Shown here: one piece after another, positions 1-64,000 of the stretch
Position numbering within the stretch: position 1 is the stretch's first letter
Layout of the letters: the number at the start of each line of letters is the position of its first letter
Origin: Synergistaceae bacterium
GTDB lineage: Bacteria; Synergistota; Synergistia; Synergistales; Aminobacteriaceae
DNA length: 64,000 bases
Assembly: GCA_017540085.1 (NCBI GenBank)
Contig: JAFYBQ010000021.1
Coordinates: 1 to 64,000, forward strand
Direction: 5' to 3'
The notes under the pieces: model-generated
Databases searched by the model: none
Seen by the model: the letters and a program-made list of their open reading frames with translations, nothing else
What the model was told of the DNA's origin: nothing
Position numbers and translations under genes: made by a program

Positions 1-174
1 CCCCCCCTTGCAGGTTCACCCCCTGTATATCTCCGCGAAAATCACCCCCCTAAATCCCCCCTTGGCAGGGGGGACAAGACTCGCCGGGGATTCTCGCCTC
101 CCCTGCGTAAGGGGAGGTGCCTGAAAGGCGGAGGGGTCGCTGACGGAGGGGGCGCGGAGGGGTCAGTGGCCGTC
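1..174. repeat. C/G-rich REP-like intergenic repeat
   Basis: A non-coding stretch made of short inverted repeats. A 6-base C run at 56-61 pairs with a 6-base G run at 68-73. CCTCCCC at 97-103 pairs perfectly with GGGGAGG at 111-117. Degenerate 'ggagggg' units continue to about 165. Composition is unlike the neighbouring genes. It resembles dispersed palindromic elements found between genes in many bacteria. It lies just past the 3' end of the minus-strand gene that follows, so part may serve as a transcription end. Whether it recurs elsewhere in the genome cannot be seen here. Confidence 0.5.
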
Positions 175-3100
175 TTACTTCCTCGCGCCTAAGTACCCGG
201 CAATCTCAATACATACGGCTTTTGCCTCGTCAATATCCTCATCCCTGATATACTCCGGGTGAGCGTGGAATATAGGATCTCTCACCCATTGCAGTTTGGC
301 GAATTTCTCCTTCCAGTATGATGAGTAGGGTTTACCGCCGAAATACGCCCCGAAACATTCGTTCCAGTACTGACGCATTACAGCTCCGAGCGCGTTTATC
401 GGCAACACATCGAGGAGTCCTGCGTCAGGGTTGTACTTTCGCTTTGTCTTCTCAAGTGAGTTCATATATTCCTCAGTCGCCAGCATGGGATTTGCCTTCT
501 TGAGTGCGTCATCAAGATTTTCCGGGACGGTGTTCAGTATCCGCGATAATTCGTCCTTCATTAGGCGGACTATCATTTTCTGAACGCTCAGAATCCGCAG
601 GATTTCAGGCGACAATTTCACTTCCGCGTCAAGTATCAGCGTATCGCCCTTGTTGTAGCCGTCAAGTTTCTTCTTGAACGCCGCGAGAATTTCAGCGTCT
701 GCATTTTCCTGCGAGTAGACTCCAGCGTCAAGCCCTAATTCAGACAGAAGACTCCCAGAATATTCGAGATTGTGCAGCAGGGCTTTCAGTGTCGGCAAAA
801 TTATATCTGCCTCCGTAACGTATGCCAGCGTCAGGAGTCCCTCAAAGAATTTCCCGAAGTCGTTAAACTCCAAGAGGCTGCACCCTGAGAGTGAGACATT
901 CTGCGCCGACCATTTCCCGGAAGAGCTGTGAAAGCGCAGGCCGTTCACGAAATACGAATATATATATATCCTCAGCCAAGCGTTGTTCTCATCAATCTTC
1001 CGCGACTCCTGAATCTCGTCAGCAATTTTCAGCAGGCAATATCTCCGGGCGGTGTCATAATTCGACTCGTCCTTCTTTGCGCCGTCAAGCTGTGAGTAAA
1101 GCAGGTATTCCAGCCCCTTGTAGGCCATAATCCTGATATTGTCCTCCTCGGAGGCGGGGTACTGCTTTTTGTCGTCCTCGTCGGCGAGCATGAAGAAGCT
1201 ATAGACGTAACGCGCCATGATAAAACATCTCTCGGCCCTCTCTGCGTTGGTCATGGCAGTGTCATCGCTGTTGAAGCTGCTTACCATTGCGAGATAGTTG
1301 GCTCTGACTTCCCGGAAATGCCCCGCGCTGTAATGAGTGTCGCTTAGGTAGGGAGTGCCGTATTTGCCATTCATATTTGTGGCAAGAATTTTCCCCTGAA
1401 GGAATTTCGGAAGCTCCCCGAATGTCTCAACCTTCACGGGCTTTCGTGACTCTTTCGGCTCAGGGTTTCCGTGTGATTTCTGGCCTTTTGTTTCGGGGGT
1501 ATAGGCTTCAAGCGGGACATATCCGCGGGCTACAAGCTCTTCAATTTCCTCGCTGACATCCGCAGGGAGATCCGGGAGTTTTTCGGCCTCTGTTTTCTCT
1601 TCAGGGTGAAGGATATTGAGCCGCTCTCTTGCCTTCTGAATCATGCCGGAATTTTCCCATGCCTTTAGTTTTTCTTCAGGGAATGGGACTGCCGACTCGA
1701 CGTTCTGAATCTGTATCTTCCCGCTGTCGTTCATGCTCTTTGTGAATCTTACGGGATGCCCTTCCGCTGACGGCTCAACCTCAAGAAACACGGCTAATAC
1801 CGGGTCAATGATATTTTTCTCGTTGAAGGTGTAAAGCGTGCTGTCCTTTGCGCGGACTTTCCCGAAAGGCGGATCATTGTAGCGCATGAAGAAATCTATC
1901 TCGCCTTCCTCCGACAATGCCGACATGACATCAACAGACAATGCCGCGGGCGATTCTGTCTTCTCCTTTACGTCATACGCCGCGGGGCCTTCTATGTTGT
2001 TGCCGAGCCTGAATGTTACGCGGATCATCGGCTTCATTTTTCCGCAGGTCAGCAATTTCCGCCTCAGTGCGCGGTCCTCTATCTGATTCAGGTGAATGAA
2101 CACGGAGCCTTCAGACCTTAACGGGACATTATATTTCTTGAGGATTGGACATTTGATGAACCCGTACAATTTATCCCTGTTAGGGTTGAAGTAGTCAAAA
2201 TCTCCCTCGAACCTTTGAGTCTGCCAGTCGATGCTCCTGAATTTTTCCGGCTCAGTCTTCACGGCCATGTTAGCTTTGTCCGACAGTCTCACAGCGTCAT
2301 CAATGATTTTTGTGTCTGACGGCTGGGACTCTAGCCATTCTTTTAGCGCGTCAATATTTGCCTGTGAGTGAAGCGCGGACTTCTCCGGGAAATTCTCCGG
2401 GGAATATCCCAATAATTTCCACGCGGCAGAGCATACGCACCTGAAGCAAAGCTCCCTGTGATCCTCCGGGTAGTCGTAATTCGTAACGGCACTGGTAATT
2501 ATCCACCGTAACAGCGCATTGACCTGCGGCGGCTCAAGTTTGAGGATGACGGAAAAATTACGGGGTGTAATCGGCTCGCTGACTATGAGACATGCCGCGG
2601 CTAACATTCTTGAAGCTGCTGATGTTGACGCGGTGAAGGCCGCCCGGAAATCGTGAATGTTCATGTAAGTTTTCACGCTCCGTGCGTTTTCGCCCATCAG
2701 GTAAAGAACAAAGCCGTAAATCTCAGAAGCCGCCGTGTTAGTCTGATTCGACCGCCACAAATTTTTTGCCTCGTCAAGAATCTGGCGCATTCTCATGGAG
2801 TATGGCCTATCCTCGTGGACTCTCACCGCGTAATCGTATTTCGTCAGAATGCTTTCTAGTGTGGACTGTATTTTGTCCATGCGGTCTTTGCGGAATTTGC
2901 GAACATAGTCGGTATTGAGTATGTAGCTGTCTGATTTAGCGTCAAGATCATCATAGCATTCTTCAAGCTCATCTGTGAATGAGGGCGTAATATTTTCGGG
3001 CTGTGCGGGAGCTTGTGCGGGAGGCTGTGCGGGGATTGGGACTGACGGAGCTACAGACGGCGGGGCATAGGCTACAGCGGGTGCGGTAAATGAAGCGGGC

Positions 3101-3303
3101 AATGAAGGTAACATCGGCTGCTCCGCAAGAGGGTTAATTCCCCATACAATCGGGTAAACGTAAATAGCCTCGCCGGAGGGACTGCCAAGAGTGAAAAAAT
3201 CATCCTCGCACCTGAGAATTACGCCGGAGGTTTTCCGTCCGTCCGGCATCATCATAATCTCAACATTACGCCCAAGAAACTGCTGAATAATATTACGGTT
3301 CAA
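175..3303 (-). CDS. Large unknown protein: Sm-like N-terminus, cold-shock-like core, HEPN-like C-terminus
   Basis: A protein of 1042 residues that I do not recognise as a named family. Residues 1-60 look like an Sm/Hfq-type barrel (QQFLGRNVEIMMMPDGRK, then GVILRCEDDFFTLGS). A Pro/Ala-rich linker covers about 62-102. A helical region follows. Residues about 366-447 read like a cold-shock/OB domain (FDYFNPNRDKLYGFI, then GSVFIHLNQI), and 466-522 may be a second, degenerate copy. The C-terminal part is helical and ends in RDPIFH (R1008 to H1013), an R-x4-H motif followed by an acidic helix, as in Swt1-type HEPN domains. HEPN domains are often RNases, so an RNA-binding or RNA-cleaving role is inferred. 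It starts 20 bases after purL and is probably co-transcribed with it. No signal peptide or membrane segment was seen. Confidence 0.75.
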   Translation of the reverse strand: MNRNIIQQFLGRNVEIMMMPDGRKTSGVILRCEDDFFTLGSPSGEAIYVYPIVWGINPLAEQPMLPSLPASFTAPAVAYAPPSVAPSVPIPAQPPAQAPAQPENITPSFTDELEECYDDLDAKSDSYILNTDYVRKFRKDRMDKIQSTLESILTKYDYAVRVHEDRPYSMRMRQILDEAKNLWRSNQTNTAASEIYGFVLYLMGENARSVKTYMNIHDFRAAFTASTSAASRMLAAACLIVSEPITPRNFSVILKLEPPQVNALLRWIITSAVTNYDYPEDHRELCFRCVCSAAWKLLGYSPENFPEKSALHSQANIDALKEWLESQPSDTKIIDDAVRLSDKANMAVKTEPEKFRSIDWQTQRFEGDFDYFNPNRDKLYGFIKCPILKKYNVPLRSEGSVFIHLNQIEDRALRRKLLTCGKMKPMIRVTFRLGNNIEGPAAYDVKEKTESPAALSVDVMSALSEEGEIDFFMRYNDPPFGKVRAKDSTLYTFNEKNIIDPVLAVFLEVEPSAEGHPVRFTKSMNDSGKIQIQNVESAVPFPEEKLKAWENSGMIQKARERLNILHPEEKTEAEKLPDLPADVSEEIEELVARGYVPLEAYTPETKGQKSHGNPEPKESRKPVKVETFGELPKFLQGKILATNMNGKYGTPYLSDTHYSAGHFREVRANYLAMVSSFNSDDTAMTNAERAERCFIMARYVYSFFMLADEDDKKQYPASEEDNIRIMAYKGLEYLLYSQLDGAKKDESNYDTARRYCLLKIADEIQESRKIDENNAWLRIYIYSYFVNGLRFHSSSGKWSAQNVSLSGCSLLEFNDFGKFFEGLLTLAYVTEADIILPTLKALLHNLEYSGSLLSELGLDAGVYSQENADAEILAAFKKKLDGYNKGDTLILDAEVKLSPEILRILSVQKMIVRLMKDELSRILNTVPENLDDALKKANPMLATEEYMNSLEKTKRKYNPDAGLLDVLPINALGAVMRQYWNECFGAYFGGKPYSSYWKEKFAKLQWVRDPIFHAHPEYIRDEDIDEAKAVCIEIAGYLGARK

Positions 3304-3323
3304 AAACTAACAACCCCTTTTTA

Positions 3324-6300
3324 CTAGAATTTACTGAAATAATAACAGGCCGCCTCAAAAAACTTCATGCTGAAATTTCCCGGAACGTTCCTGTAAAGAT
3401 TTTTCCCGGCGCGTTCAACATGCCCCATTCTGCCGATAATGCGTCCGTCCGGGGATGTTATACATTCTACAGCAAAACGCGAACCAGAGGGATTATTTTC
3501 TGTGAGCATTGACGGATTTCCGCAGAAGTCGCAGTACTGCCCCGCAATCTGTCCGCCCGTCATAAGCCGCGTAAAGTCCGCCTCATCACACAAGAATCTC
3601 CCTTCACCGTGTGAAATCGGGATTGAGTAAACCTCGCCGGGGTTCGTGAATCTCATCCACGGAGAATTATTGCAGACGACTACGGAGCGTATTATTCTCG
3701 ACTGATGCCGCCCGATTCGGTTGAACGTGAGAGTCGCGGAAAGCTCGCCGGGATTCATGAATTTCCCGTGCGGTAAAAGCCCGGTCTTGATTAGTGCCTG
3801 GAAGCCGTTGCAGATTCCGCAGATTAACCCGCCCCGGTCATCAATGAGATTTTCCACAGCACTGCGGACTTCAGGACTACGCAGAAATATCGCGATGAAT
3901 TTCCCGCTTCCGTCAGGCTCGTCCCCGTTCGAGAATCCTCCCGGAATAATCAGCCCCTGCGACTGTCTCAATGCCTGCGCGAATCTTTCGGCGGACTCCC
4001 TCATTATGTCAGGCGTAAGAGACCTCACTATGAATATTTCGGCTTTCCCCCCGGCCATGTTCACGGCTCGCGCTGTCTCGTACTCGCAATTAGTCCCGGT
4101 AAAGACAGGTATCAGGAATTTCGGCGACTGAATCGGAGGCAGGGTATATTCAGCCCGTTTGATGTCAGCAGAAATGCTTACGGCGGGAATTTCGGCGGGT
4201 TCGTCTGTCTTTGACGGGAAAATTTCAGCCAGCGGGGAGTCATATATAGACTCGGCATAAGACAGCGGGATTCTTTCTCCGTCAGCCATAATAATATCAG
4301 GCTCATCAATAACGCGCCCGACAACGGGATAATTCACGGGCGAGTCTTCAGCAATTTCAATCACAAAAACACCGCGCCCGGACTCCGGGACATTCCCCGA
4401 AAACGTGAAGCCGAGATTATTTCCCAGACACATGCGGAATATCTCTGCCTCGATTCCGCCGTTTGACACGAGAGAACACGCCAATATTTTCCCCAGCTCA
4501 TTCATTGCTTCAATATCGGCAAAAATTCTCAGCATTGAGTCTCTCACCGGAAGCCCCCGCGAATCATATTCAGGCCGGAGAATTATAACCTTTGACCCAG
4601 CCCGCTTGAACTCAGGAGAGATTACCCGGCTGACATTTGCGACAGAGACCGCGAACGCAATCAATGACGGCGGAACATCATATCTCACTCCGTCAGCCCC
4701 CGTGAAAGTCCCGCTCATAGAGTCCTTTCCCCCTATCGCGCCGACTCCGTAATCTATCTGAGCTTTCAATGCTCCCAATAACGCCTCAAACGGCAATGCC
4801 CACCGCGCCGGGTCATTCTCAGGCTTCCCGAAATATTCCTGCAATGACAGCCAGCAATGAGACAGACTCCCCCCTGCCGCAACAATCCTGCATAACGCCT
4901 CAAGCACCGCAGTATATGCCCCGTCAAAAGGATTCATATACGGGTCAAAGCCGTATGACATAAGCGAGCATGTATCAGTCTCACGCATGGCAGGGATTTT
5001 CGCGCACATGGCCGAGGCCGGAGTCTTCTGATATTTCCCCCCGAACGGCATTAATACCGTGTTCCCGCCGACAGTGGAGTCGAATCTCTCTGACAGTCCG
5101 CGCTGTGAGCAGTTGTTGAGATCTGCGAGGCAGTCCGGGAATTTTGCGGGTGAAATTTTCTCGGCTGACTTTGGACTCACCTTCACCGAAATATGCCGGG
5201 CGGCTCCGTTCGTGTCAATGAACGAGCGCGATATGTTGACGATTTCACGTCCGCGCCAAGTCATTCGCATACGGCCTGAGTCATTCACGGTTGCTATTGC
5301 TGTGGCTTCTGCGTCCTCAGACAGTGCGAGAGCCTTCACGCGTTCGACATTCTCCGGGGAAATTACGACTGCCATACGCTCTTGGGACTCGCTTACTGCT
5401 ATTTCCGTTCCGTCAAGCCCGGAATACTTCAGCGGAACAGCGTCAAGATTTATGTCGAGACCGTCAGCCAATTCACCGACAGCGACACTAACCCCGCCCG
5501 CGCCGAAATCGTTACAACGTTTCACGAGCCGGGTAAATTCGGGATTCCTGAAGAGACGCTGTAATTTGCGTTCTTCCGGGGCGTTGCCTTTCTGGACTTC
5601 CGCGCCGCATGTCCCGATTGAGTCGGCTGTGTGTGAGACTGATGAGCCTGTCGCGCCTCCGATACCGTCCCGGCCTGTTCTGCCTCCGAGAAGTAATACA
5701 ATGTCGCCCGGCTTGGGACTCTCGCGGATAACGTCAGACTCTTTCACCGCCGCTATGACCGCTCCGACCTCAAGACGTTTTGCCCTGAAGCCCTCGTGAT
5801 ATATTTCGCGGACGATCCCTGTAGGCAGGCCGATTTGATTTCCGTATGAACTGTAACCCTGCGCGGCCTTTGTGATGATTGTCCTTTGCGGTAATTTTCC
5901 GGGCATGGGTGATTCGTATGGATTTCCTGCCCCTGTGATTCTCATGGCCTGATAGACATATGCGCGCCCTGAAAGCGGGTCTCTTATCGCTCCTCCGATA
6001 CAAGTCGCAGCACCTCCGAAAGGCTCGATCTCTGTCGGGTGATTGTGGGTCTCATTCTTGAACAGCAAGAGCCATGACTCTCCGTCAACGTCAATTCTCA
6101 CGGTGCAGGCGTTATTTTCCCCGCTGTCGTGAATGTCATTGAGGAGTCCTTTTGACCGCAGATATTTCGCGCCGATTGTGGCAATGTCCATGAGGGTAAC
6201 GGGCTTTCCTTCCGGGTAATGAAGCTCCCTGCGTATGTCCGTGTACAATGCGTAAGCGTCCCTCACAGCGTCATCATGAATTTCCGCGCCGTCAATGTGA

Positions 6301-6944
6301 GTCGTGAATGTAGTGTGCCGGCAATGGTCAGACCAGTATGTATCAAGCACCTTAATTTCTGCCCTAGTCGGCTTGCGTCCCTCGTCATCAAAATATTTCT
6401 TTACGCAGGCTAAATCTTCCCGGCTCATCGCGAGTCCTTCAAGCGTCATAACATCGTCAACCGTCATAACGTCATCGGGAACGGGATAATCAGCGGTGAG
6501 GGATTCATATTCGGCTAATTGTGCCTCTCTTGCCTCGACGGGGTTAATCAGGTGTTTCTTCACGGCCATGAAGTCAGAGATTTCGCCGTAGAACAGGTAG
6601 ATTTTTGCGGTGCGTATCATCGGCCTGAAACCGAGAAGGAGGCCGGCGCACTGCATAGCGGAGTCGGCTCTCTGATCGTACTGTCCCGGAAGAAATTCGA
6701 CAGCAAGAATATGATCCGCGTCATTCGGGATTTCGGTCAATATGTTGTCGGTGAAAGGCTCTGCGAAAATTGAGTCCCTGCACGTAATGAGCTGTGAGTC
6801 TGTGAGTCCCTGAATATCGTAGCGGTTGAGGATACGTATATTTCTGACGGACTCGGAGCCTTTGAGGGTTCGTATTTCTGCGAGGAGTGATAATGCTTCG
6901 GGGTTGTGGGAGTCTTTACGCTCCGTGAAAATTCTGTGTACCAA
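3324..6944 (-). CDS. purL: Phosphoribosylformylglycinamidine synthase, single-chain
   Basis: Cytosolic enzyme of purine synthesis that converts FGAR, glutamine and ATP to FGAM. At 1206 residues it carries synthetase and glutaminase on one chain. The synthetase half has the DTYWSDHCRHTTF and FKNETHNHPTEIEPFGGA motifs. The C-terminal class I amidotransferase begins near residue 960. It shows GICNGFQ with the nucleophile at about Cys1045 and SHGEGRF with the His at about 1112. The length and sequence fit the clostridial-type long form. The start is TTG, with GGAGG at 6952-6956 and a 7-base spacer. The ATG a few bases upstream is out of frame. The unknown Sm/HEPN gene follows directly. I saw no purine riboswitch core in the 270 bases upstream. 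Confidence 0.96.
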   Translation of the reverse strand: MVHRIFTERKDSHNPEALSLLAEIRTLKGSESVRNIRILNRYDIQGLTDSQLITCRDSIFAEPFTDNILTEIPNDADHILAVEFLPGQYDQRADSAMQCAGLLLGFRPMIRTAKIYLFYGEISDFMAVKKHLINPVEAREAQLAEYESLTADYPVPDDVMTVDDVMTLEGLAMSREDLACVKKYFDDEGRKPTRAEIKVLDTYWSDHCRHTTFTTHIDGAEIHDDAVRDAYALYTDIRRELHYPEGKPVTLMDIATIGAKYLRSKGLLNDIHDSGENNACTVRIDVDGESWLLLFKNETHNHPTEIEPFGGAATCIGGAIRDPLSGRAYVYQAMRITGAGNPYESPMPGKLPQRTIITKAAQGYSSYGNQIGLPTGIVREIYHEGFRAKRLEVGAVIAAVKESDVIRESPKPGDIVLLLGGRTGRDGIGGATGSSVSHTADSIGTCGAEVQKGNAPEERKLQRLFRNPEFTRLVKRCNDFGAGGVSVAVGELADGLDINLDAVPLKYSGLDGTEIAVSESQERMAVVISPENVERVKALALSEDAEATAIATVNDSGRMRMTWRGREIVNISRSFIDTNGAARHISVKVSPKSAEKISPAKFPDCLADLNNCSQRGLSERFDSTVGGNTVLMPFGGKYQKTPASAMCAKIPAMRETDTCSLMSYGFDPYMNPFDGAYTAVLEALCRIVAAGGSLSHCWLSLQEYFGKPENDPARWALPFEALLGALKAQIDYGVGAIGGKDSMSGTFTGADGVRYDVPPSLIAFAVSVANVSRVISPEFKRAGSKVIILRPEYDSRGLPVRDSMLRIFADIEAMNELGKILACSLVSNGGIEAEIFRMCLGNNLGFTFSGNVPESGRGVFVIEIAEDSPVNYPVVGRVIDEPDIIMADGERIPLSYAESIYDSPLAEIFPSKTDEPAEIPAVSISADIKRAEYTLPPIQSPKFLIPVFTGTNCEYETARAVNMAGGKAEIFIVRSLTPDIMRESAERFAQALRQSQGLIIPGGFSNGDEPDGSGKFIAIFLRSPEVRSAVENLIDDRGGLICGICNGFQALIKTGLLPHGKFMNPGELSATLTFNRIGRHQSRIIRSVVVCNNSPWMRFTNPGEVYSIPISHGEGRFLCDEADFTRLMTGGQIAGQYCDFCGNPSMLTENNPSGSRFAVECITSPDGRIIGRMGHVERAGKNLYRNVPGNFSMKFFEAACYYFSKF

Positions 6945-7048
6945 GATGATACCTCCATGCGGAATTTTGGGATAAGTTTAGCATGAGGGGATTATTTCGT
7001 AATATATCAGGAATGAAATTTTGAGGGCGGGAAAATTTATCTTTGGAC

Positions 7049-7080
7049 AAAAAAATTACCGTCATAAAATCTTAACGGTT
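7049..7080 (-). terminator. Weak intrinsic terminator
   Basis: On the minus strand, ACCGT pairs with ACGGT around an 11-base loop and is followed by AA and seven T. It lies downstream of the 54-residue membrane protein gene and could separate it from purL. The stem is only five base pairs, so this is a tentative call. Confidence 0.3.
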
Positions 7081-7219
7081 TAGCATGAAAAAATTGCGTA
7101 ATGACTGTGGCACCTACGAAAAAATACCGGGTCAGTAACGGACATTCCCGGCGGAAACTAATCTTTCCCGGGAAAACTCCGAGAATGATTAACGGATAAA
7201 GTATTTCTGCGTTCAGGCA

Positions 7220-7384
7220 CTAGAAAAACAGCGATATGGCGTATACGGCTGTGATGACTGCGCCTGCTGCGTAGGCAAAAAGTTTGTACGTTTTCATGGC
7301 GCGTGCGTAATCGGCCTCAGTTGCTTTTGTGGCTGTAGCTTTGGCTTTCATTTGCGCGTCATAATCGTACGAATTCCTTTTCAT
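7220..7384 (-). CDS. Small single-span membrane protein, 54 aa
   Basis: A short open frame of 54 codons. It starts MKRNSYDYDAQMKAKA and ends in one hydrophobic helix (about residues 36-54, LFAYAAGAVITAVYAISLFF) that reaches the C-terminus. AAGGGA lies about 10 bases upstream of the ATG. The N-terminal half is charged and Ala/Lys-rich and probably cytosolic, giving a tail-anchored layout. It stands alone between purL (same strand) and sbcD (divergent). No family was recognised. The start, Shine-Dalgarno match and coherent hydrophobicity support a real gene, but there is no homology evidence. Confidence 0.5.
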   Translation of the reverse strand: MKRNSYDYDAQMKAKATATKATEADYARAMKTYKLFAYAAGAVITAVYAISLFF

Positions 7385-7536
7385 GATACACGATTCCCTT
7401 CTGTGAGAATATTATTGACTTGTGGAAATTTATAGGATGAGTAAATTTTACCAAAAACACGCGGCAAATCAAGAAAAAATTTTGTCATTAATGTATCATT
7501 ATCAGTAAAAGACGCAGAAAAAAGGACGTGAAATTT

Positions 7537-8751
7537 TTGCGGATACTTCACACATCAGACTGGCACATAGGCAAAAAGCTGAAGGAGCATGACCGCGCAG
7601 ACGAGTTCAGGAAGTTTTTTGCGTGGCTTGAGGACGTTGTTGACCGAGAGAAGCCCGACGCGATTATAGTAGCCGGGGATGTTTTCGACAGCCGCAACCC
7701 GTCAGCCGAGTCGCAGGAAATGTACTATTCATTTTTCGGGAAGATCGCCGGGGGTGAAAGGTCGTGCCGGAACGCCGTAATCATCTCAGGGAATCACGAC
7801 TCCCCCGCGCTGATTGACGCTCCCGCCGGGGTAATGGGACGCTGCAATATTCACGTTATTGGCCGCTCGCGTGAGGACGAAATTATTACCCTCACAGACT
7901 CAGACGGAAAGCCGGAAATGATAGTGTGCGCTGTTCCGTTTCTGCATGACAGCGAACTAAGGACAGCGAACGCCGGGGACACATTCGACATTACCCGAAA
8001 GATTCAGGAGGGCATAAAGAATCATTACGCGGAAATTTTCGCCCGTGCGCGTGAAATCCGCGGGGATTATGACATTCCGATAGTGGCGGCGGGTCATCTG
8101 TTTCTTGAGGCGGGGAAAACCCGAACCGATGAGGGCGAGCGGTCTATGTATCTTGGGACGGCGGTAAAGGTCGGTACGGACATTTTCCCGGATGATATTG
8201 CGTATATTGCGCTGGGACATCTCCATTCACCGCAGGCAGTCGGGCGGGCGAATATACGCTACAGCGGGTCGCCGATTGCGCTTACGTTCGGGGAATGGGG
8301 AGTCCCGAAAACTGTCAGCATTATTGACTTTGACGGGCGGAATTTTGCGGGAGTCCGTGAGATTGAGATTCCCATGTGGCAGAAGATGAAGCGAATCTCC
8401 GGGGACATGGCGAAAATTGAGGCAGACCTGCGCGGATTAATGTCGCTGAATGAGTCAGTGTGGGCGGAAGTTACGTACACAGGCGACACACAGCCGGGCG
8501 ATATTCAGCAGGAGCTTGAAGAGATCGTGAAGGAGTCAGCGGTTGAAGTCATAAGCATTATCGACAAGGGGGAATATATTTCGGTGAATGATGACGGTTT
8601 CGGCGGGAAAACGCTAGATGACATTGACCCGGTGAAAATGCTCCGGCGGAAAATGGACAGCATGAAAATCCCGGAGGAGAAACGCACGAAAATGGAGGAG
8701 CTTTACGGGGAAATACTGCGGGAAATATCAGCGGAGGAAAAATTATCATGA
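7537..8751 (+). CDS. sbcD: Exonuclease SbcCD, nuclease subunit D
   Basis: Mn-dependent phosphoesterase subunit of the SbcCD (Mre11-like) nuclease that opens DNA hairpins and processes double-strand ends. The N-terminus carries the calcineurin-type motifs HTSDWHIG, GDVFD, ISGNHD and GHLH. I prefer the TTG at 7537, which gives MRILHTSDWHIG as in the E. coli protein and leaves a 10-base spacer after AAGGA (7522-7526). The in-frame GTG at 7528 would sit one base from that Shine-Dalgarno. The stop overlaps the sbcC start, so the pair is translationally coupled. About 404 residues, the usual length. Confidence 0.94.
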   Translation: MRILHTSDWHIGKKLKEHDRADEFRKFFAWLEDVVDREKPDAIIVAGDVFDSRNPSAESQEMYYSFFGKIAGGERSCRNAVIISGNHDSPALIDAPAGVMGRCNIHVIGRSREDEIITLTDSDGKPEMIVCAVPFLHDSELRTANAGDTFDITRKIQEGIKNHYAEIFARAREIRGDYDIPIVAAGHLFLEAGKTRTDEGERSMYLGTAVKVGTDIFPDDIAYIALGHLHSPQAVGRANIRYSGSPIALTFGEWGVPKTVSIIDFDGRNFAGVREIEIPMWQKMKRISGDMAKIEADLRGLMSLNESVWAEVTYTGDTQPGDIQQELEEIVKESAVEVISIIDKGEYISVNDDGFGGKTLDDIDPVKMLRRKMDSMKIPEEKRTKMEELYGEILREISAEEKLS

Positions 8752-11459
8752 AGATATTATCCATAACGTTAAATAATCTCAACTCACTGCGCGGGACGTG
8801 GAATATAAATCTTGAGGATAAAGCGTACACTTCCGGCGGTATATTCGCTGTAACAGGGCCGACAGGAGCGGGAAAGACTACTATATTTGACGCTGTATGC
8901 CTTGCGCTTTACAGGAGGACTCCGAGACTCCCGCATGTAACATCAGGCGAGAACGAAATAATGTCAAAGCACACTAATTCATGCGGGGCAAAAGTGAAAT
9001 TTGAGTCCGGCGGGAAAATTTACGTCTGCGAATGGAGTCAGAGACGAACGGGGAAAACATTTCAGGCGACTCATACTATATCACTTGACGGAAAGCCGCT
9101 GACGGATTCGCAGAAACAGAAAGACACATCAGCCCGCGTGAAAGAAATAACCGGGATGGATTTTGACAGGTTCGTGCAGGCAGTGCTTCTTGAGCAGGGA
9201 GGCTTTGACAGATTCCTTAACGCAAAGAAAAACGAGCGGGCAGAAGTCTTAGAGCTTATCACAGGAACAGGGATATACAGCGAAATTTCAAGCAGGGTAT
9301 ATCGGCGCAGCAAGGACAAACGCACGGAGCTTGACGGAAAACGCAAAGAACTTGAGTCAGAGAAATCACGCTTTGAGGGAATGACGCAGGAAAGTTTGCA
9401 GGCAGAAATTTCACGTATGAATGACGAAATTTTACGGGCTGAGGCCGGGCACAAGTCAACCGGGGAAATATTGACATGGCAGCGCGAAATCATGAAGCTG
9501 AACAATGACATGGCCGGAGTCCGCAGAGATATAGCCATTCACGCACAGGAGTCAGCAAACTTTGAGGCCGGGCGCGTGCTTCTTGAGTCGGCGGAACGTG
9601 CGGTGAGTCTCGGCGGTGAATATGAAGCTCTGCGGGCAAAGCGTGAGGCGGTGAAAAGGGCTGAGGGTGATATTTCTGCATTGTCGGCGAAAATCTCATC
9701 ACAGGAGTCGGAATGCTCGAAAATTTCGGCGGGGCTTCCCGGAATGAATGATGAGCTGTCGCGCCTCAGAGGGGAAATTTCCGGGTCTTCTGAGGCTGTC
9801 GTCAAAGAGATTGAAGCGGCTGTGAAGGATTATGAGCGTCAGAAAAATAATCTTGGGGAGGCAGAACGGGAAATATCACGGCTCGGCCATGTGTGCAGGA
9901 CAGCAAAAGACAATCTCGAACGCATAGAGGCCAGCGGGAAAAAATTACTGGCGGAAAAAAACAGGCTTGACGAAAGGCGCAGGACTCTTCATGAACAGTT
10001 CATGAGCATGGACGCAAAGACACGCGAGGCAGTTCTTGACGAGGAACGCGCAAAACTTCAGCCCGATGTCCCCTGCCCCCTTTGCGGCTCAACGTCTCAC
10101 CCCGGAATCGCTCATACATCTTCAGGCGGTGAAAATCCTGATGACATGTTCGCGGCAAAAGCCAAACTCAATGAGGATTGCAAAAAGGCGGAGGAGGCTG
10201 TGAATGTCGCGGATAAAAAATTGCAGGACGAGCGCGACAGATGGCAGGAGGCACACGATGAAAAAATTTCGGCCTTCAATGAATATTCACGTCTTGTTGA
10301 AGAGGCAGCAAAGTGCAAAACGAAACTTTCTGAGGCAAAATCAGCATTGACCGACTCAATCCGCCCTGCGGGAATCACATGGGACGATGACACACGGAAA
10401 ATGATGACGCAGGCGCGGGAATGGTCAGCGAAAATTGACGGCCTCGAAAAACGCATACAGTCATCACAGCAGGATTTGAGTCAAATACAGGCCGTAATAC
10501 TTTCCGGGCGTGAATCTCTTGACGCGAAACGCCGGGAGCTTGAGACTTTTTCGGCGGAGCTTGGCGGACTCGAATCGTCATTCGCGGAAAAGCTCAGGCA
10601 GAAGAATTTTGACGGTGAAGAATCTTTCCTGCGGGCGCGGAGTCGTTCAGGTGAAATTGAGTCTCTCCGCAGGAAACGCGATGAGCTGTCAGCAAAAACG
10701 GCCATGCTTGACGGGGCATTGATGAGCATACAGAAACAGCTTGACGAACAATCAGCACGGAACCTCACATCAGAGTCTCCCGAAAAAATAGAGGAATTAT
10801 ACAGACTGGAAGACTCCAGCCTCAAAAAACTTCATCAGGAAATCGGCATACTGACTCAGAGACTGAAGAACGTAACAGACAGTGCCGCGAAAGTGAAAGC
10901 ACTTGAGGCCGAATATGACGATCTCAAAGCCAAGTGCGATGACTGGGACATGCTGAACGATCTCATAGGCTCGGCGGAGGGCGACAAGTTCCGGGTTTAC
11001 GCGCAGAAAGTAACGCTATCCCTTGTCGTGAACAACGCCAACGAGTATTTACGCAAAATGAACGGACGCTACACGCTGATACAGACTCCCGGAAGCGATG
11101 AGCTTGAACTCAGCGTGAAGGACAGCGAGCAGGCCGGGACAGTCAGAACAACCGAAAACTTGTCCGGCGGGGAAAAATTCATCATCAGCCTTGCATTAGC
11201 CCTCGGACTTTCTCAGATTTCAGGCAGCAGGGCGCAGGTTGACTCGCTTTTCATTGATGAGGGATTCGGCTCTCTTGACGAGGAAGCATTAAGCTCCGCG
11301 CTTGACGCTCTCGGAGAAATTCGCCGCGAGGGAAGAATGATAGGCATAATCTCTCACATCTCAGGCATAAGCGAACGTATCACCGCAAAGATTAACGTGA
11401 TACGCAAATCAGAAGGCACAAGCATGATCATCGGGCCGGGCTGCTCCGGGTCAATGTAG
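8748..11459 (+). CDS. sbcC: Exonuclease SbcCD, SMC-like ATPase subunit C
   Basis: Rad50-type ATPase partner of SbcD. Walker A is GPTGAGKTT near residue 37. Two long coiled-coil arms flank a zinc hook, C443-P-L-C446, which dimerises the arms. The C-terminal lobe has the ABC signature LSGGEKF and Walker B SLFIDEGFG. At 903 residues it is within the normal range. The ATG overlaps the sbcD stop (ATGA). The tRNA-Pro gene follows after about 60 bases with its own promoter, so the operon probably holds only these two genes. Confidence 0.95.
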   Translation: MKILSITLNNLNSLRGTWNINLEDKAYTSGGIFAVTGPTGAGKTTIFDAVCLALYRRTPRLPHVTSGENEIMSKHTNSCGAKVKFESGGKIYVCEWSQRRTGKTFQATHTISLDGKPLTDSQKQKDTSARVKEITGMDFDRFVQAVLLEQGGFDRFLNAKKNERAEVLELITGTGIYSEISSRVYRRSKDKRTELDGKRKELESEKSRFEGMTQESLQAEISRMNDEILRAEAGHKSTGEILTWQREIMKLNNDMAGVRRDIAIHAQESANFEAGRVLLESAERAVSLGGEYEALRAKREAVKRAEGDISALSAKISSQESECSKISAGLPGMNDELSRLRGEISGSSEAVVKEIEAAVKDYERQKNNLGEAEREISRLGHVCRTAKDNLERIEASGKKLLAEKNRLDERRRTLHEQFMSMDAKTREAVLDEERAKLQPDVPCPLCGSTSHPGIAHTSSGGENPDDMFAAKAKLNEDCKKAEEAVNVADKKLQDERDRWQEAHDEKISAFNEYSRLVEEAAKCKTKLSEAKSALTDSIRPAGITWDDDTRKMMTQAREWSAKIDGLEKRIQSSQQDLSQIQAVILSGRESLDAKRRELETFSAELGGLESSFAEKLRQKNFDGEESFLRARSRSGEIESLRRKRDELSAKTAMLDGALMSIQKQLDEQSARNLTSESPEKIEELYRLEDSSLKKLHQEIGILTQRLKNVTDSAAKVKALEAEYDDLKAKCDDWDMLNDLIGSAEGDKFRVYAQKVTLSLVVNNANEYLRKMNGRYTLIQTPGSDELELSVKDSEQAGTVRTTENLSGGEKFIISLALALGLSQISGSRAQVDSLFIDEGFGSLDEEALSSALDALGEIRREGRMIGIISHISGISERITAKINVIRKSEGTSMIIGPGCSGSM

Positions 11460-11475
11460 GCGCAGGGCTTGAGGT

Positions 11476-11504
11476 TTGACGGGATAATTTGCGCGTGGTA
11501 GAAT
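11476..11504 (+). promoter_or_regulatory. Sigma-70-type promoter of tRNA-Pro
   Basis: A -35 box TTGACG (11476-11481) and a -10 box TAGAAT (11499-11504) are separated by exactly 17 bases. The expected transcription start lies 6-8 bases beyond the -10 box, shortly before the mature tRNA 5' end at 11520. Confidence 0.75.
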
Positions 11505-11519
11505 GCTCGCTGTGATTTA

Positions 11520-11597
<78 letters not shown>

Positions 11598-11603
11598 GCG
11601 GCA

Positions 11604-11640
11604 AAAATCGGGATTCCTTCAGGGGAGTCCCGATTTTTTT
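11604..11640 (+). terminator. Intrinsic terminator of tRNA-Pro
   Basis: AATCGGGATTCC pairs with GGAGTCCCGATT (one G-T wobble) around a short loop and is followed by a run of T. A strong rho-independent terminator placed 10 bases after the tRNA. Confidence 0.88.
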
Positions 11641-11706
11641 TGTGCTGAAATTTTCCCTATGATTTACGTGATAGAATGTGAAAAATTGAAAGGTGGCATT
11701 TTACTT

Positions 11707-12593
11707 ATGCTTGAATCTTCATTCACACCGCTGAAGCCGATTCCGTCATCTGCTGATTTTTACAGGTACTTTTTCAGCCAGTACAGTTTTATTAAGGCAA
11801 ATGACCTCTGTATGCGTTACGCTGTTGAAGTTATCCCTAAAGAAGAAAAATTGCGGGCTGTTCACGCTGTAGTTCACATGAACGGCGAAGAGAATGAAGA
11901 AAATTCGGTGTTCCTTAAAGGTATGGGCGTATGTATTCCATATTTGGAGGAGCTGAAAAAAGAAGACCGCGGATTTTCTCAGGATCTTCTCAATTTTTCT
12001 GCCGACTGTCTCAGGAAGAAAGAGACCCGCTTGACTGGTTTTTGCTGACGAATGAATTTCTGATGGTTTATGCCGTGTGCGAGCGGGCAATAATTCACTT
12101 CATTTCCGACACAGAACAGACAGCGGAAAATAACGGCGGATTTATCAAAGAGAAACAAATACTGTCAATACTTTCGCAAATACTCAGCGGGCGGGGTACT
12201 CTTAAGACCTATGTAAAAATTGTAACGCGCACAACAGGGGGCATTTTTGCGTCTATGGAAGATATTAATGCCGTCTGGCTCTACTATACTTTGCTGCGAC
12301 ACTGCATAGCACACAGCGCGGGAATATGGGATCAGAAATTTCATGACAGCATGAAAAATAACACGGATAGCCGCCTGAAAAATGTCGAAAAAAGGCTCGC
12401 TATGCATCCCATTTACACGGGTACATATGACATTGATGATAATCCTTTTTTCAGAAATTATAAGGTCGGTAGTGTAATCGAAATTTCAGAGACACAGCTA
12501 AATTTCTTCCGCAACACTGTGCTGAGAGTCATAGAAGGATTAGAGAAACTCGGAAGGCAAGCCCCCCGGCCATGTGTTAAGCAGGGGGGATAA
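11707..12593 (+). pseudogene. HEPN-like domain gene, frameshifted
   Basis: One gene read in two frames. The first frame runs from the ATG at 11707 (AGGTGG at 11691-11696, -10-like TAGAAT at 11672-11677) to a stop at 12048. Coherent coding then continues one frame back (QEERDPLDWFLLTNEFLM) to 12593. Restoring one base near the TTTTT run at about 11993-11998 joins them into about 295 residues. The second part has LLRHCIAHSAG, an R-x4-H motif as in HEPN domains. The last residues fall inside a C/G-rich palindrome. No slippery heptamer is in frame at the switch, so programmed frameshifting is not favoured. A sequencing error or a real mutation are both possible. Function unknown, perhaps an RNase-type protein. 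Confidence 0.55.
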
Positions 12594-12626
12594 ATGATTA
12601 TCCGCTGAAACAGCCGGGGCATTTTC

Positions 12627-13730
12627 TCACAGTATTATGCTGATTCTGTTCACGCTGTCGGAATAATTATGCGCGATATTTTTCGCTATCTTCCTGAGCA
12701 TGGCCACGCCCAAATGAATATCATCGTCATCATCTGCACGGAATGGGTCAAATTCTTTCCCCGTGTACGCAAAATCAATCGCCGTAGAGCCGTCAGCCTC
12801 AGAATATGATATGCCCAAGTCAATATTCACGCTCTGCCCGTCAGCAAAGCACCCGGAAATTATCTCGTACACAAGCTCCTCACAGCACAATTCAAGCCTG
12901 TACGCAAGCCCCGCAGCAAGTCCGTATTTTTCGCTGAAACCGTGTATCCTCCCCTGCATTTCGAGAAGGTCAAAATCTTTCTGCCGTATCTCGTAGCTAA
13001 GGTACTTCAGTTTGCGGATGAATGCCACTGTCTTTTCACGCTTTGGACTGTCGAATATCTCCGCCGGAGTACCCTGCTCATATATTCCCCTGTCAGCAAA
13101 GAAAAGCACCCTGTCGGCAACTTCACGCGCAAAATTCATCTCATGCGTAACAATAAGCATCGTCATGTTATGTTTCGTCAGCATACGAATCATCGCAAGC
13201 ACTTCCCCTACCATCGTGGGATCAAGCGCGCTCGTAGGCTCATCGAACAATAACACTTTCGGCTTCATCATGAGGGAGCGGCATATTGCTATTCTCTGCT
13301 GCTGGCCGCCGGACAAATGCGCTGGCATTGAGTGAGCTTTTGACGTGAGTCCGACTTTCGACAGCCATTCATGCGCGAGGGACTCGGCCTCTTTCCGGGA
13401 CATTCCCGCGAGCCTTACGGGGGCGAGGCACAAATTATCCATCACGTTCATGTGCGAGAACAGATAAAATTTCTGGTACACCATTCCCATTTTCCGCCGT
13501 ATCCTGTTCACGTCAGCACCCCGGGCTGTGATTTCCTCGCCGTCAATGAATATCTGCCCGCTGTCGGGTTTTTCGAGAAGCTCAAGCGAACGCAGAAAGA
13601 CGCTTTTCCCGCACCCTGAGCCGCCGATTATGGCGATTCTTTCTCCCTCGTCAACAGTAAGATTCACATCATGAAGGACGCTGAGACTCCCGAATGACTT
13701 GCAGAGATTCTTAACTTCTATAAGGCTCAT
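12627..13730 (-). CDS. Amino-acid ABC transporter ATPase with C-terminal GHKL-like domain
   Basis: ATPase of a polar amino-acid (GlnQ/HisP-type) importer. Residues 1-243 are a complete nucleotide-binding domain: Walker A GGSGCGKS (36-43), Q-loop MVYQKF, signature LSGGQQQR (139-146), Walker B VLLFDEP (159-165), and H-loop VTHE. Residues about 250-367 are extra. This segment resembles an RsbW/HATPase_c_2 anti-sigma-type fold (LELCCEELVYEI as N-box, FAYTGKEFDPF, GVAMLRKIAKNIAH). GlnQ-type ATPases are normally about 240 residues, so this is a fusion. The start overlaps the permease stop, so the two are coupled. A role for the tail in sensing or gating is inference. Confidence 0.88.
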   Translation of the reverse strand: MSLIEVKNLCKSFGSLSVLHDVNLTVDEGERIAIIGGSGCGKSVFLRSLELLEKPDSGQIFIDGEEITARGADVNRIRRKMGMVYQKFYLFSHMNVMDNLCLAPVRLAGMSRKEAESLAHEWLSKVGLTSKAHSMPAHLSGGQQQRIAICRSLMMKPKVLLFDEPTSALDPTMVGEVLAMIRMLTKHNMTMLIVTHEMNFAREVADRVLFFADRGIYEQGTPAEIFDSPKREKTVAFIRKLKYLSYEIRQKDFDLLEMQGRIHGFSEKYGLAAGLAYRLELCCEELVYEIISGCFADGQSVNIDLGISYSEADGSTAIDFAYTGKEFDPFRADDDDDIHLGVAMLRKIAKNIAHNYSDSVNRISIIL

Positions 13731-14404
13731 GATAACTGCTCCCTTCTGTTCTGGAAATAGTCAGACAGCGCGAATATCCCGTGAACGATATACGCCAGCG
13801 CAAGATATATCAGCATTCCGATTATGATTGTGATCATCGGCTGCATTGTCCGGGAAGCTATGTTGTTGATTACCCGCGTTAAGTCTGTGATTGATACGTA
13901 GCCGACAACGCTCGTCCACTGAATCAGGTTTACTACTGTTGACTGGTACACGGGCTTTGCGATTCGTATCACCTGCGGCAGTGTTATGAGCCTGAAAGAC
14001 TGCCACGCCGAGAAGCCGAGAGTCCTTGCCGCCTCTACCTGCCCTTTGTCTGTCGCGCTGACTGATGCCCGGAGCAATTCAGCCACATGCGCCGCCACGT
14101 TAAGGGAGAAAGTAATCACGGCGATAGTGTTCGCGTCAAGAGGACTGCGGGCGAATATTCCGTAGTACATGAGCATTAACAGCATGAGAACGGGAGAGCC
14201 TCTCAGGACAACAATATATATTTTCGCCGGGACGCTAAATATTTTGAGGCTTGACATTCTCAGCAGGCAGATTAACGCGCCGAGAAGAGTCCCGAAAAGC
14301 ATGGAGAAGAAAGAAATATATATTGTCGCGTTGAGACCCTTCAGGATGGTCATGTATGAGCCGCCCTGAATTAGAATCCTGTATAGGATTTCGCTTAATG
14401 GCAT
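13727..14404 (-). CDS. Amino-acid ABC transporter permease
   Basis: Membrane subunit of the His/Glu/Gln/Arg/opine family, about 225 residues with five or six hydrophobic helices. The EAA-type coupling loop reads GQVEAARTLGFSAWQSFRLITLPQ, shown here only as a landmark near residues 120-142 (key part EAARTLGFS). It overlaps the following ATPase gene by four bases. The four binding-protein genes on the same strand upstream are the obvious partners, although a plus-strand gene separates them. Confidence 0.9.
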   Translation of the reverse strand: MPLSEILYRILIQGGSYMTILKGLNATIYISFFSMLFGTLLGALICLLRMSSLKIFSVPAKIYIVVLRGSPVLMLLMLMYYGIFARSPLDANTIAVITFSLNVAAHVAELLRASVSATDKGQVEAARTLGFSAWQSFRLITLPQVIRIAKPVYQSTVVNLIQWTSVVGYVSITDLTRVINNIASRTMQPMITIIIGMLIYLALAYIVHGIFALSDYFQNRREQLS

Positions 14405-14483
14405 TGAGATTTTGACTCCTTCCGTGAAATTATGCGTATATTATAATGAACGCGCAGAAATTTTCAGGGGGGATAAATATCCG

Positions 14484-14888
14484 ATGAGAAAGATTTTCCG
14501 GCTTATCACTGCGGTATTACTCATAACAATTTTCACAGCCCCGGCATTTTCCGCACTAAGGCTACAGCCTCACACAAAGTACACGCTTTACATCGGCATG
14601 AATGACGGCAAGACGGGAAAACCTACATATGACTTGGCGGAAGCCCGGAAGATTCTCGTGAACGTTGCCGGGAAATATGTTGACGGCTACACGGTGTATG
14701 ACGCTGAGGGATTCTGGCGCGAGGGCGAAAATACATACAGCGAGAAGACTCTAGTCTGCGTTATCGTTGACGTGTCAGAAGAATCCGTGCAGAAAGTCAT
14801 GAATGAGGCACTGAAAATTTTCCGGCAGAATACGATTCTTGTTGAGCGGTCAGAAGTAGTGAGCGAATTTTACGGCGGGGATTATTGA
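14484..14888 (+). CDS. Exported DUF3574-like protein
   Basis: About 134 residues starting at ATG 14484, just inside a longer frame. This start gives a clean signal peptide (MRKIFRLITAVLL to PAFSA) and sits downstream of a G-rich Shine-Dalgarno at 14466-14472. The mature part matches the DUF3574 pattern: YTLYIGM near the start, then GYTVYDAEGFWR, then a strand and helix ending in VSEF. Function of the family is unknown. It is the only plus-strand gene inside the minus-strand transporter locus, divergent from the permease and convergent with the binding-protein genes. Confidence 0.7.
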   Translation: MRKIFRLITAVLLITIFTAPAFSALRLQPHTKYTLYIGMNDGKTGKPTYDLAEARKILVNVAGKYVDGYTVYDAEGFWREGENTYSEKTLVCVIVDVSEESVQKVMNEALKIFRQNTILVERSEVVSEFYGGDY

Positions 14889-14908
14889 TATTGAGCGGGA
14901 AAATATGC

Positions 14909-14942
14909 GGGGGGCGGGAGCTGTCTCACCCCCCGTAATTTT
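14909..14942. terminator. Bidirectional terminator-like hairpin
   Basis: CGGGGGG pairs with CCCCCCG, with an inner GAG/CTC helix, followed on the plus strand by TAATTTTT. It lies between two convergent genes and can serve the DUF3574-like gene and, less well, the binding-protein array. Confidence 0.65.
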
Positions 14943-14947
14943 TGCGG

Positions 14948-15806
14948 CTACTTTGCGGGCTTGAGGTGATAGAACGTATCGAACTGGTAATAAGGCTCAG
15001 AGAGTATTACGCCGTTCGGGACATCGTACTTTGTGCCTCTTCCGCGCTTGTGCTCGAACCAGAAGACAACATCAGACCGCCCGGAACTGAGCATAGCGGC
15101 TCTTGCGCTGGACTCGATGTTCTGAAGCCTGACATTGATTCCGAGTCTGCCTGCGATTTCGGCGAGTATTGCGGCGTTGAAGCCGTTTGCTGAACCGTCC
15201 GGGGCAATGTAGTCTATCGGGGGCATGTCTCCTGTTACAGCGGCGTTGATTGTGGGCGCACCGTCAAAATTCCTGAACATCACCGGGCCGACTTCCTGCA
15301 AGTCGGGGTTGGTGATGTGCCTTTCCTCCATCACTGCTGTGTCTGTGCCGAGTATGTATTTCCCCTGAAGGGTTATGAGAGTCCCGTCGCGCTTCATTTC
15401 GGTGATTGCCTTGTCGAACGACTCGCACAATGCCTTGTTGTTCTCAAAGAATCCGAACGACAGCAAAAACGGATCTTTGGGAGTCATCACAATACAGTTG
15501 ATTGTGTAGCCGTGGTTGGCGTTCATGAAATACTCGGCGACAGATTCGGGCATGAGGATTTCGTCAATCTCTCCGGCGTTGAGAGCCATAATCATCTGTG
15601 TGATTGACCTGTAGAAGAAAAATTCAGGCATGGCCGGGTTGTTAGCCATCATTACGACATGGCCGGCATTGGCGATAATATTGCGGAACTCTTTCGGGGT
15701 AACATTGAGGCGTTCAATCATTCCGACACGGTGCGAGGCTTCAGCCGAGAACACAGCCGGAGCGAAAGCGAGAATCATAACTAGGGCGCATAAAACTTTT
15801 TTCATG
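14948..15806 (-). CDS. Exported amino-acid-type binding protein, halves permuted (copy 1)
   Basis: Solute-binding protein of about 285 residues with signal peptide MKKVLCALVMILAF...VFSA. Start ATG 15806, with AAGGAGG at 15813-15819. The first half (VGMIERLNVTPKEF, then ALNAGEIDEILMPESVAEYF, then EMKRDGTLITLQGKYI) matches the part that comes last in HisJ-type proteins. The second half (AAVTGDMPPIDYI, GFNAAILAEIAGRL, SGRSDVVFW, GVILSEPYY) matches the part that comes first. The fold is therefore expected to be whole but circularly permuted. Last of four tandem paralogs, 15 bases after the next copy. Ligand unknown. Confidence 0.85.
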
Positions 15807-15821
15807 AAAACAATTCCTCCT

Positions 15822-16685
15822 TCAATCTTCGTCAAATCTCAAATGAATAAACGTGTTCCATTCGAGATAGGGTTCAGAGAGTATTATACTTTCAGGGACA
15901 TCAAGATACTTGTCGGTCATTTTGCTGACTTCATACCAGAAAACGACATCGGTCTTCCCTGAGACAATAGCGGCAGTCCGTGCGCCCGTCTCAACCTGAA
16001 TCACATTGATGTTTACACGGAGCCGCCTCCCGATTTCCGCAAGAACGGCCATGCTGTAGCCCGCTGGGAGTCCCATGTCATCAACAAAATCAACAGGCGG
16101 AAGATCCCCCGTAACAGCAACTTTCACCGTTTGCGCGTCCGGGAAGCTGTCGAATGTTATGCGGTTCTGCCTGCGTCTTTGCTTGGGTGTGATTCCGTAA
16201 ATGGCATCATAAGTTTCATCGGGCGGGAAATTTTTGACGTACTTCTGAAACAGCCCGGAAAGCGTGTAATCATTCCTCATTGAGACTAAAGCGGCGTTCC
16301 ATCTGTCGCGGAGGTGAACGCGGTCTTTCATGAAGCCGAAACAAAGACTCATCTGCCCGGAGTTTGAGATACAGCAGGGTGTATAGCTTTTGTTGACCTT
16401 CATGAGGTACTCGGCGACGAAATCGGGCAATATCATTTCTTCAATGTCCCCGCGTGAAAGTGCCATCTGCATTTGGGACAGTGAGTCGTAGAACCGGGCT
16501 TTGCTTGTTGTGTGATCATCGCCGAGAATCGCCCAGCCCTTTGCGGCCCAAGAGTTACGCATGAGCATGAAGAACTCATCCGGGGAAGATTGCAGGCGTG
16601 TCAGCAGTCCGACATAATCATCATCAGCATACGAGATTCCGCCCAGCATGGCCGAAATCATGAGAATACACAGAAATTTTTTCAC
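15822..16685 (-). CDS. Exported amino-acid-type binding protein, halves permuted (copy 2)
   Basis: 287 residues, GTG start at 16685 with AAAAGGAG about 8 bases upstream and a signal peptide. Same swapped order as its neighbours: SLSQMQMALSRGDIEEMILPDFVAEY (key part ALSRGDIEEMILP) in the first half, and VAVTGDLPPVDFV, AVLAEIGRRL and ESIILSEPYLEW in the second. It is more divergent than the other copies in the middle (KQRRRQNRITF). It lies directly downstream of the methyltransferase remnant, so its original promoter or read-through may have been altered by that insertion. Confidence 0.85.
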   Translation of the reverse strand: MKKFLCILMISAMLGGISYADDDYVGLLTRLQSSPDEFFMLMRNSWAAKGWAILGDDHTTSKARFYDSLSQMQMALSRGDIEEMILPDFVAEYLMKVNKSYTPCCISNSGQMSLCFGFMKDRVHLRDRWNAALVSMRNDYTLSGLFQKYVKNFPPDETYDAIYGITPKQRRRQNRITFDSFPDAQTVKVAVTGDLPPVDFVDDMGLPAGYSMAVLAEIGRRLRVNINVIQVETGARTAAIVSGKTDVVFWYEVSKMTDKYLDVPESIILSEPYLEWNTFIHLRFDED

Positions 16686-16825
16686 GGTATCAGACTCCTT
16701 TTCAGGTATTGAAGGCTCTTATGATACCACGATACTAACGCTTCCCGCAGCTGTGAATGTCTGTCAGTCAGTCGGCCTTCTCTCGTCATTGATGAGGATG
16801 TAATTTGCGGACGCTCCCGCCCTAA

Positions 16826-17053
16826 GTGCCGCTGAGGATTTTCGTGTGGACGTGGTAGCCGAGTCCCTCAAGATGATTCAGATTGTGAGGATTTCACGTT
16901 CCTGATGTCGCCTAACGGAATATCGCGGAAATTAGCGGCGTAAGTCTCACGGGCTGAAGGGTCAATTTCTGACGAGAAAACGCACCCGCACCCGGCATTC
17001 TCGAAAGCGAGACGAATACCGCCGATTCCCGCGAAAGGGTCGGCAAACTTCAT
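16826..17053 (-). pseudogene. Remnant of a C5-cytosine DNA methyltransferase
   Basis: The first 61 codons read MKFADPFAGIGGIRLAFE (motif I, the SAM-binding loop) through LGDIRNV, then stop. A shifted frame about 16826-16880 gives HLEGLGYHVHTKILSG, which matches a segment well past the catalytic Cys motif in Dcm-type enzymes. The catalytic PCQ region, the target-recognition domain and the C-terminus are missing. The ATG abuts the stop of binding-protein copy 3. This is a deletion derivative sitting between two paralogous transporter genes. No partner restriction endonuclease was seen. Confidence 0.75.
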
Positions 17054-17926
17054 TCAGTTGTGTATGTAGAAGTCAAGAAAGTCCCGGCTAAATATGTTCC
17101 AGCTCCATGGATTCCCCCCGGCGGGTCTCTTCCGAAGGTGAATGAATTTCTCCCAGTCGTAATATGTCTCTGACACTATGACCCCTTCAGGTATGTCCGG
17201 CTGAGTCGCGGAGCCTTTCACGACCTCGTACCAGAAAACGACATCCGCACGTCCCGACGCAAGCGCAGCACTCCTAGCAGCCGACTCAATATTCAGCAGC
17301 TCAATGTTCACGCCGAGACGCTTCCCGATTTCCGCAAGCACCGCAGTGCTGAACCCGGCAGGCTCTCCCGCGTCATTCATGTAGTCGACAGGCGGCAAAT
17401 CTCCCGTTACAGCCGCACGGATTGTCCCGGCTCCGTCAAATTTCGCGAACTCGACAGCTTTCGGGGGATTCTTTCCGGCTGAGGACAGGTACATTCCTTC
17501 AAGTGCTGAGAGCGTCCAATCCCCGCGCATTTCTGTTATTGCCCGGCTGAATTTCTCGCATAATTCTTTGTTGTCGGCTCGGAAACCGAATGCCAGTCCC
17601 ATCCCCTTTGAGCGCAATACTAATACTGACTCATATTCGGGACTCTGATTCATGAGATACTCGGCTGTTGCTTCGGGTAATACTATGTGCTTTATTTCCC
17701 CGGCGTTCAGTCCCATCTGCATGGCGTTCAAATTCGGGTAGAACTTCACGCGGACTTCTAGCAGCTCATTGTGAGGGGCAAAGGATTTCTGCCATTCCTG
17801 CGAGAATGACTCCTCCGTTGAGTTCAGCTTCTCAAGCATTCCCAGCGATATAACGCGCTTTTCGAGGCCGTACGACGTTCCGCACAGCCCTGCAACAAGC
17901 ACTAACGCAAAAATTAATCTCTTCAC
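17054..17926 (-). CDS. Exported amino-acid-type binding protein, halves permuted (copy 3)
   Basis: 290 residues, GTG start, signal peptide ending near SYGLE. Residues about 24-150 are the canonical C-terminal portion (LGMLEKLNSTEESF, MGLNAGEIKHIVLPEATAEYL, ITEMRGDWTLSALEGMY). Residues about 168-270 are the canonical N-terminal portion (AAVTGDLPPVDYM, AVLAEIGKRLGVNIEL, SGRADVVFWYE, GVIVSETYY). It has a tail of about 20 residues not found in the other copies, beside the methyltransferase remnant. That tail may come from the inserted DNA. Confidence 0.85.
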   Translation of the reverse strand: MKRLIFALVLVAGLCGTSYGLEKRVISLGMLEKLNSTEESFSQEWQKSFAPHNELLEVRVKFYPNLNAMQMGLNAGEIKHIVLPEATAEYLMNQSPEYESVLVLRSKGMGLAFGFRADNKELCEKFSRAITEMRGDWTLSALEGMYLSSAGKNPPKAVEFAKFDGAGTIRAAVTGDLPPVDYMNDAGEPAGFSTAVLAEIGKRLGVNIELLNIESAARSAALASGRADVVFWYEVVKGSATQPDIPEGVIVSETYYDWEKFIHLRKRPAGGNPWSWNIFSRDFLDFYIHN

Positions 17927-17927
17927 G

Positions 17928-18851
17928 TTATTTTGACCTGCCCACGACTAAATCGGTATCCCACTCGTAATAAGGCTCAGAGAGTATTACGCCGCCAGAG
18001 GACGAGTCAACCATTACGCCTTTAAGGTTTTTGCCGAGCTTCTTGGGAGTCTTTATGCCCTCGGTGTTCCTGTACCAGAAAACGACATCCGCCCGGCCTG
18101 ACGCGAGAGCCGCTGACCTTCCGCCCGCCTCAACGCTGATTACACGTATATTGCGCTTGAGCCTCCTGCCGATTTCCGCCAGTATTGCCGTGTTGTAGCC
18201 TGTAGCGCGGCCGTCCGAAGCTATGTAGTCGATAGGGGGAAGGTCTCCTGTTACCGCGACTCTTATCGGCTTTGAGCTTTTGAACTCGGTGAGCTTGACT
18301 TCTTCAGGCTCGTTTGTCCCGATGTTCTTGATGAATTTGTCCTCGATTGTCATTAATGTTCCGTCCTGCTTCATGGCCTTTATTGCGGTGTCAAAATCTT
18401 TCTTGAGTGCGGTGTTTCCTGCCTTGAAGCCGAATGATATTGTTGACGGCATCATGTTCAGCGAGAATTGTATCTCGTAATCTTTCGGGTTAGTGGCGGT
18501 AAGGTACATCACTACAGGCTCAGGCAGGACGATCTCATCAATCTTGCGCGCCTTCAGAGCCATCTGCATTGCCAGCAGTGAGTCGTAGAAGTGGACTACC
18601 CTTCTTGCCCTCACAAGCTCCGACAGGAATCCATCAAGAAGGTCATAATCTTCCCATTCCTGTTTGGCTGACTCCTCCGTGATTAGCGGCGTTAGTGCCT
18701 TCCTCAAGTCGTCTAACGCTTCCTGAAACTCGGCCTCTGTCGTACCCAAGTATGTGAGGATTCCTGAGTCCACCTTGTCAGACTCGGCGGCCATTACAGC
18801 ACCGCACATAATCATCACAGCAACTAGCGCGCATAATATTTTCCTCAACAT
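17928..18851 (-). CDS. Exported amino-acid-type binding protein, halves permuted (copy 4)
   Basis: 307 residues, ATG 18851 with GAGGAG upstream. The signal peptide runs to about residue 22. Residues 26-175 match the normally C-terminal portion of the family (LLAMQMALKARKIDEIVLPE, then FGFKAGNTALKKDFDTAIK and DGTLMTIEDKFI). Residues 195-305 match the normally N-terminal portion (IRVAVTGDLPPIDYI, TGYNTAILAEIGRRL, SGRADVVFWY, GVILSEPYYEWD). First binding protein of the array, nine bases after the GHKL-like gene, so likely the most highly expressed. It carries an extra helical insert at about 45-80. Confidence 0.87.
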   Translation of the reverse strand: MLRKILCALVAVMIMCGAVMAAESDKVDSGILTYLGTTEAEFQEALDDLRKALTPLITEESAKQEWEDYDLLDGFLSELVRARRVVHFYDSLLAMQMALKARKIDEIVLPEPVVMYLTATNPKDYEIQFSLNMMPSTISFGFKAGNTALKKDFDTAIKAMKQDGTLMTIEDKFIKNIGTNEPEEVKLTEFKSSKPIRVAVTGDLPPIDYIASDGRATGYNTAILAEIGRRLKRNIRVISVEAGGRSAALASGRADVVFWYRNTEGIKTPKKLGKNLKGVMVDSSSGGVILSEPYYEWDTDLVVGRSK

Positions 18852-18860
18852 GAACTCCTC

Positions 18861-19487
18861 CTAAAACTTTTTGACCGCGACAAGCTCAATGCCGTCTTTT
18901 GTTACACCCACGCGGACATCATCGGCAATGTTTGCGATTATTGACTTCTCAAGCTCATCGCACAAATCAAGCTCATCTTCTCCGTGTGCTTCTACGTCCT
19001 GTTTGTATTTCTCCATTGACCACGCATAAAGGGAGTCGCTCATTCCATCATCGGGAATCCCTAACGCCCCGTAAGGCATAAGCCCGGTGCCGTATTCCGC
19101 CTGAAGCCTGAAACTTTCCTCAATGCCGTAAAGACTCGCTTCAATCATCCCGCGAATCTTGTCCATGATTCCAATGTGCGCCGTGTTCTTGCCGGTTGTT
19201 GACACTGAGAGGAACTCTTTGCGCTTTCCGTAGTCGAGATCGGATTTTGCCGTGAGGTGAAGCGTGAATGTCCGCTCTTCAAGCTCAAGCCAGAAATCCG
19301 CGCTGAACTCGCCCGCCACTGACTGAACCATGCTGAGTATCTCCTCAGAAAGAAGACGCACCCGGAGTTTTTCCTTCTCGCTGAGATGCAGAAGCCCTGC
19401 TGCTTTTTCGGTCATGCTGAGGGCTTCCGGCATTCCTAAACCTGCGTTTGTGATTCTGATTTTCTCTGTTGTGATTTTCTGTATCAT
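18861..19487 (-). CDS. GHKL/anti-sigma-like ATPase-domain protein
   Basis: About 208 residues. ATG 19487 is preferred because GGAAGGTG lies 6-7 bases upstream. A GTG three codons earlier falls within that Shine-Dalgarno. The N-terminal part resembles the HATPase_c_2 half of RsbW-like proteins (EKLRVRLLSEEILSMV as N-box region, then LELEERTFTLHL and KSDLD). G-box motifs are not obvious, so ATP binding is uncertain. It heads the transcription unit of the four binding proteins. The transporter ATPase has a similar domain at its C-terminus, so the two may work together. No export signal, so cytosolic. Confidence 0.6.
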   Translation of the reverse strand: MIQKITTEKIRITNAGLGMPEALSMTEKAAGLLHLSEKEKLRVRLLSEEILSMVQSVAGEFSADFWLELEERTFTLHLTAKSDLDYGKRKEFLSVSTTGKNTAHIGIMDKIRGMIEASLYGIEESFRLQAEYGTGLMPYGALGIPDDGMSDSLYAWSMEKYKQDVEAHGEDELDLCDELEKSIIANIADDVRVGVTKDGIELVAVKKF

Positions 19488-19724
19488 TAATTTCACCTTC
19501 CTGCCGGATATTTTACCCTATACTGCTGATTTACTTAGCATACTCCGCAGAAACAGCTGCAGAAAAATTTTTGTCAGGCACAGCAACAGCCAGGCTAAGT
19601 TTTTATTTTTTGTGTTATCAGTATCAATACTTTCTGTTTTATGGGCAATGGAAAAAAAGTGTCCGTGAAATGAAATTACCTTCATAGTTATTCACCCAAA
19701 TACAATTCAGGGGGGATTATATCA

Positions 19725-20164
19725 ATGTTAAAAGGTATTCCCGATATTTTGTCGCCCGACTTGCTGAAAGTCCTTGCCGAAATGGGACACGGCGACACGA
19801 TTGTTATATTGACGGAAATTTTCCATCCGCTTCAATGGGCAAGAATGGCGTTGTTATTCGCTGCGATGGGCACGGAGGCCCGGAAATTCTCGACGCTGTT
19901 TTGAGCCTGCTTCCGCTTGATACGTTTGTCGAAAAGCCCGTTACCCTCATGAAAGTTGTACCCGGTCAGGAAGTCGAGACTCCTATATGGGACACGTATG
20001 GGCAGATAATCGCCAAGTATGATGAGCGGGGAAAAGACGCGATTCAGTTCCTCGAAAGGTTCGATTTCTACGAGGAGTCGAAAAAAGCCTACGCAATAAT
20101 TGCGACAAGTGAGAAAGCTCTGTATGCCTGCATGATTCTGAAAAAGGGCGTAATAAAATCATGA
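19725..20164 (+). pseudogene. FucU/RbsD-family sugar mutarotase, frameshifted
   Basis: The ATG at 19725 follows GGGGGG. Frame one reads MLKGIPDILSPDLLKVLAEM then GHGDTIVI, the FucU start with its catalytic His. One base is lost near 19808-19815, and the next frame continues DGNFPSASMGKNGVVIRCDG to the stop at 20164. Intact, this would be about 146 residues, the normal FucU length. These enzymes interconvert the anomers of fucose or ribose-like sugars. It overlaps the ribokinase-like gene by four bases. Inactive unless the missing base is an assembly error. Confidence 0.8.
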
Positions 20165-21060
20165 GGGTGTTATCATTCGGCTCTCTCAACATCGATAATG
20201 TTTACAGCGTTCCTCACTTCATAGCACGAGGTGAGACTCTCGCGGCGCGTTCGCTAAACGTCTTCAGCGGGGGAAAAGGTCTGAATCAGTCTGTCGCGCT
20301 CGCAAAAGCCGGGCTGAAAGTTTTTCACGCAGGGGCAATCGGTGAAAATGACGGTCAGTTTCTCGTTGATGAGCTTGAAGCGGCAGGAGTAAACACCGAG
20401 TACATAAAGCGGCTGAAGGGAGTCAAGACAGGCCACACGATAATACAGAACAACACGGACGGCGACAACTGTATACTGTTATACGGAGGAGCCAATCAGT
20501 AAATTTCACGCGCACAGATTGATGAGACACTGAAAAATTTTGCGGCCTGGGACGCTCTCGTCATTCAAAACGAAATCAGCGAGTCGGAATACCTCGCCGA
20601 AAGCGCAAAGTCTCACGGAATGATTGTAGCCTTCAACCCGTCGCCGATGGAAGAGAAAATTATTCCCGTCTTCAAGTATGCTGATTATTTGCTGCTGAAT
20701 GAGATTGAAGCAGGGCAGTTCCTGAATGATGATGTCTCAAGCAAAAAGCCGGAAGAAATTGCAGGAAGACTCCGGGAAAAATTGCCTGACACAAAAATTG
20801 TTTTGACGCTCGGCACTAATGGAGCTGTGTATTCTGACAGCGAGATTACGTTCCCTCAGGAAGCATTGAGAGTGAATGCGGTTGACACTACAGCGGCGGG
20901 AGATACATTTACGGGATTTTTCCTGACGGGAATTTTTGAGGGGAAGACTCCGCAGTGGTCGATGAGATTCGCAACGAACGCCTCAGCAATCGCAGTAACA
21001 AGACACGGCGCGGCACCGTCAATACCATCAAGGGAAGAAGTATTAGAGAGAATGAAGTGA
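20161..21060 (+). pseudogene. PfkB/ribokinase-like sugar kinase, internal stop
   Basis: A continuous frame of about 300 codons interrupted by TAA at 20500-20502. The N-terminal part has FGSLNIDNVYSVP and FSGGKGLNQSVALAKAG (substrate-binding GG). The C-terminal part has DTTAAGDTFTGFF with the catalytic Asp. The stop follows GGANQ, where relatives have a second Gln, so a CAA to TAA change is the simplest origin. Both halves stay in one frame, so this is a nonsense mutation and not an indel. It converges with the FGGY kinase across a terminator. Confidence 0.85.
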
Positions 21061-21066
21061 AAAGTA

Positions 21067-21100
21067 AAAGGGGGATTGAATTTTACCGTCCCCCTTTTTG
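21067..21100. terminator. Bidirectional intrinsic terminator
   Basis: AAAAGGGGG (21067-21075) pairs with CCCCCTTTTT (21091-21100). The run of T on both strands allows termination in both directions, between the converging kinase genes. Confidence 0.85.
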
Positions 21101-21104
21101 ATTC

Positions 21105-22577
21105 TTAACGCGATTTTGTTACAGCATTTTTCCAGCCGTCATATAAAGTTCTGCGTTCACTCTCGGCCATGTCCGGCTTGTACAAAGTGCGTTTCAGATT
21201 CTTGAAGACATCATCACCGTAAAGCCCCGCAGAAATTCCCGCGCAGTAAGCCGCGCCAATCCCGGATAATTCCTCAGCGTCAGGAACTCTCACGGGAATA
21301 TTCAGCATGTCGCTCTGAAACTGCATGAGATATTTGTTGCGTGTCGGGCCTCCGTCGACTCTTAGTCCGCTAATTGTGATTCCTGAGCTTGAACGCATTG
21401 CCTCTACGATGTCCGTAATCTGATACACGATACAATCAAGCGCGGCTTTGACGATCTCATTTTTGCCCGTTGAGCGAGTCATTCCCACAATGCAGGCTGA
21501 AGCGTGAGAGTCTCAATACGGCGCGCCTAATCCCGAAAACGCCGGGACTAAATATGTTTTGTCGTTCTTGTTCGCTGACCGTGCAAGCGATTCAGTTTCT
21601 CCGGGACTCGCTATAAGTTTCAGGCCGTCTTTCAGCCAAGTGATTACGGCTCCCGTATAATTTATGTTGCCTTCTAGGACGTAATTCACTTTTCCGCCGA
21701 TCTTCCACGCGAGACTCGTTACAATTCCCGCGTCGCTGAAGACCGGCTTTTCTCCCGTGTTCATCATGACAGAAGAGCCTGTGCCGTAAGTCGCCTTAAT
21801 CATTCCCGCGTCAAGACAGCCCTGCCCGAATAACGCGCCGTGAGAGTCACCCAAGACTCCGCAGATAGGAATCTTCCTGTCAAGCCAGCCGTCAAAATCT
21901 GTCATGCCAGAATCGCCGTCAGAGTCTGTAACTTCAGCCATGCAATTTTTATCGAGGCCGAAAATTTTCAGAAGGTCATCATCCCATTCAAGCGTGTTGA
22001 TGTTGAAGAGCTGAGTCCGCGAGGCGCTAGAGTAATCCGTCTGATGCCGTTCGCCGTTCGTGAGTTTGTAGACGAGCCACGAGTCAATCGTTCCTACTGC
22101 GATTTCTCCGGCCTTTGAGCGTTCAGAGACTCCTGCGACATTCTGGAATATCCACGTCAATTTAGCCGCCGGGAAATAGGGAGATAATTTGATTCCCGTC
22201 TTCCTGTAAACAGTCTCGGAATATCCCTGCTTTTCGAGTCCCTCGCAGATTTCAGCTCCCCTTGCGCACTGCCACACAATAGCGTTGTACAGAGGCTCAC
22301 CCGTCTTCCTGCTCCAACATGCTGAAGTCTCGCGCTGATTGCTTATTCCCAACGCGGAAATTTCGCCCTTGTCGATTCCGGCTTTTGACACGAGGTCTTT
22401 CACAACCTGCAAAGTGTTCGCGTAAATTTCGCTGAGGTCGTGTTCAACCCAGCCTTTGTCGTTGATGATCTGCCTGTGCGGTTTGTCGGTTCTGCAAAGG
22501 AGTGCGCCTTTGTCATCAAACAGCAAAGCCTTTGTGCCTTGCGTGTTCTGGTCAACACTAAGAATATATTTTCCCAT
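21105..22577 (-). pseudogene. FGGY-family carbohydrate kinase, internal stop
   Basis: A glycerol-kinase-like sugar kinase of about 490 codons. The N-terminus reads ILSVDQNTQGTKALLFD, later GISNQRET and GVLGDSHGALFGQG. After SGLGAPY a TGA at 21513-21515 (plus-strand coordinates) takes the place of the family's conserved Trp (GAPYWD). The same frame then resumes with DSHASACIVGMTR and RVDGGPTRN. TGG to TGA fits a G-to-A change. It overlaps the transketolase gene by one base and ends a minus-strand operon. In a comparable gene set it would phosphorylate the ketose made by the isomerase. Confidence 0.88.
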
Positions 22578-23512
22578 CAGCCTAAAATTTCGCAGACTTT
22601 TTTCGCGATTCCATCTGCGTTCATTCCGTAGTAGGCGAAAACTTCCTGCGATTTTCCCGTGATTACAGGCTCATCATGAAGCGACAGGTTGATTACCTTT
22701 TTCGGGTCGTTCGCGCTGATTACCTGAGCTACCATGCTTCCGAGTCCCCCGAACGGTGAATGCTCTTCAACCGTAAGTACTAACTTTTTCCCGGCGGCGT
22801 GTTTGAGCAGTGTCTCAGTGTCGAGAGGCTTAACGCAATACATATCGAGGACTCCCGCTGAGATTCCTTTTGCCCGCAACAATTCGGCAGCATCCTTTGA
22901 GGCTTTTACGACTTCACCGCAGGCGACAATGAGAACGTCTGTGCCTTCAGCAAGAACTGTAGCCTTGTCCATCGCGAATGGCACGTTTCCTTCTGAGTAG
23001 ACATCTTCAACGGGATTGCGTCCGATTCTCACATATGCTGTCTTGTTGTCCTTCAGGAGTGCTTCAAAGACACAGCGAGTCTGGAATCTGTCTGACGGAA
23101 GATAGACTCTCATGTTCGGTATTGCTGACATGGCCGCGATGTCCTGCGCTGAATGATGAGTCATCCCTAACGCGCCGTAGCTCACTCCGCCGGAAATCCC
23201 GATAAGTTTCACGTTCGTGTCGGAATATGCACAGTCAACTTTGCACTGCTCATAGCTCCGTGTTGAAATGAATGACGCAGGAGAGACCGCGAACGCCTTT
23301 TTACCGCATGAGGCAAGACCCGCCGCAATGCGCACGAGATTCTGCTCTGCGATTCCGACTTCCACGAACTGCTCCGGGAATGCGTCAGCGAATGACGACA
23401 GGGAAGCAGATCCCCGCGAGTCACTGCACAGCACAACGACATCTCTATCTTTTGAGGCTGCCTCTTTGAGTACCTCGCACATTACAGCGCGGTTTGCGAT
23501 TTTGTTAGCCAT
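22577..23512 (-). CDS. Transketolase, C-terminal subunit
   Basis: 311 residues holding the Pyr and C-terminal domains of a split transketolase. GIAEQNLVRIAAGLA contains the Glu that activates thiamine diphosphate. PASFISTRSYEQ and GGVSYGALGMTHHSAQD are the usual dimer-interface motifs. The gene is intact, unlike most of its neighbours. It overlaps the N-terminal subunit gene by eight bases, so both are probably made together. It transfers a two-carbon unit from a ketose phosphate. The specific substrate depends on the (decayed) upstream enzymes. Confidence 0.93.
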   Translation of the reverse strand: MANKIANRAVMCEVLKEAASKDRDVVVLCSDSRGSASLSSFADAFPEQFVEVGIAEQNLVRIAAGLASCGKKAFAVSPASFISTRSYEQCKVDCAYSDTNVKLIGISGGVSYGALGMTHHSAQDIAAMSAIPNMRVYLPSDRFQTRCVFEALLKDNKTAYVRIGRNPVEDVYSEGNVPFAMDKATVLAEGTDVLIVACGEVVKASKDAAELLRAKGISAGVLDMYCVKPLDTETLLKHAAGKKLVLTVEEHSPFGGLGSMVAQVISANDPKKVINLSLHDEPVITGKSQEVFAYYGMNADGIAKKVCEILG

Positions 23513-24353
23513 TGATTAACGCCTCCTTGTACGCGGCAATATCAGCGCAGATTCTTTCGTATTCTTCCTGTGTCGGCAATTTGTGGTGCCAGTTCGCTTT
23601 GTTCTCGATTAACGGGGACGCTTTGCCCTTGAGAGTCTCAGCGATAATTACGGTGGGTTTTCCTTTCGTCCTCTCCGCAACGTCAAGAGCGTCGCTTATC
23701 TGCTGAATGTCGTTGCCGTTCATTACGTTAATCACATTCCACCCGGAAGCCTCGAACCTTAACGCGATATTTCCCGGCGACAAAACCTCGTCAACATTCC
23801 CCGAAATCTGAAGGTGATTGTGATCCACGAACGCGCAGAGATTATCCAGCCTGTAATGACCGCCGGCCGCAGCACCTTCCCACACAGAACCCTCTGCAAG
23901 CTCGCCGTCTCCCATTAGGGTATAGACGCGGTAATTTTTCTTGTCCATTTTCCCCGCTAAAGCCATTCCGACAGACACAGAGAGGCCATGACCTAATGAG
24001 CCTGAGTTCATTTCGATTCCCGGCAAAGTGTTATGAGGATGACCGATGTATTCAGAGCCGAATTTTGAGAATTTCGCTTTCACCTCGTCAAGATTCATGA
24101 AACCCTCGTACGATAACACCGCGTAAAGAGTCTCTACACAGTGTCCCTTGCTGAGTACGAATCTGTCGCGGTCGGGTGAGTCTTGTGTTTCGGGCGTAAC
24201 GTTCATTCTCTCGTAGAGCGTGAGAAGTATTTCGGGTTCGCTCATGTCTCCGCCGATATGACCTCCGCCCCCGGCCATGATGATGTCGAGAGCGTCCCGG
24301 CGAATGTCGAAAGCCTTAATGCTTAACTCTTTGACGTTCTTAATTTTCCGCAT
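23505..24353 (-). CDS. Transketolase, N-terminal subunit
   Basis: 282 residues, the thiamine-diphosphate PP domain. GGGGHIGGDMSEPEI near the start, then SKGHCVETLY, GSLGHGLSVSVGMA, and the diphosphate-binding motif GDGELAEGSVWE ending in DHN. Intact and of normal length. Its start overlaps the isomerase-like gene, so it lies in the same minus-strand operon. Its Cys/His-rich pocket is that of standard split transketolases. Confidence 0.93.
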   Translation of the reverse strand: MRKIKNVKELSIKAFDIRRDALDIIMAGGGGHIGGDMSEPEILLTLYERMNVTPETQDSPDRDRFVLSKGHCVETLYAVLSYEGFMNLDEVKAKFSKFGSEYIGHPHNTLPGIEMNSGSLGHGLSVSVGMALAGKMDKKNYRVYTLMGDGELAEGSVWEGAAAGGHYRLDNLCAFVDHNHLQISGNVDEVLSPGNIALRFEASGWNVINVMNGNDIQQISDALDVAERTKGKPTVIIAETLKGKASPLIENKANWHHKLPTQEEYERICADIAAYKEALING

Positions 24354-25662
24354 GTATAGCCGCTACGTGATGGATATACGGCCCTTCAACAACTTTTGCC
24401 TCAAGCCGCTTCAGATTGTTGACCTCAATCCACACATAAGTCCCGCGCGTGAATGGCCCGTCGATTCCCTTTGCATGTCCGAGAAGTATTGAGTACTCCC
24501 CGCCGTCGCCGTCAAAACGTACAAGGCTCATTAGTCCGTGTTTCGCTTCAGCCGATACTGCGCCGTTCTGAGGGAATGCGACAGGTACGCAGATAGACGG
24601 CTTCTCTTTTGCGACTGAAATCGGCCATGGCCCGCAGTGCTGCAATAATTCTCCGTTCTCGTTGTCGGGGTGTCTCACTGTCCAGTCAGAGAACATTACG
24701 CGGCGTTCATTCATTGAGGCTGCCTCGGCGATTAACTGCGAGATTGTCCCGTGAATGTCAGTCTCACACACAACGGGGATTCCTTCCTCGTTAAGCAGGC
24801 TGTTAGCGGCGCAGGGCATAATGTTAATTTCGTCCTGCAATGCGTTCCAGCACTGAATCGCGATGGCGTTGCACCCGTATTTTTCCGCAAGACTCTTCAT
24901 GGCGACTTTCAGCGCGGCGACTTTCTCAAGCGATTTATCCTCAATCTTGCAGAACATATTTTCCTTGCAGTAGGCGATGACTTTTGCGACCTCGTTTTTC
25001 TCCTCTTTCCATTTCCGCATTTCCGCGTAAAGTTCAGGAAGGGGGATCGGTGAAAGCTGAATGTTGAATTTTTCGAGAAGCTCGCCCTCATTGCACATTG
25101 TTGACCAGAAATCGAACGGACGCGGGCCAATCTGCAAAATTCTTGTGTGCCTGAAAACTTTACAGACTCAACTTTTTACGACATTGCAGACCGCTATGAA
25201 GTCCCGTAATCCGCGCTCAAATTCCGGGTCAGTAAGGTTGCAGTTGTTCATGTAGGTGAATGGGACTCTGAACCGCCGCAAAACTTTTCCCGTTGCGAAG
25301 AGTCCGCACTGGCTGTCGCGGAGTCTCATACCGTCCGGGCTTGGGCGTTCGTCTCTAGAACCCCATAAGAGTACAGGAACGTTTAACGCTTTTGCGAGCC
25401 TTGCGCATTCGTACTCCGTCCCGAAATTAGCGTGAGGAATGAAAAGCCCGGCTACATTTTCGGCCTTGAATTTCGCGGTAATCTTTTCGAGTCCGGCATC
25501 GTCATACAGCAATCCTTCCTCGTTCACGTCGTCAATGTCAACAAAATCAATGTTCAGCTCACGGAGTCGATTTGCTGTAAGTTTCCTGTACTCAACCGCC
25601 GCGGGTGCGCTGAAGATTGCCCGTCTTGTAGGCGCGAATCCTATCTTGATTTTTGCGCTCAT
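24340..25662 (-). pseudogene. L-fucose/arabinose-isomerase-like protein, internal stop
   Basis: A single frame of about 440 codons broken by TGA at 25168-25170. The N-terminal half reads GFAPTRRAIFSAP and LLWGSRDERP. After the stop it continues RILQIGPRPFDFWSTMCNEGE (key part IGPRP), CWNALQDE and CETDIHGT, which includes metal-site-type acidic residues. Around the stop, GTCGTAAAAAGTTGA is followed by the similar GTCTGTAAAGTTTTC. The stop therefore seems to come from a 15-base imperfect duplication. Without it the text would read NVVKSFRHTRILQIG, as expected. It would have made the ketose for the FGGY kinase. Confidence 0.8.
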
Positions 25663-25683
25663 AGATTTTCCCCCTTTATCTTG

Positions 25684-26711
25684 TTACTTTGACTCGTTGC
25701 GTGCCTGTAACGCCATTTTTGCCTGTAAATTTCTCTGCGTCTGGTCGATTATTACCGCGAGGATTATTACTGCGCCGCGTATGATTTTCTGCCAGAACTC
25801 AGAGACTCCGCACATCGTCATTCCGTCATTGATTACGCCGATAACGAAAGCTCCGACAATTGTCCCGATAATCGTACCTGAGCCGCCCGACATTGACGTG
25901 CCGCCGAGAACTGTAGCCGCGATTGCGTTCATTTCCCAGCCGTCGCCCGAAGCAGGATGAGCCGCCGACAATTGAGCCGTGTTGATGATTCCTATCCACG
26001 CCGCGCAGAATCCCGAAATCACGTAAGCAAGAATCTTCACGCGGTCAGCCTTAATCCCTGAAAGTTTCGCTGACTTCTCATTGCCTCCGACAGCGAGGAA
26101 TTGCCAGCCCGTTGGAGTCCTGTTCAGCAACAACGCCGCTATGATTGAGAGTATCGCAAAGACATAAACGCCCGCAGGAATCCCAAACCAGTTAGCACCG
26201 AATGACTTCAAGCCGACATTGCCGAGTCCCTCAAAGCCTCCTATGCTTTAGAATGTCGCGCCCGCCGAACGCAGGTTAGCGAGTCCACGGCAGATGTACA
26301 TTGTTCCGAGTGTCGTAATGAATGCCGCTATGTTAAGTTTTGTGATGATTAATCCGTTGACGAGTCCAATAAGGCAGCCCATGCAGAGCATCAGCACAAT
26401 GATAGCCGGGACTGTGAAATAAATCGTTTTCCGCCGATCGTCAAGCCTTCCTGAATCAATCCGCCCGCGAGCATTCCGACAAGCCCGACAACTGAGCCGA
26501 CAGACAAATCAATTCCGCCCGTGATGATTACGAACGTCATACCGAGCGCAAGAATGCCGTAAAGCGCTACATGTTTCGCGACCATCGTTAATGTGTTCAG
26601 TGAAAGGAACGATGATGACGCAAAGCTGAAGAAAATCACGAGAAGAATCAAGACGATAAACGTACGGCCTTTCAGCAAGGTCATAATCAACTGGCTGTTA
26701 TCTTTTTTCAT
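25684..26711 (-). pseudogene. RbsC-like sugar ABC permease, frameshift and stop
   Basis: Start at ATG 26711 (MKKDNSQLIMTLLKG). The membrane permease reads well to GGLIQEGLTIGGK, then loses one base in an A run near 26428-26432 and continues in another frame (VPAIIVLMLCMGCLIGLVNG). A TAA at 26248-26250 follows SAGATF. The rest (IGGFEGLGNVGLKSFGANW onwards, including the EAA-like region near GGNEKSAKLSGIK) runs to 25684. Two independent lesions make this non-functional if the assembly is right. Its partners are the broken ATPase and binding protein upstream. Confidence 0.85.
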
Positions 26712-26736
26712 TGTTTCACCCCTAATCAAATTTCTG

Positions 26737-28281
26737 TTACGCCGCCGCGTGTTTGCCTGTTCCGAGTCCAGCATATGAAGCCCGGACTAAGTTGTCTTCT
26801 GTTATCTCTGAGCCGGTTAATTCAGCGGTGCATTTGCCGTTTGAGAGGACATAAATTCTGTCAGCAATCGCCATAATCTCTTTCAGCTCTGACGATATTA
26901 CGATAATTGAGAGTCCGCGCTCCGAGAAGTCGTGAATGATTTCGAACACTTCCGTTTTTGCGCCGATGTCAATTCCTCATGAAGGCTCGTCCATCAGAAG
27001 CACTTCCGGCTTTGTCATGAGTCCTTTTGCGATTACAACCTTCTGCTGATTGCCTCCTGAAAGCGAGAGAATCGGAAGATGTTTATCCGCAACCTTTATG
27101 TGAAGCTCTCTGATTTCCTCGTCAACGGCTTTCCCCTCTGCTGTGTAATCCATGAAGCAGAAGCGCGTGAACTCCTCAAGAGACGCAAGAGAAGCATTTT
27201 TGCAGATGTCGAGACTTTGAACGAGTCCCTGCCTCTGTCTGTCTTCCGGCACAATCGCAAACCCCGCGTTAAGCTGGTCGGCAATCGTTCCTACTTTCAT
27301 TTTCTGCCCCTTGTAGATGATTTCCCCTGAATGTTCGGGACGCATTCCCATCAGGCACTCGAACAGCTCACTACGTCCTGCGCCTAATAGCCCGTAGATT
27401 CCGAGAACCTCGCCCTTCTTGAGATACATACTCACATCATCAAGAAGCCATCCTCCGCCTGTTTTGGGAAGATACAAATTGTTGACCTCTAGAACTTTTT
27501 CGGCCTCGTCAAGATTAATGCTCCGTTCGAATCTGTGATACTGTGTATTTTTCCCGACCATGTTCTCAACTATCCATTCAAGCGAGATGTCTTTTATGTC
27601 AGCGTCAGCAACATATTTCCCGTCTCTGAGAATAGTAACGTGGTCGCCGATCTCCATAATCTCTTCAAGCCTGTGTGAGATGTACACGATTGATATACCC
27701 TGTTCGAGAAGCTCGCGCATAATCTTGAACAGCACTTTTACTTCAGCGGCAGAAAGTGATGATGTAGGCTCGTCCATAATGAGAACGCGCAAATCATCGT
27801 CAACAAGATTCCGGGCAATCTCTACCATCTGCTGTTGTCCGACCCGCAAATCACCGACTAGAGTCTCAGGCGGTATTTCATGCTCAAGACGCTGGAGAAT
27901 TTTCCGCGCTCCCTCAATGTGTTTTCTGTCGTCAAGAAATCCTGCGTTAGTCTTCTCATGATTCATGTAGATGTTTTGATACACTGTCAGATTCGGGAAG
28001 AGGCTTAATTCCTGGTGAATTATTCCGATGCCTTTTGCCTTTGCATCGTTAATGTCCCGGAAGTAAACCTCTTCTCCGTCCATGTACATTTTCCCCGCTG
28101 AGGGCTGCTCAATCCCGGCAATCATTTTCATGAGCGTAGATTTTCTCGCTCCGTTCTCGCCGATTAACACATTCACTTTTGCTTTGAGAAGGTCAAATGA
28201 AACTTGGTCGAGAGCCTTTGTGCCGGGGTAAATTTTGTCGATTTTCTCGCAGTGCAAAACTACATTGGGATCATCAAACAT
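26737..28281 (-). pseudogene. RbsA-like sugar ABC ATPase, internal stop and altered Walker A
   Basis: Two-domain ribose-type ATPase of about 515 codons. Start ATG 28281 after GGAGGGG. The first Walker A reads GENGARKST, where the family has GENGAGKST. The AGA codon at 28144-28146 is one G-to-A step from GGA. The second signature LSGGNQQKV is present. After VLLMDEPS a TGA at 26977-26979 takes the place of the family Arg (DEPTRGID), consistent with CGA to TGA. The same frame continues GIDIGAKTEVFEII to 26737. A missense change in a catalytic loop plus a stop argues for real decay and not sequencing error. Confidence 0.88.
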
Positions 28282-28294
28282 AAAATCCCCTCCA

Positions 28295-28879
28295 CTATTC
28301 AACAACGATTGAAACAGGGGTAATATTGACCTGATTCCCTGATGACACAGCCGCGCCGATAACTGTTACAGTTTTTCCCTTCACGCTGTCATTGATTGCG
28401 AGGGGCGAAACTACTTCATTGTCTACCTGAGTATTCAGAGCCTTTGCGTACTGGCTCCATTCGGTTTGATTCGTGAAGTCTCCGAAACTTTTGACGGTCT
28501 GAACATCGCGGACAGCAGTCCCGGTATAAATGCTTCCGAGCTGAATCACGAACTGCATACCGCCCGAATAAATTTCAGGAGTTACGGCCATAGTTTTGCG
28601 CTTTCCCCCGGCCTTTGACGAGTAATCGCTGACTGTCCCCCGGAACTTTATCGCCTTTCCTGCGCCTAACTCTTTGAGGTTTACCGCGTTAATGTCTTCT
28701 GCCTTGCCTGTGATTTCTGCGGAAATTTTCGCCCAGTCGCTTCCCGAACTTGCATTAGCGTCAAAAGCAACAACGCCCGTGTATTTTCCTTCCGTCCCTT
28801 TTTCGATGACGAGCGCGGAATTTGCTACAAAAGCGACAATAGCCACAGCGATAATTACGGCTAAAATTTTTCCCTTCAA
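28295..28879 (-). CDS. DUF2291 membrane-anchored periplasmic protein
   Basis: 194 residues with one N-terminal membrane helix (ILAVIIAVAIVAFVANSALV) and no lipobox Cys. The rest is an exported beta-rich domain ending NQVNITPVSIVVE. DUF2291 proteins are regularly found beside RbsABC-type importers and are assumed to be accessory. TTG start with AAAGGAGAG about 8 bases upstream. Intact, but its transporter is broken. It lies just downstream of a terminator-like hairpin after the binding-protein gene. Confidence 0.8.
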   Translation of the reverse strand: MKGKILAVIIAVAIVAFVANSALVIEKGTEGKYTGVVAFDANASSGSDWAKISAEITGKAEDINAVNLKELGAGKAIKFRGTVSDYSSKAGGKRKTMAVTPEIYSGGMQFVIQLGSIYTGTAVRDVQTVKSFGDFTNQTEWSQYAKALNTQVDNEVVSPLAINDSVKGKTVTVIGAAVSSGNQVNITPVSIVVE

Positions 28880-28906
28880 GATAATCTCTCCTTTCGTGGG
28901 ATAAAA

Positions 28907-28940
28907 AAAATCTCCCCCTCCGCGTTTGAAGGGGGAAAAG
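28907..28940 (-). terminator. Intra-operon terminator after the binding-protein gene
   Basis: On the minus strand TCCCCCTT pairs with AGGGGGA, followed by GATTTTTTTT. Such a hairpin between a binding-protein gene and the rest of an importer operon usually keeps the binding protein more abundant than the membrane subunits. Confidence 0.7.
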
Positions 28941-28945
28941 TGAAG

Positions 28946-29878
28946 TTACTTCTCTGTGTAGACGAACTGCGAGAGATTCGCAACGTTGTCCTTTGTGATT
29001 GCTATGCAGGGGACAAGCTGTTTTTCTGAGGCGGGCTTTGTTCCGTTCTTGATGTAAGCGTCAGCCTGCTCAACGGCGATTTCTGTTATTCTCGCAATCT
29101 GCTGTAATGCTGTGCCTACCATCTGGCCTTTTGCGATGTAGGCGGCGGCATCATCTGAGCCATCGAGGCCAATAATCTTGATGTCTTTCCTTCCCGCGTC
29201 AATGCAGGCCTGAGCAGCTCCGCAGGCCATCGTGTCATTCCCGCAGATAATGCCGGTAATGTCGGGGTTCGCCTGGAGGATGGCCTCTGTCTTTGAGTAG
29301 CCTTCTGTCTGACTCCAGTTTGCTGACTGCTGAGCGACCATCTTCAGATCGGGATATTCATCGATTACTGAGTGATAATTCTGCGAACGCACCCAGCAAT
29401 TTGTATCCGACTCAAGTCCGAGAAGCTCCGCGTATTTCCCTTTGTAGTCCATAGCCTCGACCCATTTCTCAGCGATTGCGGCGGCTCCCTGGCGTTGTCG
29501 GCGACTATCTGAGCGATGGCGAGTCCCGAAGCGTTGATTTCGCGGTCAATGAGGAACACGGGAATTTTTGCCTCGACTGCTTTTCGTACTGCCTCGATTG
29601 AAGCGTCTGCCCCGGCGTTGTCGCAGATGATTGCGACTGCTTTGTCAGAAATTGCCGCCTCGAAAAGCTGAAGCTGTGCTGCCCGTCATCATCGTGAGAG
29701 AAACATTTCGGAGTATAGCCGAGTGCTGTAGCTTTTGCGGCTCCGACTCTCTGCTCAGTGCCGAAAAACGGATTTGACGCTGACGGGGTTATGATGTAAT
29801 GATCCCTGCGGCTGACGCTGAGAGAGCAAGACACATAACCATTAATAGAGCGACTGATACGGTAATAAATCTCTTCAT
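28946..29878 (-). pseudogene. RbsB-like sugar-binding protein, three frameshifts
   Basis: Starts at ATG 29878 with signal peptide MKRFITVSVALLMVM to LSASAA. The protein can be followed through four frames: GIITS, then ITPSASNPFFGTEQRVGAAK to SHDDD, then AAQLQLFEAAISDKAVAIICDNAG and VFLIDREINASG to VADNA, then EKWVEAMDYKGKYAELLG to 28946. Each switch is a net one-base loss (the last beside a CC pair where CCC is expected). The complete product would be a type I periplasmic sugar-binding protein of about 310 residues. It is the most damaged gene of the locus. Confidence 0.85.
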
Positions 29879-29923
29879 TATCGAAAAGTCCCCCCTGATT
29901 TATTTTTTGTGGATGTCGCAAAT

Positions 29924-29988
29924 TTTACTAAATTACACAGCTAAATTTCAATAAATTATCAAGCTATTCTTTAGGAATATTTACTAAA
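29924..29988. promoter_or_regulatory. Candidate operator pair upstream of the sugar operon
   Basis: The nine-base near-palindrome TTTACTAAA occurs twice, at 29924-29932 and 29980-29988, in the AT-rich region between the divergent binding-protein gene and the LacI-type regulator. Centres are 56 bases apart. LacI-family sites are usually longer and GC-centred, so this is only a candidate. Confidence 0.3.
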
Positions 29989-30026
29989 CTAAGCATTATG
30001 GTAATATTTTTTCGGTGATGTAAACA

Positions 30027-30150
30027 ATGACAGTAACAGCGAAAATGATTGCCAAAGAGTTAGGGATTTCAGAGTCAGCGGTTTCAATAGCACTGAACAA
30101 CAAAAAGGGAGTAAGCCGCGAGACAAGAAGAATAATTATAGATACGGCGC
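30027..30150 (+). pseudogene. LacI-family regulator, only the DNA-binding head remains
   Basis: The first about 41 codons read MTVTAKMIAKELGISESAVSI then LNNKKGVSRETRRIIIDTA, the LacI-type helix-turn-helix and start of the hinge. After that the frame runs antisense into the 3' end of the aldo/keto reductase gene, and no ligand-binding domain follows. The break falls at about 30150, four bases from the reductase stop. A rearrangement that joined the redox module to the sugar locus probably removed the rest. Divergent from the sugar operon it once controlled. Confidence 0.8.
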
Positions 30151-30153
30151 ATA

Positions 30154-31188
30154 TTACCGTTGATTGCCAATTGACCAAACATGTTTTTCCTTCGCGTTCT
30201 CAGGTTTGTTCTGTGCCATTACTCCGGCTAGGGCATGAGGAACATACAGCTCCTCAAGATATGCAGTCTCTTTTTCCGTCAAAACAAACTCAACTGATTT
30301 CACAGCACCTTCAACATGACTTATTTTTGTTGCACCTACAACTGGTGAAGCGGCCTTAGTCAAAAGCCATGCAAGCGCGATTTCTGTCATCGTTACATTT
30401 CTTTTTTCCGCAAGCTCCGACACTCTGGAAATAATTTCTGCGTCCTGATCTTTTGTCGCGTCATATTTGAAGCGGGCGTAACTGTCTTCCCGGAGTCGTT
30501 TTGAGTCTTCCTGCGGCATTCTTGAGAGTCTTCCGCTGGCTAACGGGCTGTAAGGTGTGAGAGCTATATTTTCTTCAGCGCAGTAAGGCACCATTTCGCG
30601 CTCTTCCTCACGGAAAATTAGGTTGTAATGTCCCTGAACAGATACGAATTTCGGGAAGCCTTCCCTTTCTGCAAGGGCGTTAGCTTTCGCGATCTGCCAC
30701 GCGTAACAATTCGATATTCCTATGTAACGAACCTTCCCGGCTTTTACGGCTCTGTTCAATCCGTCAAGAATGTCGTAAATATCCGTCTGCCAGTCCCACA
30801 TGTGATAAATGTACAAATCAACATAATCAACGCCGAGATTCTTAAAGCTCATGTCAAGCATGTTCGCTATATGCTGCTGGCCTGAGATACCGTCTTCTAT
30901 TTCCTGCTGTGTTCGGGGCAGAAACTTTGTCGCTATTACAACGTCATCACGCCTCGCAAAATCACGCAGAGCCTTCCCGACATACTGCTCACTTGTACCG
31001 CTCTGATATGCTATTGCTGTGTCGTAAAAATTTATGCCGAGTTCTAATCCGCGCCGAATGATTCCACGAGTCTGTGATTCGTCAACTGTCCATGAATGCT
31101 GGCCTCTCGAAGCATCTCCGAAACCCATGCAGCCCATACAGATTCTTGACACCTTCAAATCCGAATTTCCGAGCCTAGTATATTGCAT
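30154..31188 (-). CDS. Aldo/keto reductase
   Basis: 344 residues, a TIM-barrel NADPH-dependent oxidoreductase of the YajO/YhdN type. The catalytic tetrad is visible: Asp and Tyr in NFYDTAIAYQSG, Lys in VVIATKFLP, and His in LYIYHMWDW. The C-terminal cofactor region is SPVVGATKISH. AAGGAGG lies upstream of the ATG. It follows the TetR gene by 12 bases, so both probably share a transcript. Its 3' end lies at a rearrangement border (truncated LacI gene), but the last residues (EKHVWSIGNQR) look normal for the family. Substrate unknown. Confidence 0.9.
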   Translation of the reverse strand: MQYTRLGNSDLKVSRICMGCMGFGDASRGQHSWTVDESQTRGIIRRGLELGINFYDTAIAYQSGTSEQYVGKALRDFARRDDVVIATKFLPRTQQEIEDGISGQQHIANMLDMSFKNLGVDYVDLYIYHMWDWQTDIYDILDGLNRAVKAGKVRYIGISNCYAWQIAKANALAEREGFPKFVSVQGHYNLIFREEEREMVPYCAEENIALTPYSPLASGRLSRMPQEDSKRLREDSYARFKYDATKDQDAEIISRVSELAEKRNVTMTEIALAWLLTKAASPVVGATKISHVEGAVKSVEFVLTEKETAYLEELYVPHALAGVMAQNKPENAKEKHVWSIGNQR

Positions 31189-31200
31189 TTGTCTTCCTCC

Positions 31201-31854
31201 TTAGTCTTTAACTCCCAAAAGTTTTTTGGCGCATGTATATGCTATGTCGTAAATAGAAAGATACGTAAAATCTATCCCCGCGTCCTTCATGGCTTTGCGT
31301 TGCTTCTCTGAAACTACCGTATAGGGGTAAATTCCATATATGAACGGGAAAAAAGCATAGATAAAATTTTGCCGCTCCTGCTCCGAAATATCAGGGCAGA
31401 ATTTCGCAATGCACCTTTCAACCGCCTTTACTGATTTCCCGTAAGCGGCTTTGAACTCCGTGAGCTTCTCAAGCCTGCTATTAGCTTCCATGTCAAAATG
31501 ATTCATTGAGAAAAGTTTCAGCATTCTTCCGCGCTTCTCTAATGAACGGGCAAGCTCTCGCGCTATCTCATCGGCTGTCATGGATTCGCGGCTGTCGGTA
31601 ATCATAGTAAGCTCTTCTGCCCATTGCTCATACTCTCTCTGAAGAAGGGCAAGGAATATCTCTTCTTTCGTATGGAAATAGTTATAGATAGCCGGCCTCT
31701 TTAATGAAGTAAGCTCCCCGATGTCCTTCATTGTTATCTCCCTGAAGCTCATTCTTTCATAAAGCAAAGCGCAGGCGTTCACTATCTCGTCTCTTCTGGC
31801 TCTGGCCAGTTCAGCAGAACCCCTTGAAATTTTCAGCACCTTCTTTCCTGACAT
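31201..31854 (-). CDS. TetR-family transcriptional regulator
   Basis: About 217 residues from ATG 31854. An ATG at 31875 is also in frame, and neither has a clear Shine-Dalgarno. The helix-turn-helix is ITMKDIGELTSLKRPAIYNYFHTKEEIF (key part RPAIYNYF) at about residues 35-65. The ligand domain follows. It is divergent from the flavoprotein gene. A perfect 13-base palindrome lies at the start site of that gene's promoter and is a likely operator. It probably also controls the reductase in its own operon. Confidence 0.88.
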   Translation of the reverse strand: MSGKKVLKISRGSAELARARRDEIVNACALLYERMSFREITMKDIGELTSLKRPAIYNYFHTKEEIFLALLQREYEQWAEELTMITDSRESMTADEIARELARSLEKRGRMLKLFSMNHFDMEANSRLEKLTEFKAAYGKSVKAVERCIAKFCPDISEQERQNFIYAFFPFIYGIYPYTVVSEKQRKAMKDAGIDFTYLSIYDIAYTCAKKLLGVKD

Positions 31855-31917
31855 CGCGTTAACGTTAATTCGCATTTTATACAAAAAAAGTTTGCTGTCA
31901 AATGTAAAATGCTTTCG

Positions 31918-31945
31918 TTGACAACATTTTATCAGCGGATATAAT
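31918..31945 (+). promoter_or_regulatory. Strong sigma-70-type promoter of the flavoprotein gene
   Basis: TTGACA (31918-31923), a 16-base spacer and TATAAT (31940-31945) are both perfect consensus boxes. The predicted start lies at about 31952, within the palindrome that follows. A second TTGACA and TATAAA face the other way, towards tetR, but only 14 bases apart. Confidence 0.8.
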
Positions 31946-31951
31946 TTATAC

Positions 31952-31964
31952 TGACACTGTGTCA
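31952..31964. promoter_or_regulatory. Palindromic operator, probably for TetR
   Basis: TGACACTGTGTCA is a perfect 13-base inverted repeat with one central base. It covers the predicted transcription start of the consensus promoter and lies between the divergent tetR and flavoprotein genes, the usual place for a TetR-family site. Confidence 0.6.
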
Positions 31965-31990
31965 AAATAATCATCAGGAGGTTTGCAATC

Positions 31991-32233
31991 TTGAAGAAAA
32001 TCATATTCATGTTTGCGGTCATCTTTACGGTTTCGCTGACGTTCGGAATATCTTGCGCGGATGAGACATTCAAAGGCACTGCGGAAGGTCATAACGGGCC
32101 TTTAAGCGTTTCGGTGAAAATCGACGGTGATGGGAAAATCATTCAGGCTGAAGTTACATCACACATCGAAACGGCTGGAGTCTCAGAACGAGCCATAAAG
32201 GAAATGCCGGGAAGAATCACAGACGCGCAGTGA
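31991..32233 (+). pseudogene. FMN-binding domain fragment of a flavoprotein
   Basis: TTG start after AGGAGG (31977-31982), signal peptide (MKKIIFMFAVIFTVSLTFG then CADE), then the start of an FMN_bind domain: GTAEGHNGPLSVSVKI, KIIQAEVTSHIETAGVSE and PGRITDAQ. It stops at TGA 32231-32233 just before the point where the family has its D-x-x-S/T-G-A-T motif, the Thr that carries covalent FMN. The FAD part begins at an overlapping GTG. About 15 residues and the reading frame were lost, so FMN cannot be attached here. Confidence 0.75.
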
Positions 32234-33657
32234 TTAACGCTGTACGAAATGCCATAACAGCAGCAGGGCTTGACGCGAACAAATACATGACTCCTCCGTC
32301 GCAGCACGAAAAGCAAAAGGCAGTTTATGATGTTGATATTGCGATTGTCGGAGGCGGTATCGCCGGGTTGTCTGCCGGAACTCATGCGGCTGAGAGCGGG
32401 AAAAAAGTCCTCATCATCGAGAAACAGAGTCAGCTTGGTGGCTCGGCACTTCTTGCGGCAGGAGTCATGAATGTTGCCGGGACGAGTCTTCAGCGTGAAA
32501 ACGGAATCAATGACTCGCCCGAAAATAACGTTAAGGATCTCGCGAATCCTTCAAGCAAATACATAACCGACAATCCCGTGTTCAGCCTGATAATGCACCG
32601 AAACGGAGCCAAAATGATAGAGGAACTACGCGGCAGAGGATTGGAATTTGTCGACTACAGCACAATGCGCCCGCGTATTCATATCGCAGCCCCTGCCATG
32701 TATCAGGGCGGCAACACAATAATAGAACTGTGGAAGAGAGATTTTGCCAAAGCAGGCGGAAAAGCTATTCTTGACACGAAAGTTACAGGACTCATTTTTG
32801 ACGATGCCGGAACAGTAACAGGCGTAAAAGCAGAGGGGAAAAATACAGAAGTAACCGTGAACGCAAAGGCCGTAATTCTTGCGACTGGCGGCTACTCGAA
32901 CAATATGCGGCTTGTAGCGAAACTCACGCCGGAATATTCGGGAGTAATTCCGCGCGACAATTCAGGGGCTACAGGAGACGGGATAACTTTCGCAGAGTCT
33001 GCCGGCGGGTATCTATGGGCAACTGATGCAGGCTATCAATTTTTCTGCGTTGACACAAAACGCCTTTACGACCTGCCGACGCTGTCGACTTTCGCATCTT
33101 CCATCATGGTAAACCTGAGCGGAGATAGCTTCGTGAATGAGTCTTTGCCGTTCACAATTCCCGCACGCGCTTTGAGATCACAAAAGGGCGGAAAGGGCTG
33201 GTTTGTCTTTGACGACACCGCAAGGGCAATGCACAAACCCATAGAGCATTATTTCGAGATGGGCATAGTAACAGAAGCGAACTCAGTCAATGAATTAGCA
33301 AACAAAATCTCAGCTCCGAATCTCCCTGCTACTGTCGAACACTATAACGCCATGAGCAAAGCCGGAAAAGATGAGGATTTCGGACGCTCCATAAATTTGC
33401 GCGGACTCACCGGGGAACATTTCTACGCTATAGGAGCATGGCCGGCAATTTATGTTTCTTTCGGCGGAGTGAAGTCAGATGAGAATTTCCGCGTAATTCG
33501 CAGGGACGGAACGCCGATAAAAGGTCTTTATGCTGCCGGTGAAATTCTCGGTTCTCTTGAGGCTCAGGAAGGAAGAGCATACACAAGCGGGCTGCTTCAG
33601 GGAATGGTTACAGGAAAGATTGCAGCAGATTCGGCAGTCGCTGACATGAAGAACTAG
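32230..33657 (+). CDS. FAD-dependent fumarate-reductase-like protein, N-terminal domain detached
   Basis: 475 residues. Begins VINAVRNAITAAGLDANKYM, the normal end of an FMN_bind domain, then the FAD Rossmann motif IAIVGGGIAGLSAG with its ribose-binding Glu further on (VLIIEKQ), then a long flavoprotein body ending GLYAAGEILGSLEAQEGRAY. Relatives are exported flavocytochrome-like reductases of fumarate, urocanate or other unsaturated acids. Here the export signal lies on the preceding fragment. The GTG overlaps its stop (GTGA), so coupled translation is possible, but the product would stay in the cytosol. It is better seen as the rest of a broken gene. Strong promoter and TetR-type operator upstream. 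Confidence 0.75.
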   Translation: MINAVRNAITAAGLDANKYMTPPSQHEKQKAVYDVDIAIVGGGIAGLSAGTHAAESGKKVLIIEKQSQLGGSALLAAGVMNVAGTSLQRENGINDSPENNVKDLANPSSKYITDNPVFSLIMHRNGAKMIEELRGRGLEFVDYSTMRPRIHIAAPAMYQGGNTIIELWKRDFAKAGGKAILDTKVTGLIFDDAGTVTGVKAEGKNTEVTVNAKAVILATGGYSNNMRLVAKLTPEYSGVIPRDNSGATGDGITFAESAGGYLWATDAGYQFFCVDTKRLYDLPTLSTFASSIMVNLSGDSFVNESLPFTIPARALRSQKGGKGWFVFDDTARAMHKPIEHYFEMGIVTEANSVNELANKISAPNLPATVEHYNAMSKAGKDEDFGRSINLRGLTGEHFYAIGAWPAIYVSFGGVKSDENFRVIRRDGTPIKGLYAAGEILGSLEAQEGRAYTSGLLQGMVTGKIAADSAVADMKN

Positions 33658-33673
33658 AATATTTGCACGATAA

Positions 33674-33708
33674 ACCCCCGTGTCGTAACGGCAGGGGGAT
33701 TCTTTTGT
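33674..33708 (+). terminator. Intrinsic terminator after the flavoprotein gene
   Basis: CCCCCGT pairs with ACGGCAGGGGG (small bulge), followed by ATTCTTTTGTT. It ends the flavoprotein transcript. Confidence 0.65.
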
Positions 33709-33793
33709 TCCGCTGAGAAATAAACCGCTTTGTAACTGCTATAATAAAAACCTTCAGAAAAACAGCGGCAGTATAAATTCGGAGATGACAAAA

Positions 33794-34339
33794 ATGGGAC
33801 AGCTTCCAATACCGATGAAAACAGCTTCACGTATATTTTTCGGAACAGCCAATCCGCCTGTGTCAGATGATGAGAAAACAGCTTATGACCTTATGGACAC
33901 CGTTTTTGCTTCTGGAGTCAATGCATTTGACTGCGCCCGCAGTTATGGCAAAGCGGAAAAAGTATTAGGGAAATGGATTGAGTCCCGCAAATGCCGCGAG
34001 AAGGCAATAATTCTCAGCAAATGCGGTGATGTAAAAGCAGGAAAAGTTTTAGTGAACCGCCGCGTAATTATGGAACAGCTTAATCAAAGTTTAGAAGCAC
34101 TGCGTACAAATTGCATTGATATTTATCTCCTTCACCGCGATGACCCGAATACGTCTGCTGAAGAATTAGCGGATAAGTACGGGGTTTCAGTCCCGGAAAT
34201 CGCAATGCGCTACGTTTTCAGCAATGAGATGAATATTTTTGCGGTGGTCAGCACGACTTCAGCAGAACGGCTACAGATGAATATTCATGCGGCAAATAGT
34301 CCCCTCAGCGCGGAAGATGCCGCATACTTGGAGGCATAA
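33794..34339 (+). pseudogene. Aldo/keto reductase with large internal deletion
   Basis: About 181 residues where relatives have about 300. The first part has the AKR Asp/Tyr site (NAFDCARSYGKAEKVLG), the Lys strand (AIILSKCGD) and the His strand (IYLLHRDDP). After TSAEEL it jumps to ADKYGVSVPEIAMRYVFS, the second-to-last helices of the barrel, then the C-terminal cofactor loop. About 110-120 codons were removed in frame. Half of the TIM barrel is missing, so catalysis is unlikely. ATG 33794 is nine bases after GGAG. It is followed by the YczE-like gene after six bases. Confidence 0.75.
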
Positions 34340-34344
34340 CGGCA

Positions 34345-34995
34345 ATGAAGACAAAACAGGAAATATTTTTACGGCTGGCGTTCCTTTTCTGTGGGCTTAC
34401 GGTTGCTCATCTCGGCGTTACATTATTCCTTCTAGCAAATCTCCTAGCAAATCTCGCTGCAGATCCGTTTAATGTTTTTGTTCAGGGACTTAATCACTTA
34501 ATGCGTGGCTTCAATCTCTCACACGGTATCATTCATATGTGTATTTCTTTCATGATAATACTTGTCTTGTTAGTCGCAGACAGAAGCTACATCAAGGCAG
34601 GTACAATCATATGTATGTTCTGCGGAGGCCCGATAATAGATTTCTTCATGTGGGTGCTGAATGAGCTTGAGATAGAAAGCACAGGATTGGCGATAAAAAT
34701 CCCGGTTTTGATTCTCGGCTGTGTCATTCTTGCTTTTGGGATGACTATCGTAATACGCTCAGAAGCCGGCACAGGGCCTAATGATTTAGTAGCCGTTGTG
34801 ATAAGCGAAAAGGGGCATTTCAAATTTGGGCTTACAAGAGTAATCACAGACAGTATATTTGTTCTGGCTGGCTTTATTATGGGCGGTAAACTTGGAATAG
34901 GCACAATAATTTGCGCTTTCTTAGTCGGATTCGTTGCTGACTTTTTCATGCCATATTCACAGAAAATCATCAACTCAGGACTTCATTTGATTTAG
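34345..34995 (+). CDS. YczE/YitT-type integral membrane protein
   Basis: 216 residues with about five hydrophobic helices and two similar halves. The motifs ADPFNVFVQGLNH and GTGPNDLVAVVISEKGHF (each G/P-D/N followed by a re-entrant-looking segment) are typical of the YczE/YyaS/DUF6198 family, whose function is not firmly known. No signal peptide beyond the first helix. It lies six bases after the deleted reductase and probably belongs to the same small operon. Confidence 0.8.
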   Translation: MKTKQEIFLRLAFLFCGLTVAHLGVTLFLLANLLANLAADPFNVFVQGLNHLMRGFNLSHGIIHMCISFMIILVLLVADRSYIKAGTIICMFCGGPIIDFFMWVLNELEIESTGLAIKIPVLILGCVILAFGMTIVIRSEAGTGPNDLVAVVISEKGHFKFGLTRVITDSIFVLAGFIMGGKLGIGTIICAFLVGFVADFFMPYSQKIINSGLHLI

Positions 34996-35420
34996 ATTGC
35001 ATTAGTTAGCATTAAGCGGGATGCTATAGCCTTCACGGTTGCTTGAGGCTTTTATTTCTTCCCTGTCAAAAATTTTTACTGTCGGTTATCTGTTAATTGA
35101 TACATATTAATTTTCAACAGTGCTGATTATATAATGCCCCTTTCACTTTTTGTGCTGTCCTGAAGGGAGGCAGGCTGCGGAATTTTGTTGCTATGATTAT
35201 AGGGAAGGAAAAACGGAAATGCCGCCTGATTTTTTGCGAGGGCAGAACAGGAAAAACGAGTCATGAGAAAGAGTCATCCGCGCTCAAAAATACATGCCGT
35301 AAAATTCGCTCTGACCTGCGGAAATTGATGACAGATGTACGGGGCTTTGCGTCATTGGCGGAAGTGAGTAAAGGAATAATGCTATAATTTTTAGCTAAAT
35401 TTTTCGCAGGGAGCTGAAAA
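34996..35420. other. Intergenic region, no convincing gene
   Basis: 425 bases between the YczE-like gene and the acyltransferase. A 64-codon plus-strand frame at 35193-35387 has no Shine-Dalgarno at usable distance and no recognisable sequence. Two TATAAT boxes are visible (near 35129 and at 35383-35388). The second could drive the acyltransferase, but no matching -35 box is evident at 16-18 bases. No terminator-type hairpin was found. Confidence 0.4.
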
Positions 35421-36502
35421 GTGAAAATGTCCTCCGTATTATGTCCAACCAAGCAGAATCATCCTGCAACAAGAAATTCATCGCTTGAGCTACTGAGAAT
35501 TGCCGCTATGATGATGACATAGGCCATCACATTTACAGGCACGGAAATTTTGATTTCCCCGCTGATGTGCTTTCCGTCAATAAGCTATGGGTTCAGTTCC
35601 TGCTGTCCACAGCCAATATAGGCGATAACATATTCGTCATCATATCGGGCTATTTCCTCATAAAATCCTCCGGCGTGAAATGGCTGAAGGCGTTCGGCTT
35701 ATGGGTGCGGGCATTCTTCTACGCGGTGTCAATTTACTTCCTGTTTGTCTGGGCAGGGATGGCGGAGTTTGACATGAAAACTGCCCTGAGAGTCATGTGT
35801 CCCGTTACTAGGCCGGCAAACTGGTTCATTGCGACATACTTTGTGTTGTCCCTCATTCACCCGTATGTGAACGCCATGCTTCACTCATTCAGCCGTGAGG
35901 ATTACAGAAAATACCTTGTCTCGGTCTTCATTTTCTGGAGCATAATACCAATGCTGACGAACTCAGATTTTCAGGGAAATCCTTTGATCAGCTTCATATG
36001 CCTGTATTCACTCGGAGGCTATATCAGGTTATGGGCTGACAGCTTTGGAGACAGGAAATATATCATGTACGGGGCATTGTCCGCGCTCGGTAATTTCTTT
36101 CTCATGGCTGTTCTTGAGTTTGCGGCGATGAGAATAGAGCCTCTCAGGAATTTTGCCGCGGGGCATCCTCTTTTTGTCGAATACTTATTTGATATGATGA
36201 GGCCGCTTCCTGTTCTTTCCGCGCTTTTCCTGTTCATAGGCTTCAAGCGTGTCAGGATAAACAGCAGGGCAATCAATATCGCGGCATCGGCTACTCTTGG
36301 AGTGTACCTGATTCATGAGAATGAATTTGTCCGCGAAAATTTCTTGTGGCAGGATATTTTCAGGATGCCTTCATTCACTGACAGCCCTTATCTTATCCCT
36401 TACTCGCTGGCGGCAATAATCATCGTGTATATTTCTTGCACCCTGATTGATTTGCTGCGGTCAAAAATCTTCCGGGCGTTGTCGCGGGGCAGGCTCTCAT
36501 AA
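35421..36502 (+). pseudogene. Acyltransferase family 3 membrane protein, frameshifted
   Basis: GTG 35421 follows GGGAG by about 8 bases. Frame one reads RNSSLELLRIAAMMMT, the family's N-terminal helix, then stops at TAG. One frame back the protein continues HHIYRHGNFDF, then VNKLWVQFLLSTANIGDNIFVIISGYFLI, through about ten membrane helices to 36502. The start Arg-Ile-Ala and the His pair match O-acyltransferases that modify surface polysaccharides. A net one-base loss near 35520 breaks it. If the loss is real, the longer piece could still be translated but would lack the first helix. Confidence 0.75.
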
Positions 36503-36524
36503 CATACACACGTCCGCAAAATTC

Positions 36525-36560
36525 ACGGATGCCCAAAACTTTATGGGTGTCCGTTTTTTT
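36525..36560 (+). terminator. Intrinsic terminator after the acyltransferase
   Basis: ACGGATGCCC pairs with GGGTGTCCGT (one G-T wobble) around an AT-rich loop and is followed by seven T. Confidence 0.88.
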
Positions 36561-36623
36561 ATGCGCCGTAATATAATTGATTAATATCTCGCAAAATTAT
36601 CACAAGGAGCCAGGATAAAATTT

Positions 36624-39600
36624 ATGTGCCGTCCACAGAATCATGAACAGAGAAATTTTATCGACACAATAAAACAGTTAGGCAACAGCGCAATCCTTAT
36701 CCGCTGCGGCAAGGGCGGCAAATCGGAAGCCGTCTATATTTCCCCCGAATATATCGCCATGATGGAGGATGACCCCGCAGGTGCTGACCGCTTCAACGAG
36801 TCAGGAGACTTCAGCCCGATAATTTACCCGGAAGACAGGCCGCTTGTTGATTACATGCTGAAGAATCACGAAGCCCCCGACAAATCACAGCGCATTCAGA
36901 TACGCAAAATCACCGCAAAGAACAATATTATTTGGTGCAGCGCACACTATGCTTTTCTCACGGTCGGCGGGGAAGATTATGTTTACATCACCTTTTCGGA
37001 CATAACGCTGTTCAAGAATTACGAGGAGAAAATACGCACTAGCTACGATTCAATCGGGCAGAATTTCTACCATCAGGACAAATTCACGCTGGGAATGTTC
37101 CGGGCTGACATTACGCTTGACACTCTTGAGGAAGTCCGGGGCAGGGACTTGTTCAGCACAGACCAAGAGCAGCAGTCATTCTCAGGAATGCTCAAAGCCC
37201 GCTCAAAGCACTACATTAATTTCATGGAGCGCAAAAAGCTCATGGACACCTTCAGCCCGAACTCCCTCCTCGATTCTTACGTCAAAGGCAAAATAGGAAT
37301 ACGGCAGGTCTTATTGTCCCGGCGCGAGAACGGCGGAATATGTTACATTGAGTTCTCCGCCGTCATGACACGCAACCCCCTTAACGGCCATGTAGCCGCC
37401 TTCATTACTGAGCGCGAGTGCAACAACTCGAAAGTGTATCAGACTATTGTCGACAAAATTTTAGCCAGGCAGTTTGAGATGATAGCGTATATGGCTGTCG
37501 GACGCTATCACATCACTGTCAGCGACGGACAGAAAGAAGGCAGCATTCTCCCTAAATCTGAGCATGAGACTTTCAACGCATATATTCATGATGAGATACT
37601 GCCCATACTGCATGGGACTGACGAGCAAATTAACGAGATGACACGCGCATTAGCCCCGGACTCGATAGCGTTCGGCACTCAGAAAAATTCATTGTATGAA
37701 GTAAATATAGTGTGCGATATTGACGGGAGAATTTTCTACAAGCAGTTCAATTTTTACGCCGTAAACCCGGGATTTTATATCATCCTCGTTTCTGATACGA
37801 CACGTTTGCACAAAGAGCAGCAGGAACGCTCCGAACAGTTAGAGGAAGCCCTAGACCTCGCAAACGCCGCAATGCAGCAGGCACGCCGGGCAAATTCCGC
37901 AAAAAGTGAGTTCCTAGCGAACATGTCCCACGAAATTCGCACACCGATTAACGCCGTGTTAGGCATGAATGAGATGATCATACGCGAAAGCACAAGCGAC
38001 AGAATCACAACTTACGCCCGAAACGTAGAAAGTGCCGGGAAAAATCTTCTCTCAATCATCAACGACATATTAGACTTCTCCAAGATTGAAGCCGGAAAAA
38101 TGGAGATTGCCGAGGGCGAGTACAAACTAAGCTCAGTCCTTAATGACGTAACAAACATGATTGTGTTCAAAGCAAGACAGAAAGATTTAGCCTTCTCCGT
38201 GAATGTTGATGAGGAACTGCCCGATGTCCTTTACGGCGATGAGGTGAGAGTCCGCCAGGTAGTAACAAACGTACTCAACAACGCCGTGAAATATACCCAT
38301 GAGGGGAGCGTCGGACTCAGCGTTTCAGGCGGGAAGACTTACAGCGAGGACGGCTCAGAGACAATCAATCTTGTGTTCAGGATAACAGATACGGGAATCG
38401 GCATAAAGGAAGAGGATCTGCCCAAGCTCTTCAAGAAATTCGAGCGCATTGACCTTGTGCAGAATAATACGGTTGAAGGCACCGGGCTTGGGCTGTCTAT
38501 CACTCACAACCTGCTTCAGCTCATGAACGGGCGCATAGAAGTCGAAAGCGAATACGGCAAAGGCTCAACGTTCATAATATATCTGCCTCAGCGCATAATC
38601 TCCGATGAGCCTATCGGGAACTTCCACGATAAATTTAACCGCTATGTTCACACAATGAGGGCATATCAGGAGTCTTTCAAAGCGTCAGAGGCTCATTTAC
38701 TCGTTGTTGATGACACTGACATGAATTTGACCGTCATAGAAGGCTTACTCAGCAAGACGGAAATACAGCTTGACACCGCTTCAGGAGGCCATGAGGCATT
38801 ATCCCTCACACGCGGGAAAAAGTATGACCTGATATTGATGGATCAGCGTATGCCATTGATGGACGGCACTCAGACAATGAAGGCCATACGCGCCCAAGAC
38901 GGCGGAATGAATCAGGATACGCCGATAATCTGCCTTACCGCTGACGCTGTGAGCGGTGCGAGGAACAAATATCTTGCGGAGGGATTCACCGATTACCTGT
39001 CGAAACCTGTGGAAGGGCCGAGTCTTGAAGCCGCCCTGATAAAGTATCTCCCGCCGGAAAAAATCGTATTGCAGGAAGCCTCAGAGTCATTGCAGGACGA
39101 ACAGCACGAACGCACAGCACTTGAGGATTTTTACGCCCACACCGATGGACTCAGCTACACGGAGGCAATCAGGAACTGCGCTACAGAGGCGATACTCACG
39201 AAAACCCTTCAGCAGTTCTGGAACTCAATCAACAACAACCTGCGCGACATTGAGTCATTCTGGAAAAATAACGACATCCACAATTACACGATAAAAGTAC
39301 ATGCCCTGAAAAGCTCGGCGCGTCTCATCGGAGCTATGGAGCTGTCAAAGCAGGCCGCCTATCTTGAGGAATGCGGGAACAATAATGACACTTCAAGCAT
39401 TGCTGACTTCACGCCGGACTTGCTCGCGAATTACCGGGCGTGCCAGAAGAAATTAGCACCGCTTTACGCAGAGGATGACGACAAAGAAGAGATTTCCCCG
39501 GACAGGCTTCACGAGGCTTACGAGGCTATAAGGGAGTTCACCGCCATGTTCGACAGCGACTCGATTGACGGGATAATGGACATGCTGAGGAAGTACAAGA

Positions 39601-39695
39601 TACCCGGCGATGAGTCAGAACGGTTCAACAGAATTGCGACATGTGCGGATTCTGCTGACTGGAGCGGATTAGAGGAAGCATTAAAGGATATATAG
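36624..39695 (+). CDS. Hybrid sensor histidine kinase with receiver and Hpt domains
   Basis: 1023 residues, apparently soluble (no clear membrane helix). Domains in order: two or three PAS-like sensor regions to about 400; HisKA with the phospho-acceptor H436 in NMSHEIRTPINAVLG; HATPase with LNNAVKYTHEG, DTGIGIKEEDLPKLFKKFE and GTGLGLSIT; a receiver with D740 in LILMDQRMPLMDG and Lys in LSKPVEG; and an Hpt domain with H893 in KVHALKSSARLIG. It can thus run a full His-Asp-His relay on one chain. The next gene, 13 bases away, encodes a two-receiver regulator and is its likely target. No DNA-binding output domain is present in either, so the output is probably protein-protein. Confidence 0.92.
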   Translation: MCRPQNHEQRNFIDTIKQLGNSAILIRCGKGGKSEAVYISPEYIAMMEDDPAGADRFNESGDFSPIIYPEDRPLVDYMLKNHEAPDKSQRIQIRKITAKNNIIWCSAHYAFLTVGGEDYVYITFSDITLFKNYEEKIRTSYDSIGQNFYHQDKFTLGMFRADITLDTLEEVRGRDLFSTDQEQQSFSGMLKARSKHYINFMERKKLMDTFSPNSLLDSYVKGKIGIRQVLLSRRENGGICYIEFSAVMTRNPLNGHVAAFITERECNNSKVYQTIVDKILARQFEMIAYMAVGRYHITVSDGQKEGSILPKSEHETFNAYIHDEILPILHGTDEQINEMTRALAPDSIAFGTQKNSLYEVNIVCDIDGRIFYKQFNFYAVNPGFYIILVSDTTRLHKEQQERSEQLEEALDLANAAMQQARRANSAKSEFLANMSHEIRTPINAVLGMNEMIIRESTSDRITTYARNVESAGKNLLSIINDILDFSKIEAGKMEIAEGEYKLSSVLNDVTNMIVFKARQKDLAFSVNVDEELPDVLYGDEVRVRQVVTNVLNNAVKYTHEGSVGLSVSGGKTYSEDGSETINLVFRITDTGIGIKEEDLPKLFKKFERIDLVQNNTVEGTGLGLSITHNLLQLMNGRIEVESEYGKGSTFIIYLPQRIISDEPIGNFHDKFNRYVHTMRAYQESFKASEAHLLVVDDTDMNLTVIEGLLSKTEIQLDTASGGHEALSLTRGKKYDLILMDQRMPLMDGTQTMKAIRAQDGGMNQDTPIICLTADAVSGARNKYLAEGFTDYLSKPVEGPSLEAALIKYLPPEKIVLQEASESLQDEQHERTALEDFYAHTDGLSYTEAIRNCATEAILTKTLQQFWNSINNNLRDIESFWKNNDIHNYTIKVHALKSSARLIGAMELSKQAAYLEECGNNNDTSSIADFTPDLLANYRACQKKLAPLYAEDDDKEEISPDRLHEAYEAIREFTAMFDSDSIDGIMDMLRKYKIPGDESERFNRIATCADSADWSGLEEALKDI

Positions 39696-39708
39696 AGAGG
39701 AGATTGTC

Positions 39709-40401
39709 ATGAAGGGAAAAATATTGTACGTAAGCGACAGGCCGTCAATGGGAGCTGACATGCTGGTGAAGACTCTCGGCGATACGTTCGAGGTTATGCA
39801 GGTTCGTTCGTCTGACGATGTGAAGCAGGTGCCGGGAATTGTGCTTGTGAATCTTGCGGGGCTTGAGACTTCTGACAGGGTGCGGAATCTTACGGCGGCA
39901 AAAGTCTTCATTCTTGGGACTCAGGCCGAAATTGACGACTCCGGCATTACAGGCGCAGAGGGAATCGCAAAGCCCTTCAACGCCGCGGAGGTCAAAGCCA
40001 AATTATTATCGCTCTCAGGGAACGCGGGAGATGTTCAGCGTACATTATTGCTTGTGGATGATGACGCTGTAATGATTCGGACACTGAGAGAGGGACTCAG
40101 CGCAGGCTACAAGGTATTGCCGGCAAATTCGGGAGCCAACGCCCTGAAGATTCTTGCGCGGGCAAAACCTGATCTGATATTGCTTGACTACGAAATGCCC
40201 GAAATGAACGGCCCGCAGGTATTGGAGGCACTGAGGGGGAATCCTGAGACGGCGAATATTCCGGTGATGTTCCTGACGGCCAAGAATGACGCTGACAGCA
40301 TCGCAAAAATTGAGGCTATGAACACGCAGGGGCATATGCTGAAGACTCTTCCCCTCCGCGAAATCAGGAGCATGATACATAATTTCTTTGACGGAAAATA
40401 A
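39709..40401 (+). CDS. Response regulator with a degenerate and an active receiver
   Basis: 230 residues. The first about 105 residues look like a receiver fold (ILYVSDRPSMGADMLVKTLG, then KPFNAAEVKAKL) but lack the Asp at the usual site, where NLAGLETSD stands. The second half is a standard receiver: LLLVDDDAVM, acceptor D160 in LLDYEMPEMNG, FLTAKND. Its end has LKTLP where most have a Lys-Pro pair. There is no output domain. It follows the hybrid kinase by 13 bases and a terminator follows. Confidence 0.88.
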   Translation: MKGKILYVSDRPSMGADMLVKTLGDTFEVMQVRSSDDVKQVPGIVLVNLAGLETSDRVRNLTAAKVFILGTQAEIDDSGITGAEGIAKPFNAAEVKAKLLSLSGNAGDVQRTLLLVDDDAVMIRTLREGLSAGYKVLPANSGANALKILARAKPDLILLDYEMPEMNGPQVLEALRGNPETANIPVMFLTAKNDADSIAKIEAMNTQGHMLKTLPLREIRSMIHNFFDGK

Positions 40402-40403
40402 TG

Positions 40404-40438
40404 AAAGTCCCCCCGGAAGCATGGCCGGGGGATTTTTT
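40404..40438 (+). terminator. Intrinsic terminator of the kinase-regulator operon
   Basis: CCCCCCGG pairs with CCGGGGG around AAGCATGG, followed by ATTTTTT. The stem and part of the loop recur after glgC. Confidence 0.85.
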
Positions 40439-40467
40439 GCCTGCGGATTTTGTTAAAGCGCAAAGAA

Positions 40468-40497
40468 AAAGCCCCCCGCGAATTTGGGAGGCTCTGT
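40468..40497 (-). terminator. Intrinsic terminator of the PepSY gene
   Basis: Read on the minus strand, AGCCTCCC pairs with GGGGGGCT (one G-T wobble), followed by TTTTTCTTT. It lies just after the PepSY stop. Confidence 0.75.
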
Positions 40498-40502
40498 GAT
40501 TC

Positions 40503-40844
40503 TCAGTCGTCCAGCTTGAATTTCAGCACCTCGCCCGTAACAGCGTCAATGTCAATCTTGTACTTCTGCCCGCCTGCGATTGCTTCCATTGTCCATACCG
40601 GCTTGAAGTCCTGCCTTGTAGTGTAGTAGTCGTCTTCGTCTTCAAGCTCGATTTCCTTGAAGGTTACTCCGGGTTTGCCGATGCGCTCTGTTGCTATTCT
40701 CTGAACTTCCTTCAGCGTGATCAGCTTCATGTTCCTTTTTGCGGCTTCCTCGCGTACGTATGTTTCCTCCTCATAGCTCTGAGCAAAAGCTGCCCCCGAC
40801 ACCGCAAGAACCATCAGCATTAATGCGCACAGAAACTTCTTCAT
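40503..40844 (-). CDS. Exported PepSY-domain protein
   Basis: 113 residues with a signal peptide (MKKFLCALMLMVLAVSGAAFA). The mature part is one PepSY-like unit: a helix (LKEVQRIATERIGKPGVTFKEIE), then paired strands (KPVWTMEAIAGGQKYKIDIDAVTGEVL). PepSY domains often inhibit or escort proteases in the envelope. An M48 protease is encoded 6 kb away, but no link is shown. Confidence 0.82.
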   Translation of the reverse strand: MKKFLCALMLMVLAVSGAAFAQSYEEETYVREEAAKRNMKLITLKEVQRIATERIGKPGVTFKEIELEDEDDYYTTRQDFKPVWTMEAIAGGQKYKIDIDAVTGEVLKFKLDD

Positions 40845-40891
40845 GTTTATACGCCTCCGATTTTATATTAATGCCCGCGATTTCTCACAGG

Positions 40892-41846
40892 TCATTTACC
40901 GCAAACTTTTTTGATGACGAACGGCAATAACGCCGCAACAAATATCATCATCAGGAAATCATGAACAAAATATCCGCCCTATTCTATAATGAAAGGTGCA
41001 AGGAATTTCGCGCTGTATTTTTCCATCGAATGTATGAACGTGTACATTCCGTAACCGACAGCCGCAAGAATTACCCCCTTCACACCCAGCCCCGCCGGAG
41101 TGAACCTGATATATTTTCTCTCGATGAGCCGCCCTGCAATCACTCCCGCAAGACTCCCGCCGTAAAAATATATGTTCTTAATCTTCTTTGACGCATTCGC
41201 TAATAGTTTTCCGTCAAGCCCGTAATCTTTAGGGTATGACTTCAGACTCACATACGCAACGCACGTGATTACCGCAAAGATTCCGAGAAGCGCAAACATA
41301 TTCTCATGCTCAGGGTGAGACATCATCACATTCACCGCGTAAAGAATAATCACGCTCAGAATCAGCCCGGCAATGACATCCTGCGGAGTATGCGCTCCCA
41401 GATAATTACGCGAGAACATCACCGCGAAAATCATCACAGGACATAACAGCCGCGTGAGAAATAAATTTAGGCGGGAAGGGTACATATATTTTTCACGCGA
41501 CAACGCCGCAAGACCTCCCAATATCGGAGCCGCCGTCATAGTATGCCCGCTCGGAAATGAATACCCTGATGGCCTGTGCCCGTAGGGTATGAGCCTCGCG
41601 TATCACAGATAAACGGTCGGTAAACGCAGAATGTCATCTTGATTACGTTCGCAAGAAACTGGCTGATGCTCGTTGACAAAAGAAGGAACATTCCTCCGCG
41701 CTTGCTCATACACTAGTACACAATGAAGGGAACTATCAGCAAGACCCCTTCCGCGAAATCATCCGATACCCATACCATGAACGGAGTCAGAATTTCCCCG
41801 CAAGAGTCCGGAGATTCTGAAGCCACAACAAATATTTGATGTCCAT
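40892..41846 (-). pseudogene. PAP2-family membrane phosphatase, decayed third copy
   Basis: The ATG at 41846 overlaps the stop of the preceding copy. The text MDIKYLLWLQNLRTLAGK aligns with the two intact copies, then a net one-base loss occurs at about 41793. A TAG at 41713-41715 stands where the other copies have VYW, and another one-base loss lies near 41590. From 41570 the frame is open through GYSFPSGHTMTAAPILGG, SRNYLGAHTPQD and onwards. A further TAG at 40979-40981 separates the last stretch (GGYFVHDFLMMIFVAALLPF). Catalytic motifs survive, but four lesions rule out function if real. Confidence 0.85.
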
Positions 41847-42784
41847 TACTTTTTGCCTGCCGTCATCTTAATCACGCACGGCCAAATTGCCACAGTCCAC
41901 AGCATGAAAACGACTCCCATTACGAAACGCCCGCCCTTTACGCCGAACATTGAGCCGAGAAAATCATAAAGAAACCTGTAATCCCCGGCGAATGTCCACG
42001 CGATAAAGTAAACAGGAATAAGCCCGATCACCGCGAGGATTATTCCCCTGACGTTAAAACCTGTTACGCTGAAGCCGATATATTTTCGCTCAACGAAACG
42101 CCCGGCAATGAAGCCCGCCATGAGTCCGACAGCGTAGAAAGTATCAAGCATCATTCTGTCAGGGTCAACGAGTAATTTACCGTCAGGCGTGTAATCCATC
42201 GGGTAAGGCTTGAAGAGCGTGTATATCACTCCGAGAACGCAGAGAATCAACCCGGCCATGAGGAAAGAATTTTCACGCTCAGGACGCTTCATGATTAATG
42301 ACGAAAGCCACACAGCGAATAGCCCGGCAAGTATCCCGAAAATTACATCCTGCGGAGTATGGACTCCCAGATACATCCGCGAGAACGCCACAAGAATTAT
42401 CACGATTCCGCAGAGCCACGCAAAGAGCTGCGATTTCTTTCGCGTAAGGACAATCAGCCCGCCTAATATCGGTGAAGCCCACATTATATGGCCGCTGGGA
42501 AATGAATAACCCGATGGCTTATGACCCGCAGGAATTATCCGGGGATCTCTGATGTTGGGACGGTAAGCGCACGCCGTAACCTTCATTATTCCGTTGAGAA
42601 ATCTGCTGAGGCATACGGACATTATCATGAAGAGTCCAGCCTTCTTGCTTATGCACCAGTACACAGCGAACGGCACGAACAAAAGCCACGTTATAGCCGC
42701 GTGTGAGAGCCAGTTTATGAACGGTGTTATGTCGCCGACTGATTCGCGGAAATCCTGAAGCCAGAGCAGAATCTCAATGTCCAT
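41846..42784 (-). CDS. PAP2-family membrane phosphatase (copy 2)
   Basis: 312 residues, about seven or eight hydrophobic helices. The three phosphatase motifs are complete: K-x6-RP (KVTACAYRP), PSGH (YSFPSGHIMWASP) and SR-x5-H-x3-D (SRMYLGVHTPQD). Such enzymes remove phosphate from lipid phosphates such as undecaprenyl or phosphatidic acid at the outer face of the membrane. It begins directly after the stop of copy 1, and its own stop overlaps the start of the decayed copy. Tandem duplication is evident from near-identical motif spacing. Confidence 0.9.
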   Translation of the reverse strand: MDIEILLWLQDFRESVGDITPFINWLSHAAITWLLFVPFAVYWCISKKAGLFMIMSVCLSRFLNGIMKVTACAYRPNIRDPRIIPAGHKPSGYSFPSGHIMWASPILGGLIVLTRKKSQLFAWLCGIVIILVAFSRMYLGVHTPQDVIFGILAGLFAVWLSSLIMKRPERENSFLMAGLILCVLGVIYTLFKPYPMDYTPDGKLLVDPDRMMLDTFYAVGLMAGFIAGRFVERKYIGFSVTGFNVRGIILAVIGLIPVYFIAWTFAGDYRFLYDFLGSMFGVKGGRFVMGVVFMLWTVAIWPCVIKMTAGKK

Positions 42785-43750
42785 TTACTTCCTGCCCTGT
42801 ATCAGCTTAATCACGCAAGGCCATACGAATATCGCCCAGAACATAGTCAGGAATCCGATTACCATATATGCCCATCTCTTTGTGAGAATGTCGACAAGCG
42901 GATTCATGATAAATGTGTAAGTCTTCACGAAATTAAACACAAGGCAGTAATACGGAATGAAGCCGATAACAGCAAGAATTATCCCCTTCACGCCCAGCCC
43001 GGTCGCCTCAAATTTCACGTACTCGCGCTCAAAATAACGCCCGATAATCAGAGCCAGCATCATGCCGATTCCGTGAAAAGGATCGTTCATCATCGCTACA
43101 GGGTCAACAAGCAACGAGCCGTCAGCTTTGTAGTCCACAGGGTAAGGCTTGTACATGATATACAGCAGGTTAGCCGCGCAAAGCACGAGGCCGATAACAA
43201 GAATAATATTCTCTTTGTCGGGATGGGCTAAAATTCTTGACGCAAGCCACGCCGAGAAGAGGCCCAATGTTACGCCGACAACGACATCCTGCGGGGTATG
43301 GACTCCGAGATAGTTGCGCGAAAATGCCGTGAGCAGTAACAGAATCACGCACAGACATGCGAACCACGGAGCGCGCTTCCTCGTGAGTGCCGTCAGTCCT
43401 CCGTAGATAGGTGAACTCCACATAGTATGCCCGCTCGGAAACGAGTATCCGCCCGCCGTCTTTATCGCGTCGCCTGCCGGGATTATTCTTGCGTCCCGAA
43501 TCCACGGACGATAGGCGCAGGCCGTCATTTTCACAAATCCGTTGAAGAACCAGCTTATTCCCATTGAGGCGAGAAGGAAGAGTCCGTTTCTCTTGCTGAT
43601 TGTCCAGTACACAAGAACGGGAATAAATATCAGCCACGTCAGCGCAAAGAACGATAATTCCTCAAAGAACACACTGATGATTTTGCTGTCTAATGCGGCC
43701 TCGATTCCGTTCCGCAAGTCCTGTACCCAAAGCAAATATGCCATATCCAT
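42785..43750 (-). CDS. PAP2-family membrane phosphatase (copy 1)
   Basis: 321 residues, first gene of the three-copy set. Complete catalytic motifs: KMTACAYRP, GGYSFPSGHTMWSSP and SRNYLGVHTPQDV. It differs from copy 2 by a short insert before the second motif (GDAIKTAGGYS). Membrane-embedded, with the active site expected outside the cytoplasm. Substrate unknown; a lipid phosphate or polyprenyl diphosphate is likely for the family. Confidence 0.9.
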   Translation of the reverse strand: MDMAYLLWVQDLRNGIEAALDSKIISVFFEELSFFALTWLIFIPVLVYWTISKRNGLFLLASMGISWFFNGFVKMTACAYRPWIRDARIIPAGDAIKTAGGYSFPSGHTMWSSPIYGGLTALTRKRAPWFACLCVILLLLTAFSRNYLGVHTPQDVVVGVTLGLFSAWLASRILAHPDKENIILVIGLVLCAANLLYIMYKPYPVDYKADGSLLVDPVAMMNDPFHGIGMMLALIIGRYFEREYVKFEATGLGVKGIILAVIGFIPYYCLVFNFVKTYTFIMNPLVDILTKRWAYMVIGFLTMFWAIFVWPCVIKLIQGRK

Positions 43751-43935
43751 TTTGTTGCTTGATTGCCTCCTGTTAATTTAGGATTTCGGGAATCTACCAG
43801 AAATTTTTTTATCCGCAATCCGCAATATCAATAATTTTTCGCAAGTGCCGTCAAATTTTCGTGAATGACATCACGCCCCTATTGTTTTTGATTCTCAGCG
43901 GTGAAATAATTTTCTCACGCTAAGGAGGGTTGCTA

Positions 43936-44688
43936 ATGCTTCAGGATTCTGCTTACAATATCGCGGTTGTTGACGACAGACGCAGGGACAGCGTATTTTT
44001 ACAGCGCGGCATTCACAGATGGCTCGCCGAAAATCACGCAGGGCATCACAACGTTTCATGCTTCAATGACGGCTATTCGCTCCTGAAAGTTTTTGAGCCG
44101 GAGAAATTTCACATCATCTTCATGGACATCATCATGGGAAATTTCAGCGGAATTGATACCGCCAAAAGACTCCGGGATTCCGACAGCAAAACCCTTCTTG
44201 TGTTCACGACATACTCGGATGAGTTTGCGTTTGACGCTTTCCCCCTTCACGCATTTGATTACGTCATAAAGCCCTTCACGCAGGAGAGAGTCGGCCATGT
44301 CATGAGCGAGGCGGTGAAAGTGCTTGAGACCCCGGAACCTTCATTCACGGCCAGAGTCGCGAGAAGCACATACAATGTACCGTTCCGCAAAATTTCAGCG
44401 GCCATTGCCCACGATCATTTTGTCGAAATCGTTATGTCTGACGGAAATTCTATGCTCTGCTCGATGAAGTTCGGCGAGGTCTCAGACATTCTCATGAAGG
44501 ACGCTAGATTTCTCGCCTGCATACGCGGAGTCATAATCAACATGGACTGCGTTTCGTCATTGTCGCGGGACAAGTCATCAGTCATCATGAATGACGGAAG
44601 CTCGTACCCGGTAAAGACGCGGGGAAGGCCGGAAATCATACGGGCATTCACGCAGTACCAGATCTCACGAATGAAGCGGGGGCTGTGA
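43936..44688 (+). CDS. LytTR-family response regulator
   Basis: About 250 residues from ATG 43936, with AGGAGG at 43923-43928. The upstream in-frame TTG is too close to that site. Receiver domain with IAVVDD, acceptor D64 in IIFMDIIMGNFSG, and Lys in VIKPF. The C-terminal part is a LytTR DNA-binding domain (VPFRKISAAIAHDHFVEI, then LACIRGVIINMDCVSSL). The kinase gene follows three bases later. LytTR regulators often control exported or surface functions. The PAP2 cluster upstream and the exported proteins downstream are possible targets. Confidence 0.9.
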   Translation: MLQDSAYNIAVVDDRRRDSVFLQRGIHRWLAENHAGHHNVSCFNDGYSLLKVFEPEKFHIIFMDIIMGNFSGIDTAKRLRDSDSKTLLVFTTYSDEFAFDAFPLHAFDYVIKPFTQERVGHVMSEAVKVLETPEPSFTARVARSTYNVPFRKISAAIAHDHFVEIVMSDGNSMLCSMKFGEVSDILMKDARFLACIRGVIINMDCVSSLSRDKSSVIMNDGSSYPVKTRGRPEIIRAFTQYQISRMKRGL

Positions 44689-44691
44689 TTC

Positions 44692-45999
44692 ATGACTCTG
44701 AGATACGCCCTCGAACTGTCGCTGTTAATCCCCGCCGTGATATTCGCGGTTCTCCCTGTCGCTGACTCTGTGCGCGTGAGGCATTATGCGTTAGTCCCGT
44801 GCGCTTTCGTTATGGCCGGGGTGATTATGGCCGGGGCATTTCTTGCGAGTTTCGGAGCGTCTCACAGAATCAGGGTCAGATACATAGCAGTACCCATAGC
44901 CGCGGCACTCTTCATTCTCTATATGCTTGCTGTTGACGCTAGCACGGGTAAAAAGCTGTTCTGCTTCTTCAACGCTATAATGCTGTGCCTTGCCTGCCCT
45001 ATGTACACGATGTATATCAACGCGCCCCGCGAGATGATGAATTTTTCGGGGGTCTTCACGCTTTCGTCCGGGATAATCAGCGTAACAGTCTCCGTAATTC
45101 TCGGTGCGATATTCTTTCAGACTCTGACGGTGAAATTTCCCTTTCTCATGAGGGAAGACTCAATCCGGGACATATGGCGGTATATGTTCGTGATTCCGCT
45201 GATGATGTCGGCTTTGATTTTCTGGATGACCCCGAATTTCCCGGCGGTAGTCATGACGGGGCGCGTCAGGCCGGTGGGATTGGCTCTTGTTGTTTCGCTG
45301 ACGGGGGGAATATTCATGCTCTGTCATGTCTTCTGGCTGATTGTCTCACGAATGAGCGAGCGTGCTAGGCTTCAGCAGGAGAATGACATTCTCAGCATGG
45401 AGGCAAAACGCTACACGGAATTGCGCGCATACATGGACGAGACAAGAGCATTGCGGCACGACTTCAGGCAGCATATTTCCGTGATGTCGGAGCTTTCGCG
45501 GGCCGGAAGAATCCCGGAGCTTGAAGCGTATATCTCACAGATGGCGGAAAAAGCCGGGCGTGGCTACAAGTCTTTCTGCGTGAACAGAGCGGTTGACGCA
45601 ATAGCCTCGCACTATGACCGCATAGCCGGGACAGCGGGCGCAAAAATTTCGTGGAGGCTCGATCTTCCCAGCACACTCCCGGTGAAAGAGCCGGAATACT
45701 GCGCCATGCTCGGAAACCTCGTAGAGAACGCACTGAACGCCGTTAAGATTCTTCCGCAGGAAAAACGCAATATCACCGCAATATCTTCAATGTTGAGCCG
45801 TAATATGATTGGGCTTTCGGTAAGCAATGAATACAGCGGGGCGATAACGTTCGGGGCGGACGGCCTTCCGATTTCGGGGCGAAAAGGACACGGGACGGGA
45901 TTAATTTCGGTCATGAACACGGTGAATCATTACGCCGGAAGCATGAGCATAGGCACAGAGGGAAATATTTTCACGGCTGATATAATCTTATACTCATGA
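44692..45999 (+). CDS. GHKL-type membrane sensor histidine kinase (AgrC-like)
   Basis: 435 residues. About six or seven membrane helices fill the first 225 residues. A short coiled coil follows, then RALRHDFRQHISVM with the phospho-acceptor His, N-box NLVENALNA and G-box GHGTGLISVMN. This is the HPK10-type layout that pairs with LytTR regulators, here the gene directly upstream. The signal is not known. No peptide-pheromone gene was seen beside it. Confidence 0.9.
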   Translation: MTLRYALELSLLIPAVIFAVLPVADSVRVRHYALVPCAFVMAGVIMAGAFLASFGASHRIRVRYIAVPIAAALFILYMLAVDASTGKKLFCFFNAIMLCLACPMYTMYINAPREMMNFSGVFTLSSGIISVTVSVILGAIFFQTLTVKFPFLMREDSIRDIWRYMFVIPLMMSALIFWMTPNFPAVVMTGRVRPVGLALVVSLTGGIFMLCHVFWLIVSRMSERARLQQENDILSMEAKRYTELRAYMDETRALRHDFRQHISVMSELSRAGRIPELEAYISQMAEKAGRGYKSFCVNRAVDAIASHYDRIAGTAGAKISWRLDLPSTLPVKEPEYCAMLGNLVENALNAVKILPQEKRNITAISSMLSRNMIGLSVSNEYSGAITFGADGLPISGRKGHGTGLISVMNTVNHYAGSMSIGTEGNIFTADIILYS

Positions 46000-46062
46000 G
46001 AATAACCACGGTGATATTTTCGTGCATGGCAGCAAAATTTTTTGACAGGAGGAATTTTTATC

Positions 46063-46503
46063 ATGAAACGTTTATTGGCATTGTCAGCAGTATTTGCGCT
46101 CGCTATGGCTTCTGCGGCGTTCGCGGGAGTGCAGGATTTCGGGAAGTTCACGGTTGACGTTCCGCAGGGGTGGACAGGCACAACCCAGCAGGGAACAGCG
46201 GTAATCACAAAGAACGACAACTCAGCCCAGCTCACAATCTCGATTGAGGATGCCGGCGGGGCGACAAAGAAAGAGTTAGCGGAGGCATTTGTTGCGGAGT
46301 TCAAGAAGTCATTTTCTGAGGTCTCAGAGCCTGTAGCAGACGCTGACGGCGATTATTCGTGGGACATGAAGACAGCGGCAGGGGCGGACTCACATGCGAT
46401 GCTGTCGATTGAGGGCAAAGACTTTGTGCTTCTCGTCATCACGAATCCGCAGGCGGCTCCGGCTGAATTGTCGTCCATGCTCGGAAGCATAAAGCAGAAA
46501 TAA
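46063..46503 (+). CDS. Small exported protein, paralog A
   Basis: About 146 residues from ATG 46063 after AGGAGG. Signal peptide MKRLLALSAVFALAMASAAFA. The mature domain (FGKFTVDVPQGWTGTTQQG, ITKNDNSAQLTISIED, EAFVAEFKKSFSE, DGDYSWDM) resembles PsbP/DUF1795-like secreted proteins of unknown role. The next gene encodes a close paralog. Both lie after the LytTR two-component genes. Confidence 0.75.
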   Translation: MKRLLALSAVFALAMASAAFAGVQDFGKFTVDVPQGWTGTTQQGTAVITKNDNSAQLTISIEDAGGATKKELAEAFVAEFKKSFSEVSEPVADADGDYSWDMKTAAGADSHAMLSIEGKDFVLLVITNPQAAPAELSSMLGSIKQK

Positions 46504-46585
46504 CACTCACACGCACGGAATATCATTGCGGGAAGGTAAAAGAGTCCCGATGGTATTAATACATTCATCAGGAGGAAAAATTCTC

Positions 46586-47020
46586 ATGAAGCGCACAATA
46601 GTTTTTGCGGCAGTACTGGCGGTAGTACTTTCGGCGGCGGCATTCGCTCAGGATTTCGGAGCTTTCACGATGGACATTCCTGCGGGGTGGTCAGCGTCAA
46701 CAAACGGCCCTACAGGGATCGCCACAAAGGATGACAAGACAGCTTCACTTTCCGTAACGATAATGCCTGCTGAGGGGAACACGGCGGAGACATTCGCAAA
46801 CGCATTCGCGGAGGAGTTCAAGAAGTCATTTGCGTCTGTAGCAACACCCGCGGCGGAGGGCGACGGCTCATACTCATGGGAGATGACAACGGCCCAGGGC
46901 GTGAAGTCAACAGCCATGCTTGCGGTTGAGGACGGAAATTGCAAGCTCGTTGTAATGACCGGGCTTGAGACTGCCGGAGAAGAGATCGCGGCCATGCTCG
47001 AAAGCATCAAAGAGAAATAG
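46586..47020 (+). CDS. Small exported protein, paralog B
   Basis: About 144 residues from ATG 46586 after AGGAGG (46570-46575). Signal peptide MKRTIVFAAVLAVVLSAAAFA. The mature domain parallels paralog A (FGAFTMDIPAGWSASTNG, FANAFAEEFKKSF, DGSYSWEM). The two arose by tandem duplication and have since diverged. A terminator follows. No catalytic residues recognised. Confidence 0.75.
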   Translation: MKRTIVFAAVLAVVLSAAAFAQDFGAFTMDIPAGWSASTNGPTGIATKDDKTASLSVTIMPAEGNTAETFANAFAEEFKKSFASVATPAAEGDGSYSWEMTTAQGVKSTAMLAVEDGNCKLVVMTGLETAGEEIAAMLESIKEK

Positions 47021-47041
47021 TAACAAGCAGAAATCCATTCA

Positions 47042-47071
47042 GCCCCCGGGAAATTCACCGGGGGTTTTTTT
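47042..47071 (+). terminator. Intrinsic terminator after the paralog pair
   Basis: CCCCCGG pairs with CCGGGGG around GAAATTCA, followed by seven T. Confidence 0.88.
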
Positions 47072-47116
47072 GTGAGTTTTTGCGCCGATATTCTCATTGG
47101 ACAGTGATACGGCGTT

Positions 47117-47145
47117 TTGCGTTCCCGCGTGATATGCGCTATATT
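47117..47145 (+). promoter_or_regulatory. Sigma-70-type promoter of the M48 protease gene
   Basis: TTGCGT (47117-47122), a 17-base spacer and TATATT (47140-47145). The expected start is about 25 bases before the ATG at 47178, leaving room for the GAGAGG Shine-Dalgarno. Confidence 0.55.
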
Positions 47146-47177
47146 GTCCGCATAAAATTTCATTGAGAGGTCAAATC

Positions 47178-47819
47178 ATGAAGAAATTAGCGTTAATTCT
47201 CCTGCTGACATTCTGCGGGACAGCATACGGCGAAATCAGCAAAGTAACAATCAACAAAGCCTGGAAGAGAATCACAAAGGCCGACAATTTTCCGCGTATA
47301 TCAATAACATACGAGAAGGACTCCGAGCCAAATGCTTGGGTAAAATCCGATGGAGGCGGGAATTTTTCCGTCCACGTAACAAGAGGCTTAATGCGTATGC
47401 TTGACACTGAGGACGAAATCGCCGGGGTACTCGGCCATGAGCTTGGACATATACAGCTCGGCCACTACGAGTCCCTAAGCGTCCCCGAATACGGCACAGG
47501 GATAAACAGCGACATAGCCGCGAATTTCGAGGGGGTTTACGGTGAAGGGGAACTCAGCGCGGGTGAGGAGATTGAAGCGGACGATTACGGCGTGAATTTG
47601 CTGAGGAAAGCCCGCTATAATCCGAGAGGACTCTATGACGCAATGATGAAGATTGCCGCCAAGGGATATGTCAGGAGGCACAGCGGCTTCATGTCCGGGA
47701 CTGTTTCGCATGAGAGGCTCACAAACGCCGCCGAGAAAGCCGGAATATCATACTGCATAAAGGCCGACAGCCTCATAGGTATGGACGAGGTAGCAGAAAT
47801 TATGCGCGGGAAAAAATAA
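47178..47819 (+). CDS. Exported M48-type zinc metalloprotease
   Basis: About 213 residues from ATG 47178 (GAGAGG upstream). Signal peptide MKKLALILLLTFCGTAYG. The zinc site is H87-E-L-G-H91 with the third ligand in E133-A-D (EEIEADDYG). A short M48C-like catalytic domain with no TPR tail, hence a minimal Oma1/BepA-like periplasmic protease, likely for quality control of exported proteins. Confidence 0.9.
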   Translation: MKKLALILLLTFCGTAYGEISKVTINKAWKRITKADNFPRISITYEKDSEPNAWVKSDGGGNFSVHVTRGLMRMLDTEDEIAGVLGHELGHIQLGHYESLSVPEYGTGINSDIAANFEGVYGEGELSAGEEIEADDYGVNLLRKARYNPRGLYDAMMKIAAKGYVRRHSGFMSGTVSHERLTNAAEKAGISYCIKADSLIGMDEVAEIMRGKK

Positions 47820-47838
47820 CGCAGGCGTGAAATTTTCG

Positions 47839-47873
47839 GAGTCTTCCGTGTGAAAGCGGGAGGCTCTTTTTTT
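47839..47873 (+). terminator. Intrinsic terminator after the M48 gene
   Basis: GAGTCTTCCG pairs with CGGGAGGCTC (two G-T wobbles) around TGTGAAAG, followed by seven T. Confidence 0.82.
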
Positions 47874-47987
47874 GCGGACTGTGAAAGGCTGTGTACTGCA
47901 AAAAATTTTGTTTTATCGAAACTCGCCGTACTGAGTCCTACGACAAACCCCATCGCTTTAGCTATGTGGATATAAGGCGCAATATAG

Positions 47988-48190
47988 TATAATATTTTTG
48001 CGGTTAGTCGTTCCGCATTAACAAAAATGTAGAAAGTAATGTTGTGTCCCTGATGGGGCTATACAGTAGGGGCGGACTGGCCACGCCTTTGAGAATAAGG
48101 GTGCCTGTTTTGCAGGTGGAAACTTAAAATCAAACTTCTCAAGAACCCTATGCCGAAAGGCTTCGGGAGGCTCAGGAGATAATGCGATAG
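47988..48190 (+). ncRNA. Structured RNA candidate, possibly 6S-like
   Basis: No protein frame fits here. A perfect -10 box TATAAT stands at 47988-47993, with a start expected near 48000. CGCATTA (48014-48020) pairs with TAATGCG (48180-48186) and closes a domain of about 170 bases. Inside, CCTGA (48049-48053) pairs with TCAGG (48172-48176), a GGGGCG/CGCCTT helix lies near 48069-48090, and GCC-GAAA-GGC forms a tetraloop hairpin near 48152-48161. Length and paired ends with internal bubbles resemble 6S RNA (ssrS). However, GAGAA/TTCTC and AGGGT/ACCCT cross like a pseudoknot, which 6S lacks. It could also be a long leader of the glgP operon. Only the existence of structure is well supported. Confidence 0.45.
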
Positions 48191-48287
48191 AACAAAATCC
48201 ATTCAATTACATATTAATTTTTGCAGGTGGTCAAATTTCTTATTCGCCCGTCTGCTTTTACACAGGAAAGGAGTCAGCAAAGACAAA

Positions 48288-50045
48288 ATGATTCAAAGAC
48301 TGCACCGAAGCGATCTCGGCAACTCGCTTAGGACGCTTATGGAAAACGATCCCGCCTTCCGCCCTGTAGCCTACTTCTCTATGGAAGTCGGCCTAAAGGA
48401 GTCAATCCCGACATATTCAGGGGGTCTCGGAGTGCTGGCGGGCGATATCCTCAAGAGCGCGGCTGATTTAGGCGTTCCGATGGCAGGTGTTACGCTCTTA
48501 TATCGCAAAGGCTATTTCGTTCAGGAGTTCAATGACCAGGACTGGCAGCAGGAAAAGCCGGTAATCTGGGATCCGTCAAAAGAATTAACCCTTCTTCCCA
48601 ACAAAATATCAGTAACAATGAGAGGCCGTGAGATTCAAGTCGGCGTATGGGTATACGAATGCATAGGCGCGACAGGCTACCCTCTTCCGATATATTTCCT
48701 TGACACAGATTTTGACGGAAATCACCCCGATGACCGCAAATTATGCTGGTATCTTTACGGCGGTGATAATCATTACAGGTTATGCCAGGAATTTATACTC
48801 GGCGTAGGCGGCTTGAGAATGCTCCGCGCCCTAGGTTACATGAACATTGACACGTTCCACCTGAACGAAGGCCACGCAGGATTTTTGACGCTCGAACTTA
48901 TGCGCGAGTTAGGCTATTATGACCCCGACAGAATCCGCGAGCAGGTTGTTTTCACGACACATACACCAGTCCCGGCAGGACACGACTATTTCACGTTCGG
49001 CGAAATTGATCAGGTATTCCCCGATGACGCAAAAGCCACAATACACAAGATGATTCCCGACAAACCCGGCGTATCAATGACAGACTTAGGCCTCAGATAC
49101 AGCAGGTACGTCAACGGAGTCGCAAAGAAGCACGCCGAGGTCAGCAACGCAATGTTCCACATGGAGACAGTAGACTGGATTACCAACGGCGTACACCCTA
49201 CAACGTGGGTAAGCTCAGGAATGCGGAAGCTCTACAACAAGCACATACCAGGCTGGGAGCTTGACCCGGGCAGGCTCGTTCAGGCTCTGACAATCCCGAA
49301 AGATGAAGTGTGGTCAGCTCATCAGGCATCAAAGCTGAGGCTGTTTGCGCGGATTCTTGAGACAAACGGAGTCCAGCTTGACCCGAATATTCTTACACTC
49401 GGCTTTGCGAGAAGGGCGGCGACGTACAAGAGAGCGGATATGCTTTTGACAGACATCGACAGGCTCAGGAAAATAGCCGGGAAAAACAAAGTACAGTTTA
49501 TTTTCGCGGGAAAGTCTCACCCGCAGGATGACGGCGGAAAAAGATTATTGCAGAGAATCCGCCAAGCCTCCAAGAATCTCCGGGACAGCGTTACGATCGT
49601 ATTCATCGACAATTACAACATGGAGATAGCCTCGCTCCTGACGCAGGGTGTTGATGTCTGGCTGAACAATCCCATAAGACCCCGCGAGGCAAGTGGCACA
49701 TCCGGCATGAAGTGCGCCATGAACGGAATAATGAATTTCTCGGTGCTTGACGGCTGGTGGATTGAAGGATGGATTGAGGACGTAACCGGCTGGTCAATCG
49801 GGCCGGAGCCGTCAGCGGCAGAAGCAAAGTTAGCAAACTCACAGCACTATGACGAGAGCAAAGACGCGGATGACTTCTACAGGAAACTTGAAGAGAAAGT
49901 AATTCCCACATACTACGAGAACCATGACAAATGGGTTGACATGATGAGGCATACAATCGCCCTTGACGCGAGCTTCTTCAACACTCACAGAGTAGTGCAT
50001 GAATACGCGTCAAAAGCATACTCAATCGATTTCAGGGGAATGTAG
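48288..50045 (+). CDS. glgP: Glycogen/alpha-glucan phosphorylase, short form
   Basis: 585 residues of the GT35 family. It releases glucose 1-phosphate from glycogen with pyridoxal phosphate. The N-terminus shows VAYFSMEVGLKESIPTYSGG then GVLAGD, typical of the short bacterial type. The cofactor Lys lies in EASGTSGMKCAMNG near residue 480. AAAGGAG precedes the ATG. First gene of glgP-glgA-glgC, so breakdown and synthesis of glycogen share one transcript. Confidence 0.95.
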   Translation: MIQRLHRSDLGNSLRTLMENDPAFRPVAYFSMEVGLKESIPTYSGGLGVLAGDILKSAADLGVPMAGVTLLYRKGYFVQEFNDQDWQQEKPVIWDPSKELTLLPNKISVTMRGREIQVGVWVYECIGATGYPLPIYFLDTDFDGNHPDDRKLCWYLYGGDNHYRLCQEFILGVGGLRMLRALGYMNIDTFHLNEGHAGFLTLELMRELGYYDPDRIREQVVFTTHTPVPAGHDYFTFGEIDQVFPDDAKATIHKMIPDKPGVSMTDLGLRYSRYVNGVAKKHAEVSNAMFHMETVDWITNGVHPTTWVSSGMRKLYNKHIPGWELDPGRLVQALTIPKDEVWSAHQASKLRLFARILETNGVQLDPNILTLGFARRAATYKRADMLLTDIDRLRKIAGKNKVQFIFAGKSHPQDDGGKRLLQRIRQASKNLRDSVTIVFIDNYNMEIASLLTQGVDVWLNNPIRPREASGTSGMKCAMNGIMNFSVLDGWWIEGWIEDVTGWSIGPEPSAAEAKLANSQHYDESKDADDFYRKLEEKVIPTYYENHDKWVDMMRHTIALDASFFNTHRVVHEYASKAYSIDFRGM

Positions 50046-50083
50046 CAAAATTTTTGCAGTGAAAGGAATGCAGTAAAACAGCG

Positions 50084-51544
50084 ATGACGAAAAACGGCAG
50101 TGCGGTAAAAGTATTGTTCGTAACAACAGAGCTTGCGCCGTTCTCGAAAGTCGGCGGACTCGGTGATGTTGCAGGTTCTCTTCCGAAAGCACTAAGGCAG
50201 GCAGGAGTCGATGTCAGAGTCGTAACTCCGGCATGGCCGGGAGTCCTTGAGAGGGCAGCGGCGGCAGGACTCAAAACCACAACAGTAAAGACCAAAGTAT
50301 ACGCGGCATATGACTGGCGCATACACAAAGCAGAAGTGATAAAGGCTGAAGTGAAAGGTGTCCCGACATATTTCCTCAAAGCAGAGGACTACACCGGAGA
50401 CATGTACCCTTCACAGCTCAACTTCTGGACGGCCTCACCCTTTGCGGTGTTCTGTATGCAGGCACTTGAGCTGAAAGACGCTATAGACTGGGAGCCGGAT
50501 ATATACCACTGCCACGACTGGACATCGGCATTCCTTCCCTGCGCGCTTGCGTGGCACAGGCACTATAGGCAGATCGGCGGCAAGTCAATTATGACCCTGC
50601 ACAACGTAGCGTATCAGGGAATATTTGAGCCGTCGCCGTTCTTGGAGGCATCCGGGCTTGAGCCGTGGAGCTTCAGCTCGTCAACAATGGAATTTTACGG
50701 ACAAGTCAACCTCCTGAAGGGCGGAATAGTCGCGGCCTCAGCAGTAAGCACAGTGTCGCCGACATACGCAAACGAGATTCAGACCTACGAGTCAACCCGC
50801 GAATTGTCCGGGATACTCTACCAGCAGAGAAGCAAATTACGCGGAATCCTCAACGGCCTTGATGTGAAATTCTGGGATCCCGCCGGAGACAAAGAGATTC
50901 CCGCCAAGTTCAGCGCGAAAGACCTGAAGGGAAAAGCGGCCTGCAAGAGAGAATTATTATCACGCGCCGGGCTTGACCCTGAGTCAGACGCTCCCGTGAT
51001 TGTGTGCGTGAGCCGTCTCGTTGAACAGAAAGGTTTTGACATGGTATTCAGCGCGGCGGATCAGATTGCGGAGACAGGCGCAAAACTTCTCATACTCGGT
51101 TCGGGAAATGACTGGATAGAGAACGGAATAATGCAGGCGGCCGAGACTCACCCGCAGAGCATAAAGCTGTTCAAGGGCTACGATGAGCCTTTGTCGCACT
51201 TAATGTACGCGGGTGGTGATATATTCCTCATGCCGTCAGTGTTCGAGCCTTGCGGACTGTCGCAGATGATCTCCATGAGGTACGGCACTGTTCCTGTAGT
51301 GCGCGAGGTCGGCGGACTCCGTGATACTGTGTTTGATGTTGACAGGCCGGAGGGCGGAAACGGCTTCACGTTCCAGACATGCGACGCAGACGGAATGATG
51401 TGGGCATTGCGCCGTGCGGTTGACCGCTACGACACCGACAAAGCTGCGTGGAAGAAAATCATGCTTGAGGGAATGCGAGAGGATTTCACGTGGGACAGGT
51501 CAGCCGGACTCTACAAGGATATGTACGAGGACTTAATGCAGTAA
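50084..51544 (+). CDS. glgA: Glycogen synthase (ADP-glucose)
   Basis: 486 residues, GT5 family. Extends alpha-1,4-glucan from ADP-glucose. The N-terminus has TTELAPFSKVGGLGDV, where the K-x-G-G-L loop binds ADP-glucose. HCHDWTSAF and the C-terminal VFEPCGLSQMISMRYG (catalytic Glu loop) follow. Normal length. A G/C hairpin at about 51557-51586 without a T run separates it from glgC. Confidence 0.96.
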   Translation: MTKNGSAVKVLFVTTELAPFSKVGGLGDVAGSLPKALRQAGVDVRVVTPAWPGVLERAAAAGLKTTTVKTKVYAAYDWRIHKAEVIKAEVKGVPTYFLKAEDYTGDMYPSQLNFWTASPFAVFCMQALELKDAIDWEPDIYHCHDWTSAFLPCALAWHRHYRQIGGKSIMTLHNVAYQGIFEPSPFLEASGLEPWSFSSSTMEFYGQVNLLKGGIVAASAVSTVSPTYANEIQTYESTRELSGILYQQRSKLRGILNGLDVKFWDPAGDKEIPAKFSAKDLKGKAACKRELLSRAGLDPESDAPVIVCVSRLVEQKGFDMVFSAADQIAETGAKLLILGSGNDWIENGIMQAAETHPQSIKLFKGYDEPLSHLMYAGGDIFLMPSVFEPCGLSQMISMRYGTVPVVREVGGLRDTVFDVDRPEGGNGFTFQTCDADGMMWALRRAVDRYDTDKAAWKKIMLEGMREDFTWDRSAGLYKDMYEDLMQ

Positions 51545-51612
51545 AAAGGGTGAATTATGCCCCTTGTGATTTCTGCCGGGGGCATTGTTAATATAAGGGA
51601 GATGAAATTTTC

Positions 51613-52941
51613 ATGTACACAGGCAAACACGGAAGAGTGTTAGGTATAGTGCTTGCCGGGGGAAAGGGCGAGCGCTTAATGCCCCTGACTAGTTACCGCG
51701 CAAAACCTGCCGTATATTTTGCCGCGAAATATCGTATCATTGATTTTGCACTCTCCAATCTCATCAACAGCGGAATCTATTCGGTTTACGTCCTGACGCA
51801 GTTCAAAAGCCAGTCGCTTAACGAGCATATAGAGCGTGGCTGGCAGTTCGGCGGAGCTATGCGGGGGCGTGATTTCTTTGTTACGACAATTCCCGCGCAG
51901 ATGTGGAGCGGTGAACACTGGTTCCAGGGAACAGCGGACGCTGTGTATCAGGCAAAGCACATGATTACGCGCTTCAGAGCCGATAAAGTCTGCATTTTCG
52001 CGGCGGATCACATCTACAAGATGGACGTTGAGCAAATGCTCTCGTACCATGACGCGCAGCACGCTGACGTAACAATAGCGGCAAATGTCGTGCCGGTTGA
52101 AGAGGCTACCGCGTTCGGGTGCATTAAGACCGACAAGAACGGGCGCATTGTCGAGTTCATGGAGAAGCCGAAAAACCCGCCGGAGATTCCCGGAAAGCCC
52201 GGTTTCTCGTATGTCTCAATGGGAAATTACGTTTTTGACAGGAAAGTGCTTGAGGAAGCCCTCGACGATGACGCAATGAAGGAAGAGACAAGCCACGACT
52301 TTGGCAAGGACATTATCCCCGACCTTGTGGAACACGGTATGAAGGTCTGCGCTTATGACTTCTCGACAAACGTACTCCCGCACCCGTCAGCAGAGACCGA
52401 GCTAATTCACCAGTGGAGGACGGATAAACCCTACTGGCGTGATGTCGGGACGCTCTACGCTTACTGGAAGGCGCATATGGAGCTTATCGGCCATGAGTCG
52501 GAGATGTCGTTCTACAATCCCATGTGGCCGATACGCACGGTGTCATACGGTGATCCCCCTTCATACTGCTACCCGGACAGCGGACACCCCTGCAACATCA
52601 ACAGGGTCATGCTCTCGGAGGGAAGCAGGATTTTCGGCGCGGACGTGTCAAATTCCGTTCTTGCGCGTAACAGCCTCGTTCAGGCGGGAAGCGTCGTTGA
52701 GGAAAGCATCATCGGCCATGATGTAGTCATCGGCAGGAATTGCAGAATCAAGCGCGCAATCATTGACGGCCATAACATTATCCCGGACGGGACTGTTATC
52801 GGCGAGGATCCCGATCTTGACGCGAAAAATTACTACGTTGACCCGAAATCGGGAATCGTTGTCGCAGGAGTGCCGAAAGAATTATACCTGACAGGAAGCG
52901 ACCAGCTTGAAGAAGGACAGAGCTGGGACACAATGGGCTAG
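51613..52941 (+). CDS. glgC: Glucose-1-phosphate adenylyltransferase
   Basis: 442 residues. Makes ADP-glucose from glucose 1-phosphate and ATP, the committed step of glycogen synthesis. Motifs: GIVLAGGKGERLMPLT (nucleotide-binding), RAKPAVYFAAKYRIIDF, CIFAADHIYKMD, FMEKPKNP, and a C-terminal left-handed beta helix with the allosteric region. AAGGGAG upstream of the ATG. No branching enzyme gene lies nearby. Confidence 0.96.
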   Translation: MYTGKHGRVLGIVLAGGKGERLMPLTSYRAKPAVYFAAKYRIIDFALSNLINSGIYSVYVLTQFKSQSLNEHIERGWQFGGAMRGRDFFVTTIPAQMWSGEHWFQGTADAVYQAKHMITRFRADKVCIFAADHIYKMDVEQMLSYHDAQHADVTIAANVVPVEEATAFGCIKTDKNGRIVEFMEKPKNPPEIPGKPGFSYVSMGNYVFDRKVLEEALDDDAMKEETSHDFGKDIIPDLVEHGMKVCAYDFSTNVLPHPSAETELIHQWRTDKPYWRDVGTLYAYWKAHMELIGHESEMSFYNPMWPIRTVSYGDPPSYCYPDSGHPCNINRVMLSEGSRIFGADVSNSVLARNSLVQAGSVVEESIIGHDVVIGRNCRIKRAIIDGHNIIPDGTVIGEDPDLDAKNYYVDPKSGIVVAGVPKELYLTGSDQLEEGQSWDTMG

Positions 52942-52956
52942 AGCCTGAAATATATT

Positions 52957-52990
52957 CCCCCCGGTGAACATGGCCGGGGGTTTTCTTTTT
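52957..52990 (+). terminator. Intrinsic terminator of the glycogen operon
   Basis: CCCCCCGG pairs with CCGGGGG around TGAACATGG, followed by TTTTCTTTTT. Nearly the same hairpin ends the hybrid-kinase operon. Confidence 0.85.
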
Positions 52991-53010
52991 GCTGACGGAG
53001 GGGAAAATTT

Positions 53011-53994
53011 ATGTCGCTGTCCGGGATGTTCGAGAATTTCATGAGGAAGCATGTGTACTTCACGCCGTATTACAGCCGGAAGGCCGGACTCTGTTCAGAC
53101 GAGCCGGAAATCTACAACAGCTCCGGGGAAAGAATGCGAGTGTTCTTTATCTCAGACCGGGAATTTGCACACACACCCTACTGGCCCGGAATGACTCAGC
53201 CGCGCTATGTTTTGTGGGACAGGTACAATTTTGGCCTGAAGACTCATTTTTACAGCCATTACGAAGCGTTTAACACTGTAGGGAAGCCTGAGAGAAAATT
53301 TGCCGTGCTGATAGAGTCGCGCTCAGTCAGCCCGAAAAGCTACAGGAAATTCCTGCGCGAGAAAAATTATATTCAGAATGAATTTGACCGGGTATTCACA
53401 TATGATGACGAGATACTAAGCGCATTAAGCAACGCCGAATTTGTCCCCTTCTGCGCGGGATACTGGTACGGAAAAATTGACGGCACAGCAACTTTATCGC
53501 CCGAAAATTACAGCCGAAAGACACGGAATATATCGATACTTTCATCGGACAAAAACTCAACGCCCCTTCACCGTCTCAGGAAAAATCTTGCGCGAATATG
53601 CCGGGATAATAATCTTGCTGACACTTACGGGACATTTGACGGGGGAAAATACGTAACGCCTGAGTCTACTCTGAGGGATTACAGGTATTCCATCATAATC
53701 GAGAACGACATAACGCCGTATTTCTTCACGGAGAAGATCACAAACTGCTTTGCCGCTCAGACGATACCAATATATTTGGGCGCAACGAGGATTAACGACT
53801 TCTTTGACGGGGACGGGATAATAGCAATTACGGAGAAAGACGCAGGGAATATCGCTGAAATTCTGAGGCAGTGTACAGAGGCTGAATATATGCGGAGGCT
53901 TCCTGCGGTGATGGAAAATTTCAGGCGCGTGAAGGAGTATGAGAGTCCCTGCGACTATATGTATTTGCGTTACGTGAAAGAAATTTGCGGGTGA
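53011..53994 (+). CDS. GT10-type (fucosyltransferase-like) glycosyltransferase
   Basis: 327 residues, no signal peptide or membrane helix. The C-terminal half has the GT10 alpha-1,3-fucosyltransferase pattern: YRYSIIIENDITPYFFTEKI, then NCFAAQTIPIYLGA, and the acidic DGDGIIAI segment. Such enzymes move fucose from GDP-fucose to a surface glycan. GGAGG precedes the ATG, and a terminator separates it from glgC. It converges with the LprI-domain gene with no gap. No GDP-fucose synthesis genes are in the window, so the donor is inferred. Confidence 0.8.
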   Translation: MSLSGMFENFMRKHVYFTPYYSRKAGLCSDEPEIYNSSGERMRVFFISDREFAHTPYWPGMTQPRYVLWDRYNFGLKTHFYSHYEAFNTVGKPERKFAVLIESRSVSPKSYRKFLREKNYIQNEFDRVFTYDDEILSALSNAEFVPFCAGYWYGKIDGTATLSPENYSRKTRNISILSSDKNSTPLHRLRKNLARICRDNNLADTYGTFDGGKYVTPESTLRDYRYSIIIENDITPYFFTEKITNCFAAQTIPIYLGATRINDFFDGDGIIAITEKDAGNIAEILRQCTEAEYMRRLPAVMENFRRVKEYESPCDYMYLRYVKEICG

Positions 53995-54744
53995 TTATTC
54001 CGTATGGGCTAAAATGAAGTCTGAGACCTTATCCCCGGCTTGGGCGGCTAAAGGTGCGTCAGCCTGCGTGAAATAAATCGTCCTGAGAGTCCCGCCGCGT
54101 GCGTCGAACTCTATCCACTGGTGAATCCCGCCGGAGTAATAAGTTCCGTCATCATGCCTGTGAAGCTCATCGCCAAAAAACTTCAGAAGGTCAGACTCGC
54201 TTGAGCCGATTCGGAGTCCGCCCGCGAATGTCATAGAAGGGTCAACAGTGAAGAAATCCGAGAGATATTCCCCGGATCGGCCTATGATGTATTTTTCCCC
54301 TGCCCAGACCCTAGAGCCTGCGACTGTTAAAGACGGCTTTCCCTTCATGATTCTGTCCGCGATTGCCTTCAAGCTGTCAGCAAAATCGCTGTAGGGGTCT
54401 GACTCCGTGTCAATCTGAAACATGCCCCGTATGTATTCCGCTCTGTTCTCTGTGGCCTGCGCGTATGCCTGAGTCTTTGACATGCCGCCGGACTTCATGA
54501 GCTTCTGCGCTTCATTGTCCCGTCCTGTCTTCAGCCATTGGGACTGGGATTTTTTCAGAGCCGCGAAATCTGCAGGGGATAAAGATTCTTTTGCCGCTGT
54601 CCATGCCTCATTGAGATTTCTGTCTGCCTCCGCGAAAGCAGAGTCCTTCATCATGGCGGTATAATCCTTGTCGCTTAACGCCAGAGCCTGAAACGCACCG
54701 CACATCACAAACACAAATATTAATGCTGAAATTGCCTTCTTCAT
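53995..54744 (-). CDS. Exported LprI-like (DUF1311) protein with extra C-terminal domain
   Basis: 249 residues. Signal peptide MKKAISALIFVFVMCGAFQA. Residues about 35-115 match DUF1311/LprI (ADRNLNEAWTAAKESLSPAD then QSQWLKTGRD), a helical domain linked to lysozyme inhibition in some bacteria. The C-terminal 120 residues (GSRVWAGEKYIIGRSGEYLSD, IGSSESDLLKFFG, YYSGGIHQWIEFD) form a separate beta-rich domain I do not recognise. The start has a GGAGGC Shine-Dalgarno. Confidence 0.75.
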   Translation of the reverse strand: MKKAISALIFVFVMCGAFQALALSDKDYTAMMKDSAFAEADRNLNEAWTAAKESLSPADFAALKKSQSQWLKTGRDNEAQKLMKSGGMSKTQAYAQATENRAEYIRGMFQIDTESDPYSDFADSLKAIADRIMKGKPSLTVAGSRVWAGEKYIIGRSGEYLSDFFTVDPSMTFAGGLRIGSSESDLLKFFGDELHRHDDGTYYSGGIHQWIEFDARGGTLRTIYFTQADAPLAAQAGDKVSDFILAHTE

Positions 54745-54989
54745 GTGAATGCCTCCTGTGAATTTTTCGGGAATATTATAACCTGTGCCTGATGAGATTC
54801 TGACAGCATGAAGTTAGCAATCTCCGATACGTTTTTGTGCACCCGTTCTATGTCCTTTCCCAGACTTCTATTATTCCTCCGTCCGGCTGTATGCTTGCTT
54901 CCGTTTTTGCCTAGCTTCCGAATATCCCTTCAGCCCCGTGCGATTCTTTGTGCTGGCTCGTTAATCTTCCTGACTGTCTCATGACCGGA

Positions 54990-56030
54990 TTATATCACCC
55001 CCGAAATTACCCCACCGCCTATCACATATTCACCGTCATATATCACCGCAGACTGACCCACAGCAGGACTCCTCACAGCCCCGTCAAACTCAATCACCAT
55101 TTCACCCGGCCCGGTCTGGTTCACGGTGCAAGGGATCTCAAGCTGGCGGTAACGCACCTTCACACACGCCCGGAAATTCTCAGGCAGAGTCTCACACGCA
55201 ACGAGATTAACATCCCTCACAGTGATTCTCCGGGTGAAGAGTCCCGCGTCAGTCTCAGGAACAAGAGTTACCGTATTCATGGCCTGGTCTATCCGGGAGA
55301 CGTAGAGCCTCGATTTTGCCGCAACACCCAAGCCCCGACGCTGGCCCGCCGTGTAATGTATTATCCCCTTGTGATGGCCGAGAATTTTCCCCGAAGCGTC
55401 AACGAAATCACCGGGCGGGTAAACTTTCCCCGTGTATGACTCGATGAACCCGGCATAATCACCGTCTGGCACAAAGCATATATCCTGCGAGTCATGCCTG
55501 CGGGCGTTCGTGAAGCCGAGACTCTCTGCCAGCTCCCTAACGTCAGGCTTAAGCATTCCTCCGAGCGGAAATTCCGTGTGCGATAACTGCTCCTGTGTCA
55601 TCATGTACAGCACATAGCTCTGGTCTCTCGACAAATCAACAGCCTTGCGCAGAAGCCACCGCCCCGAATCCCGCTCAATTCTAGCGTAATGCCCCGTCGC
55701 AATCATGTCATGCCCCGAAGCCCGCGCATGTCCCAGAAATTCACCGAACTTCATGAACCTGTTGCACTCTATGCAGGGATTCGGAGTACCGCCAGACTCG
55801 TAAACGTTCACGAAACGCCGTATAACGTTGTCCCGGAAAATTTCCCGCATGTCTATAACTTCATGGCCGATATTCAGAGAGTCGCACACAGACCGGGCAT
55901 CAGCGACATTTTTCCCGTCGTCGTCAGAAAGAAGCATTGTAGCCCCCGCGCAGGAGCCGTATTTTTCGCGCACAAGAAAAGCGGAAACGCTGCTGTCAAC
56001 GCCCCCGCTCATCGCAATTAGTATGCTCAT
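54990..56030 (-). CDS. mnmA: tRNA-specific 2-thiouridylase
   Basis: 346 residues. Adds the sulfur of 2-thiouridine at position 34 of Lys, Glu and Gln tRNAs. The PP-loop is AMSGGVDSSVSA, and the two catalytic Cys are C86 (NPCIECN) and C185 (SQDICFVPDG). TAGQRRGLG and the C-terminal barrel VKVRYRQLEIPC are as expected. Slightly shorter than the E. coli enzyme. The aminotransferase gene lies eight bases upstream. Confidence 0.95.
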   Translation of the reverse strand: MSILIAMSGGVDSSVSAFLVREKYGSCAGATMLLSDDDGKNVADARSVCDSLNIGHEVIDMREIFRDNVIRRFVNVYESGGTPNPCIECNRFMKFGEFLGHARASGHDMIATGHYARIERDSGRWLLRKAVDLSRDQSYVLYMMTQEQLSHTEFPLGGMLKPDVRELAESLGFTNARRHDSQDICFVPDGDYAGFIESYTGKVYPPGDFVDASGKILGHHKGIIHYTAGQRRGLGVAAKSRLYVSRIDQAMNTVTLVPETDAGLFTRRITVRDVNLVACETLPENFRACVKVRYRQLEIPCTVNQTGPGEMVIEFDGAVRSPAVGQSAVIYDGEYVIGGGVISGVI

Positions 56031-56037
56031 GAAATTA

Positions 56038-57216
56038 TTACTTCACCATTGCGCCGAGTTTCTGAAGTCTCTTCACTGCCTCCGAAAGTATGTCCTCAGT
56101 CCGTGCGAAATGGAAGCGAATCAGATTGTTGACTGGCTCACGGAAGAAGCTCGAACCCGGAACCGCCGCGACTCCGATGTTCTTGATGACCCACTCGCAG
56201 AAGTCCAGATCGCTCCAGCCCTTGAACTGCGGCAGCTCTAGGAAGTCAGACACGTCAACCATCACGAAATACGAACCCTGCGGGACATTGTGCTTCAGTC
56301 CGGCCTCGTCAAGCCCTTCAAGGAACATATTGCGGAGTTTCGTGTACTTTGCCTGAAGAGCGGCGTAATACTCCGGCGGGAGCATGAACGCTTCTACGGC
56401 GGCCTCCTGTAACGGCGCGGCTGCTCCTACCGTCAGGAAGTCGTGTACCTTCCTCGCCCCGTCAACAACATCAGCAGGCCCGATGAGATAGCCCAAACGC
56501 CAGCCCGTAATGGAGTACGTTTTTGACATTGAGTTGCAGGTGATTACGTGGTCAAAGAGTCCCGGCAATGCTGAAGCGTATACATGTTTGTACGGGTCAA
56601 AGATTATATGCTCGTATACCTCATCCGTTACTATGAATGCGTCATACTTCACCGCAAGCGCGCCGATTTCGGTTAATTCTTTCTCGGTGAAAACTTTTCC
56701 GCATGGGTTTGACGGGTTGCAGATTACTATAGCTTTCGCGCCGTTCCTGAAGCCGTCCTCAATCAATTTAATGTCGTAGTCATATGTCGGAGGCACTAAC
56801 GGAATATATATAGGAGTCGCGCCGGAAAGAATCGAGTCTGCGCCGTAATTTTCGTAGAAGGGAGAGAATACCATAACTTTATCGCCGGGGTTGCATATCG
56901 TCATCATCGCGGCCATCATTGCTTCTGTTGAACCGCATGTGATTACTATCTCGGACTCCGGGTCAATCTCGCGGCCTATTGCTTTGCCCTGCTTGGCGCA
57001 TATAGCATCGCGGAGATTCTTTGCCCCGAATGTTATTGCGTACTGGTGCGGGCCTGTGTGGGCGGCTTTGGCGAGGGAGTCCATCATCTCAGTCGGCGGA
57101 TCCCAGTTAGGGTAACCCTGAGACAAGTTTATTGCTCCGTGCTTGTTGCAGATTCGAGTCATTCGGCGGATTACGGAGTCGGTGAATGTTCCTACCCTGT
57201 CGCTTAATTTGGGCAT
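56038..57216 (-). CDS. Class I/II PLP-dependent aminotransferase
   Basis: 392 residues. Fold-type I aminotransferase with the cofactor Lys at K232 (SMSKTYSITGWRLGY), Asp in VTDEVYEHI, and the substrate carboxylate Arg in NLIRFHFA near 373. The sequence is close to kynurenine/methionine-type aminotransferases (LSQGYPNWDPP near the start). Specificity cannot be set from the sequence. It lies just upstream of mnmA and likely shares its transcript. Confidence 0.9.
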   Translation of the reverse strand: MPKLSDRVGTFTDSVIRRMTRICNKHGAINLSQGYPNWDPPTEMMDSLAKAAHTGPHQYAITFGAKNLRDAICAKQGKAIGREIDPESEIVITCGSTEAMMAAMMTICNPGDKVMVFSPFYENYGADSILSGATPIYIPLVPPTYDYDIKLIEDGFRNGAKAIVICNPSNPCGKVFTEKELTEIGALAVKYDAFIVTDEVYEHIIFDPYKHVYASALPGLFDHVITCNSMSKTYSITGWRLGYLIGPADVVDGARKVHDFLTVGAAAPLQEAAVEAFMLPPEYYAALQAKYTKLRNMFLEGLDEAGLKHNVPQGSYFVMVDVSDFLELPQFKGWSDLDFCEWVIKNIGVAAVPGSSFFREPVNNLIRFHFARTEDILSEAVKRLQKLGAMVK

Positions 57217-57297
57217 GGGATAACTTCATATCCTTTCATGATTGTGTCTTAATGTGAAATTTTACGTTCGGTTTTGAGAATTTGCAATATTCTTGTA

Positions 57298-57894
57298 TCA
57301 ACCCTGCTTCATGAACAAGCCCGCTATAGCCGTAACAGATTTCACAGGCGACATCATCATAGACCGCGTTACGCTGAGTCCGATTCGTTTCGTTGCGTTC
57401 AGTATCGTGATAATGTCATCGGTAACATTCATGCTCAAATCCCCGTAGCCCGGGCTGAATCTCGATGTCATTCTCTCACCCGGGCGAAGCCAGCCTGCAA
57501 TATCGCTCCTGAGGTACTCGTCAATGTACGAGTCAATCATCACTGAAGCACATGCGTCAAGCGCGAGTCCGTCAAGCATATTCCTGTTCTGCGCCAGTGT
57601 AATCTGCCTGTCTGTCTCATGACCCAGCGTCGCCGCAATCACTATGCAGTCCGTGCTTCTTGACGTGAGCCGGGCAATGTCATCGCTGTAGATATACGCT
57701 CCCTCAAGCTCTATACCGCCGTCAAAATGTATGATGTGAAATCTCCCCCAGACGCACCGCGGTTCAATGCAGGCTTCAAGTTTCCCGAAAGCCTCGGCGA
57801 CAGTGCGCGCTAATTCTTCCGTCTGGCCTCCGGGAGGGATTCCCATGTATCGGAGCGCGTCAATTATCTGCTTATCTGTCGGAATGAACTGCAT
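57298..57894 (-). CDS. B12-dependent methionine synthase activation-domain protein
   Basis: About 198 residues from ATG 57894, which lies inside the 3' end of metF. A start further upstream would extend deeper into it. The sequence (GGIELEGAYIYSDDIARL, AATLGHETDRQI, RFSPGYGDLSMN then QNRNMLDGLALDACAS) matches the stand-alone activation domain that uses SAM to reactivate cob(II)alamin in methionine synthases lacking this domain. The overlap with metF supports one methyl-transfer operon. A split MetH partner is expected outside this window. Confidence 0.85.
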   Translation of the reverse strand: MQFIPTDKQIIDALRYMGIPPGGQTEELARTVAEAFGKLEACIEPRCVWGRFHIIHFDGGIELEGAYIYSDDIARLTSRSTDCIVIAATLGHETDRQITLAQNRNMLDGLALDACASVMIDSYIDEYLRSDIAGWLRPGERMTSRFSPGYGDLSMNVTDDIITILNATKRIGLSVTRSMMMSPVKSVTAIAGLFMKQG

Positions 57895-58759
57895 AACGCT
57901 TTGTGTAAAGCACCGAACGTATACCCGAATCAATCCGCCTCACCGTGTCGGCCTGATTCATAGTATACAGGTGAATCCCCTCAACGCCCCGCGCTAGAAG
58001 GTCTATTATCTGCTCGGTTGCGTAGGCTATTCCGGCTTCCTTTACGGCTCCCTGATGATGTCCGTATGCGTCAACGAATCTCCTCACACGCTCCGGGACT
58101 GAGGCACCGCACATTTCAACGACTTTCGGAATCTGTGCCGCCGCTGTGATGGGCATTATCCCGGCGATTATCGGCTGAGTGATTCCCATTTCACGCGCTC
58201 TTTCACGCCACGCGCAGAAAATATCATTGTCAAAGAATAGCTGCGAGATTAAGCCCTTTACACCGAGACTGCATTTTTCTTTGAGGTGATACAAATCCTG
58301 CTCAACGGATTCTGACTCCGGGTGTTTTTCCGGGTAGCAGGCCGCGAAAATGTCAAAGTCATCGCCGTATTCCTCGTGAATGAACGCGATTAACTCCGAG
58401 GCGTGGTGAAATTCTCCGAGATCTGACTCGTCTTTGAGGTCGCCCCTTAACGCTAGAATGTTGCGGACGTTGCTGGCTTTCAGGCGGTCGAGAATCGCTT
58501 TGAGTTCGGCGCGTGTTGTGCCTACGCAGGTAAGGTGCGCGACTCCGTTTACGTGATAGCGGTTCTGAATCCCTGACGCAATTTCTACGGTGTTGTCCCG
58601 GCTTGAGCCTCCCGCACCGTAAGTTACGCTGATTAAATCCGGGTTGAAGCTCACTAGGCTGTCTATTACGCCGTAGGTGCCTTCTGTGCTTTTGTTGCCT
58701 TTCGGGGGGAAAATCTCGAATGTGTAGCTCGGCGCGAGTTTGTCAAAAAATCTGTCCAT
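57872..58759 (-). CDS. metF: Methylenetetrahydrofolate reductase
   Basis: About 295 residues from ATG 58759, with AAGGAG about 10 bases upstream. The longer frame has no such site and would run into the esterase gene. Flavoprotein that makes 5-methyl-THF for methionine synthesis. SYTFEIFPPKG holds the catalytic Glu. SVTYGAGGSSRD, HLTCVG and NILALRGD are canonical. It overlaps the following B12-activation gene by 23 bases. Confidence 0.95.
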   Translation of the reverse strand: MDRFFDKLAPSYTFEIFPPKGNKSTEGTYGVIDSLVSFNPDLISVTYGAGGSSRDNTVEIASGIQNRYHVNGVAHLTCVGTTRAELKAILDRLKASNVRNILALRGDLKDESDLGEFHHASELIAFIHEEYGDDFDIFAACYPEKHPESESVEQDLYHLKEKCSLGVKGLISQLFFDNDIFCAWRERAREMGITQPIIAGIMPITAAAQIPKVVEMCGASVPERVRRFVDAYGHHQGAVKEAGIAYATEQIIDLLARGVEGIHLYTMNQADTVRRIDSGIRSVLYTKRYAVHSDR

Positions 58760-58761
58760 AA

Positions 58762-59685
58762 TTATTTTGTCTCCTTCTTCTGCGCTAAAAGCCATTCCCT
58801 TATTGCCTCTGTCCTGTAAGCATAATCGAATGATGACATATGCTCGGAAAAATTCCCGTCTGTCATGGCCGGCAATGTGCTTCCCTTCGTGAACATGATG
58901 AAATTCACGGGCAGGCTTTTTATGAGCGCGATTGCTGGGTCTTTTGCGTTCACGTTCATGCTGACGGTGAAACTTCTGCTGCTGTCATTCCTGAACATGT
59001 CAATCACTTCATTCATTCCGGCCGATGCTTTCGGGTCTCCTGCTGAAGCGGCGTAAACGAATTTTTGAGTCAGAAGTCCTTTCAGCGCGTTGATGTCCCA
59101 TTGACCCGACACAAACATGCAGGCCGTGAACATGTCCGGGTATTTCGCCGCCAACACAAGAAACGTCATACAGCCCATCGACTGCCCTGTAGCATATACC
59201 CGCGACTCATCAGCAGGATAATGTTTCACCGCCCATTTCACGAATCTTGCTGTGAGTTCGACATATTGACTCTCCGTGAAGCCGTTATGATCGTCAAGCA
59301 CAATTTCCGGGTACGATGGCACAATCACAACGCAGTCATGACGGCACCAGATGAGTCCGCCGAGTCCCTGAGTGAGGGAATAATTTACGTCCTTCCCTGC
59401 CGAGCTTGCGTCAGCGATGAAGAATACAGCGGGAAATTTTTTGTCCGCAGAATAATTTTCAGGAACGTAAACCGCAAACGGCAGCTTCATTCCTGAGTCA
59501 TCAATATATTCTGAATGCGTGAATTTCTTGGCGTATTCTGTGATTAGAGACTGTAATAATTTGTCGGCGGATTTGTCCGGGCGGTAAATGTCTGCGCGTC
59601 TTGCTGAACGGAAATTTTCATCCGCGCTTGAGGCGTAACACGCTGTAGAAATCAGGAGCATTGCGAGGAGAATAATTTTCCTCAC
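58762..59685 (-). CDS. Exported esterase-like alpha/beta hydrolase
   Basis: About 307 residues from GTG 59685, which overlaps the speD stop (GTGA) and follows AAGGAC. Signal peptide RKIILLAMLLISTACYASS; a lipobox is not clear-cut (STAC). The nucleophile is S169 in ATGQSMGCM. FAVYVPENYSADKKFPAVFFI and the C-terminal His region (SEHMSSFDYAYR) fit the feruloyl-esterase/PHB-depolymerase-like group. The substrate is probably an ester in plant or polymer material. The position between speD and metF looks incidental. Confidence 0.82.
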   Translation of the reverse strand: MRKIILLAMLLISTACYASSADENFRSARRADIYRPDKSADKLLQSLITEYAKKFTHSEYIDDSGMKLPFAVYVPENYSADKKFPAVFFIADASSAGKDVNYSLTQGLGGLIWCRHDCVVIVPSYPEIVLDDHNGFTESQYVELTARFVKWAVKHYPADESRVYATGQSMGCMTFLVLAAKYPDMFTACMFVSGQWDINALKGLLTQKFVYAASAGDPKASAGMNEVIDMFRNDSSRSFTVSMNVNAKDPAIALIKSLPVNFIMFTKGSTLPAMTDGNFSEHMSSFDYAYRTEAIREWLLAQKKETK

Positions 59686-60095
59686 GGTTTGAGTCCTTCT
59701 TTCCTGTCTTCCTCCCACGTAATGAACGAGTGATAATATTTCTGGTCATTGTCGTCAAGCCCGCGTGTGATTTCTGTTATGTGAATGTGCGAGGCTTTCA
59801 CCTTTTCGAGGACGTAATCGACCGCTTTCATCGGGTCAGTGTGTGCGCCGCAGGTGAAAATGTCCAAGGCCATGTAATTCACTTCCGGCCATGTGTGAAT
59901 GGACAAGTGCGACTCACTGATTACGACTACTCCGCTAACGCCATTGGGGGGAAATTTGTTGAACGACACCGACCAGACTTGAGCATGTGCGCGGTTGGCG
60001 GCCTCAACAAGAATATCCTGAAGTCTTGCAACGTTTGTGATTGTTTCATCACAGCCTGATACTTCAACGATATAGTGAACACCTTTAGGGGACAA
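59682..60095 (-). CDS. speD: S-adenosylmethionine decarboxylase proenzyme
   Basis: 137 residues, the short class 1B type. The chain cleaves itself at S62 in ISESHLSIHTWPE to make the pyruvoyl group. FTCGAHTDPMKAVDYV holds the catalytic Cys. It supplies decarboxylated SAM for spermidine. Start is TTG at 60095, with GGGAGG about 13 bases upstream, a rather long spacing. No speE follows; the esterase gene overlaps its end. Confidence 0.93.
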   Translation of the reverse strand: MSPKGVHYIVEVSGCDETITNVARLQDILVEAANRAHAQVWSVSFNKFPPNGVSGVVVISESHLSIHTWPEVNYMALDIFTCGAHTDPMKAVDYVLEKVKASHIHITEITRGLDDNDQKYYHSFITWEEDRKEGLKP

Positions 60096-60507
60096 TTTAG
60101 AATCTCAGCCTCCCGTAAAAATGAATTTATAGTGAACATAGTGTAGAATAACATATCATGGAATTTTATCACACTGCGGACTGTTTTTAATGCAGAGAAG
60201 TAAAGCGTAATACGGAGGCATAATTTCAAATGCTTGCACAAAATTCAGGAAAATGCCTCTTGACTTATGAAGATATATATGCGTAAAAGGCTTCGGGCTT
60301 CGGCATAACTATTCCCCAAAATTCCCCCTTAATCATTACTGCACACCTGCGTTAAGTCATTGGTCATCTATAGGCTTCTGGAATGACGGTACAGGTCTCC
60401 TATGGTAGCGTCCGCAAGAAGAGGCGCAGAAGGTCGGGCGCGGTTATCCGTGTCCAAAGCATATTAATTCACCAAAGCATATTAATTCATAGGAGGCAAG
60501 ATTAATC
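60096..60507. other. Intergenic region with promoter-like boxes and possible leader structure
   Basis: 412 bases between divergent speD and the exported-protein gene. On the plus strand TTGACT (60260-60265) is followed by AT-rich ATATAT/TAAAAG boxes. CTATAGG near 60369 can pair with CCTATGG near 60399, and a G/C-rich stretch follows, so a folded leader is possible. A perfect 18-base tandem repeat lies at 60454-60489. No protein frame with a start site was found. Confidence 0.4.
60454..60489 (+). repeat. Perfect 18-bp tandem duplication
   Basis: CCAAAGCATATTAATTCA occurs twice without gap (60454-60471 and 60472-60489), ending just before the AGGAGG Shine-Dalgarno of the next gene. Perfect identity suggests a recent duplication or a repeated regulatory site. 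Confidence 0.9.
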
Positions 60508-60969
60508 ATGAAGGCAAAAATTTTGTCAGGGCTTCTTCTCCTTGCTCTGACATTCGCGGCACTTCCGCACGGCGCAGAGGCAGCAGCAAAAACACCGAAG
60601 GCCATTGCGGACACGTACACTTTCGACGGCATAACCTACTACAACGTCAACTCACAGAACTTCAACAGCGACAAGAAATTCTACGTTGATGTGAGCTCCA
60701 CTAAGCACAGTGCTATCGGCGGACGCTCAATCGGAGATCTCTGGCTGATGGCGGCTGCGGGAATGGGAAAAAGTCTAGTGAGAACAGGTTCTGAGGGTAT
60801 GCCCGATAATTATCTGGCTATACTGAAGCAGTGTATGTTGACCGGCAGCATTCCTCTTAATTCTGGAAACTATAGATACACAACCTCACTTCCGGAATGG
60901 AAAAACTACGACAGCGGATATGTAGAGACAAGCGCAATGATTGAGGTACCTGGGCGGAGAATGAAATGA
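60508..60969 (+). CDS. Exported protein of unknown function, 153 aa
   Basis: 153 residues after AGGAGG (60490-60496). Signal peptide MKAKILSGLLLLALTFAALP then HGAEAAA. The mature part has aromatic and Asn-rich segments (YTFDGITYYNVNSQNFNSDKKFY) and a middle helix (SIGDLWLMAAAGMGKSL). No family recognised. A terminator follows, so it is monocistronic. The duplicated element in its leader may affect expression. Confidence 0.7.
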   Translation: MKAKILSGLLLLALTFAALPHGAEAAAKTPKAIADTYTFDGITYYNVNSQNFNSDKKFYVDVSSTKHSAIGGRSIGDLWLMAAAGMGKSLVRTGSEGMPDNYLAILKQCMLTGSIPLNSGNYRYTTSLPEWKNYDSGYVETSAMIEVPGRRMK

Positions 60970-60970
60970 A

Positions 60971-61009
60971 AAATCCCCTCAGCCTTTTGCGACTGCGGGG
61001 ACTTTTTTA
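60971..61009 (+). terminator. Intrinsic terminator
   Basis: ATCCCC pairs with CGGGGA with an inner CAG/CTG helix, followed by CTTTTTT. It ends the exported-protein gene. Confidence 0.75.
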
Positions 61010-61036
61010 CCTTAACGGGAAAAATTTGCAGCTCGG

Positions 61037-61708
61037 TTAAGAAATCCCGCGCATGTTCCATTCAGGACTGAGATATTTACCGCGCATAATCCTGTCAACA
61101 TTGTCATAATCATTCTGAGTCAGAGTCAAATTTTCGGATATTCCCATCCTGCTGCGTATCGCCGTCATAAAGTCATCAGCCGAAATATTTTTCCTCAGAA
61201 GCGGCCTGATGTTAGCGATTTTCCCCGAACGCCTCAAAACCTGCGGGATTATTCCCAGCTCCGAGTCAAATAACAGTGTGCCGTGATGAAGGATTCTGCC
61301 GTCATGATGATACTGCGCCCCGCCGGAAATTTTGCGCCCGTCAGAAAGAATATCATTATGCCGAAATTCGAGTCTCCTAACGCCCAGCCCCGAAAGAATT
61401 TCCATGATTATCCGCGAGAAATGCTCAAGAGTCAGCCTCCTGTCGTCCGCCAAAATAAAGCTGTAATTCACGTTGCCCAAGTCATGATAGACAGCACCGC
61501 CCCCGGAATTACGCCGTATGACCTGAATCCCGTTATCCCTCGCAAAGTCCGTGAACACCTCCGACTCGACGGCCTGAAAGCGGCCTATTATCACTGAGGG
61601 GGAATTACGCCACAGCATGAAGACATCAGCATCGAGTCCGCAGATATATTCCTCGCAGGCGAGATTGTACGCGGGCGACACTGAGCTGGAGTCAGCAAAC
61701 TTAATCAT
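61037..61708 (-). CDS. lplA: Lipoate-protein ligase A, catalytic domain only
   Basis: 223 residues. Attaches lipoate to E2 or H proteins. RRNSGGGAVYHDLGNVNYS is the family core, K126 in RKISGGAQYHH the catalytic Lys, and ILHHGTLLFD the binding strand. The C-terminal accessory domain of E. coli LplA is missing, as in split ligases that need a separate LplB, or in octanoyl/lipoyl transferase relatives. The start overlaps the end of the unknown upstream gene by eight bases, so they are co-transcribed. Confidence 0.9.
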   Translation of the reverse strand: MIKFADSSSVSPAYNLACEEYICGLDADVFMLWRNSPSVIIGRFQAVESEVFTDFARDNGIQVIRRNSGGGAVYHDLGNVNYSFILADDRRLTLEHFSRIIMEILSGLGVRRLEFRHNDILSDGRKISGGAQYHHDGRILHHGTLLFDSELGIIPQVLRRSGKIANIRPLLRKNISADDFMTAIRSRMGISENLTLTQNDYDNVDRIMRGKYLSPEWNMRGIS

Positions 61709-62702
61709 AATCCTGAATATCAGGGCGCAGAATCTTCACGGTCTCCTCCGCAAACCAGTCGTAAAACATCGGCTTGACTTCCTGAGTCCGCAAATGTTCA
61801 ACGCTTGTCCCGATAATGTACATTGGCCGGGCAAGGTCAACAAGATCTTTTCCGTATGACCTTAGAGTCTGAGTCAGCGCGTCAAGCTCCGTGTCTGTGT
61901 CTGTTACGAGCGTCAATAGCTTCATCGGCTCTTGTTCCTCCGAGTCCATGTCGAACCATCCCGGAATATATATGCGTCTCTGAAGCGTGAAGAGTATGTG
62001 AATTTTTCCGATTAGCGGCAATAACTCTTGAGGCTTCTCCCTGACCTTGTGCGCGAAAATGAGACTCGCATTCACGAACCTGAATATATCCTCTTCAGGC
62101 GCGGGCATCTGCCTGTAATGCTCGAAATCATGGTGATGTCTCAGCACAAAATCAACGGTGAAATTTCCGCAGGGTACATGATTCTTTCTGACCCACGAGT
62201 CAAGCGCGGGCTGTCCCGGAGCAGGGAGCTTCCTCGCCTCCCAGCCCTTATCGGGAAATTCGGCCATGAACGAGCGCAGATAGTCATTCTCAGGCCACAG
62301 GGCTTTGACGCGTCCATTAACCGCAAAATATTCATCATCATTCAGCATTGGCGACAGCGGGAACGTTTCATTAACCGTAAATTCCTTTATGCCCCATTGA
62401 GTCATGAATGCCCGGTCAAGAAGCTGTGTCATTCGGTTGATTTCGAGCTGATTATTTGCCGTGTCTGCGTCATTGATGATACGTGTGATTTTGCTGACGG
62501 GGACAAAGTTTTCACGCGATAAATTTTCCCGCTCCTGAATGCCCGCCTGCGTAATGATATAGCCATTTCCGAGCCGCAAAATTTTCCCGGAAGCCTCAAG
62601 CACCGCGAGGGAGCCGGGATTTTCGCCCGAAAGTCTCACCGTCTCAGCGTCCCAGCAGGGATAATCATCCGAGAACAGCAATAATATATTACTCGTCATC
62701 AT
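61701..62702 (-). CDS. Unknown protein, tandem paralog 2
   Basis: 333 residues, no signal peptide or membrane helix. It is a close paralog of the gene upstream, with conserved blocks INRMTQLLDRAFMTQWGIKE, NETFPLSPMLNDDEYFA, CGNFTVDFVLR, IGKIHILFTLQRRIYIPGWFD, YIIGTSVEHLR and FYDWFAEETVKILRPD. The N-terminal 80 residues may be winged-helix-like (LRLGNGYIITQAGI). I do not recognise the family. It overlaps both the upstream paralog and lplA, so a shared transcript is likely. Confidence 0.8.
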   Translation of the reverse strand: MMTSNILLLFSDDYPCWDAETVRLSGENPGSLAVLEASGKILRLGNGYIITQAGIQERENLSRENFVPVSKITRIINDADTANNQLEINRMTQLLDRAFMTQWGIKEFTVNETFPLSPMLNDDEYFAVNGRVKALWPENDYLRSFMAEFPDKGWEARKLPAPGQPALDSWVRKNHVPCGNFTVDFVLRHHHDFEHYRQMPAPEEDIFRFVNASLIFAHKVREKPQELLPLIGKIHILFTLQRRIYIPGWFDMDSEEQEPMKLLTLVTDTDTELDALTQTLRSYGKDLVDLARPMYIIGTSVEHLRTQEVKPMFYDWFAEETVKILRPDIQDYD

Positions 62703-63687
62703 CAGAATCCGGGCGCAGAATTTTCACAGTCTCATCACAAAACCAGTCGTATATAGTGCGCTTCTGCTCGGTCTGATTCCTGAGATGCTCTATGCTAGTT
62801 CCGATGATGAAAAGAGGGTTGACGGGGTTAATCAGCTCACAGCCATATGAACGCAGAGTCCCCGTAAGATTCTCAAGCTCCGACTCCGAGTCCGTAACAA
62901 GCGCGAGCAAATGCCAGTCTTCATTCTCGTCGTGGTCAATGTCGAACCAGCCGGGCAGATATATACGCCTCTGCAATGTCAGCAGAATGTGAAGTTTCCC
63001 TATGAATGGCAATAAATCTTCAGGCGATTCCGTTACCCTGTGCGCGAAAAGTTGATCCGAGTCGAGAAATTTATACCTGTCGGAGGCTAACTGCGGGTAA
63101 TTCTTGTAGTGATTGAAATCGGCGCGGCTCCTCATGACAAAATCAACCGTGAATTTTCCGCAGGCAATATTATTCCGTGATGCCCATTCATCGAGTCCCT
63201 TTTGACCGGGAGCAGGATATTTCCTCGCGGAGACTCCTACATTCGGGAAGTCAGCAAGAAATTTTTTCACTGTCTCATGCTCTGGCCATGTCGCTATGAC
63301 TCTTTCACCCTCAAATGCGAAATACTCATCATCATTCAGGAACGGAATTAGCGGGAACGTTTCATTTGTCGTAACTTCCTTTATGCCCCAGTCCGTAACA
63401 AATGCCCGGTCCAAAAATTGAGTCATGCGGTTGATTTCGAGAAGCTCACGCGCTTTTGACTCGTCCGTGATAATTTCAGCGGGTGTTACAGGAAGGCACA
63501 AATCACGGGCGGCATTCTCGCGGCTAATGACTCCCTTCTGCGTGAGTACGTAGCCTCCTGCAATGGGCAGTAAATCCCCGGACTCGGCAAGAAATTTCAG
63601 GGCATCGGGATTCTCGCCTGCGGTTTTCACGGTCTCCCAGTCCCAGCAGGGCAATGAATCTGTGAACAGCAGCAGCAGACTCTCCAT
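62689..63687 (-). CDS. Unknown protein, tandem paralog 1
   Basis: About 332 residues from ATG 63687 with GGAGGAA about 7 bases upstream. A longer frame to 63744 lacks such a site. Same conserved blocks as the downstream paralog (EINRMTQFLDRAFVTDWGIKE, here only the first residues EINRMTQFLDRAF; LQRRIYLPGWFDID; FIIGTSIEHLRNQ; YDWFCDETVKILRPD). Soluble and acidic at the C-terminus (DSDDDE). Function unknown. It lies between cbiB and lplA. Confidence 0.8.
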   Translation of the reverse strand: MESLLLLFTDSLPCWDWETVKTAGENPDALKFLAESGDLLPIAGGYVLTQKGVISRENAARDLCLPVTPAEIITDESKARELLEINRMTQFLDRAFVTDWGIKEVTTNETFPLIPFLNDDEYFAFEGERVIATWPEHETVKKFLADFPNVGVSARKYPAPGQKGLDEWASRNNIACGKFTVDFVMRSRADFNHYKNYPQLASDRYKFLDSDQLFAHRVTESPEDLLPFIGKLHILLTLQRRIYLPGWFDIDHDENEDWHLLALVTDSESELENLTGTLRSYGCELINPVNPLFIIGTSIEHLRNQTEQKRTIYDWFCDETVKILRPDSDDDE

Positions 63688-63740
63688 GTAATTTTTCCTC
63701 CGTTGAATGTTGATGAGGGAATTATATCGCGTATCTTCCC

Positions 63741-64000
63741 TCACAAAAATAATTCACAGCCTAGCGGAAAACAGAACACAGCCGAAAGCAGGCACGAAAT
63801 ATCAAGCAGCCTCCACGCCTCTATGATGTCGGAAATTTCCGGGTCATTCGCATTCTCGTTCAGGCATGGCCGGGGCTCGAACTTCCCGCCGTATTCCGCG
63901 CCTCCTCCCAGCCTCACACCTAACACGCCCGCAAACGCGCTCTCACCGTGTGCGCTGTTGGGACTCTTGTGCTTCAGACGGTCAGACATGAACACCCGCC
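63741..64000 (-). CDS. cbiB: Cobalamin biosynthesis protein CbiB/CobD, C-terminal part (runs off the edge)
   Basis: The 3' end of a gene that continues beyond the right border. MSDRLKHKSPNSAHGESAFAG then LGVRLGGGAEYGGKFEPRP is the highly conserved end of adenosylcobinamide-phosphate synthase, followed by the last membrane segment (LLDISCLLSAVFCFPLGC). The GTG/ATG near 63990 are internal codons, not the start. It fits the B12-dependent methionine genes in the window. Confidence 0.88.
   Translation of the reverse strand, partial: RVFMSDRLKHKSPNSAHGESAFAGVLGVRLGGGAEYGGKFEPRPCLNENANDPEISDIIEAWRLLDISCLLSAVFCFPLGCELFL

Follow-up and report, generated by a model that had tools for sequence, protein, structure and literature searches.

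A predicted Sm-like, cold-shock and HEPN domain protein encoded directly after purL in one genus of Synergistota

The gene and its neighbours

The window, i.e., the whole 64,000-nt stretch of DNA analysed here, occupies the beginning of contig C21 (108.8 kb) in an assembly of 2.17 Mb and 42 contigs. The close relatives that bear names are goat-gut and other uncultured Synergistaceae. An earlier note on this DNA had described a 1042-residue reading frame at 175-3303, located 20 bases downstream of purL. Both statements were confirmed: the interval includes the stop codon, the frame runs on the minus strand (which the note did not state), and its start follows the purL stop codon by 20 bp (Table 1). 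The TTG start codon is conserved in 22 of 27 purL-adjacent homologs, and AGGAG-type sites were found at the place equivalent to the ribosome-binding site. The stretch separating the gene from the contig start (window 1-174) has repeat-like sequence rich in CCCCCTT/GGCAGGGGGG; taken alone, these 174 bases contain no internal repeats.

Table 1. Positions of the gene, its predicted protein parts and its upstream neighbour in the window
Feature	Window position	Strand	Remarks
purL, single-chain FGAM synthase, 1206 aa	3324..6944	-	Upstream operon partner; adjacent in 27/27 genomes checked
Ribosome-binding site AAGGGG	3314..3319	-	10 nt 5' of TTG; read from the sequence
ORF, predicted order Sm - helical - CSD - CSD - helical - HEPN	178..3303	-	1042 aa; stop 175-177
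Sm/Hfq-like domain, residues 1-61	3121..3303	-	AF2 helix and five strands (1-60)
Pro/Ala-rich linker, residues 62-108	2980..3120	-	pLDDT mostly below 50
Helical block 1, residues 109-345	2269..2979	-	All helical; AF2 pLDDT about 90
CSD1, canonical cold-shock OB, residues 361-450	1954..2223	-	AF2 strands (five-strand barrel 364-447)
RNP1-like KLYGFI, residues 378-383	2155..2172	-	In CSD1
RNP2-like VFIHL, residues 401-405	2089..2103	-	F402 and H404 invariant
CSD2, degenerate cold-shock OB, residues 462-540	1684..1920	-	Fold without RNP aromatics (five-strand barrel 465-537)
Helical block 2, residues 627-890	634..1425	-	AF2 pLDDT about 60; missing in G049 variant (L027)
HEPN domain, residues 893-1042	178..627	-	Separate AF2 model
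R1008-x4-H1013 catalytic-type motif RDPIFH, then AHPEY	265..282	-	In HEPN domain

Where the downstream flank could be read, the neighbours were a convergent ArsP-type permease gene and a DUF362 gene. In the sampled loci the gene was the last of its operon and had no partner gene. No MNT antitoxin gene adjoins it, its neighbours being purL and the convergent permease. Neither a McrB-like GTPase nor McrC was found by reading window 1-12000 or the listed flank of L035, no known defence genes lie next to the gene, and none of the PADLOC families matched its product. Rfam analysis of window 1-12000 returned only a tRNA, with no match to an AbiF-type ncRNA nearby. In two genomes that lack the gene (G024 and G043) the permease comes directly after purL; in four others (G026, G027, G029, and G042) glycosyl-transfer-like or LicD-like genes, so named by sequence reading, come first. 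Since the slot is empty or carries other genes in some genomes, the content of the site can change.

Farther along the window, a 220-aa ORF (11931-12593) follows a tRNA gene (11520-11595) and contains the R-x4-H stretch LLRHCIAH; it appears HEPN-like by eye and has no Pfam match. Four tandem genes at 14948-18851, near an ABC transporter gene pair, encode similar proteins of about 290-307 aa, each of which ends in a solute-binding-like half (VxAAVTGDLPPxDY...).

Domain anatomy of the protein

To describe the protein we used an AlphaFold2 model of the full chain built on 26 homologs (mean pLDDT 72.8) and a model of the C-terminal domain folded alone with 29 sequences (pLDDT 88.6, pTM 0.81). Sm, CSD, CSD, and HEPN folds were each recovered by prediction and structural alignment, and we regard this anatomy as very probably correct. 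The earlier note had listed an Sm/Hfq-like start, a proline-rich tether, "one or two" cold-shock-like OB regions and a C-terminal HEPN motif. All of these parts held up and the OB regions number two; the note had missed the two helical blocks, which make up about half of the chain.

With the window protein as a single-sequence query, nothing scored above cut-off in Pfam, NCBIfam, PADLOC, or PDB, and no significant match came from PDB sequence searches with profiles or from a fold search of a viral library. Pfam scores of single members for HEPN and CSD fall below the curated cut-offs. Over the homologs the profile matches are weak but consistent: Pfam CSD (PF00313) is matched by 15 of 26 members (best 1.1e-4), the RimP-C SH3/Sm-like family (DUF150_C) by 4 of 26 (best 3.8e-7), and HEPN_Swt1 (PF18731) by 3 of 26.

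The N-terminal domain aligned to Hfq and other Sm barrels over 54-61 aa (VIA-align Z about 9 to 9.8). Archaeal Hfq (2qtx) and the C-terminal domain of RimP (5gl6) have the same Sm-like fold as residues 1-60, with rmsd of 1.1-1.6. Unlike Hfq, the domain is fused N-terminally to a 1000-aa chain, and the Hfq Pfam model (PF17209) does not recognise it, finding no match in the genome even though the window gene is there; the typical RNA-contact residues of Hfq are not evident. The linker that follows is almost unconstrained (mean identity 24%, no invariant columns). Invariant columns number 41 of 237 in helical block 1 and 72 of 264 in helical block 2. Block 2 was considered as a second HEPN domain and rejected, as profile comparison with the HEPN domain gave no match (probability 1.5%).

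CSD1 (residues 363-448) aligned to Bacillus caldolyticus Csp with a VIA Z of 9.1 and 28% identity. Its KLYGFI and VFIHL segments correspond to the CSD motifs RNP1 (KGFGFI) and RNP2 (VFVHF); KLYGFI is kept in 24 of 26 rows, with Y or F in the third place, and the two divergent rows read K-L-x-G-x-I. VFIHL, too, is retained in almost every homolog. CSD2 (464-539) aligned to CspB over 66 aa (VIA Z 9.5, rmsd 2.1). When the whole model was searched with Foldseek, the sole match with an E-value below 0.001 was to Drosophila Unr, at its CSD1-CSD2 pair (E 3.7e-4). Unr/CSDE1 (6y6m, 7zhr) likewise has a canonical CSD followed by a degenerate one; it differs in being eukaryotic, in having multiple CSD pairs and in carrying no Sm or HEPN domain.

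Searched with Foldseek alone, the HEPN domain had no significant match; the best E-value was 1.1, and Swt1 ranked fifth. After VIA re-alignment, nearly all of the first sixteen matches were HEPN proteins (Z 6.4-8.7). The closest was AbiF (8vz6, Z 8.7), followed among others by the HepT toxin fold (Z 7.8) and yeast Swt1 (4pqz, Z 7.1); HI0074, MntA-HepT, other HEPN-MNT toxins, and Csm6 were also among the top matches. HEPN_Swt1 is matched below its cut-off (14 to 22 bits vs. a gathering score of 27.5) by the window domain at E 0.016 and by other members at 1.7e-4 to 3.5e-4 per genome, and the most divergent member matches the Apea and RiboL-PSP HEPN models. R1008 and H1013, the pair pointed out in the earlier note, are invariant in 26 of 26 full rows and 29 of 29 HEPN rows, including sequences only 25-38% identical, and the motif is therefore not a chance occurrence. 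Of the two outcomes that would have contradicted the earlier note, models lacking these folds and a loss of R1008 and H1013 among homologs, neither was seen. We concluded that the predicted HEPN fold is well supported and that its putative active-site motif is under constraint. The protein is probably a catalytic RNase, judging from these conserved residues.

Distribution, purL linkage and relatives

The family is confined to one genus of gut and rumen Synergistota, in which 31 of 43 genomes carry a member. It is absent from 145 Synergistota genomes of other genera. A search of 392 relatives over 259 genera gave matches only in the same 31 genomes (0 of 349 outside the genus), and no relatives came up in phages, plasmids, or IMG/VR viral contigs. 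In every one of the 27 genomes that allowed a check, the long form follows purL immediately and in the same orientation. The gap measures 15-29 bp in 19 genomes and 50-61 bp in another five, so that 24 of the 27 start 15-61 bp after purL; the remaining three have gaps of 92, 157, and 445 bp. Protein distances within the family track PurL distances (Mantel r 0.83, 0 of 5000 permutations). Mapped on the PurL tree, presence of the family takes five changes, compared with about 10-12 on average after shuffling, a pattern that would fit an early arrival followed by several losses. The dN/dS ratio of about 0.1 for the whole chain, with low values in every domain, indicates strong purifying selection.

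Throughout the genus, PurL itself is of the large single-chain type, with about 1206 aa. In genomes G001, G007, and G010, from other genera of the bacterial family, the matches to purL were limited to separate fragments with about 30% identity; the genus may have acquired its PurL from outside.

Several members depart from the common form. One variant (G049) lacks helical block 2 and keeps the Sm, CSD, and HEPN domains, and the HEPN domain of another genome (G057) is split by a frame break close to residue 963, possibly an error in the sequence. A short Sm-CSD-CSD paralog without HEPN occurs at scattered sites in about half of the genomes with the long form. No conserved neighbourhood was seen for it, its neighbours mostly differing between genomes. 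In G056 (L041:3647-5036) restriction endonuclease-like and adenine methylase genes, named by sequence reading, stand directly before the short paralog, and this pair was found beside it in no other genome examined.

Conflict-system features were found only in rearranged relatives of two genomes, G040 and G033. The chain next to purL in G040 has 1683 aa and combines Sm-CSD with TPR-like and STAND/AAA parts; the HEPN domain is encoded by the following gene, where a further AAA/NB-ARC-like NTPase precedes it (L037:2914-9449). This two-gene set looks like an undescribed NTPase-controlled HEPN system. G033 carries two HEPN paralogs away from purL. One (C397) comes after genes for an AAA ATPase and for a protein that carries a glycine zipper at its C-terminus, and the second adjoins a second copy of the glycine-zipper protein. 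At L042:1-3909 the AAA ATPase, the glycine-zipper protein and the CSD-HEPN gene stand in a row, and the other contig is represented by L039:5413-8061. The glycine-zipper ends of the two loci are 96% identical and the HEPN genes only 40% identical, which looks like a repeated or expanding cassette. An AAA and glycine-zipper arrangement was reported as an extension of CoCoNuT systems (PMC11090510), and by analogy the G033 pair may be the same cassette. Together, the relatives with STAND/AAA NTPases and with the AAA/glycine-zipper pair suggest an origin in a conflict system.

Proposed function and rival readings

Fusions of HEPN and cold-shock domains are already known. In 2013, HEPN-STAND proteins of bacteria were noted to carry CSD-like OB folds at the C-terminus, Bacillus cereus gi 229028907 being an example (Anantharaman et al., 2013; PMC3710099). 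The window protein shares HEPN and cold-shock OB parts with them, and in the G040 relative a STAND/AAA NTPase is present too; the window protein itself has no NTPase, and it has a C-terminal HEPN domain, central CSDs and an Sm domain, unlike that system. CoCoNuT Type IV restriction systems also combine HEPN RNases with CSD OB folds (PMC11090510), but the window locus has no McrB/McrC, coiled coils or helicase, and its sole operon partner is purL. The best structural and Pfam neighbours are in the Swt1-like/Abi2-AbiF HEPN family (PF18731; 4pqz, 8vz6), with which the protein shares the HEPN fold and R-x4-H; it stays below the Pfam cut-off and has neither the PIN domain of Swt1 nor, as far as found, an adjacent ncRNA like that of AbiF. 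No report of the Sm-CSD-CSD-HEPN order or of purL coupling was found in the literature searched, which lay mostly outside subscription journals.

We consider it somewhat probable that the protein is an RNA-binding HEPN endoribonuclease of the Swt1/AbiF-like branch, restricted to the genus and resident as the last gene of the purL unit, which controls the cell's own RNA. Its nearly constant place as the last gene after purL makes it look like a resident RNA-control enzyme and not a mobile toxin. RNA capture followed by cleavage, which the earlier note had read from the order of the domains, is plausible on the predicted folds. The Sm-like domain would oligomerise and/or hold RNA as Hfq does, possibly as a ring, and CSD1 with the non-canonical CSD2 could grip single-stranded RNA in the manner of the Unr CSD pairs. 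The helical blocks may serve as a scaffold or regulatory arm. Two HEPN domains would pair to form a metal-independent R-x4-H site, at which the held RNA would be cut. The observed place directly after purL, if it reflects co-transcription, would tie the protein level to purine demand, which makes control of the cell's own RNA the likely role; for example, translation could be slowed or mRNAs remodelled when purines run short. Descent from a conflict-type HEPN system that turned into a resident gene is probable. Whether the protein controls cellular RNA or serves in defence we judge to be evenly balanced. Its patchy loss within the genus, the different cargo found in the slot and the NTPase-fused relatives would also fit defence.

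The main rival is that the protein acts as a chromosomal anti-phage abortive-infection effector, its CSDs and Sm domain sensing foreign or aberrant RNA and its HEPN RNase stopping translation. HEPN domains are mostly conflict effectors (PMC3710099), the HEPN-STAND proteins with CSD-like OB folds described above among the reported cases, and AbiF is the closest structural match. The NTPase-fused G040 homolog at the purL site with its AAA-HEPN gene, the G033 paralogs in a CoCoNuT-extension arrangement, and the purL-permease slot that is empty or otherwise filled in other genomes point the same way. The earlier note, too, had held a stress or defence function possible. Defence gained no direct support for the window gene, as there is no PADLOC match, no phage or plasmid copy and no adjoining known defence gene, and strict purL synteny, congruence with PurL and the low dN/dS speak against it; conflict features are present in the G040 and G033 relatives. 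We consider this rival doubtful, and a classic mobile defence or toxin-antitoxin pair is less likely than residency. That the protein is the toxin of such a pair is very improbable: the fold is near to that of HepT toxins, but a 1042-aa multidomain chain is unlike HepT, no partner gene was found, the gene is last in its operon with the convergent permease close by where seen, and no AbiF-type ncRNA match lies nearby.

It is also improbable that the protein is a non-catalytic RNA chaperone or scaffold in which HEPN only dimerises or binds RNA, replacing the Hfq that is missing from the phylum. Hfq (PF17209) was not matched in 188 Synergistota genomes, and the model rings in five control genomes; the own genome encodes one ordinary cold-shock protein. 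Sm and CSD are chaperone folds, the short paralog has them without HEPN, and inactive HEPN domains are on record (PMC3710099). The invariance of R1008 and H1013 down to 25% identity is, however, what catalysis predicts, and elsewhere in the phylum Hfq and the window protein are both missing. Since most of the phylum is without both, a role as Hfq replacement is possible only in this genus, and it is speculation there. A bolder form of the resident-enzyme reading, in which a domesticated conflict RNase is a one-chain stand-in for Hfq plus RNase (the Sm ring and CSD pair selecting transcripts, HEPN cutting them, and the dose set via purL), we regard as rather improbable.

HEPN RNases are known chiefly for their roles as toxins and in antiviral defence. 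If the reading of a resident RNA-control enzyme is true, a conflict RNase equipped with Sm and cold-shock RNA-binding parts and kept under strong purifying selection would have been turned to resident RNA control and inherited vertically with a purine biosynthesis gene. With NTPase-fused relatives at the purL site and elsewhere in the genus, such a path from defence to housekeeping would be testable within one genus.
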